A DNA stretch of 64,000 bases, from contig NZ_CP088294.1 of assembly GCF_024666525.1 (NCBI RefSeq), forward strand, positions 1,550,001-1,614,000, given 5' to 3'. The notes beneath the pieces are model-generated. The model ran no database searches. It saw only the letters and a program-made list of their open reading frames with translations, and was not told the origin of the DNA. Position numbers and translations under genes: made by a program. Positions 1 to 64,000 of the stretch are shown here, in pieces. The stretch's first letter is position 1. Each line of letters begins with the position of its first letter. This DNA comes from Pseudomonas sp. J452 (GTDB taxonomy: Bacteria; Pseudomonadota; Gammaproteobacteria; Pseudomonadales; Pseudomonadaceae).

Positions 1-1006
1 CGGCGCGGCCGGTACGGCCGACGCGGTGGATGTGGATTTCCGAGTCACGCGCCAGCTCGACGTTGATCACCATGTCCAGGGCGTCGATATCCAGGCCGCG
101 GGCCGCCACGTCGGTGGCCACCAGCACCGACAGGCTGCGGTTGGCGAACATCGCCAGCACCTGGTCACGGTCGCGCTGTTCCAGGTCGCCATTCAGCGCG
201 GCGGCGGAAATGCCGTTGGCCGTCAGGTGATCGACCAGCTCCTGGCACTGCTGCTTGGTGAAGCAGAACGCCACGCAGGACTCCGGGCGATAGCTGTGCA
301 GCAGCTTGAGCACGGCATCCATGCGCTGCTCGGGGGCGATCTCGTAGAAGCGCTGTTCGATCTGCGCATCGTCGTGCAAAGCCTCGACCTTGACCTGCTG
401 CGGGTCGCGCATGAAGGTCGCGCTGAGCTGCTTGATACCGGTCGGGTAGGTGGCGGAGAACAGCAGGGTCTGCCGCTTGGCCGGGGTCTGGTTGATGATC
501 TCGGCGATGCTGTCGTAGAAGCCCATGTCGAGCATGCGGTCGGCTTCGTCGAGCACCAGGCAGTTGAGGCCGTCGAGCTTGAGGGTGCCTTTCTTCAGGT
601 GTTCCTGAATGCGCCCCGGGGTGCCGACGATGACGTGGGCGCCGTGCTCCAGCGAGCCGATCTGCGGGCCGAACGGCACGCCACCGCAGAGGGTGAGGAT
701 CTTGATATTGTCGGCGGCGCGGGCCAGGCGGCGCAGTTCCTTGGCCACCTGGTCGGCCAGCTCGCGGGTCGGGCACAGCACCAGCGCCTGGCAGCCGAAG
801 AAGCGCGGGTTGAGCGGGCTGAGCAGGCCGATGCCGAAGGCCGCGGTCTTGCCGCTGCCGGTCTTGGCCTGGGCGATCAGGTCCATGCCCTTGAGAATCA
901 CCGGCAGGCTCTGCGCCTGGATCGGCGTCATCTCGGCATAACCGAGGGCGTCGAGGTTGGCCAGCATGGCGGCGGAAAGGGGCAAGGAGGAGAAAGCGCT
1001 GTTCAC
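1..1006 (-). CDS. dbpA: ATP-dependent RNA helicase DbpA (C-terminal part outside window)
   Basis: This is a DEAD-box RNA helicase that in its family remodels 23S rRNA helix 92 during 50S ribosome assembly. Reading leftwards from a GTG at 1004-1006, the protein begins VNSAFSSLPLSAAMLANLD and carries the Q motif, motif I (AQAKTGSGKT), motif Ia (PTRELADQVAKEL), motif II (VLDEADRML), motif III (SAT) and the start of the second RecA domain through the HRVGRTGRA motif. The window edge removes the C-terminal RNA-binding domain, so the DbpA-specific part is not visible; the assignment rests on the N-terminal 335 residues and on synteny with the Pseudomonas dbpA locus. RhlE or SrmB would be the alternatives. 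It is divergent from the TorT-like gene with a 130-bp gap. Confidence 0.85.
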   Translation of the reverse strand, partial: MNSAFSSLPLSAAMLANLDALGYAEMTPIQAQSLPVILKGMDLIAQAKTGSGKTAAFGIGLLSPLNPRFFGCQALVLCPTRELADQVAKELRRLARAADNIKILTLCGGVPFGPQIGSLEHGAHVIVGTPGRIQEHLKKGTLKLDGLNCLVLDEADRMLDMGFYDSIAEIINQTPAKRQTLLFSATYPTGIKQLSATFMRDPQQVKVEALHDDAQIEQRFYEIAPEQRMDAVLKLLHSYRPESCVAFCFTKQQCQELVDHLTANGISAAALNGDLEQRDRDQVLAMFANRSLSVLVATDVAARGLDIDALDMVINVELARDSEIHIHRVGRTGRA

Positions 1007-1136
1007 GGGAGAAGCCTGCAAGAAGGAATGAGGCGAAGTGTATCAGGCGCGCTTGCCCTCCCTCGTAGGAATATCCAGCACCAGCGCCTAAGCTGCTGGG
1101 AAACCACTCGGCTGTCACCGGCTAAGGCTCGTCTCG

Positions 1137-2168
1137 ATGCGCGCGCTCAAGGGGCTGTTGCTCTGTCTCTGCCTGACCAGTCTGCCGGCTGCGGCCGACT
1201 GGTATCCGGTGGCTGTCGAGGCCGACGGTCAGCCCCAGCAGTACCAGCCATTGCCCCGCGCAGCGCGGCCCTGGCGCATCTGTGCGTTGCTGCCGCACGG
1301 CAAGGATCGCTACTGGTGGGGCGTGGCCTGGGGCCTGGATGACGAGGCAGCGCGCCAGGGCGTGCGACTGGGCATCTACGAAGCCGGTGGCTACGAGAAT
1401 CCGCAGACGCAGATTGCGCAGCTGCAGGCGTGCCGCGAGCAGAAGGCCGATGCCTATGTGATCGCTTCGATCAACACCACGGATCTGTGCCCGCAGATCG
1501 CCCAACTGCGGAGCGAAGGCAAGCCGGTCATCGACCTGGTCAACCGCCTGGATTGCCCGGACCTCACCGCCCGCTCGCAAATAGACTTCGCCGAGATGAT
1601 GCGTGCCGTGCTGGCCTATATCGAAGGCAGTCGCGCGCCCGGCCCGTTCAGTATCGGCTGGCTGCCGGGACCACAGGGTGCCGGCTGGGTGGCAGATGGC
1701 GAGAACAGCCTGCGCCAGGCTTTGCAGAACCAGCCGGTGACGCTCTATCACGGCGGCTACGGCCCGGTGGATCGCGCCAGCCAGGCGCAATTGGTGCGCC
1801 GTTTGCTGAGCGAGCATAGCGAGGTCGACTACCTGCTGGGCAATGCCGAAGCCGCCGGTTTTGCCGCGCAGCTGGTGCAGACCTCCGGCAACCGCTATCG
1901 CGCCCAGGTGCTGGCGACCTACACCACCGAGCGCATCATCGAGCAGATCCGCGACGGCTTCATCCTTGCCGCCCCTACCGATTCACCCGTGCTGCAGGCG
2001 CGCATTGGCATCGACCTGGCGGTGCGCGCCCTGGAGGGCAAGCCGCATCCCGCGCTGGTCAGGCCGCTGATCGAGATGCTCGACCAGCGCAGCCTGCCGC
2101 GCTTCGATATCAGCCGGCTGATGCCGCCGGAAGGGCACTGGATGATCCGCCGCGACCTGCCGCAGTAG
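1137..2168 (+). CDS. torT: TorT-like periplasmic substrate-binding protein (orphan)
   Basis: The 343-residue product has a signal peptide (residues 1-20, cleavage near LPAAADW) followed by a type I periplasmic-binding-protein fold like TorT. TorT is the periplasmic TMAO sensor that binds the TorS histidine kinase. Visible features are the N-terminal strand motif ICALLPHGKDRYWWGVAWG and the long lobe-spanning sequence to the end, matching the normal family length. No torS, torR or torCAD gene lies nearby; neighbours are dbpA and an acyltransferase. It may therefore serve a kinase encoded elsewhere or bind a different ligand. The name is family-level only; the ligand is not established by sequence. 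Confidence 0.7.
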   Translation: MRALKGLLLCLCLTSLPAAADWYPVAVEADGQPQQYQPLPRAARPWRICALLPHGKDRYWWGVAWGLDDEAARQGVRLGIYEAGGYENPQTQIAQLQACREQKADAYVIASINTTDLCPQIAQLRSEGKPVIDLVNRLDCPDLTARSQIDFAEMMRAVLAYIEGSRAPGPFSIGWLPGPQGAGWVADGENSLRQALQNQPVTLYHGGYGPVDRASQAQLVRRLLSEHSEVDYLLGNAEAAGFAAQLVQTSGNRYRAQVLATYTTERIIEQIRDGFILAAPTDSPVLQARIGIDLAVRALEGKPHPALVRPLIEMLDQRSLPRFDISRLMPPEGHWMIRRDLPQ

Positions 2169-2176
2169 CCATTCAC

Positions 2177-3064
2177 TCACAGCTGGCGCTTCAGCTCGAC
2201 GATCCGCGCATCTTTCTCTGCCCATAGCCCGCTGACCCAGCCCTGCACCAGTTGGCGGAATTCGGCGTCGCTCTCGTAATCGCCGGCCCACAGCTGCGGG
2301 TCCAGCTCCAGGGTGCGAATATCGACGATGACCTTCTCCAGTTGACCACTGAGCAGCGCCCAGAAACCCGGTGCGCGGTGGCCGGGATAGACCACCGTGA
2401 CATCCAGCAAGGCATCCAGTTGCGGGCCGAGTGCGGCCAGAGTGAAGGCCACGCCGCCGGCCTTGGGTTTGAGCAGGTGCTGGTAAGGCGAGCCTTGCTG
2501 GGCCTGCTTGGTCGGGGTGCAGCGGGTGCCTTCGAGGTAGTTGACCACGGTCACCGGCAAGTCCTTGAAGCGCTCGCAGGCGGCCTTGGTGATCTCCAGA
2601 TCCTTGCCTTGCATATGTGGATGCCTGGCCAGGTAGGCCTTGGAATAGCGTTTCATGAAGGGGTAGTCGAGGGCCCAGAAGGCCAGGCCGAGGAACGGCA
2701 CCCAGATCAGCTCCTGCTTGAGGAAGAACTTGAAGTAGGGCGTCTTGCGGTTGAAGGCCTGGACCAGCGCCGGGATGTCGACCCAGGACTGGTGGTTGCT
2801 CACCACCAGGTACGAGCGATCGCTGCGCAGCCCGGCGCCGCCACGGATATCCCAGACGGTGGGGGTGAGCCAGGCGAAGATCAGCTTGTCGATTTCCGCC
2901 CAGGTCTCGGCGACCCACATCACCCCGCGCGAGAACAGGGTGCGCAGGCGCCGGTTTGGCGCGGTCAGCTTGAGCAGGGCGATCAGCAGCAGCGGGCCGA
3001 TCAGGGTCAGGGTATTGAGCAGAAGCAGCAGGATGATGCTGCTGGCGGTCAGCAGTCGACGCAT
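2177..3064 (-). CDS. 1-acyl-sn-glycerol-3-phosphate acyltransferase family protein (YihG-like)
   Basis: This 295-residue inner-membrane PlsC-type acyltransferase has an N-terminal hydrophobic helix (about residues 6-32), the acyltransferase motif I HX4D at His91/Asp96 (NHQSWVDI) and motif III EGTR at 178-181. Such enzymes transfer an acyl chain to lysophosphatidic acid or a related acceptor in phospholipid synthesis. The ATG at 3064 is preceded by AAGGA at good spacing; an upstream in-frame ATG at 3148 adds 28 residues without hydrophobic or motif content and is less likely. It ends 9 bp from the convergent torT-like gene. The closest named relative by features is YihG rather than PlsC proper. 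Confidence 0.85.
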   Translation of the reverse strand: MRRLLTASSIILLLLLNTLTLIGPLLLIALLKLTAPNRRLRTLFSRGVMWVAETWAEIDKLIFAWLTPTVWDIRGGAGLRSDRSYLVVSNHQSWVDIPALVQAFNRKTPYFKFFLKQELIWVPFLGLAFWALDYPFMKRYSKAYLARHPHMQGKDLEITKAACERFKDLPVTVVNYLEGTRCTPTKQAQQGSPYQHLLKPKAGGVAFTLAALGPQLDALLDVTVVYPGHRAPGFWALLSGQLEKVIVDIRTLELDPQLWAGDYESDAEFRQLVQGWVSGLWAEKDARIVELKRQL

Positions 3065-3234
3065 GGCAAGTCCTTGTCGCCCTCGTGGAGGGTGGATGAT
3101 AACCGCTCGTCTGTTGGCTGCATCCGTCCCGACTAAAGACGTTGCCATTGACTGATGTCAATGTGCCTCTGCGGCGATCTATCGCATATGCTGGGTAGGT
3201 CGTTGCATTTCTCCTACCTGCCCTGGTTTCTACC

Positions 3235-4479
3235 GTGCTGAAGCGCATTGCGGTTTCCGAGCTGTGTCTCGGTATGTATATCCACGAATTCTGCGGCTCA
3301 TGGATGGACCACCCCTTCTGGAAAGGCCGTTTCCTGCTCGACAGCGAACGTGACCTGCTGCGTATCCATGCCAGCGAAGTCAGCGAGGTGTGGATCGACG
3401 TCGGCAAGGGCCTCGACCTGGCGCCTGGCCAGGCCAGCAAGACGGTCGAGGAAGTCGCGGCGGAAACCGAAGCGCGCCTGCTGGCCGCCGAGAGCAAGAC
3501 GCCGCCGGCGCGGGTCAGCCTGGAACAGGAAGTGACCCAGGCACTCAAGCTCTGTGCGCGTTCCAAGGCGGCCGTGGTCGAGATGTTCAGCGATGTGCGC
3601 ATGGGCCAGGCGGTCGAGCTGGAACATGTGGCCGAGCTGGTGGAAGAGATTTCCGACTCGGTGCTGCGCCACCCCAATGCGCTGATCAGCCTGGCACGGC
3701 TGAAGACCTCCGACGAATACACCTATATGCACTCGGTAGCGGTGTGTGCGCTGATGATCGCCCTGGCCCGCCAGCTCGGCATGGCCGAGGAGCAGGTGCG
3801 TGAGGCCGGCATGGCTGGGCTGCTGCACGACATCGGCAAGATGGCGATTCCCGATGCCATCCTCAACAAGCCGGGCAAGCTCACCGACGCCGAGTTCGGC
3901 ACCATGCGCCGCCATCCGGAGGCAGGCGGCAAGATGCTGCGCGACATCCAGCAGGTCAGCGCGCTGGTGCTGGATGTGTGCCTGCACCACCACGAGAAAT
4001 TCGATGGCACCGGCTACCCGCATCGCCTGGTTGGTGAGCAGATCAGCCTGTTCGCGCGCATGGGCGCGATCTGCGACGTGTACGACGCGATCACCTCGGA
4101 CCGCCCCTACAAACAGGGCTGGGACGCCGCCGAGTCGATCCGCAAGATGGCCGAATGGAAAGGCCATTTCGACGAGAAGGTGTTCCAGGCCTTCGTCAAA
4201 TCGGTCGGCATCTACCCGGTCGGCGCCCTGGTACGCCTGGAGAGCGGTCGACTCGGCGTGGTCATGGAGCAGCACGAGAAATCGCTGCTGACGCCACGGG
4301 TCAAGGTGTTCTTCTCCGCCCGCTCGAAAGTACCGATCGCCCAGGAAATCGTCGATCTGGCCAAGCTGGTCGGCCGCGACAAGATCGTCGGCCGCGAATC
4401 GGCCGAGGACTGGGGCTTCAAGAACATCGAGGAACTCTGGTCGGGCATCCCGGCGCGCAGGGGCTCGTACTTCGACTGA
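3235..4479 (+). CDS. HD-GYP domain cyclic-di-GMP phosphodiesterase with N-terminal DUF3391
   Basis: The 414-residue cytoplasmic protein has an N-terminal DUF3391 region (1-130) and an HD-GYP domain (about 145-340). His198-Asp199 (LHDIGKM), HHHEKF at 251-256 and the diagnostic GYP at 260-262 are all present, so metal binding and c-di-GMP hydrolysis are expected. Translation starts at GTG 3235 (MLKRIAVSELCLGMYI); this N-terminal sequence is typical of DUF3391 proteins. It sits 69 bp upstream of creB on the same strand, so it may be co-transcribed with the Cre system, but no overlap links them. Activity in vivo is inferred from the intact motif only. Confidence 0.9.
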   Translation: MLKRIAVSELCLGMYIHEFCGSWMDHPFWKGRFLLDSERDLLRIHASEVSEVWIDVGKGLDLAPGQASKTVEEVAAETEARLLAAESKTPPARVSLEQEVTQALKLCARSKAAVVEMFSDVRMGQAVELEHVAELVEEISDSVLRHPNALISLARLKTSDEYTYMHSVAVCALMIALARQLGMAEEQVREAGMAGLLHDIGKMAIPDAILNKPGKLTDAEFGTMRRHPEAGGKMLRDIQQVSALVLDVCLHHHEKFDGTGYPHRLVGEQISLFARMGAICDVYDAITSDRPYKQGWDAAESIRKMAEWKGHFDEKVFQAFVKSVGIYPVGALVRLESGRLGVVMEQHEKSLLTPRVKVFFSARSKVPIAQEIVDLAKLVGRDKIVGRESAEDWGFKNIEELWSGIPARRGSYFD

Positions 4480-4548
4480 GAAGCGGATTGACGCAGCGCC
4501 CGTTGCTGCGGCACCGTGCCGGCATCAGCCCCTGCCCGCACGGACGCC

Positions 4549-5229
4549 ATGCCGCACATCCTGATTGTCGAAGACGAAGCTGCCATCGCCGATACCCTGG
4601 TCTACGCCTTGCAGGCCGAGGGTTTCACCACCACCTGGCTGCAACTGGCCGAACCCGCCCTGGCCCTGCAGGAACGCAGCCCGGCCGATCTGCTGATCCT
4701 CGATGTCGGCCTGCCGGATATCAGTGGCTTCGAGGCCTGCAAACGGTTGCGGCGCTTTTCCGAGGTGCCGGTGATCTTTCTTACCGCACGTGACGCCGAG
4801 ATCGATCGGGTGGTCGGCCTGGAAATCGGTGCCGACGACTATGTGATCAAGCCCTTTAGTCCGCGCGAAGTGGCGGCGCGGGTCAAGGCCATCCTCAAGC
4901 GCATGGCGCCGCGTGTGAGCGCTCCGGTCGAGGCGGCGAGCGGCCCGTTCCAGCTGGATGCCGAACGGGTACAGATCCATTACCACGGCCAGTTGCTGGC
5001 CCTGACCCGTCACGAATTCCGCCTGCTGCAGACCCTGCTCGGCCAGCCGCAACGGGTGTTCTCCCGCGAGCAGTTGCTCGATGGTGTTGGCGTGGCGGCG
5101 GATGCCGGCTACGAGCGCAATATCGACAGCCACATCAAGAGCCTGCGCGCCAAGCTGCGCCAGGTGGCCGCCGATGTCGAGCCGATCCAGACCCATCGGG
5201 GGTTGGGCTATAGCCTTAAGCTGGTTTAA
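4549..5229 (+). CDS. creB: Two-component response regulator CreB
   Basis: The 226-residue OmpR/PhoB-type regulator has a receiver domain at residues 1-120 with phospho-acceptor Asp52 (LLILDVGLPD) and the conserved Lys in IKPF, then a winged-helix DNA-binding domain at 130-226 (HEFRLLQTLL, RNIDSHIKSLRAKL). In Pseudomonas, CreBC responds to cell-wall and metabolic signals and strongly induces creD. I chose ATG 4549 (MPHILIVEDE), where the receiver begins; an upstream ATG at 4516 adds 11 residues of no domain. The kinase creC follows after 166 bp that hold a repeat, and creD lies further down on the same strand. Confidence 0.92.
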   Translation: MPHILIVEDEAAIADTLVYALQAEGFTTTWLQLAEPALALQERSPADLLILDVGLPDISGFEACKRLRRFSEVPVIFLTARDAEIDRVVGLEIGADDYVIKPFSPREVAARVKAILKRMAPRVSAPVEAASGPFQLDAERVQIHYHGQLLALTRHEFRLLQTLLGQPQRVFSREQLLDGVGVAADAGYERNIDSHIKSLRAKLRQVAADVEPIQTHRGLGYSLKLV

Positions 5230-5335
5230 CAAGCTGTTGCGTATCTTTTTGCAGCGCCATAACGGCGTGTAGAGCGGGTAAGGAGCGCTTCTGCCCCCTC
5301 TCCCGTTTACGGGAGAGGGTTGGGGAGAGGGGAGT
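5230..5335. repeat. Repeat remnant plus CTCTCCC hairpin between creB and creC
   Basis: Immediately after the creB stop is a degenerate copy of the CTGTTTACGATCT-type repeat end (aagctgttgcgtatctt), followed by text that resembles the start of the 13.9-kb repeat. At 5296-5319 is a perfect hairpin with 10-bp arms (ccctctcccg / cgggagaggg) and a ttta loop, then a ggttggggagagggg tail. The same hairpin recurs at 31579-31602 and, with another loop, at 14108-14133. It splits creB from creC and could modulate their ratio. Confidence 0.7.
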
Positions 5336-5395
5336 TGCCGAGGCCCGCGACAGACTCTGGCTATGGCGTCACAACAGTTTCCAAGGTGCTCAGCA

Positions 5396-6820
5396 ATGCC
5401 TCTAGGCGTACGGATTTTCCTGGTCTACTTCCTCTTCGTCGGCCTGGCCGGCTGGTTCGTGCTGAGCACGGTGATGGACGAGATCCGCCCTGGCGTGCGC
5501 CAGAGCACCGAGGAAACCCTGGTCGACACCGCCAACCTGCTGGCGGAAATCCTGCGTGACGAGGTCAAGGCTGGCAGCCTGGCGCAGGGTCGCCTGCCCG
5601 AGCTGCTCAAGGCCTACGGCCAGCGCCAGCCGCAGGCGCAGATCTGGGGCGTGGAGAAGAGCGCGGTCAATCACCGCATCTACGTCACCGATGCCCGCGG
5701 CATCGTCCTGCTCGACTCCAGCGGCGCGGCCCTGGGCCAGGACTACTCGCGCTGGAACGATGTCTACCTGACCCTGCAGGGCCAGTATGGCGCCCGCTCG
5801 ACCCGCGAAGACCCGGCCGACGAGGACAGCTCGGTGATGTACGTGGCGGCGCCGATCAAGGATGGCGAGCAGATTATCGGCGTGGTCTCGGTGGCCAAGC
5901 CGAACAAGTCGCTGCAACCCTATATCGAGCGCTCGCAGCGTCGCTTGGGTTGGCTCGGCGCCGGGCTGATCGTGCTCGGCCTGCTGATCGGCGGGGTGCT
6001 GTCCTGGTGGCTCAGCGGCTCGCTGCGCAAGCTGACCCGCTACGCCCAGGCGGTCAGCCAGGGCCAGCGCGCCGAGCTGCCGGCCCTGCGCGGTGGCGAG
6101 CTGACCCAGCTGGCGACGGCGGTGCAGAAGATGCGCACCGAGCTGGAGGGCAAGGATTATGTCGAGCGCTACGTGCACACCCTCACTCATGAACTGAAGA
6201 GCCCGCTGGCGGCCATCCGTGGCGCCGCCGAACTGCTCGAAGGCGAGATGCCGGCCGAGCAGCGCCAGCGTTTCGTGGCCAATATCGCCAGCGAAGGCGC
6301 GCGCCTGCAGCAGCTGATCGAGCGCCTGCTCAACCTGGCCCTGGTCGAGCAGCGCCAGGGTCTGGAAGAACGGGTGCCGGTGCTGCTGCACGAGCTGGTC
6401 GAGGAGCTGCTGCAAAGCCAGGCGGCGCGTATCGAGGCGGCCGGGTTGCAGGTGGAAAACCGTATCGACGCCGGGTTGAGTGTCAGCGGCGAGCGTTTCC
6501 TGTTGCGCCAGGCCCTCGCCAACCTGCTGGACAACGCCCTCGACTTCACCCCGCCCGGCGGCCTGCTGCGCTTCTCTGCCGAGGTGCAGGGCGCGGTCGT
6601 ACAGCTCAGCCTGTTCAACCAGGGCGAGGCCATTCCCGACTACGCCCTGCCACGCCTGAGTGAGCGTTTCTACTCGTTGCCGCGCCCCAGCAATGGGCGC
6701 AAGAGCACAGGTCTGGGGCTCAATTTCGTGCAGGAAGTGGCCGGCCTGCATGGCGGCTCGTTGCAGGTGGGCAATGTGCCCGGCGGTGTAGAGGCGCTGC
6801 TGCGGCTGGCATTGAGTTAG
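5396..6820 (+). CDS. creC: Two-component sensor histidine kinase CreC
   Basis: The 474-residue inner-membrane kinase has TM1 at about 7-27, a periplasmic sensor region (30-182, PAS-like strand YVTDARGIVLLDSSG), TM2 at about 184-206, a HAMP segment, the H-box with His265 (HTLTHELKSPLAAIRGAAE), the N-box (NLLDNALDF) and the G-box (STGLGLNFV). All catalytic motifs are intact. It phosphorylates CreB. ATG 5396 (MPLGVRIFLVYF) begins just before TM1 and is preferred to the upstream ATG at 5363. It is followed by a CBS-domain gene rather than directly by creD. Confidence 0.92.
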   Translation: MPLGVRIFLVYFLFVGLAGWFVLSTVMDEIRPGVRQSTEETLVDTANLLAEILRDEVKAGSLAQGRLPELLKAYGQRQPQAQIWGVEKSAVNHRIYVTDARGIVLLDSSGAALGQDYSRWNDVYLTLQGQYGARSTREDPADEDSSVMYVAAPIKDGEQIIGVVSVAKPNKSLQPYIERSQRRLGWLGAGLIVLGLLIGGVLSWWLSGSLRKLTRYAQAVSQGQRAELPALRGGELTQLATAVQKMRTELEGKDYVERYVHTLTHELKSPLAAIRGAAELLEGEMPAEQRQRFVANIASEGARLQQLIERLLNLALVEQRQGLEERVPVLLHELVEELLQSQAARIEAAGLQVENRIDAGLSVSGERFLLRQALANLLDNALDFTPPGGLLRFSAEVQGAVVQLSLFNQGEAIPDYALPRLSERFYSLPRPSNGRKSTGLGLNFVQEVAGLHGGSLQVGNVPGGVEALLRLALS

Positions 6821-6969
6821 CGGTGCCGGCGCGCGCGCGGGCCCGCTTGTTGCATTTGCCCAGGTGTCGTGGCGAGGCAGACGGGCTTCGCTTTCGCCGT
6901 GCCCCGGTACTCGTTAAACCCACCGGGCTCTGCTAAAACATTGGGTAACTGCCAGGGAGTAGAACTCGA

Positions 6970-7404
6970 GTGAGATCAGTCGCGGAAATTCTCAGAACCA
7001 AAGCCAATGCCCATATCTACAGCGTCGGCCCTGATGACACGGTGCTCGCGGCCGTGCAGCTGATGGCGGAAAAAGGTGTCGGTGCGCTGGTGGTGATGGC
7101 CGGCGGACGTCTGGTCGGTATCGTCAGTGAGCGTGACTATGCGCGCAAGGTGGCCCTGCTGGAACGTTCCGCGTTTGGCGCCAAGGTCAGTGAAATCATG
7201 ACCGCCGAGGTGCTCACCGTCGGTCCGCGCAATACCACCCAGGAGTGCATGCAGCTGATGACCGATCGCCACCTGCGCCACCTGCCGGTGGTGGCCGAAG
7301 GCGAGCTGATCGGCCTGCTGTCGATCGGTGACTTGGTCAAGCAGACCATCGCCGACCAGGCCAGCCTGATCCAGCAGCTGGAAGGGTACATCCGCGGCGA
7401 ATAA
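6970..7404 (+). CDS. CBS-domain protein
   Basis: The 144-residue soluble protein consists of two CBS motifs (about residues 8-65 and 72-130), including GALVVMAGGRLVGIVSERD and the second-repeat HLRHLPVVAEGELIGLLS. Tandem CBS pairs form a Bateman module that binds adenine nucleotides. The start is GTG 6970 in a weak context. It lies between creC (149 bp upstream) and creD (209 bp downstream) on the same strand. The partner protein is unknown and no enzymatic domain is attached. Confidence 0.85.
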   Translation: MRSVAEILRTKANAHIYSVGPDDTVLAAVQLMAEKGVGALVVMAGGRLVGIVSERDYARKVALLERSAFGAKVSEIMTAEVLTVGPRNTTQECMQLMTDRHLRHLPVVAEGELIGLLSIGDLVKQTIADQASLIQQLEGYIRGE

Positions 7405-7445
7405 GCCGGACCTGCTACCGGCTAGGCAAACGCCGAACCCGCTCG

Positions 7446-7504
7446 TGTGGGAGCGGATTTATCCGCGATGTGCTCTAGCCATCGCGGCTGAAGCCGCTCC
7501 CGCA
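7446..7504. repeat. REP-type palindrome (GTGGGAGCGG family)
   Basis: An imperfect inverted repeat, gtgggagcggatttatccgcgatg facing catcgcggctgaagccgctcccgc, lies in the 209-bp gap before creD. It is the common Pseudomonas extragenic palindrome type. In this position it could act as a transcript-stabilising or attenuating structure between the CBS gene and creD. Confidence 0.8.
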
Positions 7505-7613
7505 GAGTCCCTCGCACCACACAAACTCCACGCGCTCTCCATACTCCGCGCATTCGCCGCCCACTGACGCGCCGCAGACTCTCCCCCATATTCACCACCC
7601 GGAGAGTCTCACC

Positions 7614-8963
7614 ATGAATCGAAGCCTTGCCATCAAGCTGGGGTTGATCGCCCTGCTGATCTTCCTGCTGATGATCCCGATCATCATGATCGACGGCATG
7701 ATCGAGGAGCGTCAGGGCCTGCGCGACGAGGTGCTGCAGGACATCGCCCGCAGCTCCAGCTACAGCCAGCAAATCACCGGCCCGCTGCTGGTGCTGCCGT
7801 ACCGCAAGACTCTGCGCGAGTGGAAGACCCACGCCAAGACCGGCCAGCGCTACCTCGAGGAAAGCGAGGAACGCGGGCGCCTGTACTTCCTGCCCGAGCG
7901 TTTCGTCATGGGCGGCGACGTGACCACCGAGCTGCGTGCCCGCGGCATCTATGAGGCGCGCCTGTACCACAGCAACAACCGCATCAGCGGCCACTTCGAG
8001 CTGCCGGCGCAGTTCGGCATCAGCGAGGATTTCGCCGACTACCGCTTCGACGCCCCGTTCCTCTCGGTCGGCATCAGCGATATCCGCGGCATCAAGAACG
8101 ACCTCAAGCTCAAGCTCAATGAGCAGACCCTCGGCTTCCAGCCGGGCAGCGCCGACAGCCTGCTCGGGGCCGGCGTGCATGCGCCGTTGCCGGCACTCGA
8201 TCCGTCCGCGGCGCAGCGCCTGGAGTACGCGTTCGATCTGCAGCTGCAGGGTACCGGCCAGCTCGACGTGACTCCGGTCGGTCGCGAAAGCCAGGTCGAA
8301 CTCAAGGCCGACTGGCCGCACCCGAGCTTCGTCGGCGAGTACCTGCCGAGCGAGCGCGAGATCCGCCAGGATGGCTTCAGCGCGCGTTGGCAGACCAGCT
8401 TCTTCGCCACCAACCTGGAAGAAGCGCTCAGCGACTGCGCCGGCCAGGGCTCGTGCGAGGCGTTCAATGCCCGTCACTTTGGCGTCAGCTTCGTCGACCC
8501 GGTGGACCAGTACCTGAAGAGCGACCGGGCGATCAAATATGCCCTGCTGTTCATCGCCCTGACCTTCGCCGGCTTCTTCCTCTTCGAAGTGCTCAAGCGC
8601 CTGGCCGTGCACCCGGTGCAGTACGGCCTGGTCGGCCTGTCGCTGGCGTTTTTCTACCTGTTGCTGCTGTCGCTGGCCGAACACATGGACTTCGCCCGTG
8701 CCTACGCCCTGGCTGCCTCGGCCTGCGTGCTGCTGATCGGCTTCTACGTCAGCCACGTGCTGCACAGCTGGCTGCGCGGCGCCGCGTTCACCGCCGGTTT
8801 GGCCGGGCTCTACGCGATGCTCTATGCCCTGCTCAACGCCGAGGATTACGCCCTGCTGATGGGCTCGCTGCTGGTCTTCGCTCTGCTGGCTGCCGTGATG
8901 GTGCTGACCCGCAAGCTGGACTGGTACGGCATCGGTAAAACCCCTTCCGTGACGCCAGCCTGA
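7614..8963 (+). CDS. creD: Cell envelope integrity protein CreD (inner membrane)
   Basis: The 449-residue protein has an N-terminal membrane anchor (residues 7-27, SLAIKLGLIALLIFLLMIPI), a large periplasmic domain (28-300) containing the family motif GPLLVLPYRK, and six or so C-terminal transmembrane helices (about 305-440). Length and topology match CreD, the main output gene of the CreBC system. The ATG at 7614 follows GGAGAG at good spacing. I found no clear TTCAC-N6-TTCAC Cre tag in the upstream gap. Four small genes follow on the same strand, the first after 42 bp. Confidence 0.92.
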   Translation: MNRSLAIKLGLIALLIFLLMIPIIMIDGMIEERQGLRDEVLQDIARSSSYSQQITGPLLVLPYRKTLREWKTHAKTGQRYLEESEERGRLYFLPERFVMGGDVTTELRARGIYEARLYHSNNRISGHFELPAQFGISEDFADYRFDAPFLSVGISDIRGIKNDLKLKLNEQTLGFQPGSADSLLGAGVHAPLPALDPSAAQRLEYAFDLQLQGTGQLDVTPVGRESQVELKADWPHPSFVGEYLPSEREIRQDGFSARWQTSFFATNLEEALSDCAGQGSCEAFNARHFGVSFVDPVDQYLKSDRAIKYALLFIALTFAGFFLFEVLKRLAVHPVQYGLVGLSLAFFYLLLLSLAEHMDFARAYALAASACVLLIGFYVSHVLHSWLRGAAFTAGLAGLYAMLYALLNAEDYALLMGSLLVFALLAAVMVLTRKLDWYGIGKTPSVTPA

Positions 8964-9005
8964 TCACTGCGGGCGCGGCCCCGGCCGCGCCCCGAGGAGC
9001 CTCTG

Positions 9006-9308
9006 ATGATTCGCCTGATGATGCAGTTTTCCGCCTGTTTCGCCCTCGGCCTGGTGGTCGCCGGGGTGCTCCTGATCGGCCTGATGTTCGTCGGCCAGTT
9101 CAGCCTGATCGATGGTCTGATGCTGACGGGCAAGCCGCTGGCCAGTGTCGGCCTGCTGCTGCCGGAGGCCTTCTGGAGCGCCCTGACCGGTATTCCCGAT
9201 GCCGCCGCCAATAGCCATGTGCAGTCCTTCCTGCAGCTGTGCGTGGCCCTGGCCCAGGTCGCCCTGTTGCTGGCGTTGGGTTTCTTCCGCCTGTGGTACG
9301 TGCGATGA
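9006..9308 (+). CDS. Small inner-membrane protein, first gene of the creD-linked chain
   Basis: The 100-residue product has hydrophobic segments at about residues 7-32 and 74-97 and a short polar stretch between, so it is predicted to be a two-helix membrane protein. I do not recognise a named family. The AGGAG ribosome binding site at 8996-9000 is well placed. The stop codon overlaps the next start in an ATGA arrangement at 9305-9308, so translation is probably coupled. It sits 42 bp after creD and is likely part of that transcript. Confidence 0.75.
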   Translation: MIRLMMQFSACFALGLVVAGVLLIGLMFVGQFSLIDGLMLTGKPLASVGLLLPEAFWSALTGIPDAAANSHVQSFLQLCVALAQVALLLALGFFRLWYVR

Positions 9309-9436
9309 GCGGCCATGTCGGCTTGCGCGAGGATGCGCGCCAGGGGCATCTGCTGGCGCGGCGCATCGCCCGCCTGTTCGCTGTGCAGCGCGGTCAGGAA
9401 AAACCGCAGCACAAGGAACTGCCGAAATGTCGCTAA
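9305..9436 (+). CDS. 43-residue small protein, translationally coupled
   Basis: This short open frame starts at the ATGA overlap with the preceding gene and ends at TAA 9434-9436, inside the start of the next gene (ATG 9427). Its product is polar and basic (begins MSGHVGLREDARQGHLLAR, ends HKELPKCR) with no membrane segment or signal. The double overlap with both neighbours is the main evidence that it is translated. No family is recognised. Alternatively it is only a ribosome-bridging frame that keeps translation running into the following gene. Confidence 0.55.
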   Translation: MSGHVGLREDARQGHLLARRIARLFAVQRGQEKPQHKELPKCR

Positions 9437-9696
9437 GCCGTTTTTACGCATGGGACTTCAGCGTAGGCCTGATGAGCGGCAGCACCCTGGCTTACCTGCT
9501 GGCGGTACTGCTCGGCCTGTTGCTGCCGTCCTGGCCGTTCAATGCCTTCTTCACGCCGTTGGCGCTGCTCAGCCTGGCCCTGCAAGTGCCGTCCTGGTCG
9601 GTGAGCGATGCCGAGCGGGGTGCCTTCCTGCGCCGCGGCCTGCAGGTCGGCGGAGTGCTGGTGGTGGCGCTGTGGCTGGGTTATTTCCTGTGCTGA
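9427..9696 (+). CDS. Small hydrophobic membrane protein (89 residues)
   Basis: The product has three hydrophobic stretches (about residues 11-33, 36-53 and 70-88), giving a small integral membrane protein; it ends LWLGYFLC. AAGGA at 9413-9417 is its ribosome binding site, placed inside the 43-residue gene. It overlaps that gene by 10 bp and the following gene by 7 bp. I recognise no named family. Its position in the chain after creD suggests a role at the cytoplasmic membrane. Confidence 0.75.
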   Translation: MSLSRFYAWDFSVGLMSGSTLAYLLAVLLGLLLPSWPFNAFFTPLALLSLALQVPSWSVSDAERGAFLRRGLQVGGVLVVALWLGYFLC

Positions 9697-10217
9697 ACGT
9701 GCGCCTGGTACAGGCTGCCCGCTGGCTCGGCCGCCTGCTCTATCGCGGCCTGCTGCTGTACTGCTGGTTGCTGCTGGTGCTGTACCTGGGGTTCAAGGTC
9801 GCCGAACGGCAATCTGCGATCGCTGCCTTGCCGACGAACATCGAACCGGCCGGTGTCGTGCTGATCGGCGGTGAGAGCGGCTTGCGCGAAGGGTGCGGTG
9901 TGGCGGTGTGGCGCATGTCGACGGCCATGCGGCAGCGTCTGGCCAGCCATGGCCTGGCCGCATTGACCCAGGCCCGCCAGGCCCGTGGCCATGCCGACGA
10001 GCCTTATTACCGCTATGCGCCCTGGCAGCCGACCCCGGTGGGAGAAGGGATTTCGCCGGTGGAACTGGGCTTGCAATGTGCTGACAGCGACCAGGCCCTG
10101 ACTCGGCGTATCCACCAGGCGATGCACAGCCCCGGCGCGTTCTACAGCCACAAGGACGAAGGCCTGCTGCTGGTGATCCCGGCCGAGGGGCTGATTGTGT
10201 TCGGCTACTTCGGTTAG
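9690..10217 (+). CDS. Membrane-anchored protein of unknown function, last of the creD chain
   Basis: Starting at GTG 9690, which overlaps the previous stop (9694-9696), the 175-residue product has an amphipathic start, one transmembrane helix (about residues 19-38, LLLYCWLLLVLYLGFKV) and then an extracytoplasmic domain of about 135 residues with two Cys (GCGVAVW and LQCADSD) that might pair. A GTG at 9699 is an alternative start. No family is recognised. Its stop overlaps by 3 bp the stop of the convergent glutathione transferase gene. Confidence 0.7.
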   Translation: MLNVRLVQAARWLGRLLYRGLLLYCWLLLVLYLGFKVAERQSAIAALPTNIEPAGVVLIGGESGLREGCGVAVWRMSTAMRQRLASHGLAALTQARQARGHADEPYYRYAPWQPTPVGEGISPVELGLQCADSDQALTRRIHQAMHSPGAFYSHKDEGLLLVIPAEGLIVFGYFG

Positions 10218-10837
10218 GCCGGCGGCACTGTCGCCAGCATCGACGGCCGTTGGCTGACATCGGCGTACCAGGTGGCCAGCCCCACATAGCGTTCACGCCA
10301 GCCCAGCGCGGGTTGGCGCAGGTCGAGGTAGCCAAGGGCGCAGGCCAGGCTGAGGGCGGCGATGTCGAAGTGGCTGCTCAGCTCGGCCAGGCAGTCCTGC
10401 TCGAAGTAGGCCAGGGCCCGTTCGATCTTCTCCTGTTGCCCGGCCAGCCATTCATCCCAGCGTTTCTCCGGCGGTCGCAGGAAGGTCTCGTAACGCATCA
10501 GCACCGCCGCATCGAGTATCGCATCGGCCAGCGAGGCCAGGGTCAGGCGCCGCCAGCGTGCACTGCCGCTGGGCGGGATCAGCGGTGCGCCGACATGCTG
10601 CTGGTCGAGGTAATCGAGGATCACCCGGCTGTCGTGCAGCACCGAGCCATCGGCCAGGCGCAGGGCGGGAATCTTGCCGGCCGGGTTGCTCGCGACGACA
10701 CCTGCGTCCGGATTGAGCGGCGTCAGCTGCGCCGCCTGCAGGGCCACACGCTCGCTCTGGCCGGTCTCGTGCAGCAGCACCAGCACCTTGCGCACGAAGG
10801 GCGAGGCGGGCGAATGGAACAGGGTCATGGTGCTCAT
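10214..10837 (-). CDS. Glutathione S-transferase family protein
   Basis: The 207-residue protein has an N-terminal thioredoxin-like domain (residues 4-80) with SPASPFVRKVLVLLHE in the usual catalytic position, the cis-Pro motif GKIPAL at 54-59 and the glutathione-binding DSRVILDYLD, then an all-alpha C-terminal domain to residue 200. It belongs to the bacterial GST families that detoxify electrophiles or reduce disulfides; the substrate cannot be read from sequence. It is transcribed alone and converges tail-to-tail with the creD chain. Confidence 0.88.
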   Translation of the reverse strand: MSTMTLFHSPASPFVRKVLVLLHETGQSERVALQAAQLTPLNPDAGVVASNPAGKIPALRLADGSVLHDSRVILDYLDQQHVGAPLIPPSGSARWRRLTLASLADAILDAAVLMRYETFLRPPEKRWDEWLAGQQEKIERALAYFEQDCLAELSSHFDIAALSLACALGYLDLRQPALGWRERYVGLATWYADVSQRPSMLATVPPA

Positions 10838-10863
10838 AGGGGCTCCTCAGCAGGTGAGCAAGC

Positions 10864-10915
10864 GTAGCCCGGATGCAATCCGGGAGCGGAATTTCCCGGA
10901 TTGCATCCGGGCTAC
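10864..10915. repeat. REP-type palindrome (GTAGCCCGGATGCAATCCGGG family)
   Basis: An almost perfect inverted repeat: gtagcccggatgcaatccggg faces cccggattgcatccgggctac around a short spacer. It lies upstream of the GST gene and downstream of the monooxygenase gene, both on the minus strand. A single half-copy of the same sequence occurs at 59110-59130. Confidence 0.85.
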
Positions 10916-10983
10916 GGTTGGGGCGCTCGTGCTCGGGTAGCACGCAGCGCCGATTTTGCCTTGCCTGGGGTGCTGCGCAGAAC

Positions 10984-12456
10984 TCAGGCCTGGCTTTCCA
11001 GGGCAAATTCACTGGCGCGCCAGTGCCGGGTGCGGCGCCAGTAGGCCAGGGTGCTGGCCGGCCACAGGGTGGTGTTATGGCCGGTGGCGTCCAGGTACCA
11101 GCTGCGGCAGCCGCTGGCCCATACCGAGCCGGCCATGCGTTGGCGTACGTCGCGGGCGAAGGCCTGCTGCACCTCGCGGCGCACTTCGAGGCTGCGCAGG
11201 TTGCCGCGGCGCAGGTGCAGGATGGCTTGGCGGATGAAATGGATCTGCGCCTCGATCATGAAGATCATCGAGCTGTGGCCCAGGCCGGTATTCGGCCCGG
11301 TGAGCATGAAGAAGTTGGGGAAGCCGGCGCAGGCGATGCCCAGGTAGGACTCGGCGCCCGCCTGCCAGGCCTCGCTCAGAGGCAGCCCGGCGCGGCCGCG
11401 GATGTCCACGCCACTGAGGTATTCGGTGGCACGAAAGCCGGTGGCGAAGATCAGCGTATCGACCGGGTGGCGCACGCCGTCGGCGCTGTCGATGCAGTCC
11501 GCGCCGACCCGGCTGATGGCGCTCTGCACCAGCTGCACATTGGGCCGTTGCAGGGCCGGGTAGTAGTCGTTGGCGATCAGGATGCGCTTGCAGCCGATGC
11601 GGTAGTCCGGGGTCAGTGCGGCGCGCAGGGCCGGGTCGGCTACCTGGCGTTGCAGATGGTGGCGGGCCATGGCTTCGGCCGGCTTGAGCAGCCAGTCGCT
11701 GCTGCGGGTGAAGCCGGGCGCGCGGGACTCGTTGATCCAGTAGATCAGCGCGCGGTAGGCCTTCTGCCAGGGCGCCAGCTGCAGCAGGCGCTGCTCCGTG
11801 GTGCTGAAGCGCCGGTCGGCCTTGGGCAGGATCCACGGCGGCGTGCGCTGGAACAGCAGCAGCTGCGCGGCCTGCTCGGCGATCTGCGGGACGAACTGGA
11901 TGGCGCTGGCGCCGGTGCCGATCACCGCCACGCGCTTGCCGCGCAGGTCGTGCTGATGATTCCACTGCGCCGAGTGGAACTGCACCCCGCGAAAATCCGC
12001 CAGCCCAGGCAACGGCGCAATGCTCGGCTCGCTGAGCGCGCCGACGGCGCTGATCAGCACCCGTGCGCGCAGCGTCTCGCCATCGGCCAGGCGCAGGCAC
12101 CAGAGGCCGGCCGCCTGGTCATAGTCGGCGGCGGCGAGCGCGGCATTGCAGCGGATGCGCGGGGCCAGGCCGTAGCGCGCCACGCAGTGCTGCAGGTAAT
12201 CGAGGATTTCCGCCTGCCCGGAGTACTTGCGTGACCAGTGGGCGCGCGGCTCGAAGGAGAAGGAGTAGAGGTGCGATTCGACATCGCAGGCCGCGCCCGG
12301 GTAGTGGTTGTCGCGCCAGGTGCCGCCGATGCTGGCGGCCCGTTCGAGAATCAGGTAGTCGTCGATGCCGGCCTGTTGCAGGCGGATTGCCATGCCGATG
12401 CCGGAGAAACCGGCGCCGATGATGGCAACGCCGAGAACGGGGGATTCGTTGACCAT
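10984..12456 (-). CDS. FAD-dependent Baeyer-Villiger-type monooxygenase
   Basis: The 490-residue flavoprotein has the FAD Rossmann motif GAGFSG at residues 14-19, GTWRDNHYPGAACD typical of class B monooxygenases, the Baeyer-Villiger fingerprint FxGxxxHxxxW (FRGVQFHSAQW), a second NADPH-binding Rossmann motif (VIGTGASAIQ) and the late ATGFR motif. Such enzymes insert oxygen next to a carbonyl or oxidise hetero-atoms. The fingerprint ends WN rather than WP, so an N-oxidising relative is possible. ATG 12456 has AGGTGA upstream and is preferred to an ATG at 12486. The cytoplasmic enzyme has no obvious pathway partner nearby. Confidence 0.87.
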   Translation of the reverse strand: MVNESPVLGVAIIGAGFSGIGMAIRLQQAGIDDYLILERAASIGGTWRDNHYPGAACDVESHLYSFSFEPRAHWSRKYSGQAEILDYLQHCVARYGLAPRIRCNAALAAADYDQAAGLWCLRLADGETLRARVLISAVGALSEPSIAPLPGLADFRGVQFHSAQWNHQHDLRGKRVAVIGTGASAIQFVPQIAEQAAQLLLFQRTPPWILPKADRRFSTTEQRLLQLAPWQKAYRALIYWINESRAPGFTRSSDWLLKPAEAMARHHLQRQVADPALRAALTPDYRIGCKRILIANDYYPALQRPNVQLVQSAISRVGADCIDSADGVRHPVDTLIFATGFRATEYLSGVDIRGRAGLPLSEAWQAGAESYLGIACAGFPNFFMLTGPNTGLGHSSMIFMIEAQIHFIRQAILHLRRGNLRSLEVRREVQQAFARDVRQRMAGSVWASGCRSWYLDATGHNTTLWPASTLAYWRRTRHWRASEFALESQA

Positions 12457-12522
12457 GAACTCACCTGCTGGGGCTGGTGCGCCCACTCTAGGTGATCATT
12501 CCGGGCCGCGCGAGTGCAGGTT

Positions 12523-12687
12523 TCAGCCGCGTCGTGGCAGCAGCGGCCAGACGCCGAGCACGGCCGGCAGGCCCAGGCCGAGCCAGGCCAGGGCGTCCCA
12601 CCAGCCGTCGCCGAGCAGGGCGGCGAACAGTCCGGCGGCGCCCAGCAGGGCCAGCACGGCGGGAATGGCGAAGGTCGCTTGCCTCAT
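12523..12687 (-). CDS. 54-residue membrane protein coupled to the PepSY gene
   Basis: This small product (MRQATFAIPAVLALLGAAGL at the start, ending PLLPRRG) has two hydrophobic segments (about residues 5-23 and 33-50). Its ATG overlaps the stop of the upstream PepSY gene in an ATGA arrangement, which supports real, coupled translation. Small hydrophobic genes commonly follow PepSY membrane proteins in siderophore or iron loci. No specific family is recognised. Confidence 0.7.
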   Translation of the reverse strand: MRQATFAIPAVLALLGAAGLFAALLGDGWWDALAWLGLGLPAVLGVWPLLPRRG

Positions 12688-13811
12688 GCCACCACCTCGT
12701 CGCGCAGGGCCGCGCGCGGTGCGCGGCGGCGCACCCACCAGAGGTACAGGCCGCTGCCCAGGACGATGATGGTCAGCACATCCAGCACCGCCCAGAGGAT
12801 CTGCATCGGCCGGCCGCCGTAGTCGCCGAAGTGCAGCGGCTGCGACATGGCCAGGGCGTCCATGTACCAGGGCCGGGTGCCGACGGCGGTCACGGCCAGG
12901 GTCTGCGCGTCGATCAGCACCGGGGTCCACAGGTGCGCGGTGAGGTGCGTGCTGCCTTTCATGAACACCGCGTAGTGATGTTCGCTGGAGAAGCGCGTGC
13001 CGGGGAAGGCGATGAAGTCCGCCTGCATGCCGGGTGCGGCCTGGCTGGCGATCTGCAGCAGGTCGCTGGCCGGGGCGCGCTGGGTCAGCGGCGGAGCGTC
13101 GCGGTAGGGCGCGACCATCGCCGCCAGGGTGTCATTGCGCCAGGCCTCGATCAGCAGGTCGGCGGTGGCGCTGATCACCCCGGTGACGCCGACCACCAGG
13201 GCCCAGGTCAGGGTGACGATACCGATCAGGTTATGCAGGTCGAGCCAGCGCAGGCGCGTGGACTTGTCGCGGCGCACGGCGGCGAAGGGCAGGCGGCGCA
13301 TGAACGGGGCGTAGAGCACCACGCCGGAAATGATCGCGACGACGAACAGGATGCCCATAAAGGCCAGCAACAGCTTGCCCGGCAGGCCGGCGAACATATC
13401 CACGTGCAGGCGCAGCATCAGCATCATGAAACCGCCGTTGGCCGCCGGCATGGCCACGGCCTCGCCGCTGCGGGCGTCGAGCATGAAGGTGTGCGAGGAG
13501 TTGGGCTCGGTACCGGCGGTGGCGGCCATGATGGTCACCACGCCGTTGGGTTCGTCCGCCTCCCAGCCGAGGTATTGCACCACCTCATGGGGACGTGCCC
13601 GTTCGGCCGCCTCGACCAGCTGCTGCAGATCCAGTCGCGGGCTGTCGGCCGGCAGCTCGCGCAGCTGCGGCGCCTCGCCAAGCAGGTGTTCCAGCTCATG
13701 GTGGAAGATCAGCGGCAGGCCGGTCAGCGCCAGCATCAGCAGGAACAGGGTGCAGACCAGACTGCTCCAGGTGTGAATGACGGACCAGCGGCGGATCGTG
13801 CGTGAATGCAT
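12684..13811 (-). CDS. PepSY-associated transmembrane protein
   Basis: The roughly 375-residue inner-membrane protein starts with HSRTIRRWSVIHTWSSLVCT, the usual first helix of the PepSY-TM family, and has further helices near residues 140-165, 190-215 and 340-360, with periplasmic PepSY-like loops (EVVQYLGWEADEPNG). Members often sit in iron-siderophore or reductase systems and may reduce or release iron; no TonB receptor gene is adjacent here. ATG 13811 matches the family start, though no ribosome binding site is evident; ATG 13856 is an alternative. The 54-residue membrane gene follows with overlap. Confidence 0.82.
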   Translation of the reverse strand: MHSRTIRRWSVIHTWSSLVCTLFLLMLALTGLPLIFHHELEHLLGEAPQLRELPADSPRLDLQQLVEAAERARPHEVVQYLGWEADEPNGVVTIMAATAGTEPNSSHTFMLDARSGEAVAMPAANGGFMMLMLRLHVDMFAGLPGKLLLAFMGILFVVAIISGVVLYAPFMRRLPFAAVRRDKSTRLRWLDLHNLIGIVTLTWALVVGVTGVISATADLLIEAWRNDTLAAMVAPYRDAPPLTQRAPASDLLQIASQAAPGMQADFIAFPGTRFSSEHHYAVFMKGSTHLTAHLWTPVLIDAQTLAVTAVGTRPWYMDALAMSQPLHFGDYGGRPMQILWAVLDVLTIIVLGSGLYLWWVRRRAPRAALRDEVVA

Positions 13812-13927
13812 GGGGTTCGGGTGCGCAAAAGCTGTCGGCAGGAGAAGTGCCGCCATTCTAGTGAGCGCCTGGCGTGAGGGGAATCGAGAATTGTTTACTG
13901 ATGAGATTTAGTCAGGCTATGGCCTGT

Positions 13928-14134
13928 TAGAGCCTGTTTACGATCTTTTCAGCATCGCTTTAGCGGCGTATGGAGGCTGATGCGGAGTGCTTTTGCCCTC
14001 TCTCCCGTCACGGAAGACGACTGCATGGATGCAGGAGTTAGGGCGATGCAGGAAGCCAAAGCCGAGGGTTGGGGAGAGGGCGTGCTTGCCAATACCCTCT
14101 CCCCCAGCCCCTCTCCCACAAGTGGGAGAGGGGA
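13928..14134. repeat. Composite repeat: CTGTTTACGATCT end plus CTCTCCC hairpins
   Basis: The 347-bp gap between the PepSY gene and the exonuclease gene holds no convincing gene. It begins with the agcctgtttacgatctt repeat end (13930-13947), followed by sequence resembling the creB-creC gap, then degenerate CTCTCCC/GGGAGAG copies. It ends in a perfect hairpin with 12-bp arms at 14108-14133 (cccctctcccac / gtgggagagggg). The hairpin sits 25 bp beyond the stop of the leftward exonuclease gene and may mark its transcript end. Confidence 0.7.
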
Positions 14135-14158
14135 GTTTCCGGGGTCGTAGACAGCTTC

Positions 14159-14866
14159 TTAGAGCGACGGCGCGCGCTGGCGCCGGCGGTGGCCCTGCAG
14201 GCGCTGGTCGAGGGCGAGCAGGCTGTCCAGCTGCTGGCGGCGCGCCTTGCTGAACAGGATCAGCGCCAGCTCGGCGGTGGCCAGGGCGTCGGCGCTGGCG
14301 TTGTGGCGCTCGGCGGCCTGCAGCTGGAAGTGCGCCAGCCAGGCGTCCAGCCCGGCGTGGCGCAGGCTGACCTCGGGGCACAGCAGCGGCGCCAGCTCGG
14401 CGACATCGAGAAACGGGTGGCGCAAGCGGTAGCCGAGGCTTTCGCGCAGGGCGCGGCCGAGCATGTGCTGGTCGAAACCGGCGTGGAAGGCCAGCAGCGG
14501 GCTGTCGCCGAGAAACGCCATAAAGGCCAGCAGCGCCTCGACCGGCTCGGTGCCGGCGGCGATGGCGCTGGGCGCGATGCCGTGGATCAGGGTGCTGGCG
14601 CTGGCCCGGTGCCCGGCCCGGTGCAGGGTGCATTCGAACTGCTGGCTGAAATCGATGGCGCCGTCTTCGATCACCACCGCGCCGATCGCCAGCAACTGGT
14701 CGCGCTGCAGGTTGAGGCCGCTGGTTTCCAGATCCAGCACCACCAGGCGCTGCTGCTGCAGCGGCGCGTCCTGCAGCGGCGCGGCGGGTGGCAGGGCGGC
14801 CAGGCGCTGCTGCTGGGCGGCGCTCAGGGGCGGGCTGTCGCGGCGGAGCCAGTGGAAGATGCTCAT
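14159..14866 (-). CDS. DnaQ-like 3'-5' exonuclease (DEDDh)
   Basis: The 235-residue protein has the exonuclease motifs ExoI VLDLETSG, ExoII HAGFDQHML and ExoIII HNASADALA, where His and Asp five apart define the DEDDh class. It resembles the epsilon-type proofreading exonucleases but lacks polymerase-binding signatures, so a stand-alone RNase or DNase role is likely. Its start overlaps by 4 bp (14863-14866) the stop of the upstream cNMP/CBS/nucleotidyltransferase gene, so both are almost certainly co-expressed. Substrate is unknown. Confidence 0.85.
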   Translation of the reverse strand: MSIFHWLRRDSPPLSAAQQQRLAALPPAAPLQDAPLQQQRLVVLDLETSGLNLQRDQLLAIGAVVIEDGAIDFSQQFECTLHRAGHRASASTLIHGIAPSAIAAGTEPVEALLAFMAFLGDSPLLAFHAGFDQHMLGRALRESLGYRLRHPFLDVAELAPLLCPEVSLRHAGLDAWLAHFQLQAAERHNASADALATAELALILFSKARRQQLDSLLALDQRLQGHRRRQRAPSL

Positions 14867-16791
14867 AGCTGGTAGCGCAGCGCCAGGCTGGCTTGCAGGC
14901 GCTGGGCCTGGCGGAAGGATTCGCGCAGGATGCGTCGGTCCAGCTGGTTGAGGCTGTCCGGGTCGAGGCGGTTGGAGAACGGCAGGCCCTGCAGCGCCTG
15001 CTGCTGGTGCAGTTGCAGGCGGGTCTGCTGAATGAAGTGGTAGGCCTCCTCATAGGCGGCGCCGTCGAGGGCATCGATCACGCCTTTTTCGACCAGCTCG
15101 GCGAAGCGCCGCTGGGTGTTGCAGTCCTCGACGCCGTGGACCAGGGAGAGCAGGCGCGCGCCGTCGACGAAGGGCGTGAGGCCTTCGGTCTTTAGGTCGA
15201 GGGTGTGTTTTTCTGCACCGCTGCGGGCCACCACGAAGTCGCGGAAGCGCCCCACCGGCGGCCGGTGCTGCAGGGCGTTGGCCGCCAGCATGCGCTGGAA
15301 CAGGCTGTTGTCGCGGATCTCGGCGAACAGCTGCTCGCGCAGTTGCTCGCCGCCGTCCTCGGCGCCCCAGATCACCCGCAGGTCGAAGTAGATGCTGGAG
15401 CCGAGCAGATTCTCCGGGCTGGCCTCGCGCACGAAGCTGCTGAAGCGCCGTGCCCACTCGCTGCGCGACAGGCACAGCGCCGGGTTGCCGGCCATGATGT
15501 TGCCTGGGCAGAGGCTGAAGCCGCATAGCGCCAGCTGCTGGTTGATGCGTTTGGCCAGGGGCAGCAGGCGCTGGCGGATGGCCTCGGATTCCTCGGTGCT
15601 GGTCGCGTCGAAGAGGATGCCGTTGTCCTGGTCGGTGTGCAGGGTCTGCTCGCGGCGGCCCTCGCTGCCAAAGCACAGCCAGCTGAACGGTACGCCGGGG
15701 TCGCCGAGTTCCTCGATGCACAGCTCGATCACCCGGCACACGGTGTGGTCGTTGAGCAGGGTGACCAACTGGGTGATCTGCGTCGAGCTGGCGCCGTGGG
15801 CCAGCATGCGCTCGACCAGCAGGCGGATGTCGCTGCGCAGGGCGGCCAGCGTCTCGACCTTGCCGGCATGGCGGATGGTGCGCGCCAGGTGCACCAGATC
15901 GACCCGCTGCAGGGAGAACAGGTCGCGCTCGGAGACCACGCCGACCAGCTGGCCGTGCTCGACCAGGCAGACGTGGGCGATATGCCGTTCGGTCATCGCC
16001 AGGGCGGCGTCGAAAGCACTGGCCTGGGGCGACAGATGGAAGGGGCGCTGGGTCATCAGCGCCTCGATCGGCTGCTCCAGCGAGCTGCCATCGGCGACCA
16101 CCCGGCGCAGGTCGCGCAGGGTGAAGATGCCCAGCGGGCGGTTGCCTGCATCGACGATGACGATGCTGCCGACATGCTGCTCGTGCATGCGCCGCACCGC
16201 CTCGCGCAGTGGTGTTGCGGCACTGCAGCCGACCGGCTGCTGCATCGCCAGTTCGCGCAGCGAAGTGTCCAGCGAGTACTGCGCGCCGAGGCTTTCCGCG
16301 GCGCGCAGCTGCACCTGCTGGTTGACCTGGTCGAGCAGGCTGCTGACCCCGCGCAGCGCGAAGTCGCGAAACGGCGCGGACTGGGAAAACAGGCGGACGA
16401 AGGCCTCCTTGCCCAGCAGCAGGCAGAAGGTGTCTTCGCCGGCCAGGTGTTCGGTGCGGGTGGCGCGTTCGCCGAGCAGGGCGGCCAGCGGGAAGCACTC
16501 GCCGCTGGCGATCTCGAAGGTGGTCTCGCTGCCGCGTTTGGCCGAGTGCGGGCGCTCGCCGACCACCAGGCCCTGCTTGACGATGTAGAAGTGCTGCACC
16601 GGGCCGTCGGCGGGCTTGATGATGCTCTCGCCGGCGCCGTAGAAGCGCAGCTGGCAGTGCTCGACCAGATAGGCCAGCTGGGCGCTGTCCATCTGGTTGA
16701 ACGGCGGGTACTTGCGCAGGAACTCCATGGTGCCGTGGATGTTCTGCAGCACGGCGGTCTTGCCGGCGGCGCTGCTTTCCTTGGACTGCAT
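14863..16791 (-). CDS. cNMP-binding / CBS / DUF294 putative nucleotidyltransferase
   Basis: The 642-residue cytoplasmic protein carries, in order, a cyclic-nucleotide-binding-like domain (about 22-140), a pair of CBS motifs (about 180-300), a DUF294 nucleotidyltransferase core with GSEGRREQT at 375-383 and the DxD pair at Asp387/Asp389, and a DUF294 C-terminal domain (about 490-635). The intact GS...DxD motif predicts nucleotidyl transfer, perhaps to a protein as in GlnD-like uridylyltransferases, but no target is known. ATG 16791 (MQSKESSAAGKT) was chosen by family-like N-terminus; ATG 16851 and 16728 are possible. It is coupled to a DnaQ-like exonuclease. Confidence 0.85.
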   Translation of the reverse strand: MQSKESSAAGKTAVLQNIHGTMEFLRKYPPFNQMDSAQLAYLVEHCQLRFYGAGESIIKPADGPVQHFYIVKQGLVVGERPHSAKRGSETTFEIASGECFPLAALLGERATRTEHLAGEDTFCLLLGKEAFVRLFSQSAPFRDFALRGVSSLLDQVNQQVQLRAAESLGAQYSLDTSLRELAMQQPVGCSAATPLREAVRRMHEQHVGSIVIVDAGNRPLGIFTLRDLRRVVADGSSLEQPIEALMTQRPFHLSPQASAFDAALAMTERHIAHVCLVEHGQLVGVVSERDLFSLQRVDLVHLARTIRHAGKVETLAALRSDIRLLVERMLAHGASSTQITQLVTLLNDHTVCRVIELCIEELGDPGVPFSWLCFGSEGRREQTLHTDQDNGILFDATSTEESEAIRQRLLPLAKRINQQLALCGFSLCPGNIMAGNPALCLSRSEWARRFSSFVREASPENLLGSSIYFDLRVIWGAEDGGEQLREQLFAEIRDNSLFQRMLAANALQHRPPVGRFRDFVVARSGAEKHTLDLKTEGLTPFVDGARLLSLVHGVEDCNTQRRFAELVEKGVIDALDGAAYEEAYHFIQQTRLQLHQQQALQGLPFSNRLDPDSLNQLDRRILRESFRQAQRLQASLALRYQL

Positions 16792-16949
16792 GCGGGCTGC
16801 CCTGATGGCGGAGGTGTCAGCATGATCGGCGCTTGCCGCGCATTTGCCCATTGGACCTAGGTCGCAGGCGGCCGATCAGGCTGGCGGCACGGCGTGGATT
16901 GCGGCAGATTGGCGGCTCCCTTGGGTGGGAGCTTTTGAGTAGCTGCGAT

Positions 16950-17007
16950 GTAGCCGGACTTCAGTCCGGGAGCTGGCAGGCGTGCCCCGGACTGAAGTCC
17001 GGGCTAC
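16950..17007. repeat. REP-type palindrome (GTAGCCCGGACTTCAGTCCGG family)
   Basis: Inverted repeat tagccggacttcagtccggg facing ccccggactgaagtccgggcta. It lies in the 389-bp gap between two divergent genes (16792-17180), which also holds an atcgtaaacag repeat end at 17152-17162 and otherwise only presumed promoters. A second copy of this palindrome is at 43091-43149. Confidence 0.85.
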
Positions 17008-17180
17008 CGGCTCACGCCCCAACACCGGCCATGGCCTGGTGGTGGACAATGCAGCGCAGTTTTCCACCCTGCTCAAGCCTGCCAGCCCAGCAGGGGAGGG
17101 CGCTGTGCTTATCCGCCGGCTTGTTCGCCAGCGGCGAGAGCGCGGAAAGATCGTAAACAGATTCTCAGGAGCCCTTTGCC

Positions 17181-18230
17181 ATGTCTGTTGCACTCACCCA
17201 ACTGCTGGGTATCCGCCATCCGCTGATCCAGGCGCCAATGGTCGGCGTGTCCACCCCGGCGCTGGCGGCCGCGGTGTCGGATGCCGGTGGCCTGGGCTCG
17301 CTGGGCATCGGTGCCAGCACGCCGGAGCAGGCGCGCGCGTTGATCAGTGCGACCCGCGCGCTGACGGCCGCGCCCTTCAACGTCAACCTGTTCTGCCACC
17401 GCCCGGCGCTGGCCGATGGATCCCGCGAGGCGGCCTGGCTGGAGCAGCTGCGGCCGTTGTTCGGCGAATTCGGCGCCGAGCCGCCGGCCCGCCTGACGGA
17501 AATCTACCGCAGCTTCCTGGCCGATCCGGCCATGCTGGAGATGCTGCTGGAGGAGCGCCCGGCGGTGGTCAGCCTGCACTTCGGGCTGCCGCCGCAGACG
17601 TGGGTCGTGGCGTTGCAGCAGGCTGGCATGCGCGTGCTGGCCTGCGTCACCAACCTGGCCGAAGCGCGCCTGGCCGAGGCGGCGGGCGTCGATGCGCTGG
17701 TCGCCCAGGGCATCGAGGCCGGTGGCCATCGCGGGGTGTTCGAGCCAGAAGCGGGCGACGCGGCTATCGGCACCCTGGCCCTGGTACGCCTGCTGGTGAC
17801 GCAGACCACGCTGCCGGTGATTGCGGCGGGCGGCATCATGGATGGCGCCGGGATCAACGCGGCGCTGGCCCTGGGCGCGGCCGGCGTGCAGCTGGGCACC
17901 GCCTTCGTGCTCTGTCCCGAGTCGGCGGCCAATGCGCCGTACCGGGCGGCGCTGCGCAGTGAGCAGGCTCAGCGCACGCAGATCACCGCGAACATCTCCG
18001 GGCGCCCGGCGCGCGGCCTGCCCAATCGCCTGTATGGCGAGTTCGCCGCGGCGCTGCCGGATTACCCGATCGCCTACGATGCGGCCAAGGCCCTGCACGC
18101 GGCGGCCAGCGCCCAGGGCTGCCATGACTTCGCCGCGCAGTGGGCCGGGCAGGGCGCGCCGCTGGCCCGCGAGCTGCCGGCGGCCGAACTGGTTGCCGTG
18201 CTGTTGGCGGAGATGCAGGCCAACCACTAA
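17181..18230 (+). CDS. Nitronate monooxygenase (NMO / 2-nitropropane dioxygenase family)
   Basis: The 349-residue FMN-dependent TIM-barrel enzyme oxidises alkyl nitronates such as propionate-3-nitronate. Visible motifs are the N-terminal [21 protein letters not shown], the central GIEAGGHRG that holds the catalytic His, the FMN phosphate-binding [20 protein letters not shown] and GVQLGTAF. The ATG at 17181 follows CAGGAG at good distance. It converges on a tautomerase gene. A small-molecule detoxification role fits the neighbouring tautomerase and SDR, but no physical coupling shows this. Confidence 0.88.
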
Positions 18231-18233
18231 AAG

Positions 18234-18266
18234 CAAAAAGGCCCGGGTGGATAATCCACCCGGGCC
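18234..18266 (-). terminator. Rho-independent terminator of the tautomerase gene
   Basis: A perfect 12-bp stem (ggcccgggtgga / tccacccgggcc) with a 3-base loop at 18240-18266 is followed, on the minus strand, by a T run (the aaaaa at 18235-18239). It is therefore polarised for the leftward tautomerase transcript. On the plus strand the T run is lacking. Confidence 0.85.
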
Positions 18267-18286
18267 TCATGCAACCCTCGGATCAG

Positions 18287-18493
18287 TCAGCCAGGTTGCT
18301 GGCTGCGGTACTCGGTGGTGGTCATGCCGGCGTAGCCCCAGTTATCGGTATCCACTTCCTCGATGACGATATGGGTCAGTTCCGGGCGCTTGTTCAGCAC
18401 CCGTTGCAGGGTTTCGGTGATTTCGGCGATGACCTGGGCTTTCTGCTCGCGGCTGACGCCGTCCTTGGTGATGCGGACGCTGACGAAGGGCAT
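18287..18493 (-). CDS. 4-oxalocrotonate tautomerase family protein
   Basis: The 68-residue protein begins MPFVSVRITKDGVSREQKAQ, exposing the catalytic amino-terminal Pro after Met removal. Length and the TEYRSQQ-type C-terminus fit the 4-OT/PptA group that forms trimers or hexamers and isomerises unsaturated keto acids. It is preceded by a 33-bp gap from the SDR gene on the same strand, so the two may be co-transcribed. The physiological substrate is unknown. Confidence 0.88.
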   Translation of the reverse strand: MPFVSVRITKDGVSREQKAQVIAEITETLQRVLNKRPELTHIVIEEVDTDNWGYAGMTTTEYRSQQPG

Positions 18494-18526
18494 GTTGTGG
18501 TTCCTCGTGGGTGATGATTTAGGGGC

Positions 18527-19267
18527 TTACCAGGTGCCGCTGCTCATGCCGCCGTCCACCGGCAGCACGGCGCCGGTGGTGAAGGCCGCCTGGCTGAGAT
18601 AGAGCACGGCGTCGGCAATTTCACTGGCGCGGGCGATGCGCCCGGCCGGTTGCAGGGTATTGAGGAAGGCGTGCTGCTCGGCGCTGTACATCGGCGTATC
18701 GACGATGCCCGGCGCCACCGCGTTGACCTGGATATTGTGCGGCGACAGTTCCAGGGCCAGGGCGCGGGTGGCCTGGTTGAGGCCGCCCTTGAGCAGCACC
18801 GGCAGGGTCGCCGGCACCTTGATGCTGGGCTGCAGGGCGATGCTCGCGGTGATGTTGACGATATGCCCGCGGCGCCGCGGGATCATGTGTGCTGCCACCG
18901 CCTGCGAGGCGTACACCACGCCCTTGAGGTTGGTGCTGATCAGCGCGTCGATCTCCTCCACGGAATAGTCGGTGAATGGCTTGGCGTTGAAGATGCCGGC
19001 GTTGTTGACCAGCACGTCGATCTGGCCGAAACGCTGCACGGCGGCGTCGACCAGCTGGCGTGCGGTGGCCGGCTCGCCGATATCACCGGCCACGCCGAGA
19101 AAGCGTTCGGGGCGCTCCAGTTGCACGGCGGCTTGTTGCAGGCGCGCGGCGTTGCGCGCATTGCCGACCACGTTGTAGCCGTGGTCGAGGAAGGTGCGGG
19201 CAATGGCCAGGCCGATGCCGCTGGAAGCGCCGGTGACGATTGCGGTTTTCGCGTTGTTGCTAGGCAT
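18527..19267 (-). CDS. SDR-family oxidoreductase lacking the usual catalytic Tyr
   Basis: The 246-residue protein has the NAD(P)-binding TGASSGIG at residues 12-19, NNAG at 88-91 and the C-terminal PGIVDTPMY and PVDGG motifs of classical SDRs. At the YxxxK site, however, it reads PVLLK, so Pro156 replaces the catalytic Tyr while Lys160 is kept; this was confirmed in the nucleotide sequence. I believe a conserved subfamily shares the PATLPVLLKGG segment. It may bind dinucleotide without classical catalysis or use another residue. It is divergent from a LysR regulator. Confidence 0.85.
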   Translation of the reverse strand: MPSNNAKTAIVTGASSGIGLAIARTFLDHGYNVVGNARNAARLQQAAVQLERPERFLGVAGDIGEPATARQLVDAAVQRFGQIDVLVNNAGIFNAKPFTDYSVEEIDALISTNLKGVVYASQAVAAHMIPRRRGHIVNITASIALQPSIKVPATLPVLLKGGLNQATRALALELSPHNIQVNAVAPGIVDTPMYSAEQHAFLNTLQPAGRIARASEIADAVLYLSQAAFTTGAVLPVDGGMSSGTW

Positions 19268-19410
19268 GATCTCGCTCTCTCGCAGGGAAGTTGGAAGTCC
19301 GCAGGGCCGGTCGCAAGCACCGCGACCTGTTGCGAGACACTGTATTCATGCGCAATAAGCTGATAAATCTGCTGCTGATCACTTCACTTGATACCTGGTG
19401 TAACTAATCC

Positions 19411-20334
19411 ATGAAGCGCAGCTTCGACGAGGTGCAGCTCGGCAGCATCGAGCTGTTCTGCCTGGCGGCCGAGCTGGGCGGTTTCACCGCGGCGGCCCAG
19501 GTCGCCGGGGTGACGCCGGCGGCGGTCAGTCGTTCGGTGGCACGCCTGGAGGCGCGTCTGGGCGTGCGCCTGTTCGTCCGCACCACTCGGCATATCCGCC
19601 TGACCGAGGGTGGCCGGGGCTACTTCGAGCAGTGCCGGCAGGCGCTGAGCCAACTGATCGAGGCCGAGCGCCAGGTCAGCGGGCAACAGCTGGAGGCGGC
19701 CGGCACACTGCGCATCAGCCTGCCCACCACCTACGGCCATCACCGTGTGCTACCGCTGCTGCCGGCGTTTCGCCAGCGCTATCCGGGGGTGAAGGTGGAA
19801 GTGCACCTGAGCAACCGCAATGTCGACTTTGTCGAGGAAGGCTACGACCTGGCCATTCGCGTACGCGCCCAGCCGGACTCGGGGCTGATCGCCCGGCCGC
19901 TGGAGGAGGCGGCGCTGGTGGTAGTGGCGACGCCGGCCTATCTGCAGCAGGCCGGCACGCCGCAGGGCCTGGATGAGCTGGCGCGGCACGAGTGCATCCA
20001 GTTCGAGCTGCCCAGCAGCGGGCGGAAGATTTCCTGGCTGTTCAACGAACAGGGCCGCGAGCGAGAGCTCTTCACTGCGGGCAGCTACTGCTGTGCCGAC
20101 GATGTGCTCGGCGGCGTGACCCTGGCCAGCAGCGGCGCCGGGCTGTTCCAGACCTACCGCTTCATCGTCGAGCGGCAGCTGGCCAGTGGCGAGCTGGTGG
20201 AAGTGCTGCAGCCTTTTGCCGGGCGCTCGCGGCCGTTCACCTTGCTCTATCCCCACGGCCGCCATGTGCCGATCCGCGTGCGGGTGTTCGTCGAGTTTCT
20301 CCTGCAGGCCGCGCATGAGTGGCGCGGCGCCTGA
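19411..20334 (+). CDS. LysR-family transcriptional regulator
   Basis: The 307-residue regulator has an N-terminal winged helix (residues 10-68; FTAAAQVAGVTPAAVSRSVA as recognition helix-turn-helix) and a C-terminal periplasmic-binding-like effector domain (95-300). It is divergent from the SDR gene with a 143-bp shared region, the arrangement typical of a LysR regulator and its target, so it probably controls the SDR-tautomerase pair. The CrgA/AaeR-like subgroup is suggested by RLEARLGVRLFVRTTRHIRLT. The effector is unknown. Confidence 0.88.
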   Translation: MKRSFDEVQLGSIELFCLAAELGGFTAAAQVAGVTPAAVSRSVARLEARLGVRLFVRTTRHIRLTEGGRGYFEQCRQALSQLIEAERQVSGQQLEAAGTLRISLPTTYGHHRVLPLLPAFRQRYPGVKVEVHLSNRNVDFVEEGYDLAIRVRAQPDSGLIARPLEEAALVVVATPAYLQQAGTPQGLDELARHECIQFELPSSGRKISWLFNEQGRERELFTAGSYCCADDVLGGVTLASSGAGLFQTYRFIVERQLASGELVEVLQPFAGRSRPFTLLYPHGRHVPIRVRVFVEFLLQAAHEWRGA

Positions 20335-20344
20335 TCAACCGGCA

Positions 20345-20379
20345 ATAAAAAACCGACGGGTCGCCCCGTCGGTTTTTTT
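20345..20379. terminator. Bidirectional Rho-independent terminator
   Basis: The stem ccgacgggtcgccccgtcgg is flanked by an A run on the left and a T run (ttttttt) on the right. It lies between the convergent LysR gene and the small PBP gene and should stop both transcripts. Confidence 0.9.
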
Positions 20380-20393
20380 ACCACGACCCCCGT

Positions 20394-20798
20394 TTACGGC
20401 AGGGTCAGCAGCACTTTCACCTGGTCGGTGACGGCGGCCTTGTCGACATAGCCGATGGCATCGGCTTCGGCGGCGACCTTGGCCACCACCTCGGCATCGC
20501 CGGCCACGCTTGGCAGCGGCTGGCCTTTGCCGGTGAACACCAGGCCGGACCAGTAGGACTTCAGCTGCGCTTCACTCTTGCTGGCGACCGTGGCGTAGAA
20601 CTTCTCCTTGGTCGGGTTCCAGTCTTTCTGGTCGACGCCTTTCAGCGACTTGTTCTTGCCCAGGAAGATGTTGGCCACGTCGGCCTGCGACGGGCTGGCC
20701 GTGGCGGCCGGGTTGACGATCACGGCGACTTCAGCCTGGACCAGGCCGGTTGCAGCCAACAGAACGGTGGTGCACAGAACACGGATGGACACTTTCAT
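20394..20798 (-). CDS. Small PstS-like phosphate/oxyanion-binding periplasmic protein
   Basis: The 134-residue protein has a signal peptide (residues 1-22, cleavage at VQA-E) and a short PBP-like region with AVIVNPAATASPSQADVANI, FLGKNKS and the GQPLPSV and AIGYVDKAAV motifs found in one lobe of PstS proteins. It is less than half the usual PstS length, matching a known family of single-lobe PBP-like proteins. It is the last gene of an MCP-porin-PBP operon, 11 bp after the porin. It probably captures or presents a solute, possibly phosphate, though no Pst transporter gene is near. Confidence 0.8.
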   Translation of the reverse strand: MKVSIRVLCTTVLLAATGLVQAEVAVIVNPAATASPSQADVANIFLGKNKSLKGVDQKDWNPTKEKFYATVASKSEAQLKSYWSGLVFTGKGQPLPSVAGDAEVVAKVAAEADAIGYVDKAAVTDQVKVLLTLP

Positions 20799-20809
20799 CG
20801 ATGCTCTCC

Positions 20810-21949
20810 TCAGAACACGAAGTCAACGCCGACACTGAAGATGTCGCCGTCGAAGTTGTGAGCGGGAGCCAGGCCGAGACGGTCGTCCACGGTTTGCTGG
20901 GCATCGCGTACGAATACGCCTTCGTAGCTATCGCCACTGGTCTCGACACGCTTGTACTCGCCCTTGAGCACCACGGTGGGCATCAGGTTGTAGTTCAGGC
21001 CGAAGGTCCAGGAATTCTGCCGGCCGGCATCTTCGTCCAGCTGGGCATAGGTGACGTGCGGCAGGAACTCGCCGAAACGACGGCCGCCCATCAGGTAGAA
21101 GGCATCGGTGCTGCCCGAACCATCGGCCTCGATCACGCGGCTGGTCCACTCGTTGGCGGTCAGCCAGGTACCGTTGTCGTACTGGTAGCCAAAGCTGGTG
21201 AACTTGCCTTTCTGGTGATCCAGCGGGTTGAGGCTGACGTTGATAGTGCCGAAGAACGGCAGGGTCACGTCGTCTTCGATGTTGGCCTTGATATCGGCCT
21301 CGACGTAGCCGGCGCGGAAGGTACCGAAGTCGTTGGTGGACAGGCTGATGTTGCCGCCGAAGATGTCGTTGTAGTCGATGTCGTGCATGTCATCGACGGC
21401 GAAGATGTCGCGATTCTTGGCCATGCCGCCAGCGACCTGGAAGGACACTGTGCCGAAGGAGACCGGCAGGTTGTAGACCACGTCGGCGCCTTCGTAGTTG
21501 GACAGCTGGACCTGGCTGTAGACCTCGTCCGGCAGGCGCAACCAGGGGTAGCTGAAGCCCACGTCGATGCTTTCCGAGTACATGTACACCGGCGTGCGCA
21601 GGCGGCCGGTGCGGACCATCAGGTTGTCGCTGGCCTGCCAGGACAGGTACAGCCACTCGACATTGGCCTGCCACTCGTCCTGGGCGGGCTTGATGGTGCC
21701 CTGGGCGGTGAAGCCGATGGTGTCGGTGATGCCGTACTGGAATTGACCACCCAGCTTGCTCAGCTGGTCGCCGCGCCAGGAGTCGGTGGTCTGGCCGTTG
21801 ACGCCGTAGCCCTTGCTATCGTCTTCGCCGCCCAGGTAGGTGAGGCCGGCCGTGCCGAAGCCGTTGAGCCGGTATTCGCCTTGCTCCAACGCCAGGGCTG
21901 GGGTACTGGCCAGGCAGATGGCCAGACCAAGGACGCGTGCTGTAGTCAT
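20810..21949 (-). CDS. Outer-membrane porin-like beta-barrel protein
   Basis: The 379-residue protein has a signal peptide (1-20, ALALEQGEYRLNGFGTAG), alternating amphipathic strands throughout and a terminal Phe (VGVDFVF), the outer-membrane sorting signature. It is a monomer-sized general porin-like barrel with no clear OprD or OprP match. The upstream MCP gene ends 23 bp before it and the small PBP gene begins 11 bp after it, so the three form one operon. This links outer-membrane uptake, periplasmic capture and chemosensing; the solute is unknown. Confidence 0.82.
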   Translation of the reverse strand: MTTARVLGLAICLASTPALALEQGEYRLNGFGTAGLTYLGGEDDSKGYGVNGQTTDSWRGDQLSKLGGQFQYGITDTIGFTAQGTIKPAQDEWQANVEWLYLSWQASDNLMVRTGRLRTPVYMYSESIDVGFSYPWLRLPDEVYSQVQLSNYEGADVVYNLPVSFGTVSFQVAGGMAKNRDIFAVDDMHDIDYNDIFGGNISLSTNDFGTFRAGYVEADIKANIEDDVTLPFFGTINVSLNPLDHQKGKFTSFGYQYDNGTWLTANEWTSRVIEADGSGSTDAFYLMGGRRFGEFLPHVTYAQLDEDAGRQNSWTFGLNYNLMPTVVLKGEYKRVETSGDSYEGVFVRDAQQTVDDRLGLAPAHNFDGDIFSVGVDFVF

Positions 21950-21972
21950 GTAAAGGTGCTCCGTTAGCAGTT

Positions 21973-23595
21973 TTAAACGCGGAATTGGGCCGTCGCCGAG
22001 CGCAGGTGATCCCCTGTGCTGACCAGTTGCTCGCCTAGACGGGCAGTGGCCTCGGCCCCCTGTGCGGTTGCTTGTGCGTCCTGCTGCAACACTTGGGTCT
22101 CTTGTTGGATCGAACTCGACAGGCCGATCTGTTCATGGGTGAACTGGGCGATGCCGGCGTTTAGCTGGTTGATCTGGCCGACGGCCTGGGCAATCGCTTC
22201 GAGCACCTGGGTGGCCTGTACCGAGCGCTCGATGCTGGCCTGGGCCTTCTCGCCGTTGCTGGTCATCACGTTGAGCACGCCATTGGCGCTGCTCTGCAGG
22301 CGCTGGATGATCTGCTGGATCTCGGCGGTGGAGGCGGCGGTCTTCTGCGCCAGGTTGCGCACCTCGTCGGCGACCACGGCAAAACCACGGCCCTGCTCGC
22401 CAGCGCGGGCGGCCTCGATGGCGGCGTTGAGGGCGAGTAGGTTGGTCTGTTCGGCGATGCTGCGGATCACGGTAAGCACCGAGCCGACCTGCTGGGTTTC
22501 TTCTTCCAGTTGCTCCATGGCCTGCACGGCGCTCATCACGCTGCTGCCCAGGTCGCTGATGCTGGTCGACAGGCTGCCGATGTTCTGCCGTGCGGTCTCC
22601 GCCTGGCGGGCCGCCGCATTGGCTTCTTCGGAGGCCTGCTGGGAGCGGTGGGCGACTTCCTGGATGCTGCTGGTCATGGTCTGAATGTCGCGGCCGATCG
22701 AGTCGGTGTGGTGCTGCTGCGACTGGGCGTTCTGCTTGGCGCCCTGGGTCAGCTGATACAGCTCCTGCGACATCTGCCCCAGCGGGCTGGCGGCATCGAT
22801 GGTCTGGCGGATGGTGCCCTGGAGTTTTTCCAGGAAGCGGTTGAACAGCTGGATCATCTCGCCGATCTCGTCATTCGAGTCGACGTTGACCCGCCGGGTC
22901 AGGTCGCCTTCACCGCGGGCGATGGCTTTCAGCGAGTCGATCACGCCATGCACGTTGCCCATGATGCCGCGGATCACCAGCACCGAGCCGATGCTGACCA
23001 GCGCCACCAGCAGGATCGACAGGCCATAGCCGACGCGGGTGGTGGTGGCGTTGTCGGTGCGCGCCTGCGCCAGGGTGGTCTGGAAGTCTTCGTAGGCATG
23101 GGCGCGGAAGGTGTCGCCGAGCTGCTGCGCCTGGCTCAGGTCAGTGGCCATGCGGTCGAGGCTGGGGCGCAGATCCTCGAAGCTGGCGCTGCCCTTGACC
23201 AGTTGCTCGGAGGCGGCCAGGGCATTGTCGGCATAGCGCTGGATGGCGCTGCGCCAGCCCTGCAATTCATCGCTGCGGGTCGGATTGTCCTTGGCCAGGC
23301 CCTGCAGCTCCTGCTGCTTGCTGGCGATTTCGGCGAGCACCTTGCGCGCATCGTCGAGGGTCGCCAGCTCGCCGGCGGCCACCGCGCTGTTGAACAGGCC
23401 GGGCAGGCGCGAGAACTGGAAGATCACCGCGTCGGCTTTCTCCAGGGTAGGGAAACTGTGGGTTTCCAGCGTCACCAGGCGCACATCGTTATCCGCCAGC
23501 TGCAACGAGCTGTAGCCCACATAGAGCAACAGTCCGCACAAGGCAACGGCAGGTAACAGCGACAACTTCAGGGTCAGCGACAGATTCTTCAACAT
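21973..23595 (-). CDS. Methyl-accepting chemotaxis protein
   Basis: The 540-residue receptor has TM1 (about 10-30), a periplasmic helical-bundle sensor (31-185), TM2 (about 190-212), HAMP (213-265) and a long cytoplasmic signalling domain whose hairpin tip reads [20 protein letters not shown]. It lacks a C-terminal CheR pentapeptide. ATG 23595 ([14 protein letters not shown]) begins at TM1; ATG 23610 adds five residues. It is the first gene of an operon with a porin and a small PBP, so those proteins may deliver its ligand. It is divergent from two solute-binding proteins across 262 bp. Confidence 0.9.
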
Positions 23596-23641
23596 GGCAG
23601 GTGTACCCAAATGGGGGCGCGAAGTGTACAGGAAGCCAGTT

Positions 23642-23680
23642 AGTGGCTAAAGGCCACTTATTGGTCATGGTTTGACCATG
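23642..23680. promoter_or_regulatory. Two adjacent inverted repeats in the MCP/SBP divergent promoter
   Basis: AGTGGC-5 bp-GCCACT (23642-23658) and TGGTCA-5 bp-TGACCA (23662-23678, also containing CATGG-5-CCATG at 23666-23680) have the same 6-5-6 layout and start 20 bp apart, about two helical turns. They lie in the shared promoter region of the MCP operon and the solute-binding genes. A common regulator binding two operators is inferred; no known consensus matches. Confidence 0.45.
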
Positions 23681-23857
23681 CATCTTTTGGATGGTCTGCC
23701 CTAACTGTCGGCCGACCTCCGTATTGCTATAGCCAGAAAACCGCGTTTCTGCCCGCCAACAGGGGCAAATCGCCATATTTGCGCCTGTATAGGTTGCTTG
23801 GAGGGACGAACGGCCGATGCCGCACTAGAATGGCCAGATAAGAAAAAGGAGAGACGA

Positions 23858-25537
23858 ATGCGCTCCGTGATGTGGCTCGTCTTGCTGTTCAGTACCCTGA
23901 CCCACGCTGCCAACCCTCTGCAGGAAGCCATCGCCGAGCTGCAACCCAGTTCATTGCCGGCCGCCGAGCAGCGCGCGGAGCTGGCCTGGTTCGCTGCCGC
24001 GGGCAAGCCGTTTGCGGGGGTGCAGGTGCGCGTCATCGCCGAGCACATTCCTACCCACTGGTACGAGGCGACGGTGCTGGCACCGCTGTTCAGCAAGCTC
24101 ACCGGCATCCGCGTGATCCATGAGATCAGTGGCGAAGACGACGTGGTGAACAAGCTGCGCACTCAGCAGCAGACCGGTCTGCCCCTCTACGATGCCTATG
24201 TCAGCGACAGCGACCTGCTCGGTCAGCACTTTCGCGATGGCCAGGTGCTGGTGCTCTCCGACTTCATCGCTGGCGACGGTGCCGGCGTCACTTCGCCGAC
24301 CCTCGACCTTGCCGATTTCATCGGCCTGCCCTTTGTCACCGCGCCGGACGGCAAGCTCTACCAGCTGCCGGATCAGCAGTTCGCCAATCTCTACTGGTAT
24401 CGCCAGGACTGGTTCGAGCGCCCGGAGCTGCGCCAGGCATTTCACGAGCGCTATGGCTACGAACTGGATGTGCCACAGAACTGGTCAGCCTATGAGGACA
24501 TCGCGGCCTTCTTCACCGAGCAGGTCGGTGAGATCGATGGTCAACGTGTCTATGGCCACATGGACTACGGTGGCTACGACCCCTCGCTGGGCTGGCGCCT
24601 GTCCGATGCCTGGCTGGGCATGGCCGGGGTGGCCGACCTCGGTTTACCCAACGGCCTGCCGGTGGACGACTGGGGCATTCGCGTCGAGGGCTGTCGCCCG
24701 GCGGGTGCCAGCATGGCCCGCGGCGGCGCGCTGGACAGCCCGGCGGCGGTCTATGCGCTGCAGCAGTATGTCGACTGGCTCAAGCGCTATGCCCCGCCGG
24801 AGGCGCAGCAGATGAGCTTCAACCAGGCCGGCAATATCGCCGCCCAGGGTCATGTGGCTCAGCAGATCTTCTGGTACACCGCCTTCACCGCCGACTACAC
24901 CAAGCCCGGCACGCCGGTGGTGGATGCCGAAGGCAAGCCGAAGTGGCGGGTCGCGCCGTCACCGCGCGGCGCCTATTGGCAGGACGGCATGAAGTCCGGC
25001 TACCAGGATGTCGGTGCCTGGACCCTGTTGAACACTACGCCGCTGCGCCAGCGCCAGGCGGCCTGGCTGTACGCCCAGTTCGTTACCGCCAAGAGCGTGT
25101 CGCTGCGCAAGACCCTGGTCGGGCTGACACCGATCCGCCGCTCCGACCTGGATTCTCCGGCCCTGCTCGCCGAGGCACCGCGTCTCGGTGGCTTGGTCGA
25201 GTTTTACCGCAGCCGCGCGGCGCGGCGCTGGACGCCCACCGGCGCCAACGTGCCGGACTACAGCGGCATGGCCAGCCTGTGGTGGCGCCAGTTGCACCCG
25301 GCGATCAGTGGCCAGCTCAGCGCGGCGCAGGCCCTGCACAACCTGGCGGGCACCTTCGACCAGCACCTGCAAGGCGTGGCTCGGCGCCAGCAGAATCCTT
25401 GTGCACCGCAGCTCAACCCGCCGCGCGGGGCGCAGTACTGGTTGGCGCAGCCGGGTGCGCCCTGGCCGCAACTGGCGGATGAACGTCCGCCGGGCCGGAC
25501 CCTGAAGTACGAGGAGGCCTTGCGTGCGTGGGATTAG
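23858..25537 (+). CDS. GlpV-like family 1 extracellular solute-binding protein (orphan)
   Basis: The 559-residue protein has a signal peptide (residues 1-18, THAANPLQEAI) and a large two-lobe binding protein resembling the roughly 570-residue glycerol-binding GlpV group, with LSDAWLGMAG, GHVAQQIFWYTAF and WALLNT-like segments (WTLLNTTP). An AAAAGGAGAG site precedes ATG 23858. No permease or ATPase gene is adjacent, unlike glp transporter loci. It overlaps the next solute-binding gene by 14 bp. It may feed a transporter encoded elsewhere or act as a sensor with the neighbouring MCP. Confidence 0.78.
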   Translation: MRSVMWLVLLFSTLTHAANPLQEAIAELQPSSLPAAEQRAELAWFAAAGKPFAGVQVRVIAEHIPTHWYEATVLAPLFSKLTGIRVIHEISGEDDVVNKLRTQQQTGLPLYDAYVSDSDLLGQHFRDGQVLVLSDFIAGDGAGVTSPTLDLADFIGLPFVTAPDGKLYQLPDQQFANLYWYRQDWFERPELRQAFHERYGYELDVPQNWSAYEDIAAFFTEQVGEIDGQRVYGHMDYGGYDPSLGWRLSDAWLGMAGVADLGLPNGLPVDDWGIRVEGCRPAGASMARGGALDSPAAVYALQQYVDWLKRYAPPEAQQMSFNQAGNIAAQGHVAQQIFWYTAFTADYTKPGTPVVDAEGKPKWRVAPSPRGAYWQDGMKSGYQDVGAWTLLNTTPLRQRQAAWLYAQFVTAKSVSLRKTLVGLTPIRRSDLDSPALLAEAPRLGGLVEFYRSRAARRWTPTGANVPDYSGMASLWWRQLHPAISGQLSAAQALHNLAGTFDQHLQGVARRQQNPCAPQLNPPRGAQYWLAQPGAPWPQLADERPPGRTLKYEEALRAWD

Positions 25538-26234
25538 CCTGTTGTTGCTGGGCCTGCTCAGCCTGCCGAGCGCAGCGGCCGAGATCGAGCTGTTCGCCTG
25601 GGAGCGCCCACCGCTGGTGCAGCAGACGCTCGATGGCCAGGGTGCCGGACTGGTGCCCGAACTCACCCGCGAGCTGTTCCGGCGGGCCGGAATCTCCTAC
25701 CAGTTGAGCTTTCTGCCGCTGCAGCGGGCGCTGGTGAAGGTCCAGCAGGAGGCCAACGGATGCGTGTTGCTGGTCGAGCGGCGGCAGGAGCGCGAGCCCT
25801 ACTATGCCTGGGTCGGGCCGCTGCTGATCTCGCGCCTGGGGCTGTACGCCAAGGCCGACGACGATCTGCAGCTGGACAGCCTGGAGCAGGCGCGCGGCCT
25901 GCGCATCCTCAGCCATCAGGGTTCCGGCGCGGGTGACTACCTGCAGGGTGTCGGGCTCGACGTGCTCTATTCGAACAAGGAGTCGCTCAACCTGAGCATG
26001 CTGCAGCGCAGCCGGGCGCGCCTGTGGGCGACCAGTGCGGCGGTGGTTCACGCGCTGGGGGCCAAGCCCGAGCCACGTGAGGTGTTGCCCTTCCTGACGC
26101 TGATGGAAGACATCGCCTGCCACCCGCAGGTCGATCCGGCGCTGCTGCAGCGCCTGCAGACAAGCTTGCAGCAGATGTACCGCGAAGGCTGGGTGCAGGC
26201 GCTGTACCAGCAGCATGGCGTGAGTCTGGAGTAA
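25524..26234 (+). CDS. Family 3-like periplasmic solute-binding protein
   Basis: The 236-residue protein starts at GTG 25524, inside the end of the preceding gene, with GAGGAGG just upstream. It has a signal peptide (about 1-18, LPSAAAEIELFAWE) and a SBP_bac_3-like fold (FAWERPPLVQQ, GAGLVPELTRELFRRAG, YYAWVGPLL). These proteins bind amino acids or other small molecules; some act as sensors. Being co-translated with another binding protein and without a permease is unusual. The ligand is not known. Confidence 0.82.
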   Translation: MRGISLLLLGLLSLPSAAAEIELFAWERPPLVQQTLDGQGAGLVPELTRELFRRAGISYQLSFLPLQRALVKVQQEANGCVLLVERRQEREPYYAWVGPLLISRLGLYAKADDDLQLDSLEQARGLRILSHQGSGAGDYLQGVGLDVLYSNKESLNLSMLQRSRARLWATSAAVVHALGAKPEPREVLPFLTLMEDIACHPQVDPALLQRLQTSLQQMYREGWVQALYQQHGVSLE

Positions 26235-26288
26235 GCGCGCCGGTATATCCTTGCTGTCACTCGGTATTCCCGCACCACGAGGCCCCCT

Positions 26289-27041
26289 ATGCCGCAACCT
26301 CTGCTGATCATCGGTTCCTACCTGTCGCCCTATGTGCGCAAGGTGCTGGTCCTGCTGGAACTGAAAGGCGTGGCCTACCAGGTCGATCCCATCGTGCCGT
26401 TCTTCGGCGACGACGAATTCACCCGCCTCAGTCCGCTGCGCCAGGTGCCGGTGCTGGTCGATGGCGACCTGGTGCTCAACGACTCCTCGGTGATCTGCCA
26501 GTACCTGGAGGAGCGTTACCCCGAGCCGCGCCTGTATCCCGAGGACCTCGGTCAGCGCGCCCAGGCCCGCTGGCTGGAGGAATACGCCGACAGCCGCCTG
26601 GGCCAGGTGATCATCTGGCAACTGTTCAACCAACTGGTGATCGGCCGCTCGGTGTGGGGCCGCGAGCCGGACCCGGAGGTGCTGCGGCAGACCTACGAGG
26701 AAGACCTGCCGGGCATCTGCGACTACCTGGAGGCCCAGCTGCCGGAGCGCGGCTGGCTGTTCGGCACGCTGTCGATCGCCGACATCGCCCTGGCCAGTTT
26801 CTTCCGCAACGCCCAGTTCGCCCGCTACCGGGTCGATGGCCAGCGCTGGCCGCGCCTGGCCGCCTGGGTCGAGGCGGCGCTCGCCGAGCCGGCCTTCGCC
26901 CACCTCGGCGCCTACGAGGCGGTGGCCGCGCGCGTACCGATCGCCGAGCAGCGCGCCGCCCTGCTGGCCGCCGGGGCGCCACTCAGCGAGCGCAGCCTGT
27001 TGGGTGCCCAGCCGGTGCGCGGGCCGATGAGTCGCTGCTAA
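26289..27041 (+). CDS. Glutathione S-transferase family protein
   Basis: The 250-residue protein has a thioredoxin-like GST domain with SYLSPYVRKVLVLLE near residues 9-23, cis-Pro RQVPVLVDGD at 52-61 and SSVICQYLEERYP, followed by an alpha-helical domain with LSIADIALASFF, the N-capping motif of GSTs. About 25 C-terminal residues extend beyond a typical 205-220-residue GST. It is monocistronic, and its stop overlaps by 4 bp the stop of the convergent DUF2817 gene. The substrate is unknown. Confidence 0.87.
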   Translation: MPQPLLIIGSYLSPYVRKVLVLLELKGVAYQVDPIVPFFGDDEFTRLSPLRQVPVLVDGDLVLNDSSVICQYLEERYPEPRLYPEDLGQRAQARWLEEYADSRLGQVIIWQLFNQLVIGRSVWGREPDPEVLRQTYEEDLPGICDYLEAQLPERGWLFGTLSIADIALASFFRNAQFARYRVDGQRWPRLAAWVEAALAEPAFAHLGAYEAVAARVPIAEQRAALLAAGAPLSERSLLGAQPVRGPMSRC

Positions 27042-28129
27042 TCGGTCAACGGCGAGGCCAGCCCTGCCAGGGTTTGCTCCAGCACCTCGCGGCCTTGCGC
27101 CAGCACCTGCTGTTTCCAGTCGTCGGCATCGACATAGAAGGCATCGCGCAGCTGGCGCTTGATCCGCCCGCTCTGGGCGGCGGGCACCTGCGGGTTGCGC
27201 TGCAGCCAGTGCTCGGCGCGCAGTGCGTTGAGCACCTTGAGTCCCGGCAGGGTGCCGTACTCCAGGGTCAGGCCGTTGTACTCGGCCTGCGGGCAGGTCT
27301 GCATGACCACCAGCTCGATGGTGCCATTGAGCCTGGCCGACACCGAGTTGCCCTCGGCACTGTTGGTCACCCCTGCGCCCCACCAGCGCCGGGCGCGGGC
27401 GATGTCCGCCGCGACCTGCTGTCCCTTGTAGATGCGCTCGCCGACGCCGCGCGGGCCGAGGCCGGTGTGCACATCGACCCAGCCGATGCGCTGACACTGC
27501 CGACCATGCTGGCGCAGCACCTGGCGCAGGGTCTGATTGCTCCAGGTCGGTGCGCTGCCGGCGAAGAACAGGCCCGTGGCATCGCTGTGCTGGCCGCGCG
27601 AGATGGCGCCCTGCAACGCCATACGGCCATGGCGCAGGGCGTAGCCGAGCAGGCCGAGGGTGCTGCGCAGGGTCGGTGGCTGCTGCCTGGGCAGCAGCAG
27701 GTGGGCGATGGCGCGGTAGTCGGGGTTGTCCGGCAGCGGCTGGCTGAAGTCGATGAAGTTGCGGTTGAGGTCGACGTTGTCCTCGGTCACCCGGCGCAGC
27801 CAGGAGAAACCGTAGGGATTGAGCGCATGCAGGAACAGCACGGCCAGGTCGTCGCGCTTGCAGCGTTCGATCCAGGCACTGTCGCGCAGCCGATCGATCT
27901 GCAGACCCGAGCCGCAGAAGCCTTCCACACCGTGGCAGGCGCTGCTCAGGATCAGCAGATTGGTGGCATCCGGCGCGCCGAGGCGGGCCACATCGAGGGC
28001 CAGCTCTTCGCCGTCACGACCTTGCAGCGGGTGGATATGCGACTCGACCAGCAGTCCGGCGGCAGCGCTGGCGTCGAGGAATTTCTGCCGGGCTTCGGCA
28101 TAGCTTTGCGAGAAGCAGGAAAGGTCCAT
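27038..28129 (-). CDS. DUF2817 / M14-like metallopeptidase-fold hydrolase
   Basis: The 363-residue cytoplasmic protein has zinc-site motifs of the M14-like DUF2817 family: SACHGVEGFCGSG (His and Glu ligands), NPYGFSWLRR, NVDLNRNF and DVHTGLGPRG. Members are probable carboxypeptidases or deacylases. ATG 28129 (MDLSCFSQSYAEARQ) is chosen because the longer upstream frame is low-complexity. It is downstream of an M20 amidohydrolase, an MFS transporter and a 51-residue gene, all leftward, so a role in peptide or N-acyl amino-acid use is inferred. A G-rich 161-bp gap separates it from them. Confidence 0.82.
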   Translation of the reverse strand: MDLSCFSQSYAEARQKFLDASAAAGLLVESHIHPLQGRDGEELALDVARLGAPDATNLLILSSACHGVEGFCGSGLQIDRLRDSAWIERCKRDDLAVLFLHALNPYGFSWLRRVTEDNVDLNRNFIDFSQPLPDNPDYRAIAHLLLPRQQPPTLRSTLGLLGYALRHGRMALQGAISRGQHSDATGLFFAGSAPTWSNQTLRQVLRQHGRQCQRIGWVDVHTGLGPRGVGERIYKGQQVAADIARARRWWGAGVTNSAEGNSVSARLNGTIELVVMQTCPQAEYNGLTLEYGTLPGLKVLNALRAEHWLQRNPQVPAAQSGRIKRQLRDAFYVDADDWKQQVLAQGREVLEQTLAGLASPLTD

Positions 28130-28290
28130 GGTGCATTCCGTGTGGTGGGGTGGAGCGCCCGCGCGGTTTCGCAGGCGCGGCCGGGCCCGCGGTGCGGGCT
28201 TGTGGCCTGTACCGGGCGGCGGCAAGGAGGGTTGGGGTGGGGCTTTGCCCCGGGTTGGCGGCCTTGTGGGCCGCCTGATTTAGCTGTGGA

Positions 28291-28446
28291 TCATGAGGCG
28301 ATCACCACGCGGCCGATGCTGCTCAGGCGCGCGCCGTACTCCACCGTTTCCACCACGATCTGCGTGCCGAACTCGGCGCGGCGCCAGGTCGGCTGCAATT
28401 CGCGGGAGTCCGGGCGGTGCTGCGGGGTGTTGACGCGTTGCTGCAT
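28291..28446 (-). CDS. 51-residue protein between MFS and DUF2817 genes
   Basis: This short frame starts MQQRVNTPQHRPDSRELQPT and ends with a hydrophobic beta-like segment (VETVEYGARLSSIGRVVIAS). It has a CAGGAG site 8-13 bp upstream of ATG 28446, begins 17 bp after the MFS gene stop, and has coding-like third-position GC. No family is recognised. It is likely translated as part of the M20-MFS operon. Confidence 0.6.
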   Translation of the reverse strand: MQQRVNTPQHRPDSRELQPTWRRAEFGTQIVVETVEYGARLSSIGRVVIAS

Positions 28447-28463
28447 GGCAGGGAACTCCTGAC

Positions 28464-29762
28464 TCAGGCCTGGCTCGGGGCCGGCACGTTGACGGGATCG
28501 CTGGAGGCCTGGGTGATGACGGCAATGTCGCCGCGGCTGCGCTCCGGGTCGATCAGGCGCAGGGCGAGCAGGCCGCCGCCGATCAGCACCAGGCCGAACA
28601 GGCCGACGGCCAGCTCGAAGCCCCGCACCAGGTCGCCGCCTTGCCAGCCGATGGCCTGGCCGACCACATGCGGGGCGAGCATGCCGGCGCTGGTCATCAG
28701 GCCGATGTGGATGGCCAGCATGCTGCCGCGCTGCTTGGCCGGGGCGATGTAGGCGACGGCGGAGTTGGCGAAGGCCGGCACCAGGTTGACGATGGCGCCG
28801 CCGAGCAGATAGAGCGCGATGGTCATGCCCACGCCCTGCTCGACGAAGCCGAGCAGACTCATCGCCACACCGCCGATCAGACAGGCCGCGGCTATCGGCA
28901 CGGCCATGGCCAGGCGTACGCTGGCGCCGCGCTTGAGGGCGCGTTGCGACAGGCTGGAGACCAGCAGGTTGAGGATGATCACGCCGAGGGTGGCGGCCAT
29001 CACCACGTAGCCGGACTGCATCGGGCTCATGCCTAGCCCCTTCTGCAGGTAGGTGGGAATCCAGCTGTAGATCAGCGCGGTGGGCAGGTAGGTGCAGAAG
29101 CCGGCCAGGGTGACGAAGACGAAGGTGCGGTTGAGCAGCAGCTGGCTATAGGGCGCGGTGCCGCCGCCGGCCTCGCCCTGGGTGTCATCATGCTGGCCTT
29201 CGCGGCCGACCAGCAGCCACAGCGTCAGCCAGAGCAGGCCGACACCGGCGAGGAGCAGGTAGCCGGCGCGCCAGCCCAGGTGCTGGATCAGCAGCGGCAG
29301 CGACAGCGCGCCGAGGATGGCGCCGGACATGATCGCCACCTGGATCCAGGCCGCCGGCAGTACGCGCTCACGCGGGGCGTACCATTTGAACGCGGCGTGC
29401 TGGGTCACCGCGGTGCCCGGGCCGCAGCCGGCGCCGAGCAGCATGCGGCTGGCGACCAGGGCGTAGAAGCTGGTGCTGATGGCGGTGAGGATCTGCGCAG
29501 CCATCCACACCACCGACATGCCGGACAGGATCCAGCGAGTCGGCAGGCGGTTGGCGAGAAAACCGACCAGCACGCCGGACAGCGAATAGAGGAAGAAGAA
29601 TGCGCTGCCGATAAAGCCGAACTGTTCGGGGCTGAGTTTCAGCTCGTCGATGATCTGCGGGCCGGCGAAGGCGAAGATGGTCTTGTCCAGCACGCTGATG
29701 ACCATCACCGCCATCAGCATGCAGATGATCAGGCTGCGGCGGTTGTGGGAAGGGGACTGCAT
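28464..29762 (-). CDS. Major facilitator superfamily transporter
   Basis: The 432-residue protein has twelve predicted transmembrane helices, the loop 2-3 motif GFLANRLPTRW and an anion:cation-symporter-like N-terminus (VMVISVLDKTIFAFAGPQII). It most resembles the ACS subgroup, which imports organic anions. It begins 3 bp after the M20 amidohydrolase gene, so the pair very likely takes up and hydrolyses one substrate class such as N-acyl amino acids. Substrate is inferred from context only. Confidence 0.87.
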   Translation of the reverse strand: MQSPSHNRRSLIICMLMAVMVISVLDKTIFAFAGPQIIDELKLSPEQFGFIGSAFFFLYSLSGVLVGFLANRLPTRWILSGMSVVWMAAQILTAISTSFYALVASRMLLGAGCGPGTAVTQHAAFKWYAPRERVLPAAWIQVAIMSGAILGALSLPLLIQHLGWRAGYLLLAGVGLLWLTLWLLVGREGQHDDTQGEAGGGTAPYSQLLLNRTFVFVTLAGFCTYLPTALIYSWIPTYLQKGLGMSPMQSGYVVMAATLGVIILNLLVSSLSQRALKRGASVRLAMAVPIAAACLIGGVAMSLLGFVEQGVGMTIALYLLGGAIVNLVPAFANSAVAYIAPAKQRGSMLAIHIGLMTSAGMLAPHVVGQAIGWQGGDLVRGFELAVGLFGLVLIGGGLLALRLIDPERSRGDIAVITQASSDPVNVPAPSQA

Positions 29763-29765
29763 GGC

Positions 29766-30941
29766 TCAGGCCTCGCTCAGATAGGTTTCCACCAGGCGAC
29801 CCCAGAGGCTGGCGCCGAAGGGGATGGCCTGGTCGTTGAAGTCGTAGCCGGGGTTATGCACCATGCAGCCGCTCGGGCCGCTGTTGCCATTGCCCGTGAC
29901 GATGTAGCAGCCGGGGCGCACTTCCAGCATCGAGGCGAAATCCTCGCTGCCCAGGTAGCCGCTCGGCACGCTGGTCAGCAGCGCCTGGCTGCCGACCAGC
30001 TGGCGCGCCACGTTCTGCAGCAGGGTCGTTTCTGCCGGAGTATTCAGCAGCACGCCGATGCGCTCGTCGTAGTCCAGCTCGACGTCCAGGTCATGAGTCT
30101 GCGCCACGCCCTGGGCGATCGCGCTGATACGCTTGCGCAGCAGTTTACGGATATCCGGGTTGGTCGAGCGCACGCTGAGCTTGAGCGTCGCCACATCGGG
30201 AATCACGTTGTGTGCCTCGCCGGCCTGGATCGCACCAACCGTGACCACGCCCACTTCGCCGGCCGGCACATTGCGCGCGACGATGCTCTGCAGGGCCAGG
30301 ACCAGCTCGGCGGCGGCCACCACCGGATCCTTGGCCTTGTGCGGCATGGCACCGTGGCCACCGACGCCGATCAATTTGATGGTCGCTACGTCCGACGAGG
30401 CGCTCATCGCCCCGGCCTGGGTGACGAACATGCCCACCGGCAGGCCCGGCATATTGTGCAGGGCGTACACCGCGTCGCAGGGGAAGCGCTGGAACAGGCC
30501 GTCCTCGATCATCCGCTTGGCGCCGCCGAGGGTTTCTTCGGCGGGCTGGAAGATCAGGTTGAGGGTGCCGTCGAACTGCCGGGTCTCGGCCAGGTAGCGC
30601 GCCGCGCAGAGCAGGATCGCGGTGTGGCCGTCGTGGCCGCAGGCGTGCATCTTGCCGGCGTGCTGGCTGCAGTGGGCGACGCCGCTTTCCTCATGGATCG
30701 GCAGGGCGTCCATGTCGGCGCGGATGCCGATGCTGCGGCTGCCGCGACCGTTGCGCAGTACGCCGACCACGCCGGTGCCGCCGATGCCTCGGTGTACTTC
30801 ATAGCCCCATTGGCGCAGGTAATCGGCGACCAGCTCGCTGGTGCGCTGCTCCTCGAAGCCGAGTTCGGGATGCTGGTGGATCTGTCGGCGAATCGACGCG
30901 AATTCATCCTGCCAGGCGAGGATCTGCGGGATCAGCTGCAT
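29766..30941 (-). CDS. M20 family amidohydrolase (hippurate-hydrolase-like)
   Basis: The 391-residue cytoplasmic enzyme has the M20 metal-binding sequence HACGHDGHTA (Cys101, His103), the catalytic Glu pair at 135-136 (QPAEETLGG), the dimerisation insert with GVGGHGAMPH and a C-terminal GSEDFASML ligand. The Cys101 ligand and length fit hippurate hydrolase, IAA-amino-acid hydrolase and N-acyl-L-amino-acid amidohydrolase relatives. It starts the operon M20-MFS-small gene-DUF2817 and is divergent from osmC. Substrate cannot be fixed from sequence. Confidence 0.9.
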   Translation of the reverse strand: MQLIPQILAWQDEFASIRRQIHQHPELGFEEQRTSELVADYLRQWGYEVHRGIGGTGVVGVLRNGRGSRSIGIRADMDALPIHEESGVAHCSQHAGKMHACGHDGHTAILLCAARYLAETRQFDGTLNLIFQPAEETLGGAKRMIEDGLFQRFPCDAVYALHNMPGLPVGMFVTQAGAMSASSDVATIKLIGVGGHGAMPHKAKDPVVAAAELVLALQSIVARNVPAGEVGVVTVGAIQAGEAHNVIPDVATLKLSVRSTNPDIRKLLRKRISAIAQGVAQTHDLDVELDYDERIGVLLNTPAETTLLQNVARQLVGSQALLTSVPSGYLGSEDFASMLEVRPGCYIVTGNGNSGPSGCMVHNPGYDFNDQAIPFGASLWGRLVETYLSEA

Positions 30942-31098
30942 TTTTTGTCCTTGTGGTGATACCCAGATTGCCGCGCAGCATGCCGCAGGCCGGGGTGGCC
31001 GAGATAATCACCTCTGCGCATGTGTATCGACTTTGGTTATGTGCCAGGTGCGCAGCCCTTGGTTATGCTGCAACGCCCTGTCCGTTCGGAAGATAGTG

Positions 31099-31566
31099 AT
31101 GGCCCTGTATAGCGCTGAAATCCTCTGGTCGCGTGGCGATCAGGACTTCCTCGACAACCGCTACAGCCGTGGCCACCTGTGGCGTTTCGACGGCGGCATC
31201 GAGGTGCCGGCATCGTCCTCGCCGCAGGTGGTGCCATTGCCGGGCTCGCGCGAAGACGCGGTGGACCCGGAAGAGGCCTTCGTCGCCGCGCTGTCCAGTT
31301 GCCACATGCTGTGGTTCCTGTCCCTGGCCGCCCGCGACGGCTGGCGCGTGGATGCCTACCGCGATGCAGCCGAAGGCCGCATGGGCAAGAACGCCGAGGG
31401 CCGCCTGGCCATGACCCGCGTCACCCTGCGCCCGGCGGTCACCTTCGCCGGCGCCGCACCCAGCCGTGAGCAGCTCGATGCCCTGCACCACGAGGCCCAT
31501 GAGGCATGCTTTATCGCCAACTCGGTGAAGAGCGAAGTGCGCTGCGAACCGCAGGGCGTCATCTGA
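31099..31566 (+). CDS. OsmC family protein (peroxiredoxin-like)
   Basis: The 155-residue protein has the two OsmC/Ohr catalytic cysteines: Cys68 in AALSSCHMLWFLSLAA and Cys137 in HEACFIANSVKSEV. Such proteins reduce organic hydroperoxides through a disulfide relay. ATG 31099 follows GAAGATAG, a weak site, but the next residues ALYSAEILWSRGD match the family start. It is divergent from the M20 operon and convergent with a LysR gene; no OhrR-like regulator is adjacent. Confidence 0.88.
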   Translation: MALYSAEILWSRGDQDFLDNRYSRGHLWRFDGGIEVPASSSPQVVPLPGSREDAVDPEEAFVAALSSCHMLWFLSLAARDGWRVDAYRDAAEGRMGKNAEGRLAMTRVTLRPAVTFAGAAPSREQLDALHHEAHEACFIANSVKSEVRCEPQGVI

Positions 31567-31577
31567 TCGCGGACAGT

Positions 31578-31602
31578 CCCCTCTCCCGTTTACGGGAGAG
31601 GG
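31578..31602. repeat. CTCTCCC hairpin repeat downstream of osmC
   Basis: Perfect hairpin with 10-bp arms (ccctctcccg / cgggagaggg) and a ttta loop at 31579-31602, identical in stem and loop to the one at 5296-5319, followed by a degenerate gctagggagagggg tail. It lies between the convergent osmC and LysR genes. Confidence 0.8.
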
Positions 31603-31653
31603 CTAGGGAGAGGGGCTTTTCCAGCGTCCCATAAGTGGGCGAGGGGTGCCGAC

Positions 31654-32580
31654 TCACTTGCCCGGCAGCAGCTCGCCCAGCTTCGGCGCATGCGGGCTCT
31701 TGTAGGCGTACACCAGCTCGTCGGCCAGGGCCTTGGCCTCGCGGGTCATCAGCTCCTGGTCGCGGCAGACCAGGGAGATGTTCATCGGCGGCACCTGTTC
31801 CGCCAGGTCGAGGATTTCCAGCTCCTGGCCGAGCCGCTGCACGTGCTCCAGTACCCGTAGCGACCAGTAGCTGACCGCGTCGGTGTTGAGCGCCAGCTCG
31901 CAGCACAGCACCACCGAGGCGCATTCGATGACGCGCTGGGGCGGTGCTACGCCGTAGTTTTCGAACATCAGGCCGACCCGCGACTGCTCCAGCGAATCCT
32001 GCAGCAACCACTCCTGCTCGCGCAGCTCGTGCAGCGTGCGCGCACCGCGCAGGGGGTGGCCCTTGCGCACGGCCAGCACGGTGGGCTGCTCATACAGTTC
32101 GGTCCAGCTGAAACCCTCGCTGTTGCGGCTGGCCGGCAGGGAGGTCAGCACCAGGTCGAGCTGGCCTTCGCGCAGGCCTTCCATCAGTTTCGACGGGCGC
32201 AGTTCGTGGATCTGCACCTGCACGTCGGGGTAGCGCTTGCGGTAGCGGTTGAGGCTATTGATGAACTGGGCGCCGGGGGTAACCGGCGACACGCCGATCG
32301 AAACCCGACCATCCATGGTGCCCTTGAGCGTTTCGATTTCCTCGCGGGCGCGGCGCACCTCTTCGAGGATCAGGCGCGCGCGGCGCACCAGGCGTTCGCC
32401 GTATTCGGTGGCGGTGATGCCACGGTTGGAGCGCAGCAGCAGAGGCACGCCGAGCTCGGCCTCGAGTTCCTTGATGCCCTTGGACAGGGCCGGCTGGGAG
32501 ATATGCAGCAGGCGCGAGGCTTCCTGAATGCTGCCGCTTTCACAGATGGCGACGATGGCGCGGAGCTGGTGCAACTTCAT
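31654..32580 (-). CDS. LysR-family transcriptional regulator
   Basis: The 308-residue regulator has a winged helix at residues 1-60 (GSIQEASRLLHISQPALSKGIKELE, read in two parts) and an effector-binding domain at 88-300. It resembles the TsaR/CbbR-like subgroup. ATG 32580 (MKLHQLRAIVAICESG) is preferred to one two codons earlier. It stands between osmC and the DUF1329 gene and is not divergent from a gene, so its target is not evident. Confidence 0.87.
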   Translation of the reverse strand: MKLHQLRAIVAICESGSIQEASRLLHISQPALSKGIKELEAELGVPLLLRSNRGITATEYGERLVRRARLILEEVRRAREEIETLKGTMDGRVSIGVSPVTPGAQFINSLNRYRKRYPDVQVQIHELRPSKLMEGLREGQLDLVLTSLPASRNSEGFSWTELYEQPTVLAVRKGHPLRGARTLHELREQEWLLQDSLEQSRVGLMFENYGVAPPQRVIECASVVLCCELALNTDAVSYWSLRVLEHVQRLGQELEILDLAEQVPPMNISLVCRDQELMTREAKALADELVYAYKSPHAPKLGELLPGK

Positions 32581-32677
32581 GGGCAAGGCCGGGCTTGTGT
32601 AGGTAAGGGACGGAATCTAAAGCAAAAAACGCACCTCGTGGCTGAATGCCGATGGACAGCCCCAGACGATTTGTAAG

Positions 32678-32706
32678 TTAAAAAAACGGCGACCCGCAGG
32701 TCGCCC
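32678..32706 (-). terminator. Rho-independent terminator after the DUF1329 gene
   Basis: On the minus strand a 7-bp stem (ggcgacc / ggtcgcc) with a 4-base loop is followed by a run of seven T. It lies 29 bp beyond the DUF1329 stop and closes the DUF1302-DUF1329 transcript. Confidence 0.85.
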
Positions 32707-32734
32707 AAGGAGTAGTACGTGGCGCCGCTGTTGC

Positions 32735-34111
32735 TCAGCGGATCCCCGCCGCGCGCAGGGCGCTGGGGGTGAACTGTTTGCGGCTGTACGGCACGCCGAA
32801 CTGGTAGGCGTTGGGCTGTTCGTTGTACAGCGCGTTGACCGCGTAGCGCCCGGAGAGCACGTCGTAGTGGGTCTCGGCGCTGAACTGCGGCGCCTGCTGG
32901 TCGTAGAAGAAGCTGCCGTGGCCCTCGGAAACGCGCCACAGCTGGCCGCGGCCGTCGTAGGCATCGGCTTCGGCGGCCTGCCAGCTGTCCTCGTCGATGA
33001 ACAGGTCGCGGCGCGAGTAGACGTGGCGCTGGCCCGGCTTGAGGGTGGCGCTGACGTGCCAGACGCGGTGCAGCTCGTAACGGGTGTGTGCGGGGTTGAT
33101 ATGGCCCGGCTGGATGATGTCGCTGTACTTCAGCTTGGGCGAGCCGAGCTGGTAGCTGTTGTAGGGGATGTAGATCTCCTTCTTGCCCACCAGCTGCCAG
33201 TCGAAGCGATCCGGCGAGCCGTTGAACAGGTCCAGGTCGTCCATGGTGCGCATGCCTTCGGCGCCGGGGCTGTCGTAGGCGATCTGCGGGGCGCGGCGTA
33301 CGCGGCGCTGGCCGGCGCTGTACTGCCAGGCCATGCGCGGCTCCTTGACCTGGTTGATGGTCTCGTGGACCAGCAGCACGCCGCCGGCCATGCGCGCTGG
33401 GGCGAGGAATTCCTCGCGGTAGAAGTACAGGACGTTGGCCATTTCCGCCGGGGCATAGTCGGAGAGCCCGGCTGGGTAGGCCAGCTGCTGCTTGATCAGG
33501 CTCGGGGTGAAGGCGCCGCCCGCCTGCGGCGAGGCCTGCACCACCATGCGCTGGAAGGTCAGGCCACGGTAGCGGCCGATATGGTTCCAGATCACTTCCA
33601 GGCCGTTCTGCGGGATGGCGAACGGCAGGCCGCCGCTGCGGTAGTTGAGCAGGCCGTTGCCGCCCTCGGCCAGCTGGGTGTCAGCGGCGTTGAGGCGGCT
33701 GGTGTCCAGGTAGGCCTTGGGCATGATCACCGAACGGCGGCTCGGGTAGACCGGGATGCGGTAGGTCTGCGGGTAGCGCTTGAACAGGGCGAGCTGGCCG
33801 GGAGTCAGCTTGTCCTGGTACTGCGCGAGGTTCTCGGCGGTGATGGTGAACAGCGGCTGGTCGGCGCTGAACGGGTCGCTGAGGAAACCGTTGGCGTCGC
33901 GCTGGCCGGCGTCCGGGCCGATGCCGCCGGTCCAGGCCGGGATGCTGCCGTCGGCGTTGCCGGCCTGTTCGGCGCCGATCGGCGTGAGGTCCTGGCCGAG
34001 GCGGGCGACCTGCTCGGTCGGTACCGCCGCCAGCGTCTGGCCGGCAGCGAACAGGCCGAGGCTGAGGCAGCCGGCACGCAGCAGTTGGGTATGAAGCAGG
34101 GAAAACGTCAT
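32735..34111 (-). CDS. DUF1329 family periplasmic/outer-membrane protein
   Basis: The 458-residue protein has a signal peptide (about 1-28, FAAGQTLAA) and the DUF1329 domain, including PAWTGGIGPDAGQRD near the N-terminus and late HRVWHVSATLKPGQRHVYSRR (read in parts), which resembles LolA/LppX-like lipid-binding folds. It follows the DUF1302 gene by 11 bp. The pair is common in Pseudomonas and often occurs with RND/MMPL exporters and lipid or hydrophobic-compound catabolism; no exporter gene is here. Function is not established. Confidence 0.85.
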   Translation of the reverse strand: MTFSLLHTQLLRAGCLSLGLFAAGQTLAAVPTEQVARLGQDLTPIGAEQAGNADGSIPAWTGGIGPDAGQRDANGFLSDPFSADQPLFTITAENLAQYQDKLTPGQLALFKRYPQTYRIPVYPSRRSVIMPKAYLDTSRLNAADTQLAEGGNGLLNYRSGGLPFAIPQNGLEVIWNHIGRYRGLTFQRMVVQASPQAGGAFTPSLIKQQLAYPAGLSDYAPAEMANVLYFYREEFLAPARMAGGVLLVHETINQVKEPRMAWQYSAGQRRVRRAPQIAYDSPGAEGMRTMDDLDLFNGSPDRFDWQLVGKKEIYIPYNSYQLGSPKLKYSDIIQPGHINPAHTRYELHRVWHVSATLKPGQRHVYSRRDLFIDEDSWQAAEADAYDGRGQLWRVSEGHGSFFYDQQAPQFSAETHYDVLSGRYAVNALYNEQPNAYQFGVPYSRKQFTPSALRAAGIR

Positions 34112-34122
34112 GTGCAGTGCCC

Positions 34123-35940
34123 TCAAAAACTCATGCCGAGACTGAACGCGAGGAAGTCGCGGTCGGTGTTGGTGTTGAAGTCGCCGCCGAAGTAGTCGGT
34201 GTAACTCAGGCTGGCGGTGTATTTGGACAGGTAGTCGGCGTCGAGGCCGACGCTGAGCGATTGGTTGCCCTCGGTGAAGGTCGGCCCGTAGCCCTCGACG
34301 TCGTGGGCGAAGGCCAGGTTGGGCTTGAGGTTGATGCCGGCGATGGCGTCGTTGAAGTCGAGCATGGCGCGCAGGCGATAGCCCCAGGAGTTCTCGGTGT
34401 AGAAGCCCTTGTCGCTGCACTGGTCCGGGTTGGCGCTGTTGAGCAGCGCCTGGCACAGCTGGTTGCCGGTCATGCCCAGGGCTGCGGCGGCATCGCTGAG
34501 CTGGCCGTAGCCGAACACGCTGCTGCGGCCGAAGCGCAGGTCGGAACCGTCGGTGGAGCCGAGGTTGCCGATATGGCTGTAGCCGACTTCGCCGACCAGG
34601 GTCAGGCGGTCGCCACCGAGTACCTGGTCGAAGGTACGTACGGCGCTGACCTGGGCCTGGCTGAACGGCATGCGTTTGTAGCCCTGCACCAGGCTGCCCT
34701 GGCTGGCGTCGGCCCAACCCTGGTCGAAGATCGCCAGGCCGTCGATGCCGAGCATGTCGACCAGTCCACCGACGCCGGCGGCGGTGGACACCTCGGTGCC
34801 GTTGAGCGACAGCGGCATGTTCGGCCGGTGGCTGATCTCGCCGGAGAGTGCGGTGCCATCCGGGGTGGTGGTGGCGAAGCTGATGCCGTACAGGCGGATG
34901 TCTTCCGGGTATTCCAGGTAGTAGCGCGACGTCGCCGGGCCGGGTTCGCCGGTCAGGCTGGCCAGGCTCGGCGCGCCGACCAGCCACATGCTCTCCGGCG
35001 TGCGGCTGTGGTAGTTCATGGCGTAGAAGCCGAACTCGGTGTCGTTCAGCTCCGGCACCAGCCAGCGCATGGCCACGCCGAACTGGCCGCTGTCACGCGC
35101 TTCCTGGTCGTTCAGGCGCGGCACGTAGCCGTAGGCGGTCGGGTCATCGCGGTCGACGTCGCTGCCGAAGCTGGTCATGCCGATGTCGCAGCCCTTGGCC
35201 GCAGTGTCGGCGCCGAAGAAGGTGCCGCAGTTGTCGAGCACGGTCTTCTCCCATTCCAGCTGGTAGAAGGCCTCGATGGACAGGTTGTCGCTCAGGCCCT
35301 GGGTGACGTAGAGCATGTTCACCGGGATCAGGCCTTCCTTGAGCTCCGAGCCGGGGCGGCGGAACGCGGCGACGTCGGCCGGGTTGATGGCGTTGATGCT
35401 GTTGCCGATGAAGGTGCTCTCGCCCCAGCTCACCACCTGCTTGCCGGCGCGCACGCTGCCCGGCAGGTCGTTGATCAGGTAGTTGTGGTAGACGAAGGCA
35501 TCCAGCAGCTCGAAGCCGGACGACTGCGCGGCGTTGTCGCGGCCACTGTCGTCGATGTCGTAGAGCAGGCGGTGTTCGTCCTTCAGCTCGAAGTCGTACC
35601 AGTACTTGCCACGCAGGAACACGCCGGTGTCGCCGTAGCTCAGCTCCAGGTCGTGGATGCCCTTGAAGATCTTCGAGAAGGTCTCGCCCTGCTTGAAGTT
35701 CAGCCGCCCGTCGTCGCTGGTGCGGGTCGAGGCCGTGCCGCCGTTGGCCTTGCCGATGAACGTGCGGTCGGCATCGTCCATGGCCCAGCTGGCGCCGATG
35801 GACAGCGACGAGTCGAAACGCCCCTCGATTTCCCCGATGTTGAAGCTGGCGGCCTGGGCCGGTAGCGCGCTTGCCAGTGCTACGGCCAGTGCCAGGGCAT
35901 GGGGGTACATGGCCCCTGCGCCTTTTGTTGTTCTATTCAT
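34123..35940 (-). CDS. DUF1302 family outer-membrane protein
   Basis: The 605-residue protein has a signal peptide (about 1-30, ASALPAQAASFNIGEIEG), many amphipathic strands and a terminal Phe (LAFSLGMSF), all pointing to an outer-membrane beta-barrel. Family motifs include RAGKQVVSWGESTF and NAINPADV near residues 150-175. ATG 35940 has GGAGAG upstream; an ATG at 35970 is less likely. It is the first gene of the DUF1302-DUF1329 operon, which may move a hydrophobic compound across the envelope. Confidence 0.85.
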   Translation of the reverse strand: MNRTTKGAGAMYPHALALAVALASALPAQAASFNIGEIEGRFDSSLSIGASWAMDDADRTFIGKANGGTASTRTSDDGRLNFKQGETFSKIFKGIHDLELSYGDTGVFLRGKYWYDFELKDEHRLLYDIDDSGRDNAAQSSGFELLDAFVYHNYLINDLPGSVRAGKQVVSWGESTFIGNSINAINPADVAAFRRPGSELKEGLIPVNMLYVTQGLSDNLSIEAFYQLEWEKTVLDNCGTFFGADTAAKGCDIGMTSFGSDVDRDDPTAYGYVPRLNDQEARDSGQFGVAMRWLVPELNDTEFGFYAMNYHSRTPESMWLVGAPSLASLTGEPGPATSRYYLEYPEDIRLYGISFATTTPDGTALSGEISHRPNMPLSLNGTEVSTAAGVGGLVDMLGIDGLAIFDQGWADASQGSLVQGYKRMPFSQAQVSAVRTFDQVLGGDRLTLVGEVGYSHIGNLGSTDGSDLRFGRSSVFGYGQLSDAAAALGMTGNQLCQALLNSANPDQCSDKGFYTENSWGYRLRAMLDFNDAIAGINLKPNLAFAHDVEGYGPTFTEGNQSLSVGLDADYLSKYTASLSYTDYFGGDFNTNTDRDFLAFSLGMSF

Positions 35941-36325
35941 GCTGCTCTCCGCCTGGGAACTGCTGATCAATGCCCGCCGCCGGCCATCGCCGTGCGGCGC
36001 ATCGTTAGGTGACTGCCTGATGACAGCTGCCGGGGCATCCTAGGGGGCTGCCGGGGTCCTGACTTCTGAATAATCCTTATGCCTATAGCCAAAGGTGAGA
36101 GCTGCTCGTGGGGGCGTCGCTGAATGCGCTGCAAAGCCCGCCAGCCGGGGCTTGCCCGTGTGCAGGGCACATAACCTGGGGTTATCTCGATAAGCAGGAT
36201 TCGCCCGGCGCACCAGGTGTGGGCATGGGTTTGCCGTTGTTGTGCAGGGGGGAGGGTGTTGCCGTAACGCAGCCTGCCGCGGCAGTTGTGGTGTTGTCGC
36301 CGGCAGAAATGCTCGGGGCGCAGGC
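35941..36325. other. Intergenic region without recognised gene
   Basis: This stretch between the DUF1302 start and the glcB terminator shows no frame with coding character and no repeat of the families seen elsewhere. It should contain the leftward promoter of the DUF1302 operon near its left end; I could not identify -35/-10 boxes with confidence. Confidence 0.5.
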
Positions 36326-36356
36326 ATAAAAAAACCGCCCCGGAGGGCGGTTCTTT
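36326..36356 (-). terminator. Rho-independent terminator of glcB
   Basis: On the minus strand the stem ccgccctccggggcgg is followed by a run of seven T. It lies 16 bp beyond the glcB stop. Confidence 0.9.
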
Positions 36357-36371
36357 CACAGCAGCAGCGAA

Positions 36372-38549
36372 TTACAGACCGTTGGCGGCCTTGAACTCGC
36401 GGCGGCGGCGGTGCAGGACCGGCTCGGTGTAGCCGTTCGGCTGCTTGGTGCCTTCGACCACCAGTTCCAGGGCAGCCTGGAAGGCGATGTTGCTGTCGAA
36501 GTTCGGCGCCAGCGGACGGTACAGGGCATCGCCCGCGTTCTGACGGTCGACTACCGGCGCCATGCGCTTGAGGCTGGCAACGATCTGCTCTTCGCTGACG
36601 ATGCCGTGACGCAGCCAGTTGGCCAGCAGCTGGCTGGAGATGCGCAGGGTGGCGCGGTCTTCCATCAGGCCGACGTCGTTGATGTCCGGCACCTTGGAGC
36701 AGCCGACGCCCTGGTCGATCCAGCGCACCACATAACCGAGGATGCCCTGCGAGTTGTTGTCCAGTTCGTTCTGGATCTCTTCCGGGGTCCAGTTGGTGTT
36801 CGGCGCCAGCGGGATGCTCAGGATGTCGTCGATGGACGCGCGCTCGCGCTTGGCCAATTCGGCCTGGCGGGCGAACACGTCGACCTTGTGGTAGTGCAGG
36901 GCGTGCAGCGCGGCGGCGGTCGGCGACGGGACCCAGGCGGTGTTGGCACCGGCCAGCGGGTGCATGATCTTCTGCTCGAGCATGCCGGCCATCAGGTCGG
37001 GCATGGCCCACATGCCTTTGCCGATCTGGGCGCGACCTTGCAGGCCGGTGGCCAGGCCGATGTCGACGTTCCAGTTCTCGTAGGCGCTGATCCACTTCTC
37101 CGCTTTCATGGCGGCCTTGCGCACCACGGCGCCGGCTTCCATGGAGGTGTGGATTTCGTCACCGGTACGGTCGAGGAAGCCGGTGTTGATGAACACCACG
37201 CGCTCGCTGGCGGCTTTGATGCACGCCTTGAGGTTGACGGTGGTGCGGCGCTCTTCGTCCATGATGCCGACTTTCAGGGTGTTGCGAGTCAGGCCGAGGA
37301 CGTCTTCGACGCGGCTGAAGATTTCGCTGGTGAAAGCGACTTCTTCCGGGCCGTGCATCTTCGGCTTAACGATATAAACCGAGCCGGTACGGGTGTTCTT
37401 GCGGCTGGTGTTGCCATTCAGGTTGTGGATGGCGATCAGGCTGGTGAACAGGCCGTCCTGGATACCTTCCGGGATTTCGTTGCCCTGGGCATCGAGGATC
37501 GCCGGGTTGGTCATCAGGTGACCGACGTTGCGGATGAACAGCAGGCTGCGGCCGTGCAGGGTCAGCTCGCTACCGTCGGCCTTGGTGTAGACGCGGTCCG
37601 GGTTCATGGTGCGGGTGAAGGTCTTGCCGCCTTTGGCCACTTCTTCGGCCAGGTCGCCCTTCATCAGGCCGAGCCAGTTGCGGTAGACGATGACCTTGTC
37701 ATCGGCATCGACGGCGGCGACCGAGTCTTCGCAGTCCATGATGGTGGTCAGCGCGGCTTCCATCAGCACGTCTTTGACGCCGGCGGCGTCGGTCTGGCCG
37801 ACCGGGGTGCTGGCGTCGATCTGGATTTCGAAGTGCAGGCCGTTGTGCTTGAGCAGCACGGCCTTCGGCGCGGCAGCTTCGCCCTGGAAGGCGATGAACT
37901 GGGCGGCGTTCTTCAGGCCGGTGCTGTTGCCGTTTTTCAGGCTGACGGACAGTTGGCCGTTCTTCACTACATAAGCAGTGGCGTCGACGTGGGAAGCACC
38001 TTCCAGCGGCGCGGCTTCGTCGAGGAAGGCGCGGGCGAAAGCGATGACCTTGTCACCACGGACCTTGTTGTAGCCTTTGCCTTTCTCGGCGCCGTTTTCT
38101 TCGCTGATCACGTCGGTGCCGTACAGGGCGTCGTACAGCGAGCCCCAGCGGGCGTTGGAGGCGTTCAGGGCGAAACGCGCGTTCATCACCGGTACCACCA
38201 GCTGCGGGCCGGCCAGACGGGCGATTTCTTCGTCGACGTTCTGCGTGGTGGCCTGGAAGTCAGCCGGTTCCGGCAGCAGGTAGCCGATTTCCTGGAGGAA
38301 GGCTTTGTACGCGGCGGCGTCATGCGCCTGGCCGGCACGGCCTTGATGCCAGGCGTCGATCTTGGCCTGGAAATCATCACGCTTGGCGAGCAGGGCGCGG
38401 TTTTTCGGGGCCAGATCGTTGATCACGGCTTCGGCGCCAGCCCAGAACTTGTCGGCAGCGATGCCGGTACCGGGGATGGCTTCATTGTTGATGAAGTCGT
38501 AAAGGGCTTTGGCGACCTGCAGGCCACCGACTTGAACGCGCTCAGTCAT
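36372..38549 (-). CDS. glcB: Malate synthase G
   Basis: The 725-residue cytoplasmic enzyme condenses glyoxylate with acetyl-CoA to malate, completing the glyoxylate shunt. The length equals that of GlcB, and typical segments are present: [43 protein letters not shown], and the C-terminal [16 protein letters not shown] and [20 protein letters not shown] region. ATG 38549 ([16 protein letters not shown]) is chosen over an upstream in-frame ATG because it gives the family N-terminus. A palindrome about 50-78 bp upstream resembles the RccR operator, suggesting control by KDPG. Confidence 0.96.
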
Positions 38550-38597
38550 TGCTTGCCTCACTTGATTCCAGACAGCTCTAAATCCGGGCCGGACGGC

Positions 38598-38627
38598 CAT
38601 GTAGTACGAGCCGCGGGATACTACATG
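38598..38627. promoter_or_regulatory. Dyad operator upstream of glcB, RccR-like
   Basis: A perfect 9-bp inverted repeat, CATGTAGTA-N12-TACTACATG, lies 49-78 bp upstream of the glcB start. It contains TGTAGT-N14-ACTACA, whose half-sites match those known for RccR, the RpiR-type repressor of glcB and aceE in Pseudomonas. The spacing I recall for RccR is one or two bases longer, so the exact match needs checking. HexR is a less likely alternative. Confidence 0.6.
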
Positions 38628-38728
38628 ACTCAAACGAAAAAATCAGTCACGGTCTGTCAGCGCCTGCCAGGCGGCGCTGGACGGCGATCTATCTATACTG
38701 GCGCGATCAACTGACAACGGAGGTTGCA

Positions 38729-39178
38729 ATGCGCGTGGTACAAGCGGGTGTAAATGATCTGGATGAATTGGTCGGCCTGTTCGCTGGCTACCTGGAGTTC
38801 TACGAGGTGCCCAGGGCGGCCGGGGAGATCGCCAAGTTCATCGGCGCGCGCCTGCAGCGCGGCGATTCGACCCTGTTTATCGCCCGCAATGAGCAGGGCG
38901 TGGCGCAGGGCTTCGTGCAGCTATATCCCTTGTTTTCCTCGCTGAGTATGGCGCCGGCCTGGCTGCTCAACGATCTGTATGTGGCACCCAGTGCGCGCCG
39001 CCAGGGCGTCGCCGAGGCGCTGATGAATGCCGCCCGCGCCCACGGCGTGGCCACGGGCGCCTGTGGCCTGCAGCTGGAGACGGCAAAGACCAACCTGGGC
39101 GGCCAGGCCCTCTATGAAAAGCTAGGCTATGTACGAGATGAGGTGTTTTATACCTATTGGCTGAGCCTGGCGGATTGA
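38729..39178 (+). CDS. GNAT family N-acetyltransferase
   Basis: The 149-residue protein has the GNAT acetyl-CoA-binding motif A (LNDLYVAPSARRQGVAEALM, with RRQGVA as the pyrophosphate loop) near residues 83-102 and a C-terminal ALYEKLGYVRDEVFYTYWL. An ACGGAGG site precedes ATG 38729. It is divergent from glcB, as in P. aeruginosa. The acceptor substrate is unknown. Confidence 0.9.
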   Translation: MRVVQAGVNDLDELVGLFAGYLEFYEVPRAAGEIAKFIGARLQRGDSTLFIARNEQGVAQGFVQLYPLFSSLSMAPAWLLNDLYVAPSARRQGVAEALMNAARAHGVATGACGLQLETAKTNLGGQALYEKLGYVRDEVFYTYWLSLAD

Positions 39179-39192
39179 AGGCTTGCAGTCTC

Positions 39193-39253
39193 AGGAGCGA
39201 GCTCCGCTCGCGAAGCATTGCGCTGATTGGTTTCGCGGGCAGAGCGCGCTCCT
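39193..39253. repeat. REP-type palindrome (AGGAGCG family)
   Basis: Imperfect inverted repeat aggagcgagctccgctcgcgaa facing ttcgcgggcagagcgcgctcct in the 102-bp gap between the GNAT and GcvR-like genes. Confidence 0.75.
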
Positions 39254-39280
39254 ACATTTAAATACAACAGGGGGTTTTCC

Positions 39281-39799
39281 ATGAATCATCTGGTACTCAC
39301 GGTAATCGCCCCGGACCAGCCGGGCCTGGTCGAGCGCATCGCCCAGTGCATCGCCGGCCATGGCGGCAACTGGCTGGAGAGCCGCATGTCGCGCATGGCC
39401 GGGCAGTTCGCCGGCATCCTGCGCGTGGCTGTACCGGCGGAAGGCTACGACGAACTGGTCGAGTCGCTGCAGGCCCTGAATGCCCAGGGCATCCGCGTGC
39501 TGGTGGCGGAAAGCGGCATCGAGCCGTCCTGCACCTGGAAACCGATCCTCCTCGACCTGGTCGGTAACGACCGCCCCGGCATCGTCCGCGACATCACCCG
39601 CCTGCTGGCCGAGCAGGGCGTCAACCTGGAAAGCCTGACCACCGAAGTGGCGCCCGCGCCGATGAGCAGCGAACCGCTGTTTCACGCCGAAGCGGTGCTC
39701 GCGGTACCGCTGACGCTGTCGCTGGATGTGCTGCGCGACAAGCTGGAAAACCTCGCCGATGACCTGATGGTGGAGCTGAATCTGCGCGTCGACCCATGA
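39281..39799 (+). CDS. GcvR-like two-ACT-domain protein
   Basis: The 172-residue protein has two ACT domains, the first at residues 3-80 (LTVIAPDQPGLVERIAQC) and the second at 88-165 (LDLVGNDRPGIVRDITRLL). This layout matches the glycine cleavage repressor GcvR, which in enteric bacteria binds GcvA; in Pseudomonas its partner is not certain. ATG 39281 (MNHLVLTVI) was chosen because the upstream extension is REP-derived. Its stop TGA is followed at once by a hairpin and then by the DnaA-box repeats. Confidence 0.85.
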   Translation: MNHLVLTVIAPDQPGLVERIAQCIAGHGGNWLESRMSRMAGQFAGILRVAVPAEGYDELVESLQALNAQGIRVLVAESGIEPSCTWKPILLDLVGNDRPGIVRDITRLLAEQGVNLESLTTEVAPAPMSSEPLFHAEAVLAVPLTLSLDVLRDKLENLADDLMVELNLRVDP

Positions 39800-39836
39800 G
39801 AATCTGTCTACGATCAAGAGATCGTCGGCAGATTCT
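39799..39836. repeat. Imperfect hairpin abutting the gcvR-like stop codon
   Basis: Arms agaatctg (39799-39806) and cagattct (39829-39836) enclose a second stem cgatc/gatcg. The left arm, gaatctgtctacgatc, resembles the CTGTTTACGATCT repeat end seen after other stop codons. No T run follows, so it is not a classic terminator. Confidence 0.6.
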
Positions 39837-40046
39837 GATATCCCCGAATTCCGGGGATGGACCTGTGGATAAACTGGGGAGCCCCGGCGCACGCACTAGT
39901 GCCCCGGGGCTTTTCTTTAAGTGCCTAAAAAACCAGCAGATTCAGGATGTTGTGCACAAAGGCCGGGGATGCTTCTGTGGATAACCACGGGATGAACGGC
40001 GCCAGGCAGCGGCTGCTGTGGCTTACGTGGGATTGAGCGTTTTCTG
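39837..40046. repeat. DnaA-box repeat unit, copy 1
   Basis: This non-coding unit holds, in order: a CCCCG-loop-CGGGG hairpin (39842-39856), a perfect DnaA box in TGTGGATAA orientation (39864-39872), a ctaaaaaaccagcag block, a palindromic near-box TTGTGCACAA (39950-39959), and a second perfect TGTGGATAA (39976-39984). Box offsets are 87 and 112 bp from the first box. Copy 2 repeats everything exactly 286 bp further right. The unit lies in a 653-bp gap between convergent genes (39800-40452), so it is not a promoter region for either. Confidence 0.75.
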
Positions 40047-40122
40047 AGCGACTGCGCCACCGACCTGGCCTTGGCCATCCCGCCTTTGGCGCACTTGTGT
40101 CCGGCGCAGTTGAGCATCCGGC

Positions 40123-40331
40123 GATATCCCCGATTAACGGGGATGGCCTTGTGGATAAGCTGGGGAGTGGCGGCGCCACCCCTAGTGCCCCGCAGCTTCT
40201 CGGTTGTTGACTAAAAAACCAGCAGTTTCAAGGCGTTGTGCACAAAGACCGGGGATGCTTCTGTGGATAAGGTCGGGATGACTGGCGCCAGGCCAGGCGT
40301 GCTGCAGTCTGTGGCCGTTTGGTTGTTTTCT
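40123..40331. repeat. DnaA-box repeat unit, copy 2
   Basis: This is the second copy of the unit, 286 bp downstream. The perfect TGTGGATAA boxes are at 40150-40158 and 40262-40270, the palindrome TTGTGCACAA at 40236-40245, and a CCCCG-loop-CGGGG hairpin at 40128-40142 whose stem is kept although its loop differs from copy 1. Flanking sequence is clearly diverged while boxes and spacing are unchanged, which suggests selection. The remaining 120 bp up to the rarD stop hold no recognised element. Confidence 0.75.
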
Positions 40332-40452
40332 GTGCAAGACGGGGCGATACCTAGCCCCTAGCCAGGCAGCCGCATAGTTGTAGGGTGCGCCGTGCGCACC
40401 ACCACCCCCGCAGGACCCTCTGCTGCGCACAGGGCGCACCGATGGACTCCCC

Positions 40453-41346
40453 TCAGGCCACCTGCCGGCGCCGCAGACTGATCCAGATATCCAGGCTATA
40501 CAGCGCCAATCCGGCCCAGATGCAGATAAAGGCCAGCAGCTTGCTCGGGTCGAGATGCTCGTCGAACAGCAAGATCGCCTGCAGCATCACCAGGGTCGGC
40601 GCCAGGTATTGCAAGAAGCCCAGGGTGGTGTAGGGCAGATGGCGCGCGGCGGCGTTGAAGCACAACAGCGGCACCAGGGTGATCGGCCCGGCGGCGATCA
40701 GCCACAGCGCCTGCGAGGTGCTCCAGAATGCACCTTGCGTGCTCATCGCCGCCGGATGCCAGAGCAGCCAGCCGAGTGCCAGCGGCAGCAGCAGCCAGGT
40801 TTCCACCACCAGGCCAGGCAGGGCGGCCACCGGCGCCTGCTTGCGGATCAGCCCGTAGAAACCGAAAGTCAGCGCCAGCACCAGCGAGACCCAGGGAATG
40901 CTGCCCACCTGCCACAACTGCTGCAGCACGCCCAGCGCGGCCAGGCCCACGGCCAGCCACTGCAGGCGGCGCAGGCGTTCGCCGAGCAGCAGCATACCGA
41001 GCAGCACGTTGATCAACGGGTTGATGTAATAGCCAAGGCTGGCTTCGAGCATGCGCCCGTTGTTCACCGCCCAGACATAGACCAGCCAGTTGCTGGCGAT
41101 CAGCATGCCACTGATCGCCAGCACACCCAGGCGCCTGGGGTTATTGCGCAGTTCACGCAGCCAGCCCGGGTGCTTCCACGCCAGCAGCAGGGCGGCGCCG
41201 AACAGCGCCGACCACAGCGCGCGATGAACGATGATCTCCAGCGCCGGCACGTTCTGGATGGCTTTGAAATACAGCGGAAACAGACCCCAGATGGTGTAGG
41301 CGATGATGCCCAGCAGATACCCGCGTTGCGGGTTGGCGGTGGCCAT
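40453..41346 (-). CDS. rarD: RarD protein, EamA/DMT-family inner-membrane transporter
   Basis: The 297-residue protein has ten predicted transmembrane helices and the RarD-specific N-terminus RGYLLGIIAYTIWGLFPLYFK (in two parts), GYYINPLINVLLG and the late YTTLGFLQYLAPTLVMLQA region. RarD proteins were linked to chloramphenicol resistance; the natural substrate is unsettled. It is the convergent right-hand border of the DnaA-box region. Order matches the Pseudomonas glcB-to-srkA interval. Confidence 0.9.
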   Translation of the reverse strand: MATANPQRGYLLGIIAYTIWGLFPLYFKAIQNVPALEIIVHRALWSALFGAALLLAWKHPGWLRELRNNPRRLGVLAISGMLIASNWLVYVWAVNNGRMLEASLGYYINPLINVLLGMLLLGERLRRLQWLAVGLAALGVLQQLWQVGSIPWVSLVLALTFGFYGLIRKQAPVAALPGLVVETWLLLPLALGWLLWHPAAMSTQGAFWSTSQALWLIAAGPITLVPLLCFNAAARHLPYTTLGFLQYLAPTLVMLQAILLFDEHLDPSKLLAFICIWAGLALYSLDIWISLRRRQVA

Positions 41347-41463
41347 GCAGAATCCTTGGTTAGGCAGCTAACTAAGCCAGCGATTCTAGTGGGGCAGGGC
41401 GAGCTTGTCTGGTTGTTCAGCTCTGTTCGGGCTGCCGCTGCGGCGATATCTGTAAGCCTGGCT

Positions 41464-42024
41464 TTACAGGTTGCGAGGTGACTGTTCGCTGAGGCTCAGC
41501 GTGCCGCTGTAGCTGAACAGCGTACCCAGCAGTGGCAAGGCAAAGCCGACATGGAAGTGGTAGCGGCCGTTGTCGATACGTTTATAGGCGCTGGTGCGCG
41601 GCAGCAACCAGAGTGGCACGCGTACGCCATGCAGCCAGGCCTTGAGTGGGCGCCAGTACCAGCCGCCGGCATGGATATCCACCGCCAGGGCCAGGCGCAC
41701 ACTACCGGTTGTCTCGAGCCAATAACCCGCTGGCCAGCAGCCGTGGGGATGAAAGGTGGATAGCAGGGGAGCGGCCGTGGCGAAGTAACGATCCCAGTGC
41801 AGGGTTGCGCCGCTGGAATGGATTATCACCTTGAGCTCGACCTGAGGATGCTCCAGAGGAATGCCTAGGCGACCAGCCAGGCGCCTGCCGAGCAGGCCGG
41901 CCAGGCCTTTACCCAGGTGCAGATCAATCTTGCCCTGCAGACTGCCGCCTTGTCGATGCAGCTGCTGCAGCAACGGATGAAGCTGGCTGAAGCCATCGCC
42001 GAACCAGCGCTCGACACTTTGCAT
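41464..42024 (-). CDS. DUF4166 domain-containing protein
   Basis: The 186-residue protein begins MQSVERWFGDGFSQLHPLLQ and contains the DUF4166 signatures LHWDRYFA and HVGFALPLLGTLFSYSGTLS (two parts), with Gly-rich beta strands and no signal peptide. Length equals the domain. It starts 24 bp after the srkA stop on the same strand and is probably co-transcribed with it. Function unknown. Confidence 0.8.
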   Translation of the reverse strand: MQSVERWFGDGFSQLHPLLQQLHRQGGSLQGKIDLHLGKGLAGLLGRRLAGRLGIPLEHPQVELKVIIHSSGATLHWDRYFATAAPLLSTFHPHGCWPAGYWLETTGSVRLALAVDIHAGGWYWRPLKAWLHGVRVPLWLLPRTSAYKRIDNGRYHFHVGFALPLLGTLFSYSGTLSLSEQSPRNL

Positions 42025-42047
42025 GGGGCCTCCTTGGCCGACGTAGC

Positions 42048-43022
42048 CTAGAACAGCTTCAGCGGCTCTTCATCCAGCGCCGCCATCTGCTCGCGCAACA
42101 TCAATATCTGTTCGCCCCAGTAACGTTCCGTGCCGAACCAGGGGAAACTCATGGGGAAGGCCGGATCGTCCCAGCGCCTAGCCAGCCAGGCGCTGTAGTG
42201 CATCAGGCGGAGGGCGCGCAGGCCTTCGATCAGTGGCAGTTCGCGGCTGGCGAAGTCGTGGAACTCGTTGTAGCCGTCGACCAGTTCGGCCAGTTGCCCG
42301 AGGCGCTCGTGGCGTTCGCCGGCGAGCATCATCCAGATGTCCTGCACCGCCGGGCCCATGCGGCAGTCGTCGAGGTCGACGATATGGAAGCTGTCGTCGC
42401 GGCACAGCAGGTTGCCCGGATGGCAGTCGCCGTGCAGGCGGATCGGCGTGTAGCGCACGCTGGCGAACAGCTGGTCGAGGCGCTTGAGCAGGTCGCGCGC
42501 TACCGACTCGTAGGCCGGCAGCAGGCTGCGCGGGATGAAGTTGCCATCCATCAGGGTCGCCAGCGATTCGTGACCGAAGTTGACCACGCCCAGCGCTTCG
42601 CGATGGGCGAACGGGCGGCTGGCGCCGACCGCGTGCAGGCGCCCGAGCAGTTGGCCGAGGCGATACAGTTGGTCGAGGTTGCCCGGCTCCGGGGCGCGAC
42701 CGCCGCGGCGTGGGAACAGGGCGAAGCGAAAGCCCGCGTGCTCGAACAGGGTCTCGCCGTCGCGCACCAGGGGCGCCACCACCGGGATTTCGCAGTCGGC
42801 CAGTTCCGCGCTGAAGGCATGCTCCTCGCGGATCGCCGCATCGCTCCAGCGTGCCGGGCGATAGAACTTGGCGATCAGCGGCGTCTCGTCCTCAATGCCC
42901 ACCTGGTAGACGCGGTTTTCGTAGCTGTTGAGGGCTAGCACGCGGGCGTCGCTGAGGTAGCCGAGGCTCTCCACGGCATCCAGCACCAGGTCGGGGGTGA
43001 GCGTGGCGAAAGGATGGGACAT
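42048..43022 (-). CDS. srkA: Stress response serine/threonine protein kinase SrkA (YihE)
   Basis: The 324-residue cytoplasmic kinase of the aminoglycoside-phosphotransferase fold has the Lys-containing TPLIAKFYRP, the catalytic loop HGDCHPGNLLC and the metal-binding IVDLDDCRMGP. YihE/SrkA phosphorylates proteins and protects cells during envelope stress in enteric bacteria. ATG 43022 (MSHPFATLTPDLVLDA) gives the family N-terminus; an ATG at 43070 adds 16 unrelated residues. It leads the DUF4166 gene. Confidence 0.92.
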   Translation of the reverse strand: MSHPFATLTPDLVLDAVESLGYLSDARVLALNSYENRVYQVGIEDETPLIAKFYRPARWSDAAIREEHAFSAELADCEIPVVAPLVRDGETLFEHAGFRFALFPRRGGRAPEPGNLDQLYRLGQLLGRLHAVGASRPFAHREALGVVNFGHESLATLMDGNFIPRSLLPAYESVARDLLKRLDQLFASVRYTPIRLHGDCHPGNLLCRDDSFHIVDLDDCRMGPAVQDIWMMLAGERHERLGQLAELVDGYNEFHDFASRELPLIEGLRALRLMHYSAWLARRWDDPAFPMSFPWFGTERYWGEQILMLREQMAALDEEPLKLF

Positions 43023-43090
43023 GGGCGACTCCGGTTGCGGGGCGCAGAGTGTAACCCCTGGCCGGCGCAATAACAGAAGCGTTGCCAGCG

Positions 43091-43149
43091 GTAGCCCGGA
43101 CTTCAGTCCGGGGCTCTGCGCCAGTTTCCCGGACTGAAGTCCGGGCTAC
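43091..43149. repeat. REP-type palindrome (GTAGCCCGGACTTCAGTCCGG family)
   Basis: gtagcccggacttcagtccgg faces ccggactgaagtccgggctac, between srkA and comF. It is the same family as the copy at 16950-17007 and lies within 10 bp of the comF stop. Confidence 0.85.
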
Positions 43150-43156
43150 GCCAGGT

Positions 43157-43894
43157 TCAGTAGTCGCCCGGCTTGGGCGTACGTGCCAGGCAGTAGATAT
43201 CCACCCGCGCTGCGCCGGCCTTGCGCAGCAAGCGGGCGATGGCCTCGGCGGTGGCGCCGGTGGTCAGTACGTCGTCGATCACGGCCAGATGCTTGCCCTG
43301 CACCTCTGCATTGGCCTCCAGGGCAAAGGCGCGGCGCAGGTTGCGCAGGCGCGCGGCGGCATCCAGATCCTGCTGGTGGGCGGTGTCCTGCGGGCGCTGC
43401 AGCCAGTGCTTCTGCGTGGGCAGGGCGAGGCTGGCACCGAGCCAGTCGGTGAGCATCTCGGCCTGGTTGAAACCGCGCTGGCGCAAGCGCTTGCCGGCCA
43501 ATGGCACCGGTAGCAACAGGTCGGGGCGCGGCAGGCCTTCGGCGAAGGCGTGTCGCAGGTGATGTGACAGCAGGTCGGCCAGCAGACGTCCCAATGGCCA
43601 ACGTGCCTGGTGCTTGAAGCGGGTGATCAGGCTGTCGATCGGGAAGGCATAGCGCCAAGGCGCTTCCACTCGTTCGAAAGCCGGTGGTCGCTTGAGGCAG
43701 GCGCCGCAGACCAGCCCGCTGTCCGGCAAGGGTACGGCGCAGACCGCGCAATGCCCGCCCAGCCAGGGCAGTTCGCTTTCGCAGGGGCTGCACAGCGGCA
43801 GTGCCGACTCACTGGGTTCGGCGCAGAGCAGGCAGAATTGTTTGTTTTTTGCCCAGATGTAAACCTGGTTGTCTCGGTGTGGTTGACAGCGCAT
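43157..43894 (-). CDS. comF: ComF family phosphoribosyltransferase-like protein
   Basis: The 245-residue protein has an N-terminal zinc ribbon with CLLC, CSPC, CAVC and CGAC pairs (residues 21-67) and a type I phosphoribosyltransferase domain with the PRPP loop VIDDVLTTGATAEA near 203-216. ComF helps import single-stranded DNA during natural competence. The only usable start is ATG 43894, so the first dozen codons overlap the BirA operator that serves bioB. It is divergent from the biotin operon. Confidence 0.9.
   Translation of the reverse strand: MRCQPHRDNQVYIWAKNKQFCLLCAEPSESALPLCSPCESELPWLGGHCAVCAVPLPDSGLVCGACLKRPPAFERVEAPWRYAFPIDSLITRFKHQARWPLGRLLADLLSHHLRHAFAEGLPRPDLLLPVPLAGKRLRQRGFNQAEMLTDWLGASLALPTQKHWLQRPQDTAHQQDLDAAARLRNLRRAFALEANAEVQGKHLAVIDDVLTTGATAEAIARLLRKAGAARVDIYCLARTPKPGDY
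43858..43888. promoter_or_regulatory. BirA operator of the bio operon
   Basis: TGTAAACC (43858-43865), 15 bp, then GGTTGACA (43881-43888) matches the proteobacterial BirA consensus TGTAAACC-N15/16-GGTTTACA with one mismatch. It is 79-109 bp upstream of bioB. BirA-biotinyl-AMP would repress bioBFHCD here. It overlaps the first codons of comF, so comF expression may also respond to biotin. Confidence 0.8.
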
Positions 43895-43966
43895 GGTCCT
43901 TCCCTGACGATGCCGAACAGCCGTGTTGCGACCAGCCTAGCAGCCAACGAATAAGGAATACCCCCG

Positions 43967-45025
43967 ATGAGTGCCAGCATTTCTTCCGTCACCCGTCACG
44001 ACTGGAGCCTCGCCGAGGTCAAGGCACTGTTCGAACAGCCGTTCAACGACCTGCTGTTCCAGGCCCAGACCGTACACCGCGCGCATTTCGACGCCAACCG
44101 CGTGCAGGTCTCGACCCTGCTGTCGATCAAGACCGGCGCCTGCCCGGAAGACTGCAAGTACTGCCCGCAGTCCGGCCACTACAACACCGGCCTGGACAAG
44201 GAAAAGCTGATGGAAGTGCAGAAGGTGCTGGAGGCCGCCGCCGAGGCCAAGGCCATCGGTTCCACCCGCTTCTGCATGGGCGCGGCGTGGAAGCACCCGT
44301 CGGCCAAGGACATGCCCTACGTGTTGAAGATGGTCGAGGGCGTGAAGAAGCTCGGCCTGGAAACCTGCATGACCCTGGGCAAGCTCGACCAGGAACAGAC
44401 CCGCGCCCTGGCCGAGGCCGGCCTCGACTACTACAACCACAACCTGGATACCTCGCCGGAGTTCTACGGCAACATCATCACCACCCGCACCTACAGCGAG
44501 CGCCTGCAGACCCTGGCCTACGTGCGTGAGTCGGGGATGAAGATCTGCTCCGGCGGCATCCTCGGCATGGGCGAGTCGCTCGACGACCGCGCCGGCCTGC
44601 TGATCCAGCTGGCCAACCTGCCGGAGCACCCGGAAAGTGTGCCGATCAACATGCTGGTCAAGGTCAAGGGCACGCCGCTGGCCGAGGAGCAGGACGTCGA
44701 TCCGTTCGACTTCATTCGCATGCTGGCCGTGGCGCGGATCATGATGCCGAAATCCCACGTGCGCCTGTCCGCCGGCCGCGAGGCGATGAACGAGCAGATG
44801 CAGGCTCTGGCCTTTATGGCCGGCGCCAACTCGATCTTCTACGGCGAGAAGCTGCTGACCACCAAGAACCCGCAGGCGAGCAAGGACATGCAGCTGTTCG
44901 CCCGTCTTGGCATCAAGCCGGAAGAGCGCGAAGAGCATGCCGACGAAGTACACCAGGCGGCCATCGAGCAGGCGCTGGTCGAGCAGCGCGACTCCAAGCT
45001 GTTCTACGACGCCACCTCGGCCTAA
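43967..45025 (+). CDS. bioB: Biotin synthase
   Basis: The 352-residue radical-SAM enzyme inserts sulfur into dethiobiotin, the last biotin step. The [11 protein letters not shown] motif supplies the three Cys for the 4Fe-4S cluster; [10 protein letters not shown] and [11 protein letters not shown] hold 2Fe-2S and substrate residues. AAGGA precedes ATG 43967. It is the first gene of bioBFHCD and lies under a BirA operator. A REP palindrome separates it from bioF. Confidence 0.97.
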
Positions 45026-45038
45026 ACCGCTCTTCATG

Positions 45039-45097
45039 TAGGAGCCAGCTTGCTGGCGATCGGTTGTGACGACGGATCGCCAGCAAGCTGGCTCCTA
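45039..45097. repeat. REP palindrome between bioB and bioF
   Basis: A perfect 23-bp inverted repeat: taggagccagcttgctggcg at the left arm (45039-45061) and its complement at 45075-45097. It starts 14 bp after the bioB stop. A near-identical copy lies between bioC and bioD. Confidence 0.9.
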
Positions 45098-45110
45098 GCG
45101 GGTATTGCAC

Positions 45111-46280
45111 ATGCCTTTCGATCTAGCTGCTCGCCTCGCCGAACGCCACGCTGCGCATCTCTATCGCCAGCGGCCCTTGCTGGACAGCCCGCAAGGGCCG
45201 TTGGTGCAGGTCGACGGCCGCCAGCTGCTGGCCTTCTGCTCCAACGACTATTTGGGCCTGGCCAATCACCCCGAGGTAATTCGCGCCTTGCAGCAGGGGG
45301 CGGCCAAGTGGGGCGTTGGCGGCGGCGCCTCGCACCTGGTGATCGGCCACAGTACGCCGCACCATCAGCTGGAAGAGGCCCTTGCCGAGTTCACCGGCCG
45401 CCCGCGCGCGCTGCTGTTCTCCACCGGCTATATGGCCAACCTGGCGGCGGTGACGGCGCTGGTCGGGCAGGGCGATACGGTGCTGGAAGACCGTCTCAAC
45501 CACGCCTCGCTGCTGGATGCCGGCCTGCTCTCCGGGGCGCGCTTCTCGCGCTACCTGCACAACGATGCAGTCAGCCTGAGCAACCGTCTGCGCAAGGCCG
45601 GGGGCAACACTCTGGTGGTCACCGACGGGGTGTTCAGCATGGATGGCGACCTGGCCGATCTGCCCAACCTCTGCGCGGAGGCCAAGGCCAGCAACGCCTG
45701 GGTGATGGTCGACGATGCCCACGGCTTCGGCCCCCTGGGCGCCAGCGGTGGCGGCATAGTCGAACACTTCGGCCTGGGCTTGGACGATGTGCAGGTGCTG
45801 GTCGGCACCCTGGGCAAGGGGTTCGGCACGGCCGGGGCTTTCGTCGCCGGCAGCGAGGAGCTGATCGAGACGCTGATCCAGTTCGCCCGTCCCTACATCT
45901 ACACCACCAGCCAACCGCCGGCGGTGGCCTGCGCCACCCTGAAGAGCCTGGAACTGCTGCGCACGGAAGGCTGGCGCCGCGAGCACCTGAACAAACTGGT
46001 CGCGCGCTTCCGTCAGGGCGCGGCCGAGATCGGCCTGAGCCTGATGGACAGCCCGACGCCGATCCAGCCGATCCTGGTCGGTGACAGCGAGCGCGCGCTG
46101 AAATTATCTGCATTATTGAAAGAACGCGGCCTGCTGGTCGGCGCCATTCGTCCACCGACGGTGCCGGTGGGCAGCGCGCGCCTGCGCGTGACCCTGTCTG
46201 CCGCGCACAGCGAGGCGCAGCTGGAACAACTGCTCGACTCGCTGGCCGAGTGCTGGCCGCAGGTACGCGACGATGCGTGA
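45111..46280 (+). CDS. bioF: 8-amino-7-oxononanoate synthase
   Basis: The 389-residue PLP enzyme condenses pimeloyl-ACP or -CoA with L-alanine. The PLP-binding Lys lies in [11 protein letters not shown], with [10 protein letters not shown] and [13 protein letters not shown] as family motifs. ATG 45111 ([14 protein letters not shown]) is the likely start. Its end overlaps bioH by 8 bp, so the two are translationally coupled. Confidence 0.96.
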
Positions 46281-47004
46281 ACAACTGATTCTGCTACCCG
46301 GCTGGGGCCTCGGCAGTCTGCCCCTGGAAGTGCTGGTTGAGGCCCTGCGCGGCCTGGCCCCGCAACTGCAGGTGGTGATCGAGCCGCTGCCCGAACTGGC
46401 CAGCGGCGAGCCGCGCGACTGGCTGCTGGAGCTGGACGAGCGTTTGCCCGAGCACACCTGGCTGGGCGGCTGGTCGCTGGGCGGCATGCTTGCCAGCGAG
46501 CTGGCGGCGCTGCGCGGCGAGCGCTGCCGCGGCCTGCTGACGCTGGCCAGCAACCCCTGCTTCGTTGCCGGCGGCGACTGGCCACATGGCATGCCCGAGG
46601 CGACCTTCAACGCCTTTGTCGACGCCTGCCGGCAAGACCCGCGCGCCACCCGCAAGCGCTTCAGCCTGCTCTGCAGCCAGGGCGCCGAGACCGCGCGTGA
46701 TCTGGCGCGCCAGTTGCTGGCCGGCGCACCGCAGCTGGCGCCCGAGGTGCTGCTGGCTGGGCTGGAGGTGCTGGGCAATTTCGATGGGCGCAGTGCCATC
46801 CAGCGCTTCGCCGGGCCGCAGTTGCATCTGCTGGCCGGCGCCGATGCGCTGGTGCCGGCCGAGGTGGCCGGCGACCTGCTGGCGCTGCAGCCGGATATCG
46901 AGGTCGGCCTGATCGAAGACGTCAGCCATGCCTTCGTGCTGGAGCGGCCCCATGAAGTGGCGGCGGCGATCCTGGCGTTCCTCAGCGAGGGCGGAGATGA
47001 CTGA
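46273..47004 (+). CDS. bioH: Pimeloyl-ACP methyl ester esterase BioH
   Basis: The 243-residue alpha/beta-hydrolase removes the methyl ester from pimeloyl-ACP. The nucleophile elbow is GWSLGG, the acid is likely Asp in GADALVP and the His is in [10 protein letters not shown]. Position between bioF and bioC, with 8-bp overlaps at both ends, supports the name over a generic hydrolase. Confidence 0.9.
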
Positions 47005-47800
47005 CTGGCACGAACAGAGCGGTTTGCCGGACAAGCGCCGGGTCGCGGAGTCCTTTTCCCGCGCGGCGCACAGCTACGACAGCGTCGCCGCCCTGCAGCG
47101 CGCCGTGGGTGTCGAACTGCTGGCGCGCCTGCCGCTGCAGCTGGCGCCGCAGTGCTGGCTGGACCTGGGTTGCGGCACCGGGCATTTCAGTCGGGTGCTG
47201 GCGGCGCGCTTCCCTGGTGCCGAGGGCGTGGCTCTGGATCTGGCCGAAGGCATGCTGCGGCACGCTCGGCCGCTGGGTGGTGCGCAGCAATTCGTCGCCG
47301 GTGATGCCGAGAGTCTGCCGCTGCGCGATGGCTGCTGCGATCTGCTGTTTTCCAGCCTGGCGGTGCAGTGGTGTGGCGATTTCTCCGCCGTGCTCGACGA
47401 AGCGCGCCGCGTGCTCAGGCCCGGCGGCGTGCTGGCTTTCACCAGTCTGTGTGTCGGCACCCTGCAGGAGCTGCGCGACAGCTGGCAGGCGGTGGATGGT
47501 TTGGTTCACGTCAATCGATTCCGCCGTTTCGCCGACTACCAGCAGCTGTGTGCCGACAGCGGCTTGCAGGTGCTCGGACTGGAGCGCCGGGCGCAGCGCC
47601 TGCACTTCCCCGATCTGCGCGAGCTGACCCATGAACTCAAGGCGCTCGGCGCACACAACCTCAATCCGGGGCGCCCTGGCGGCCTGACCGGGCGGGCGCG
47701 GATTCGCGCGCTGGTCGAGGCCTATGAGGTTTTCCGCCAGCCCGAGGGCCTGCCAGCCACCTACCAGGTGGTCTATGGCGTGCTGCACAAGCCATTGTAG
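46997..47800 (+). CDS. bioC: Malonyl-ACP O-methyltransferase BioC
   Basis: The 267-residue SAM-dependent enzyme methylates malonyl-ACP to start pimelate synthesis. The family N-terminus ([18 protein letters not shown]) and the SAM motif [14 protein letters not shown] at about 55-68 are present, as is [15 protein letters not shown] near the end. It begins inside bioH. Its stop TAG lies within the left arm of a REP palindrome. Confidence 0.95.
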
Positions 47801-47859
47801 GAGCCAGCTTGCTGGCGATGCTTTTGACCCGCCAAGATCGCCAGCAAGCTGGCTCCTAC
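47797..47859. repeat. REP palindrome between bioC and bioD
   Basis: A perfect 23-bp inverted repeat (arms 47797-47819 and 47837-47859) of the same gtaggagccagcttgctggc family as the bioB-bioF copy. The TAG inside the left arm is the bioC stop codon. Confidence 0.9.
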
Positions 47860-47917
47860 AGAGTTTGCTGCGCGCAGCGCTCCGTCGAATCTCCTACATG
47901 CGTACTTCGAGAGAACT

Positions 47918-48019
47918 ATGAGCAGAGCGTTCTTCGTCACCGGCACCGACACCCCACTGTTGGCTAAAGAGTCGGCAAGACCTGGTGGTCGGCTGTCGGG
48001 CAGGGAGTTGCACGTATGA
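47918..48019 (+). pseudogene. Vestigial duplicate of the bioD 5' end (33-codon leader frame)
   Basis: The frame begins MSRAFFVTGTDT, closely matching the bioD start MKQAYFVTGTDT, and DNA identity continues to gtcggcaagacc after an inserted stretch (about 17 bp, cccactgttggctaaag). The insertion removes the P-loop, and the frame ends in TGA at 48017-48019, overlapping the bioD ATG as ATGA. It is a truncated duplicate; it might now act as a leader coupled to bioD. Confidence 0.7.
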
Positions 48020-48705
48020 AGCAGGCTTACTTTGTCACCGGCACCGACACTGAAGTCGGCAAGACCACCATCGCCGCCGGCCTGTTGCATGCCGCGCGTT
48101 TGGCCGGGCTGAGTACGGCGGCTGCCAAGCCAGTGGCCTCGGGCTGCGAGCGCACCAGCGATGGGCTGCGTAACAGCGATGCACTGGCCCTGCTCGGCGA
48201 ATGCACGCTGCCGCTCAGCTACGCCCAGGTCAATCCGCTGGCCTTCGCCCCGGCCATTGCCCCGCACTTGGCGGCGCGCGAGGCGGGTGTGGCGCTGACG
48301 CTCGAAGCGCTGACTGTTCCGGTGCAGCAGGTGCTCGCCCAGGGCGCCGATTTCACCCTGGTCGAAGGTGCGGGTGGCTGGCGCGTACCGCTGGCCGGGC
48401 AGGCGAGCCTGTCCGACCTGCCGATTGCCCTGGGTCTGCCGGTGATCCTGGTGGTCGGCGTGCGTCTCGGCTGCATCAACCATGCGCTGCTCACCGCCGA
48501 GGCGATTGCCCGCGATGGCCTGACCCTGGCCGGCTGGGTGGCGAATATTGTCGAGCCGCAGACCGCGCGCCTGGAAGAAAACCTGGCGACCCTCGCCGAG
48601 CGCCTGCCTGCGCCGTGTCTGGGGCAGGTGCCGCGTCTGGCGCAGGCCAGCCCGGCGGCGGTGGCGGCGTATCTGCAAGTGGACTTGCTGGAGATGCCGG
48701 CATAA
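48016..48705 (+). CDS. bioD: Dethiobiotin synthetase
   Basis: The 229-residue ATP-dependent enzyme closes the ureido ring of dethiobiotin. It has the P-loop GTDTEVGKTT at 9-18, KPVASGCE and the VEGAGGW motif. ATG 48016 overlaps the stop of the vestigial frame. It ends the biotin operon. Confidence 0.96.
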   Translation: MKQAYFVTGTDTEVGKTTIAAGLLHAARLAGLSTAAAKPVASGCERTSDGLRNSDALALLGECTLPLSYAQVNPLAFAPAIAPHLAAREAGVALTLEALTVPVQQVLAQGADFTLVEGAGGWRVPLAGQASLSDLPIALGLPVILVVGVRLGCINHALLTAEAIARDGLTLAGWVANIVEPQTARLEENLATLAERLPAPCLGQVPRLAQASPAAVAAYLQVDLLEMPA

Positions 48706-48797
48706 GTAGTGGCTCGGCCATAGCCATTTGCTTGTACAAAAAATGAGCATTTTCTGCTTAAATCTTCTGCATACCTCTGCATGAGTGGGATCGCAGC

Positions 48798-49088
48798 ATG
48801 GAAATCTCTGGTAGTGCCTTCAATTCCGGCCTGAACGCCATTCAGGCTGGACAGCGTCGCGTTGACCAAGCCGCCACTGAAATTGCCAGCAACACCCTGC
48901 CTCAGGCGCCGGTGGAAACGCCGCCGCAGCAGGTCAACCCGTCCCCGAACAGTGCGGCGAACACCCAGGCTGATCTGGCTGAAAGCCTGGTCGCCCTCAA
49001 TGTCGGAAAGACCGAGGTGCAAGCGGGTGCCAAAGTCGTGGAAACGGCTGACGAAGTACTGGGTACCCTGATCGATACCCGCGCCTAA
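48798..49088 (+). CDS. Mini flagellar rod-like protein (96 residues)
   Basis: The N-terminus SGLNAIQAGQRRVDQAATEI and the C-terminus LVALNVGKTEVQAGAKVVET resemble, respectively, the N- and C-terminal helices of flagellar rod/hook proteins such as FlgC and FlgG, with only a short Pro-rich linker between. No flagellar gene is near. It probably forms an axial-type coiled coil; its cellular role is unknown. A homologue occupies the same place after bioD in P. aeruginosa, as I recall. Confidence 0.75.
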   Translation: MEISGSAFNSGLNAIQAGQRRVDQAATEIASNTLPQAPVETPPQQVNPSPNSAANTQADLAESLVALNVGKTEVQAGAKVVETADEVLGTLIDTRA

Positions 49089-49136
49089 GCGCACGCAAGA
49101 GCAGTCTCGCCCGGCAGCGGGGCGAGGAGGAGTTGG

Positions 49137-49898
49137 ATGCAGATCGGCAGCGCTACGCCTTATGTCGCGCCTTCGCCGTCATCCTTGCCGGCACGCTCCC
49201 TGTCGTCCGCTGATTCCGTTGCCCCGTCTTCCCCTGAACTCAATCGCAGCAATCAATCTCCTGTCACGTCCACCCCGGCGACGGGCGCGGATGAGCAGGC
49301 TTCTTTGCGCGAGGAAGCCGACAGCCCTGGCAATGGCGAGAACGCCAAACCTTCTGCGCGTGAAGCCGAGCAGTTGCGGCAAGAGCAGCTGCAAGTCGCC
49401 GAGCTGGCCAGCCGTGACCGTGAAGTGCGCGCCCATGAACAGGCCCATGCGGCCGTAGGGGGCGCCTATGCGGGCGCCCCCTCCTATAGCTACAAGCGCG
49501 GCCCGGATGGCAAGTCTTATGTGGTGAGTGGCGAAGTCAGCATCGATGTCAGCCCGATCCCCAATGATCCGCAAGCCACCCTGCGCAAAATGGAAGTGGT
49601 GCAGCGCGCGGCGCTGGCGCCGGCTGAACCGTCCTCCCAGGATCGTAGTGTCGCGGCGCAAGCCCAGGCCCAGGCCGCCCAGGCACGCAGCGATCTGGCC
49701 CAGCTACAACGTGAAGAGGCCGTTGCTGCCAGCGAGGAACGGCGCTTGCGTGCCGAAGAGCGCGAGCAGGAACTGCAATACGAGGAGAAAGAAGAGAAAC
49801 CCGTGCAGCAGCCTGCGATATCTGCGCCTAGTCTTGATCTGTATCGGGGACTCAGCCAGTTGCAGAGCCCCGAGCCGACGGTCGATCTGCTTGCCTGA
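49137..49898 (+). CDS. SprA-family putative metalloprotease
   Basis: The 253-residue protein has a Ser/Pro/Thr-rich N-terminus (1-75), the family core [17 protein letters not shown] with the HExxH-like HEQAH at about 101-105, then [16 protein letters not shown] and a long Glu/Ala-rich coiled-coil tail (160-230). The core is diagnostic of the SprA-related family; peptidase activity is not proven. It starts 48 bp after the rod-like gene and is likely co-transcribed. Confidence 0.82.
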
Positions 49899-50067
49899 GC
49901 GGTCGCTTTCGGATGCTTGACAAGGTTGGGGCGTAAACGTATGTTTCAAACGCCTGTTTGATTGCTGCGCCAGCTTATGGCTGCCGGGCTCTGGGAGAAA
50001 TCCCACAAGCGACCGTGATTGTTCCGGTCAAACAAAATCAAGGAATCCACCGTAGAGGTTTACCGCT

Positions 50068-51873
50068 ATGCCTGAGTACAAGGCCCCCTTGCGTGATATC
50101 CGCTTCGTTCGCGACGAACTGCTCGGCTACGAAGCGCACTATCAGAGCCTGCCTGGCTGCCAAGACGCCACCCCGGACATGGTTGACGCCATTCTGGAAG
50201 AAGGCGCCAAGTTCTGTGAGCAGGTAATCGCCCCCCTCAATCGTGTGGGTGACCTGGAAGGTTGCACCTGGTCCCCGGAAGGCGTGAAAACCCCGACCGG
50301 CTTCAAGGAAGCCTACAAGCAGTTCGTCGAAGGCGGCTGGCCTTCCCTGGCCCACGACGTTGACCACGGTGGCCAAGGCCTGCCGGAGTCCCTGGGTCTG
50401 GCCGTCAGCGAAATGGTTGGCGAGTCCAACTGGTCCTGGGGCATGTACCCGGGCCTGTCGCACGGTGCGATGAACACCCTGTCCGAGCACGGCACCGACG
50501 ACCAGAAGCACACCTACCTGACCAAGCTGGTATCCGGCGAGTGGACCGGCACCATGTGCCTGACCGAACCGCACTGCGGTACCGACCTGGGCATGCTGCG
50601 CACCAAGGCCGAGCCGCAGGCTGACGGCTCCTACAAGGTGTCCGGCACCAAGATCTTCATCTCCGCTGGCGAACACGACATGGCCGATAACATCGTCCAC
50701 ATCGTGCTGGCCCGCCTGCCCGACGCGCCGCAAGGCACCAAAGGCATCTCGCTGTTCATCGTGCCGAAGTTCAACGTCAACGCCGACGGTTCCGTGGGTT
50801 CGCGCAACGCCGTTTCCTGCGGCTCGCTCGAGCACAAGATGGGCATCCACGGTAACGCCACCTGTGTGATGAACTTCGACGGCGCCACCGGCTTCCTGAT
50901 CGGCCCGGCGAACAAAGGCCTGAACTGCATGTTCACCTTCATGAACACTGCCCGCCTGGGTACTGCTCTGCAAGGTCTGGCTCACGCCGAAATCGGTTTC
51001 CAGGGTGGCCTGAAGTACGCTCGCGAGCGTCTGCAGATGCGTTCCCTGACTGGCCCGAAAGCGCCGGAAAAAGCCGCTGACCCGATCATCGTCCACCCGG
51101 ACGTGCGTCGCATGCTGCTGACCATGAAAGCCTTCGCCGAAGGCAACCGCGCGATGGTGTACTTCACCGCCAAGCAGGTCGACATCGTCAAGTACAGCCA
51201 GAACGAAGAAGAGAAGAAAGCCGCCGACGCGATGCTGGCCTTCCTCACTCCGATCGCCAAGGCGTTCATGACCGAAGTCGGCTTCGAAGCGGCCAACCAC
51301 GGCGTACAGATCTATGGCGGCCACGGCTTCATCGCCGAGTGGGGCATGGAGCAGAACGTTCGCGACAGCCGTATCTCCATGCTGTACGAAGGCACCACTG
51401 GCGTTCAGGCCCTCGACCTGCTGGGTCGTAAAGTCCTGATGACCCAGGGCGAAGCGCTGAAAGGCTTCACCAAGATCGTGCACAAGTTCTGCCAGACCAA
51501 CGAAGCCAACGAGGCCATCAAAGGCCTGGTCGAGCCGCTGGCCAAGCTGAACAAGGAGTGGGGCGACCTGACCATGAAAGTGGGCATGGCCGCGATGAAA
51601 GACCGCGAAGAAGTCGGTGCCGCCTCGGTGGACTACCTGATGTATTCCGGTTACGCCTGCCTGGCCTACTTCTGGGCCGACATGGCTCGCCTGGCTGCCG
51701 AGAAGATCGCTGCCGGTACCGCCGACGAAGCCTTCTACAAGGCCAAGCTGCAGACCGCGCGCTTCTACTTCGCCCGTATCCTGCCGCGTACCCGCGCGCA
51801 CGTCGAAGCGATGCTGTCCGGCGCCAACAACCTGATGGAAATGGATGAAGCCCACTTCGACCTGGGCTACTAA
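50068..51873 (+). CDS. Acyl-CoA dehydrogenase (large, C-terminal-extended)
   Basis: The 601-residue FAD enzyme oxidises acyl-CoA to enoyl-CoA. It starts [20 protein letters not shown], has [13 protein letters not shown] (FAD binding) and [20 protein letters not shown], and the [16 protein letters not shown] segment; a C-terminal extension (about 480-601) is typical of this group. It is a paralogue of the gene at 53736. A MITE-like palindrome abuts its stop. Substrate length is not known. Confidence 0.93.
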
Positions 51874-51874
51874 G

Positions 51875-52010
51875 AACCTGCCGCGGATCTCTTGATCGTC
51901 GGCCATGCTGTGTTGAAATTGGGCTCGGACTGCTCATTTACATCTTGTAAATTCCGCGTCCTCGCCCAATTTCGCCTTACCTGGCTCTAGCTCAAAAGAC
52001 CCAAAACAGG
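51875..52010. repeat. MITE-like palindromic element, copy A
   Basis: A 136-bp imperfect palindrome beginning one base after the acyl-CoA dehydrogenase stop: aacctg...gatctcttgatcgtcggccat to ctggctctagctc...aaaacagg. It shares tgctcattta, gtaaa and ctggctctagctc blocks with copy B at 58373-58515. Ends are more diverged than in copy B. The 322-bp gap to the next gene otherwise holds only a terminator. Confidence 0.7.
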
Positions 52011-52037
52011 CTCTACGCTCTTCCGACCTCAGGTCAG

Positions 52038-52069
52038 AAAAACCGCAGCCTCTGGCTGCGGTTTTTTTT
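52038..52069 (+). terminator. Rho-independent terminator of the first acyl-CoA dehydrogenase gene
   Basis: The stem accgcagcc/ggctgcggt is followed by a run of eight T on the plus strand, after the MITE-like element. Confidence 0.9.
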
Positions 52070-52195
52070 CGCCCGGAAAAATTGCAGTTAGTCGCCAGCT
52101 GCTGAAAATGCGAGCTATTACTGATGTCGGAATGCCCATGTGCAGGCAGAATGCCGCATTCCGTAGCAGTGCCTTGCCGCACTGGAGTGCTTGCC

Positions 52196-53485
52196 GTGTT
52201 CCCGCTTGCCGCCGTCCGCTTCAGTCATTTCCTCCTGCCGCTGCTGTTGCTGCTCGGCGGTGTGCTGGCTGCGCGCCTGGCAGTGCTCAACGAATTCTTC
52301 CTGTCGCTGTTCAATGTGCTGCCGACCCTGCTGTTGCTGCTCGGCGGCGCCTTCTGCGTGGTCTACAACCGCCAGCGCGAGCTGTCGCTGCTGGTAGTGG
52401 TGTACCTGGGCTACTTCCTGCTCGATACGCAGACCGATTACTTCCGCCAGCACGCCAAGGTGCGTGAGGACGCCGCGCTGGTGTTCCACCTGTGCAGTCT
52501 GTTGCTGCCGCTGCTGTACGGCCTGTTCGGCGCCTGGCGCGAGCGCAGCCATCTGCTGCAGGACCTGGTGGCGCGCGCCGCCGTGCTGCTGGCGGTCGGC
52601 AGTGTGGCCGTAGCCGTGGCGCAGCGCTTTCCCGAAGCGTTGCAGCGCTGGTTGACGGAAATCCACTGGCCGCTGCTGCATGGCAGCTGGATGAGCCTGA
52701 TCCAGCTGGCCTACCCGCTATTTTTGATCGCCAGCGTGTTGCTGCTGGTGCAGTATTTGCGCCAGCCGCGGCCGCTGCATGCCGCCCTGCTGTGCGGCCT
52801 GCTCGCGCAACTGTGGATGTTGCCGCAGACCTTCATCCTGCCCCATGCCCTGCAGGTGATGAGCAGCCTGAGCATGCTTATGCTGGTTTCGGCCGTGGCG
52901 CACGAGGCCTACCAGATGGCCTTTCGCGACGAGCTCACCGGTCTGCCGGGGCGCCGTGCGTTGAACGATCGCCTGGAGCGCCTGGGGCGCAGCTATGTGA
53001 TCGCCATGGCCGACGTCGATCACTTCAAGAAATTCAACGACACCCACGGCCACGATGTCGGCGATCAGGTGCTGCGCCTGGTCGCCGCTCAGCTGCGCAA
53101 GATCGGTGGCGGCGGCAAGGCCTATCGCTATGGCGGCGAGGAATTCACCCTGGTGTTTCCCGGCAAGAGCCTGGCCGAATGCCTGCCGCACCTGGAGGTG
53201 GTGCGCCAGGCCATCGAGGTCTATCGCATCCAGCTGCGCGACAAGCAGCAGCGCCCACAGGACGACAAGCAGGGCCGTCAGCGCCGCGCCGGCAGCAAGG
53301 CCGGCGAGGTTTCGGTGACGGTGAGCATGGGCGTGGCCGAGCGCGGCCTGGAGCAGAGTCGTCCGGAAGAGGTGATCAAGGCTGCCGACAAGGCGCTCTA
53401 CAGTGCCAAGAGCGCCGGGCGCAACTGCATTCGCAGCCCCGGCCAGCGGCGTGGTGCGGTCAAGCTGGAAAGTGCCGACAGCTGA
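52196..53485 (+). CDS. Membrane-bound diguanylate cyclase (GGDEF)
   Basis: The roughly 429-residue protein has six or seven N-terminal transmembrane helices (1-235) and a GGDEF domain (245-410) with an intact active site, GGEEF, and MADVDHFKKFND. No RxxD inhibitory site precedes GGEEF. GTG 52196 has GGAG 8 bp upstream and begins at the first helix; ATGs at 52124 and 52151 are alternatives. It sits between two paralogous acyl-CoA dehydrogenase genes, an apparent insertion relative to P. aeruginosa. Confidence 0.87.
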   Translation: MFPLAAVRFSHFLLPLLLLLGGVLAARLAVLNEFFLSLFNVLPTLLLLLGGAFCVVYNRQRELSLLVVVYLGYFLLDTQTDYFRQHAKVREDAALVFHLCSLLLPLLYGLFGAWRERSHLLQDLVARAAVLLAVGSVAVAVAQRFPEALQRWLTEIHWPLLHGSWMSLIQLAYPLFLIASVLLLVQYLRQPRPLHAALLCGLLAQLWMLPQTFILPHALQVMSSLSMLMLVSAVAHEAYQMAFRDELTGLPGRRALNDRLERLGRSYVIAMADVDHFKKFNDTHGHDVGDQVLRLVAAQLRKIGGGGKAYRYGGEEFTLVFPGKSLAECLPHLEVVRQAIEVYRIQLRDKQQRPQDDKQGRQRRAGSKAGEVSVTVSMGVAERGLEQSRPEEVIKAADKALYSAKSAGRNCIRSPGQRRGAVKLESADS

Positions 53486-53588
53486 GCGCAGCGATCTAGC
53501 GGGTCGGTGCCGAGGCGGGTGGCGAGTGCCTGATGCGTTTGCCGGCCGAGCACTTCGCCCTCTGACCGGCGGTTTAGTGCTGCAAGAG

Positions 53589-53610
53589 CCCGCCATTTAG
53601 CGGGTTTTTA
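53589..53610 (+). terminator. Weak terminator after the diguanylate cyclase gene
   Basis: cccgc-6 bp-gcggg followed by ttttt. The stem is short, so it may be inefficient. Confidence 0.55.
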
Positions 53611-53735
53611 CGTTGCGGCGTTATGTAAACGGGCTATGACTATTTGGTCATGACGCGACCCTATGTGTCTGAAAAGTTGTTCGGTTAAACTTCGAGCACT
53701 TCCGTATACCTGCTGGTTCGTTCGAGGATTGCTCC

Positions 53736-55514
53736 ATGGCTGACTACAAAGCTCCCCTGCGCGACATGCGCTTCGTGCTCAATGAAGTGTTCGAAGTTTC
53801 CAAGCTGTGGGCCCAGTTGCCGGCCCTGGCTGAAGTGGTGGACGAAGACACCGCCGCCGCCATCCTCGAAGAAGCCGGCAAGGTCACCGGTGGCGTGATC
53901 GCCCCGCTCAACCGCAGTGGCGACGAAGAAGGCTGCTCCTGGACCGACGGTGCGGTGAAAACCCCGGCCGGTTTCCCCCAGGCCTACCAGACCTATGCCG
54001 AAGGCGGCTGGGTTGGCGTCGGTGGTGATCCGGTATTCGGCGGCATGGGCATGCCCAAGGTGATCTCGGCCCAGGTCGAGGAAATGGTCAACTCGGCCAA
54101 CCTGTCGTTCGGCCTGTACCCGATGCTGACCGCCGGTGCCTGCCTGTCGATCAACGCCCACGCCAGCGAAGAGCTGAAAGAGAAATACCTGCCGAATATG
54201 TACGGCGGTACCTGGGCTGGTTCCATGTGCCTGACCGAGCCGCATGCCGGCACCGACCTGGGCATCATCCGCACCAAGGCCGAGCCGCAGGCCGATGGCA
54301 GCTACAAGATTTCCGGGACCAAGATCTTCATCACCGGCGGTGAACACGACCTGACCGAGAACATCATCCACCTGGTACTGGCCAAACTGCCGGACGCCCC
54401 GGCCGGGCCGAAAGGCATCTCGCTGTTCCTCGTGCCGAAGTTTATGGTCAACGCCGACGGCTCGCTGGGCGAGAAGAACTCGCTGTCCTGCGGCTCGATC
54501 GAGCACAAGATGGGCATCAAGGCTTCGGCCACTTGCGTGATGAACTTCGACGGCGCCACCGGCTGGATCGTCGATGCGCCGAACAAAGGCCTGGCCGCGA
54601 TGTTCACCATGATGAACTACGAGCGTCTGGGCGTGGGCATCCAGGGCCTGTCCCTGGGTGAGCGCAGCTACCAGAACGCCGTGGAATACGCCCGCGACCG
54701 CATCCAGAGCCGCGCGCCGACCGGCCCGGTGGCGAAAGACAAAGCCGCCGACCCGATCATCGTGCATCCGGACGTGCGCCGCATGCTGCTGACCATGAAA
54801 GCGCTGAACGAGGGCGGTCGTGCCTTCTCCAGCTACGTGGCCATGCAGCTGGACACCGCCAAGTTCAGCGAAGACGCCGCCACCCGCAAGCGCGCCGAAG
54901 AGCTGGTTGCCCTGCTGACCCCGGTGGCCAAGGCCTTCCTCACCGACATGGCGCTGGAAACCACCACCCATGGCCAGCAGATCTTCGGCGGCCACGGTTA
55001 TATCCGCGAGTGGGGCCAGGAGCAGCTGATCCGCGACTGCCGTATCACCCAGATCTACGAAGGCACCAACGGCATCCAGGCGCTCGACCTGGTCGGTCGT
55101 AAAGTGGTTGGCAGCGGCGGTGCGTTCTACAAGCACTTCGCCGAAGAGATCAAAGCCTTCACCGACAGCGCCGACGCCTCGCTGGCCGAGTTCGTCAACC
55201 CGCTGAAAGAGGCCATCGCCAACCTGGAGCTGATGACCGCCGACCTGCTGGAACGCGCCAAGGCCAACCCGAACGAAGTCGGCGCCGCCTCGGTCGAGTA
55301 CCTGCAGGTGTTCGGTTACACCGCCTACGCCTACATGTGGGCCCTGATGGCGCGTACCGCTCTGGCCAAGCAGGATCAGGACGAGTTCTACCGCACCAAG
55401 CTGGGCACCGCGCGCTTCTTCTTCGCCCGCCTGCTGCCGCGCATCCACTCGCTGACCGCTTCGGTCAAGGCTGGTAGCGAAAGCCTGTACCTGCTGGACG
55501 CTGCGCAGTTCTAA
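53736..55514 (+). CDS. Acyl-CoA dehydrogenase (large, C-terminal-extended), paralogue
   Basis: The 592-residue paralogue of the enzyme at 50068 starts MADYKAPLRDMRFVLNEVFE and shares MCLTEPHAGTDLG, FGGHGYIREWGQEQLIRDCR and YEGTNGIQALDLVGRK. Both are of the type found after the bio operon in Pseudomonas. It likely acts in beta-oxidation of a different chain length from its paralogue; that is inference. Confidence 0.93.
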   Translation: MADYKAPLRDMRFVLNEVFEVSKLWAQLPALAEVVDEDTAAAILEEAGKVTGGVIAPLNRSGDEEGCSWTDGAVKTPAGFPQAYQTYAEGGWVGVGGDPVFGGMGMPKVISAQVEEMVNSANLSFGLYPMLTAGACLSINAHASEELKEKYLPNMYGGTWAGSMCLTEPHAGTDLGIIRTKAEPQADGSYKISGTKIFITGGEHDLTENIIHLVLAKLPDAPAGPKGISLFLVPKFMVNADGSLGEKNSLSCGSIEHKMGIKASATCVMNFDGATGWIVDAPNKGLAAMFTMMNYERLGVGIQGLSLGERSYQNAVEYARDRIQSRAPTGPVAKDKAADPIIVHPDVRRMLLTMKALNEGGRAFSSYVAMQLDTAKFSEDAATRKRAEELVALLTPVAKAFLTDMALETTTHGQQIFGGHGYIREWGQEQLIRDCRITQIYEGTNGIQALDLVGRKVVGSGGAFYKHFAEEIKAFTDSADASLAEFVNPLKEAIANLELMTADLLERAKANPNEVGAASVEYLQVFGYTAYAYMWALMARTALAKQDQDEFYRTKLGTARFFFARLLPRIHSLTASVKAGSESLYLLDAAQF

Positions 55515-55532
55515 AACTGGCGTGGTAACAGC

Positions 55533-55566
55533 AAAAGCCCCGGCCTGATCAGCCGGGGCTTTTTCT
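55533..55566 (+). terminator. Rho-independent terminator
   Basis: agccccggc-ctgatca-gccggggct followed by ttttc, with an A run at the left. It lies between the convergent acyl-CoA dehydrogenase and glycine-zipper genes and may serve both. Confidence 0.9.
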
Positions 55567-55579
55567 TGCCCCATGCCGA

Positions 55580-56041
55580 TCAGTCGTCATGATCGTGACG
55601 GCGATGTTTCTTGTGCTTCTTGTGTTTCTTGCCGTGGTGATGGTCGTCGCTGTAATAGCGGCGGCGATCGCTGTCGTGCCCGTCGTCGCTGTCGCCATAG
55701 GCATTGCCCAGTGCGCCGCCGGCGCCACCGCCGACGGCGGCGCCGATCAGGCCGCCGGTGTCACCGCCGACTTTCTGCCCGATCACATTGCCGCCCGCCG
55801 CGCCCAGGCCGCCGCCGATGGCCGCTTCGGTACGGTTGCGCTTGTCTGCGCCGACCGCGCTGCCGGCTGCGCCGCCGAGCCCGGCACCAATCGCGGCGCC
55901 GGTATCACCGCCGACCTGTTGGCCGACCACCGAGCCCAGCGCGCCACCGAGGGCGCCACCGACGCCGGCTTCGGTGTTGCCGGCGAATGCGCCGGCGCTG
56001 GCCAGGCTCAGGGAGAGCAGGAGCAGAGAGGAATACTTCAT
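55580..56041 (-). CDS. Secreted glycine-zipper protein with His/Lys/Asp-rich tail
   Basis: The 153-residue protein has a signal peptide (1-20, SLASAGAFA-G), two internal glycine-zipper repeats (about 24-70 and 72-118, each with GQQVGGDTG or GQKVGGDTG), and a C-terminal tail (about 130-153) rich in His, Lys and Asp (DDHHHGKKHKKHKKHRRHD). Glycine zippers insert in membranes or oligomerise; the tail could bind metal. ATG 56041 begins the signal peptide. Function unknown. Confidence 0.82.
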   Translation of the reverse strand: MKYSSLLLLSLSLASAGAFAGNTEAGVGGALGGALGSVVGQQVGGDTGAAIGAGLGGAAGSAVGADKRNRTEAAIGGGLGAAGGNVIGQKVGGDTGGLIGAAVGGGAGGALGNAYGDSDDGHDSDRRRYYSDDHHHGKKHKKHKKHRRHDHDD

Positions 56042-56193
56042 GGATACAAAACCTCTGGGTGGGTAACGCGCGCATCCTGCCAGCGCACGGCGCGCAGGCA
56101 AGTGCTAAGTGCGGGGCTTGCGAGGTGTTTCACGGCCTCGGAAAAATTGCTGCGGCTGGGCGAACTCGCGGCCCGTCAGCGAGTCAGGCCAAG

Positions 56194-56880
56194 TTAGCCG
56201 GTCATGCTGCAGGACGCCTGCAGATCCGCGCAGAGCAACCGGTAGTCTTCCACTGCGGCAAACTCCTCGGTGTCCTTGGCGCCCTGGCGGCTGTCCGGCT
56301 GGCGCACCGCCAGCAGTTGGGCCACGCCAAAGCGTCCGGCGCTGCGCAGGATCGGCAGGCTGTCGTCGATGAACAGGCTGCGCGCTGGATCGAAGGGGAA
56401 GTCCTGCTGCAGGGCGAACCAGAACTGCTGGTTTTCCTTGGGGAAGCCATAGTCGTGGGAGCTGATCAGGCGGTCGAAGTAGGGCGCCAGTTCGACCCGC
56501 TCCAGCTTCAGCGACAGCGAGTCGCGGTGGGCGTTGGTGATCAGTGCCACGCGCTTGCCGGCACTGCGCAGAGCCTTGAGAAAGGTGTCGGCATCCGGAC
56601 GCAGGGCGATCAGGTGGGCCACCTCGCGCTTCAGCTCGCGTACCGAGAGGTTCAGTTCGCGGCTCCAGAAGTCGGTGCAGTACCAGGACAGCTGGCCGGC
56701 GTGCTCACGGAACAACGGCAGCAGTTCGGCCTCGGCGGCCGCGCGGCTGGTGCCATGCACTTCGGCGTAGCGCTGCGGCAGGTGTTCCAGCCAGAAGTGG
56801 TTGTCGAAGTGCAGGTCGAGCAGGGTGCCGTCCATATCCAGCAGGACGGTGTCGATGTCGGCCCAGGGCAGCAGTGGCAT
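56194..56880 (-). CDS. yrfG: GMP/IMP nucleotidase YrfG (HAD family)
   Basis: The 228-residue HAD phosphatase has motif I DMDGTLLDL, motif II LITNAH, and motif IV FIDDSLPIL. It matches YrfG, which dephosphorylates GMP and IMP, in length and in the WYCTDFWSRELNLSVRELK segment (two parts). ATG 56880 starts MPLLPWADIDTVLLDMDG. It is divergent from nudE, as in P. aeruginosa. Confidence 0.9.
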   Translation of the reverse strand: MPLLPWADIDTVLLDMDGTLLDLHFDNHFWLEHLPQRYAEVHGTSRAAAEAELLPLFREHAGQLSWYCTDFWSRELNLSVRELKREVAHLIALRPDADTFLKALRSAGKRVALITNAHRDSLSLKLERVELAPYFDRLISSHDYGFPKENQQFWFALQQDFPFDPARSLFIDDSLPILRSAGRFGVAQLLAVRQPDSRQGAKDTEEFAAVEDYRLLCADLQASCSMTG

Positions 56881-56988
56881 GATGAATTCTTGCGTGAAAT
56901 GGTTAACAGAAGTGTGCGGATGCAATATCCGCCACGGACAATCCGGATCAGCAGGGTATGATACTCGTTCGTTTCAAGGAGTGATCCC

Positions 56989-57555
56989 ATGCGTGAGAAA
57001 CCTGTCGTGCTGGCCCGCGAGATCGTTGCGAGCAGCCGCCTGTTCCGCGTCGAGGAACTGCAGCTGCGCTTCGCCAACGGTGTCGAGCGGACCTACGAGC
57101 GCCTGGTCGGCAAGGGTTCCGGTTATGGCGCGGTGATGGTGGTGGCGATGCTCGATGCCGAGCATGCGGTGCTGGTCGAGGAGTACTGCGGCGGTACCGA
57201 CGACTACCAGCTGTCCCTGCCCAAGGGTTTGGTCGAGCCCGGCGAGGACGTGCTCGATGCGGCCAATCGCGAGCTCAAGGAAGAGGCCGGTTTCGGCGCT
57301 CGTCAGCTGGAGTGGATCGCCGAGCTGAGCCTGTCGCCCGGCTACATGAGCCAGAAGATCCAGGTGGTACTGGCCCGTGAACTCTATGAAGAAAGCCTGC
57401 CGGGTGACGAGCCCGAGCCGCTGCGGGTTGATCAGGTCAGCCTGCGCGAGCTGAGCAGCCTGGTGCAGCACCCCCAATTCACCGAGGGGCGCGCTCTGGC
57501 GGCCCTTTATCTGGTCCGAGACCTGTTAAGCCAACGCGGAGAATTTCGCCTGTGA
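56989..57555 (+). CDS. nudE: ADP compounds hydrolase NudE
   Basis: The 188-residue Nudix hydrolase has the full Nudix box GLVEPGEDVLDAANRELKEE plus AGF. NudE cleaves ADP-ribose, Ap3A and NADH. AAGGAG precedes ATG 56989. Its stop TGA overlaps the GTG start of cysQ (GTGA), so the two are coupled. Confidence 0.93.
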   Translation: MREKPVVLAREIVASSRLFRVEELQLRFANGVERTYERLVGKGSGYGAVMVVAMLDAEHAVLVEEYCGGTDDYQLSLPKGLVEPGEDVLDAANRELKEEAGFGARQLEWIAELSLSPGYMSQKIQVVLARELYEESLPGDEPEPLRVDQVSLRELSSLVQHPQFTEGRALAALYLVRDLLSQRGEFRL

Positions 57556-58373
57556 GCCATCCCTATCTGTCGGCGGTCATCGCCCTGGTGCAACGTGCCG
57601 GCCAGGCTACCCTGCCGCATTGGCGTAACGATGTGGTAGTCAACGAGAAGGCCGATGCCTCGCCGGTGACGGCCGCCGACCTGGCCGCCCATCACATCCT
57701 CGAAGCCGGCTTGCTGGCGCTGGCGCCAGATGTGCCGGTGTTGTCCGAAGAAGACAGCGAGATTCCGTTCGGCGAGCGTGCCGCCTGGCAGCGCTGGTGG
57801 TTGGTCGACCCGCTGGATGGCACCAAGGAATTCATTTCCGGCAGCGAGGAGTTCACCGTCAACGTGGCCCTGATCGAGCGTGGCCAGGTGGTATTCGGCG
57901 TGGTCGGCATCCCGGCCAATGGCCGCTGCTACTACGGTGGTGCTGGGCTGGGTGCCTGGCGCATGGAAGCCGGCGGCGAGCCGCAGGCGATCAGTGTGCG
58001 CCTGGCACCGGCCGAGGCCTTCACCCTGGTGGCCAGCAAGCGCCACTCCAGCCCGGCCCAGGAGCGTCTGCTCGAAGGTCTGTCCGAGCGTTTCGGCGAT
58101 CTGCAACTGGCCAGTGTCGGCAGCTCGCTGAAGTTCTGCCTGCTCGCCGAAGGCAATGCCGACTGCTATCCGCGCCTGGCGCCGACCTCGCAGTGGGACA
58201 CCGCAGCAGCCCAGGGCGTGCTGGAAGGCGCCGGCGGCGAAGTGCTCGACCTCAAGGGCGAGGCGCTGACGTACGAGGCGCGCGAGTCCTACCTCAACCC
58301 GTCCTTCCTCGGTCTGCCGCAGGCAGCCGCCTGGCGTGCCGAGCTGATCCAGCTGGCACGCGCGCTGGACTGA
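57552..58373 (+). CDS. cysQ: 3'(2'),5'-bisphosphate nucleotidase CysQ
   Basis: The 273-residue Mg-dependent phosphatase recycles PAP from sulfate assimilation. The inositol-phosphatase-family motifs are present: LSEEDSEIP, DPLDGTKEF at about 81-89 and TSQWDTAAAQGVLEGAGG. The GTG start overlaps the nudE stop. A MITE-like palindrome begins at the stop codon. Confidence 0.93.
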   Translation: MSHPYLSAVIALVQRAGQATLPHWRNDVVVNEKADASPVTAADLAAHHILEAGLLALAPDVPVLSEEDSEIPFGERAAWQRWWLVDPLDGTKEFISGSEEFTVNVALIERGQVVFGVVGIPANGRCYYGGAGLGAWRMEAGGEPQAISVRLAPAEAFTLVASKRHSSPAQERLLEGLSERFGDLQLASVGSSLKFCLLAEGNADCYPRLAPTSQWDTAAAQGVLEGAGGEVLDLKGEALTYEARESYLNPSFLGLPQAAAWRAELIQLARALD

Positions 58374-58515
58374 AAACCTGTTTACGATCTGCTGCGCGTC
58401 GGCCATCCGGCGTTAAAAACAGCCTCGGAATGCTCATTTACAGCTCGTAAACTGCGCTTCCTCGGCTGTTTTTGCCTTGTCTGGCTCTAGCTCGCGAGAT
58501 CGTAAAACAGGTTTT
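58373..58515. repeat. MITE-like palindromic element, copy B
   Basis: A 143-bp element with terminal inverted repeats AAAACCTGTTTACGATCT (58373-58390) and its complement with one extra base (58497-58515). Internal blocks tgctcattta, cgtaaac and ctggctctagctc match copy A at 51875. The left end overlaps the last base of the cysQ stop TGA. A partial third copy follows at 58520-58562. It carries no gene. Confidence 0.8.
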
Positions 58516-58591
58516 TAGAAGGTCTGCTGCACGGCGGCCAGGCTGTGTTAAAAACAGGCTATAACCTGTCCCGTCAAAACGGACCCTGAGC

Positions 58592-59041
58592 ATGAAAGAC
58601 CACCGTGCCTACCTGGAGCAGCTGCTGCATCAGGACATCCCGCTGACCCAGGCCCTCGGCCTGGGGGTGTCCAGTTGGGATGGCAGCGAGCTGCGCTTGA
58701 GCCTGCCACTGGCGGCCAACCTCAACCACAAGAGCAGCATGTTCGGCGGCAGCCTGTATTGCGGGGCCGTACTGGCCGGCTGGGGTTGGTTGCACCTGCG
58801 CTTGCGCGAGGCCGGAGTGACGGACGGGCATATCGTCATCCAGCAGGGGCAGATCGACTATGTGCAACCGGTGCTCGGCGACGCCCTGGCCGCCTGCGCC
58901 GCACCACCCACGGCACAGTGGGACAAGTTCCTCGCCCTCTACCAGCGCCGTGGTCTGGCGCGCATTACCCTGCACAGTCGCATTCTGCTCGATGAGGCCG
59001 AGGCCGTGCGCTTCAGCGGCCAGTACGTGCTGCACCGCTGA
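58592..59041 (+). CDS. YiiD C-terminal-domain thioesterase-like protein
   Basis: The 149-residue hot-dog-fold protein has HKSSMFGGSLYCGAVLAGW near residues 46-64, the usual position of the catalytic Asp/Glu loop of thioesterases. It matches the YiiD C-terminal domain without the N-acetyltransferase half. The substrate is unknown; it is adjacent to cysQ and fabY, so an acyl-CoA/ACP substrate is plausible. Confidence 0.82.
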   Translation: MKDHRAYLEQLLHQDIPLTQALGLGVSSWDGSELRLSLPLAANLNHKSSMFGGSLYCGAVLAGWGWLHLRLREAGVTDGHIVIQQGQIDYVQPVLGDALAACAAPPTAQWDKFLALYQRRGLARITLHSRILLDEAEAVRFSGQYVLHR

Positions 59042-59109
59042 GCCCAGGCGTAAGCCGAGGACGCTGAATTCCAGCGCCGAGACCCAGGCAGCGTCGCGCC
59101 GAGCCACTT

Positions 59110-59130
59110 CCCGGATTGCATCCGGGCTAC
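59110..59130. repeat. Single REP half-site
   Basis: cccggattgcatccgggctac matches the right arm of the palindrome at 10864-10915; no partner arm is present nearby. Confidence 0.7.
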
Positions 59131-59165
59131 TTGATGAAGCCCACGTCCTGCGCTCCAGTGTTCGC

Positions 59166-61049
59166 TTAAAACATGTCGCTGTAGCGCTCGTCCTTGCGAT
59201 ATAGCAGCGGCTGGGCAAAGCCCGGCACCTGGATGCCCTCGGCGCTGAACTGCAGTTGCTGGTCGTCGATCAGGTCATGGCCGAAGTTGTAGAGGATGTC
59301 GAACTGGCCGAGCAGGGCCTGCTGGTCATACTGGCTGGCGGCGGCGCGGGTGTGTTCGCGCTTGGCCTGCCAGGCGGCGAAGGCCGCTTCGCCATGGCGC
59401 TTGCGCAGCATGCGCTCGGCCACCTGCGGTGCCAGCAGGACGCCGGTGGCGTTGTTGCCGCCGAAGCCCTTGGAGTTGAGGAAGCACACTTCCATGCCTT
59501 CCATGCGGCGGTCACGCACATCCAGGCTGATGTGCTGGCGATGGACGTCGTCGGCGACCTTGTCGATGGTCTTCAGCCCTGGCAGCAGGCCGTGGTGGAA
59601 GGTGCCGAGAGCGGAGATCAGTTGGTCGCCGCTGGCCGGCGCCAGGGAGTGGCCGACGAAGGCCTTCACCGCAGTCACCGGCCAGGCTTCGATGCCGAAG
59701 GCGGCGGCCACGCGGTCGAGCAGCTCCGATTCGCTCACCCGGTTGGCCGGGGTGCTGGAACCGTGGGCGTGGACGAAGCTGCGCTGGCGCACGGCTTCGC
59801 TGCCGAGCAGTTGGGTGGCGCTGGCCACAGCCTTGGCCAGGGTCAGGTAGTTGCCGGGGCCGGGGGCGGAAATCGACTTCTTGAAGCCATCGGCATTGAT
59901 GAACACGTCGGTCACCGCACCGTGGATATCGGCACCCAGTTGCAGGGCCAGCTCATCGTCCATCAACACGATGAACTGCGCCGATTCGGACAGGGTGAAG
60001 CCGCAGTTGTCACCGAACGGGCGGCTGGCGCGGCGGAAGTCGACGTCATCGTGGCCCTCGATCTTGCGCAGGCCTTCCTCGGTGGCCAGCGCGCCCATGG
60101 CGCCGTAGCCGTCGATGAATTCCTGGGTGATCGGCGCTTCGCTGTTGCCTACTAGCACCACGCGCGCCTGGCCGTTGGCGATCTGTTCGATGCCTTTCTG
60201 CAGGTTGTAGAGGAAGGTCGCGCAGGCGCCGGTGACGCTGCCGGTGGTGCCGACACTGCCCAGCACATAGGCGTTGATGAAGTCCGCCGGCATGCTGTTG
60301 AGGCCCAGCGGGCACTGCTTGGCGGTAACCCGGCCGCCCTTGAGGCGCGCCTGCAGCATGCCGCCGAAGCCGTTGTCATCCATCTGGCTCATGCCGCTGC
60401 CGGCGAACACCGCCACCTCGTCCGGCTGCACCTGGGCGAGGATGTCGCTCCACGGCAGGCCGGTGGAGCGCAGGGCGTCGGTGGCGCCGACCACGGCCAT
60501 CTGCAGGCCGCGCGGGTGGAAGTGCGAGTGGTACAGCGCGGCGGGATCGAAGCCGCTGGGCAGCTGGCCGGCCGACTTCACCGGCAAGGCGCGGTAGCTG
60601 TCGACCTTGAATTCGCAACTGTCATGCAGGGTGACCCGCACCAGCTGCTCGTCGATCGACTCGACGCTCCAGTTGGCCGGCAGCGGTTCGGGCAGTTGCT
60701 TGCGCGCGGTGGTGAACTGTGTGGCGCTGACCGTCAGGCCTTTCTGCCAGTGGGCGGCATCCACATCCAGGTAGCGCTTCTCGATGCGCCGCACCAGGGT
60801 GCCGGCGAGGATCGTCTCGGCGTGCTGCGCCTCGATCTCGGCCAGGCTCAGGGGGGCGCCAGCCAGGCTGTGGTAGCGGCCATCGATGACCTGCACCAAC
60901 TGCATCATCACGGCCAGGCCGGCCAGGGTCTGCTGGCGCGCGGCGCTGTCCAGGGTTTCCAGCACGGTGCGGCGGAAACCGTGGTGGAAGGAACTGCGGC
61001 CTGCGGCGTTATAACCGCCGAAACCCACGATGACGGGTAGTCGGGACAT
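59166..61049 (-). CDS. fabY: Beta-ketoacyl-ACP synthase FabY
   Basis: The 627-residue thiolase-fold enzyme starts MSRLPVIVGFGGYNAAGRSS and has the catalytic Cys in GACATFLYN, His in HAHGSSTPAN and His in FVGHSLAPASGD. Length and the starting GFGGYNAAGR match FabY, which condenses acetyl-CoA with malonyl-ACP to start fatty-acid synthesis in Pseudomonas in place of FabH. ATG 61049 is chosen; the longer frame lacks domain content. The 184-bp gap upstream contains TGACT-GATG-AGTCA at 61201-61214. Confidence 0.92.
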   Translation of the reverse strand: MSRLPVIVGFGGYNAAGRSSFHHGFRRTVLETLDSAARQQTLAGLAVMMQLVQVIDGRYHSLAGAPLSLAEIEAQHAETILAGTLVRRIEKRYLDVDAAHWQKGLTVSATQFTTARKQLPEPLPANWSVESIDEQLVRVTLHDSCEFKVDSYRALPVKSAGQLPSGFDPAALYHSHFHPRGLQMAVVGATDALRSTGLPWSDILAQVQPDEVAVFAGSGMSQMDDNGFGGMLQARLKGGRVTAKQCPLGLNSMPADFINAYVLGSVGTTGSVTGACATFLYNLQKGIEQIANGQARVVLVGNSEAPITQEFIDGYGAMGALATEEGLRKIEGHDDVDFRRASRPFGDNCGFTLSESAQFIVLMDDELALQLGADIHGAVTDVFINADGFKKSISAPGPGNYLTLAKAVASATQLLGSEAVRQRSFVHAHGSSTPANRVSESELLDRVAAAFGIEAWPVTAVKAFVGHSLAPASGDQLISALGTFHHGLLPGLKTIDKVADDVHRQHISLDVRDRRMEGMEVCFLNSKGFGGNNATGVLLAPQVAERMLRKRHGEAAFAAWQAKREHTRAAASQYDQQALLGQFDILYNFGHDLIDDQQLQFSAEGIQVPGFAQPLLYRKDERYSDMF

Positions 61050-61233
61050 CACATGGAACTCCTGCAATCGACCTGTAGCACGCAGGGCAGGTGGGCGCAG
61101 GGGGTGCCGGGGCATATCCGACAGCAACAGGCTCCACAAGCCATACGGCAATGCCGGGTGGCGACTCAAATGAATCGGGATACCAGGGTGACGAGGTCTA
61201 TGACTGATGAGTCACTCGCGGTCTTGCAGGTAT

Positions 61234-62610
61234 TCAGTCCCCGTCGTCAGGGCTATTACCTGCGAAATCCAGGCCATGCTTGCGCAACTTGTCATGCAGG
61301 GTCTTGCGCGCGATGCCCAGGGCTTCGGCCAGGCTGCGCAGGGACGTGTGCGCATTGGCCATTTCCGCGCTGATCAGTGTGCGTTCATAAGCCTCCACCT
61401 GTTCACTGAGGTTATGCCCGCTGGCCACATTGGCCGACATGCCCGACAGCCGCTCGAGGCCCAGCTCCAGGCCAATGGCGAAGCGCTCGGCGGCGTTCTG
61501 CAGCTCACGCACGTTGCCGGGCCAGGCATGGCCGAGTAACTGGGCGCGCTGGGCGACTGGCAGGCTGCGGCTGGGCAGGCCGTGGCGGTTGCTGGCGCTG
61601 TCGGCGTAGTGCTGGAACAGCTGCAGGATGTCCTCGCCGCGCTCGCGCAACGGCGGAATGCGCAGCGGTGCGACGTTCAGGCGGTAATACAGGTCGGCGC
61701 GGAAGCGGCCCTGGTCGGCGGCCTGGCGCAGGTCTTCCTTGGTCGCGGCAATCACGCGGATATCCAGGGGGATCAGCTGATTGCCGCCGAGGCGTTCGAC
61801 CACCCGCTCCTGCAGCAGGCGCAGCAGCTTGACCTGTACATCGGCGCTCATGCTCTCGATTTCGTCGAGGAACAGGGTGCCGCCATTGGCGAATTCGAAC
61901 TTACCGATGCGCCGTTTTTGTGCGCCGGTGAAGGCGCCTGGCTCATGACCGAACAATTCGCTCTCGACCACCGATTCGGCGAGGGCGCCGGCGTTGATCG
62001 CGACGAACGGCCCCTTCTTGCGTGCAGAGAGGTCGTGCAGGGCGCGCGCCACCACTTCCTTGCCGGCGCCGGTCTCACCGAGGATCAGCACATCGCTGTT
62101 GATCGCCGCCAGGGCGCCGACCTGTTCGCGCAGGCGCTGCATGGCCGGCGACTGGCCGAGCAGGCGCGCACCGAGCTGGTTACGGTCGGCCAGGGCCAGG
62201 CGCAGGCTGCGGTTGTCCAGCACCAGGCGGCGCAGTTCCAGAGCGCGGCGCACGCTGTCGAGCAGCGCCTCGCTGGCGAAGGGCTTTTCCAGGAAGTCGT
62301 AGGCGCCGGCGCGCATGGCCTGCACCGCCAGCGGCACATCGCCGTGACCGGTGATCAGCAGCACCGGCAGCTCGGCGTCCTGTTCATGCAGCTGTTGCAG
62401 CAGCTGCAGGCCGTCGATGCCGGGCATGCGGATATCGCTGACCACCACGCCGGGCCAGTCGGCCGGGATGCGCTGGGCCACGTTCTGGGCATCAGCCAGG
62501 GCTTCGACGTGGAAGCCGGCGAGGTCGAGGGTCTGCGCCAGCGCCTGGCGCAGGTGGGCATCGTCGTCGATCAGCAGGATCTGGATGCGGCTGTCGATGG
62601 CACTGCTCAT
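61234..62610 (-). CDS. dctD: C4-dicarboxylate response regulator DctD (NtrC family)
   Basis: The 458-residue activator has a receiver (1-120, Asp59 in [10 protein letters not shown]), a sigma-54 AAA+ domain (about 145-370) with Walker A GETGAGKE and the sigma-54 contact loop GAFTGA, and a Fis-type helix-turn-helix (about 425-452). It activates dicarboxylate transport genes with sigma-54. Its ATG 62610 overlaps the stop of dctB by 4 bp. Confidence 0.93.
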
Positions 62611-64000
62611 GAAAACTCCTCGGTTGCAGCCAGGTTGGCGCCGGGCGTGGCGTGGCGCAGTTGCAGGGTGATCTGCGCGCCGCCGTCGGGGTGGTTGGCC
62701 AGCAACAGCTCGCCGCCCAGGGCGCGCATCAGTGTCTCGCAGATGGCCAGGCCGAGGCCGAGGCCCTGGGTGCTGGTCTTGGTGGTGAAGAACGGCTCGC
62801 GCGCATGCTCCAGGGCCTGGGCGGAGAACCCCGGGCCATTGTCGCGCAGCAGCAGGTTGACGCCTTCGCCTGTGACTTCGGCACTCAGCCACAGGCGTCG
62901 TGGCGGTGCCTTCTCGCTGAGGGCATCGAACGCGTTGGCCAGCAGATTGCCGAGTACCTGGCGCAGCCGCGTTTCGCCGGCCTGGACCCACAGCGTGGCG
63001 TCCGGCAGGTCACGGATCAGCTCCACGTCCAGCGCCCGCCGACGCTTGGCTAGCAGGGCCAGGGCATCATCCAGCGCCGGTTGCAGCGCCACGCTTTCCG
63101 GCGCGTGCCTATCGCGCCGGGCAAAGGCGCGCAGGTGGGCGATGATCGAAGCCATGCGCCCGGTCAGTTCGCTGATCAGCCCGAGGTTGCTGCGCGCGTC
63201 GTCGAGGCGCTGGTGGTCGAGCAGCACGCCGGCGTTGTCGGCATAGCTGCGGATCGCCGCCAGCGGCTGGTTGAGCTCGTGGCTGATGCTCGCGCTCATG
63301 GTGCCCAGCGCCGTCAGCTTGCCGGCCTGGACCAGTTCGTCCTGGGTGCGCAGCAGTTCCTGCTGAGCCTGCTCGCGCTCCAGCACTTCGTCCTTGAGGC
63401 GGTTGTTCAGGGTTTCCAGATCGCGGGTGCGCTCCAGTACACGGATCTCCAGCTCGCGCTTGGCGCGGGCGTCCAGGGCGATGCGCTCGATGTAGTGGCG
63501 GCGGCGCTGCAGCAGCAGGCCGAGCAGCAGCAGGCCGACGAGCAGCGCGGCAGCGCCGATGATCAGGGTGGTACGCACCTGGCGATCGACCAGCTGACGC
63601 GGGGCAAGGATGCTGGCGGTCAGTCCGGTCTCCTGCAGCTCGCGGCTCTGGATCAGCCAGGCACTGTCGTCCAGTTGCAGCGGCGTCGGCGCTTGGGTTG
63701 GGTAGGGTTGGTTGGCGGCGATGGCGGCGCGCTCGGCGTTATCCAGCGGCCGGGTGGCCCGGAAGCGCCAGTCGCTTTGCGAGGCGATGATCACCACGCC
63801 GTTGCTGTCGGTGACCATCAGCTGCTCCGGGGTGTTGCCCCACAGAGACTCGGCGTCGTCCAGGTCGACCTTGACCACCAGGATGCCGATCACCCGCTCG
63901 CCGTCGCGCACCGGGCTGGAGAAGAAGTAGCCGCGCTTGCGCGAGGTGGTGCCGAGGCCGAAGAAGCGTCCCTGCTTGCCGGCCAGGGCCTCGCGAAAGT
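62607..64000 (-). CDS. dctB: C4-dicarboxylate sensor kinase DctB (N-terminus outside window)
   Basis: The frame is open to the right edge, so the N-terminal part is missing. Visible are the end of a double-PDC periplasmic sensor (VKVDLDDAESLWGNTPEQL), a transmembrane helix (TTLIIGAAALLVGLLLLGLL), a coiled coil, the H-box SHELNQPLAAIRSYADNAG, the N-box LLANAFDAL and the G-box GLGLGLAICETLM. DctB phosphorylates DctD in response to C4-dicarboxylates. The dctP or dctA transport genes are not in the window. Confidence 0.92.
   Translation of the reverse strand, partial: FREALAGKQGRFFGLGTTSRKRGYFFSSPVRDGERVIGILVVKVDLDDAESLWGNTPEQLMVTDSNGVVIIASQSDWRFRATRPLDNAERAAIAANQPYPTQAPTPLQLDDSAWLIQSRELQETGLTASILAPRQLVDRQVRTTLIIGAAALLVGLLLLGLLLQRRRHYIERIALDARAKRELEIRVLERTRDLETLNNRLKDEVLEREQAQQELLRTQDELVQAGKLTALGTMSASISHELNQPLAAIRSYADNAGVLLDHQRLDDARSNLGLISELTGRMASIIAHLRAFARRDRHAPESVALQPALDDALALLAKRRRALDVELIRDLPDATLWVQAGETRLRQVLGNLLANAFDALSEKAPPRRLWLSAEVTGEGVNLLLRDNGPGFSAQALEHAREPFFTTKTSTQGLGLGLAICETLMRALGGELLLANHPDGGAQITLQLRHATPGANLAATEEFS

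Follow-up and report, generated by a model that had tools for sequence, protein, structure and literature searches.

The gcvR-rarD interval of Pseudomonas sp. J452

The window, i.e. the whole 64-kb stretch of DNA analysed, contains a gcvR-like gene with ACT domains (39281-39799, + strand) and a gene coding for a rarD/EamA-like transporter (40453-41346, - strand). These two genes converge on a non-coding element, of which they are the conserved flanks, both being transcribed towards it. At the base level, four perfect DnaA boxes TGTGGATAA (39864, 39976, 40150, and 40262) and two copies of the palindrome TTGTGCACAA (39950 and 40236) were present, exactly where a first-pass annotation of the sequence had placed them. 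They are arranged in two units in register at +286, each with two perfect boxes and one palindrome. Unit-versus-unit identity was 78, 78, and 80% in three 60-base blocks from 39840, as against 30-45% in the adjoining blocks on either side, which bears out the earlier description of two units 286 bp apart in diverged surroundings. An exact search for further copies of TGTGGATAA or TTATCCACA elsewhere in the 64-kb window returned none, again as annotated. The genome of strain J452, one contig of 4.86 Mb, harbours two copies of the unit, both in the gcvR-rarD interval.

Several readings of the interval were rejected. No sigma-70-like promoter was found at the locus and the flanking genes converge, so a promoter was dismissed here as it had been in the first pass. 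Similarly, a phage origin was rejected, as blastn gave no match among 50,697 phage records. The GC content ranged from 52 to 68% over 39600-40599 (100-base windows), and at this resolution no AT-rich unwinding element of the replication-origin type was evident beside the boxes. An RNA element was rejected on two grounds, namely covariation near zero in RNAalifold (43 aligned units) and a sole Rfam match, up to an E value of 1, that was at chance level and lay outside the element.

DnaA box triads

Each half-unit reads as a triad with a 9-5-9-3-9 geometry, comprising an inverted box I, 5 bp, a weak box II, 3 bp, and a perfect box III. This geometry was taken from E. coli DARS1 and then used to scan three E. 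coli regions and the interval of the window. In the latter, the four top-scoring triads coincided with the halves of both units (19, 19, 17, and 17 of 24). Triad A of unit 1 is composed of box I (ATATCCCCG; 39838..39846, + strand), inverted with respect to boxes II and III and at offset -26 from the perfect box, a weak box II (CGGGGATGG; 39852..39860, - strand) at offset -12, as in the DARS-type 9-5-9-3-9 arrangement, and the perfect DnaA box as box III (39864..39872, - strand; TGTGGATAA on the + strand). Its triad B starts with box I (TTGTGCACA; 39950..39958, + strand), within the palindrome and, counted from the second perfect box, at offset -26, followed by a weak box II (CGGGGATGC; 39964..39972, - strand), which was retrieved by the triad scan and the offset profile, and the perfect box III (39976..39984, - strand). 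The triad scan placed the corresponding boxes of unit 2 at 40124..40132 (box I, ATATCCCCG, + strand), 40138..40146 (weak box II, CGGGGATGG, - strand), and 40150..40158 (perfect box III, - strand) for triad A, and at 40236..40244 (box I, TTGTGCACA, within the palindrome, + strand), 40250..40258 (weak box II, CGGGGATGC, - strand), and 40262..40270 (perfect box III, - strand) for triad B.

Conservation of these features was assessed in 90 units, selected for two exact boxes whose spacing was among seven listed values (49 at 112 bp, 38 at 113 bp, and three at 125 bp), of which 45 were left at <80% identity. The perfect boxes are present in this set by construction; boxes I and II, the A-tract, and the IHF-type motif are not. 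Over the 45 non-redundant units, -26 was the best forward-box offset in both halves, with a mean box I score of 5.36 (half A) and 6.91 (half B) of 8, compared with a mean of about 2 across offsets. Box II averaged about 4 of 8. Among the reverse offsets, its position at -12 came fourth in half A and no better than seventh in half B, the offsets outranking it stemming from the palindrome and the A-tract. The CGGGGAT core of box II in half B was kept at 0.64-0.98 per base. A box I of at least 5 together with a box II of at least 4 was found in 31/45 A halves and 41/45 B halves, and at 90 of 18,000 random positions.

Judged by its sequence, the palindrome holds the first box (box I) of the second triad, which recasts a feature that the first-pass annotation had listed on its own. 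The same applies to the CCCCG-CGGGG hairpin with which each unit had been said to open. Both units of the window contain it, yet only 6/45 non-redundant units retained six or more of the seven complementary positions of the stem, and a conserved hairpin stem was therefore rejected; in this lineage, the sequence reads as the inverted box I/II pair belonging to the first triad.

IHF-type site and folding segments

A putative IHF-type bend site, missed in the first pass, is flanked by the two triads of each unit. The A-tract AAAAAA of unit 1 (39927..39932, + strand) is located 7 bp before the IHF-type core ATTCAGGATGTTG (39940..39952, + strand), which equals WATCARNNNNTTR with one mismatch. Unit 2 carries its A-tract at the same conserved offset (40213..40218, + strand), together with the IHF-type core TTTCAAGGCGTTG (40226..40238, + strand), a match to the IHF-type motif. 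In 34/45 non-redundant units, the motif WWTCAR, and with it WWTCARNNNNTTR, started at offset -36 from the second perfect box, the other 149 offsets together yielding three matches to WWTCAR, and A5 or T5 occurred at offset -49 in 39/45 units. The fuller WATCAR was found in only 8/45 units, the usual core having T for A at the second position. Moreover, 3 bp of the motif fall within the palindrome, and its TTR, being common to box I, is not independent of the latter. The J452 genome encodes IhfA (above the family cut-off). A 6-of-6 motif test for Fis gave a best shared offset in 9/45 units; this test is insensitive, as the E. coli DARS2 region itself gave one match.

The loop between the triads of unit 1 contains a GC-rich stem followed by a T-rich stretch (39876..39915, + strand), resembling a gcvR-side terminator. 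This stem segment folded with a z-score of -4.75, that of unit 2 with only -1.57, and z < -2 was reached in 15/45 units. It was not among the sites listed by a terminator scan, which gave one terminator-like site, at 40301-40315. Segments past the second box folded better than their shuffles (z < -2 in 26/45 units). These downstream segments, the site at 40301-40315, and the position between converging genes are what would be expected of a DnaA-bound architectural or transcription-insulating element, or of a similar-sequence site of another protein. Nevertheless, conservation is highest in blocks that correspond to DnaA or IHF motifs at set offsets, and we regard such a role as highly doubtful.

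Conservation across Pseudomonas and beyond

BLAST with the two units gave matches in 145/199 genomes of the genus, copy numbers being lower bounds with three first-look candidates scored per genome. The closest match to the element was found in genome G118 (88% identity). For the analysis of the locus itself, 110 gcvR-anchored intervals were used, which are not a random sample: they comprise the 30 genomes that matched best, 36 of the 54 without a match (those with the place of gcvR listed), and 44 other, hand-chosen matches, many of which are closed genomes. Two exact boxes 105-130 bp apart were found in 82 of these 110 gcvR-rarD intervals, compared with 0/22,000 base-shuffled intervals. By subset, exact pairs occurred in 25/30 best matches, 41/44 other matches, and 16/36 BLAST-missed genomes. 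The remaining 28 intervals comprised four with one mismatch, all among the 30 best matches, nine with an unpaired box, and 15 with no box within one mismatch, among which G149 has a unit just beyond the fetched stretch. The spacing of 93 pairs of the genus (105-130 bp, at most one mismatch per box) was nearly constant, with 47 pairs at 112 bp and 40 at 113 bp (87/93). Most genomes contained one unit, and two exact pairs were restricted to 3/110 genomes (J452, G118, and G166); the two-unit layout is thus real in the window but is not the usual state. Several further genomes showed additional diverged units.

The perfect boxes were the steadiest part of the gcvR-anchored intervals. This would agree with passive titration, in which a cluster of high-affinity boxes soaks up DnaA, perhaps aided by IHF, and leaves its nucleotide unchanged; the additional units of some lineages would raise the capacity, and titration on the E. 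coli chromosome is argued for in the available part of PMC12371093. Titration alone, however, needs neither a near-constant spacing nor an oriented triad nor a fixed IHF-type site, which makes it an unlikely explanation of the whole element.

A box-palindrome-box scan of 84,980 species returned at least 119 loci. All of those listed adjoin gcvR or rarD, 110 being located between the two genes and nine showing one of the two genes only, at about 90-140 bp from the match midpoint. The 80 titles shown were nearly all Pseudomonas, except for one Pantoea, one Paucimonas, and two other gammaproteobacterial records, which we suspect to be misnamed or unplaced Pseudomonas. Forty family intervals were read outside the main sample, two of them from the same genus. 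Exact pairs with a spacing of 112 bp occurred in 2/7 intervals of g12, the one of g4, and 1/2 of g17. Altered boxes were found in g9 (diverged in 5/5), g19 (two boxes 232 bp apart), and g14 (one box). No boxes were found at the gcvR-rarD interval, the only place considered here, in g2, g5 (five intervals), g6 (four), g8, g10 (two), g11 (two), g15 (four), and g16 (two).

Because boxes and spacing recur at the gcvR/rarD interval, the element is a single conserved site of the chromosome rather than a roaming repeat, and some lineages have lost it or show it eroded. The first pass had named a widespread repeat with unconserved boxes as the case that would speak against a role in DnaA binding; what was found is a single locus with conserved boxes. 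A dispersed intergenic repeat was rejected likewise, the two copies in the J452 genome and all of the at least 119 scan loci, as far as listed, being confined to this neighbourhood.

Box statistics and other sites of DARS geometry

When one mismatch is allowed, the box count of the window by itself does not stand out: six boxes were found against a shuffle mean of 3.5, and 18/100 shuffles reached six. Unusual with respect to chance are the clustering of the boxes and their spacing. A genome scan for box clusters, as proposed in the first pass, revealed three occurrences of the box pair W-N98-120-W in the whole 4.86 Mb genome, two of which are in the element. The reversed control of the W-W pair pattern gave no match in 42 genomes. 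W-W matches beginning with TGTGGATAAAAA and similar sequences were judged to be coding by eye and set aside; they remain only in the raw W-W tally.

The J452 genome contains 31 perfect boxes, 30 of which were tested for triad context. Seven of the 30, when taken as box III, are accompanied by boxes I and II at DARS offsets (sum of at least 9, reached by 0.0079 of random positions), and four of these seven are in the element. Four more fit as box II with scores of 6 and 6, for which no null was made. The 31st perfect box (4398008) is part of a triad scoring 7, 8, and 7 beside a gene coding for an FKBP-type isomerase.

Sites of related geometry were seen in several places. The triad beside the FKBP-type isomerase gene, TTATCCACC-AAAGC-TGTGGATAA-CCT-TGTGCACAA (G000:C1:4397994; L377), scores like E. 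coli DARS1. Similar triads adjoin that gene in G118 and G166, and a similar triad occurs in G194. A lon-like protease gene is accompanied by two strong triads of DARS geometry, 518 bp from each other (G000:C1:1990213-1990760; L023, L024, and L364), and triad pairs 518-521 bp apart occur in G118, G166, and G194 as well. A W-124-W module with an A-tract and ATTCAGCTACTTG inside, and with DARS offsets in both halves, is located between glyA-like and EF-G-like genes (G000:C1:1869338-1869470; L021). The single triad TTATGCACA-5-CGGGGATGA-3-TGTGGATAA (G000:C1:1532169; L014) lies 58 kb from the element, on the oriC side, and some relatives have related sites at a distance of 30-70 kb from gcvR. In g12, tandem modules of the kind seen in the element were found (G318:C1:6205667 and 6206359; G322:C1:6246965 and 6247656), 37-39 kb from the far end of a contig starting with dnaA, the element being absent at gcvR/rarD in both genomes. 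Finally, two g6 genomes (L318 and L319) have a related module elsewhere, with TATCAANNNNTTA between the boxes, as judged by eye. Pseudomonas thus seems, from its sequences, to hold several DARS-geometry sites, the one in the window being the double, apparently IHF-bearing form.

Comparison with E. coli DARS1, DARS2, and datA

In the available parts of PMC10380432 and PMC8682772, a DARS core comprises three boxes, with boxes I and II mutually inverted and box III following, and the head-to-head pair I-II plus DnaA on box III is credited with ADP release in E. coli. The element shares the geometry of this core only, with the exact 9-5-9-3-9 spacing read from E. coli; for the near-consensus boxes I and II expected of a DARS, its mean scores are 5.4-6.9 of 8 (box I) and about 4 of 8 (box II). 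Boxes I and II score 7-8 in DARS1 and in the DARS2 core. The triad scan of the E. coli regions gave 22/24 for DARS1 (by construction), 21 for the best triad of DARS2, which serves as an independent check, and 18 for datA, with a box I of 4/8.

DARS1 (bioD-uvrB interval) has the same triad geometry as found here (TTATCCACT-5-TGTGGATAA-3-TGTGTATTA), but consists of one triad with strong boxes I and II. DARS2 (rppH-mutH interval) likewise has a 9-5-9-3-9 triad, with IHF sites nearby (PMC4245941, in part); the counterpart here is a predicted site, WWTCARNNNNTTR at its one offset. The top triad of DARS2 lies, by eye, between the primers used to delete its boxes I-III (PMC4585315, in part). A second triad of the same geometry, TTATCCCAG-CTTTC-TGTGGATAA-CAT-GGTGTAAGA, occurs 316 bp past that core (L359) and is perhaps among boxes IV-VI, called dispensable in the available part of PMC4245941; the element has its perfect boxes, one per triad, at a spacing of 112-113 bp. 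DARS2 differs further in its gene neighbours and in its strong boxes I and II as opposed to the weak box II here. Fis sites, probed here by the insensitive test above, are required in DARS2. Pseudomonas oriC (rpmH-dnaA) shares perfect DnaA boxes and a WATCAANNNNTTR-type sequence with the element (L007, by eye), but unlike the element it has low triad scores at both perfect boxes.

The third E. coli locus, datA (glyVXY-queG interval), has DnaA boxes round one IHF site, with a spacing that matters. At a datA-like site, an IHF bend would let ATP-DnaA on both sides interact and hydrolyse ATP, so that DnaA would be switched off shortly after replication of the locus. Such a function would account for boxes that flank an IHF-type site at nearly invariant distances, an arrangement also described for datA boxes 2 and 3 (PMC10380432 and PMC4585315, both in part), and the terminator-like stem before the IHF-type site of unit 1 recalls that read-through transcription matters at datA (PMC10950094, in part). 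However, box types and layout are unlike those of datA, which has no triad with a good box I and sits downstream of a tRNA operon, whereas the inverted box I at DARS spacing is kept in both halves of the unit. The stem of unit 1 is not general either.

The distance from oriC also bears on a datA-like function. The J452 element is located 391 kb from dnaA. The gcvR-dnaA distance had a median of 8.8% of the genome (interquartile range 8.2-9.5, range 6.8-17.7; 52/59 genomes), measured from gcvR and not from the element, except for G099 (element itself). Seven genomes were dropped (G121, G139, G175, G176, G209, G250, and G270), and the set of 52 includes genomes without an exact unit, namely G306, G318, and G322 (none at the interval), G113 and G198 (one box), and G286 and five g9 genomes (diverged boxes). 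In E. coli, datA lies at about 10%, DARS2 at 21%, and DARS1 at about 33% of the genome from oriC, the element being at about 9%. The oriC distance is thus like that of datA and unlike that of DARS, yet it may merely mirror conservation of gene order; gcvR was on one side of dnaA in 28 genomes and on the other in 24, and was transcribed away from oriC in 51/52. On balance, a datA-like function is improbable.

Possible role in DnaA regulation

The boxes and their spacing are kept in much of the genus while the surroundings diverge, and the element is very probably a DnaA-bound site affecting replication control. The first pass had left the choice between a datA- or DARS-like element and the array of another protein; the DnaA reading is now well supported, and the DARS alternative gains from a triad geometry common to DARS1 and DARS2. 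The best explanation, to which we assign a probability of roughly 45%, is a two-core, IHF-bent chromosomal DnaA-regulatory site of the DARS type. IHF would bind and fold the DNA that separates the perfect boxes (112-113 bp), thereby bringing together the DnaA molecules on the two triads, and the near-constant spacing fits such a bend joining two triads. In every triad, one DnaA molecule would sit on the inverted box I and another on box II, with their AAA+ domains opposed. Once bound, DnaA in this arrangement would, as in E. coli DARS, free ADP and thereby regenerate initiation-competent ATP-DnaA.

Several findings weigh against the DARS reading. The triad sums of 17-19 do not by themselves beat the 18 of datA and are no higher than it in two halves, so that the case rests on conservation. 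Box II is weak compared with DARS1 and the DARS2 core, and weaker than in other triads of the genome, which counts against the element as the main DARS; the stronger cores at 4397994 and 1990213-1990760 may be the real DARS loci instead. The datA-like oriC distance, the 15/110 intervals without a box within one mismatch and the 9/110 with an unpaired one, the rarity of WATCAR, and the TTR shared between the IHF-type core and box I point the same way. A further reading is a merged DnaA switch, with two DARS-type cores in one IHF-bent loop at a datA-like oriC distance, as one of a chromosome-wide set of DARS-geometry sites, reactivating or inactivating DnaA according to the IHF state; we consider it a quite unlikely arrangement.

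The literature searched yielded no description of a DARS or datA locus in Pseudomonas, although a prior one may exist in Fujimitsu et al. 2009, cited in the available part of PMC10380432 for DARS-like sequences in many proteobacteria. The strong triad form, found in 127/229 gammaproteobacterial genomes (reversed control 0/229), doubles as a search rule for candidate sites. To our knowledge, how DnaA is recharged and switched off beyond E. coli and its near kin is largely open. The element offers a short, non-coding, single-locus target for this question in a genus with good genetics, and the proposed architecture predicts which boxes, which IHF site, and which spacing would matter.
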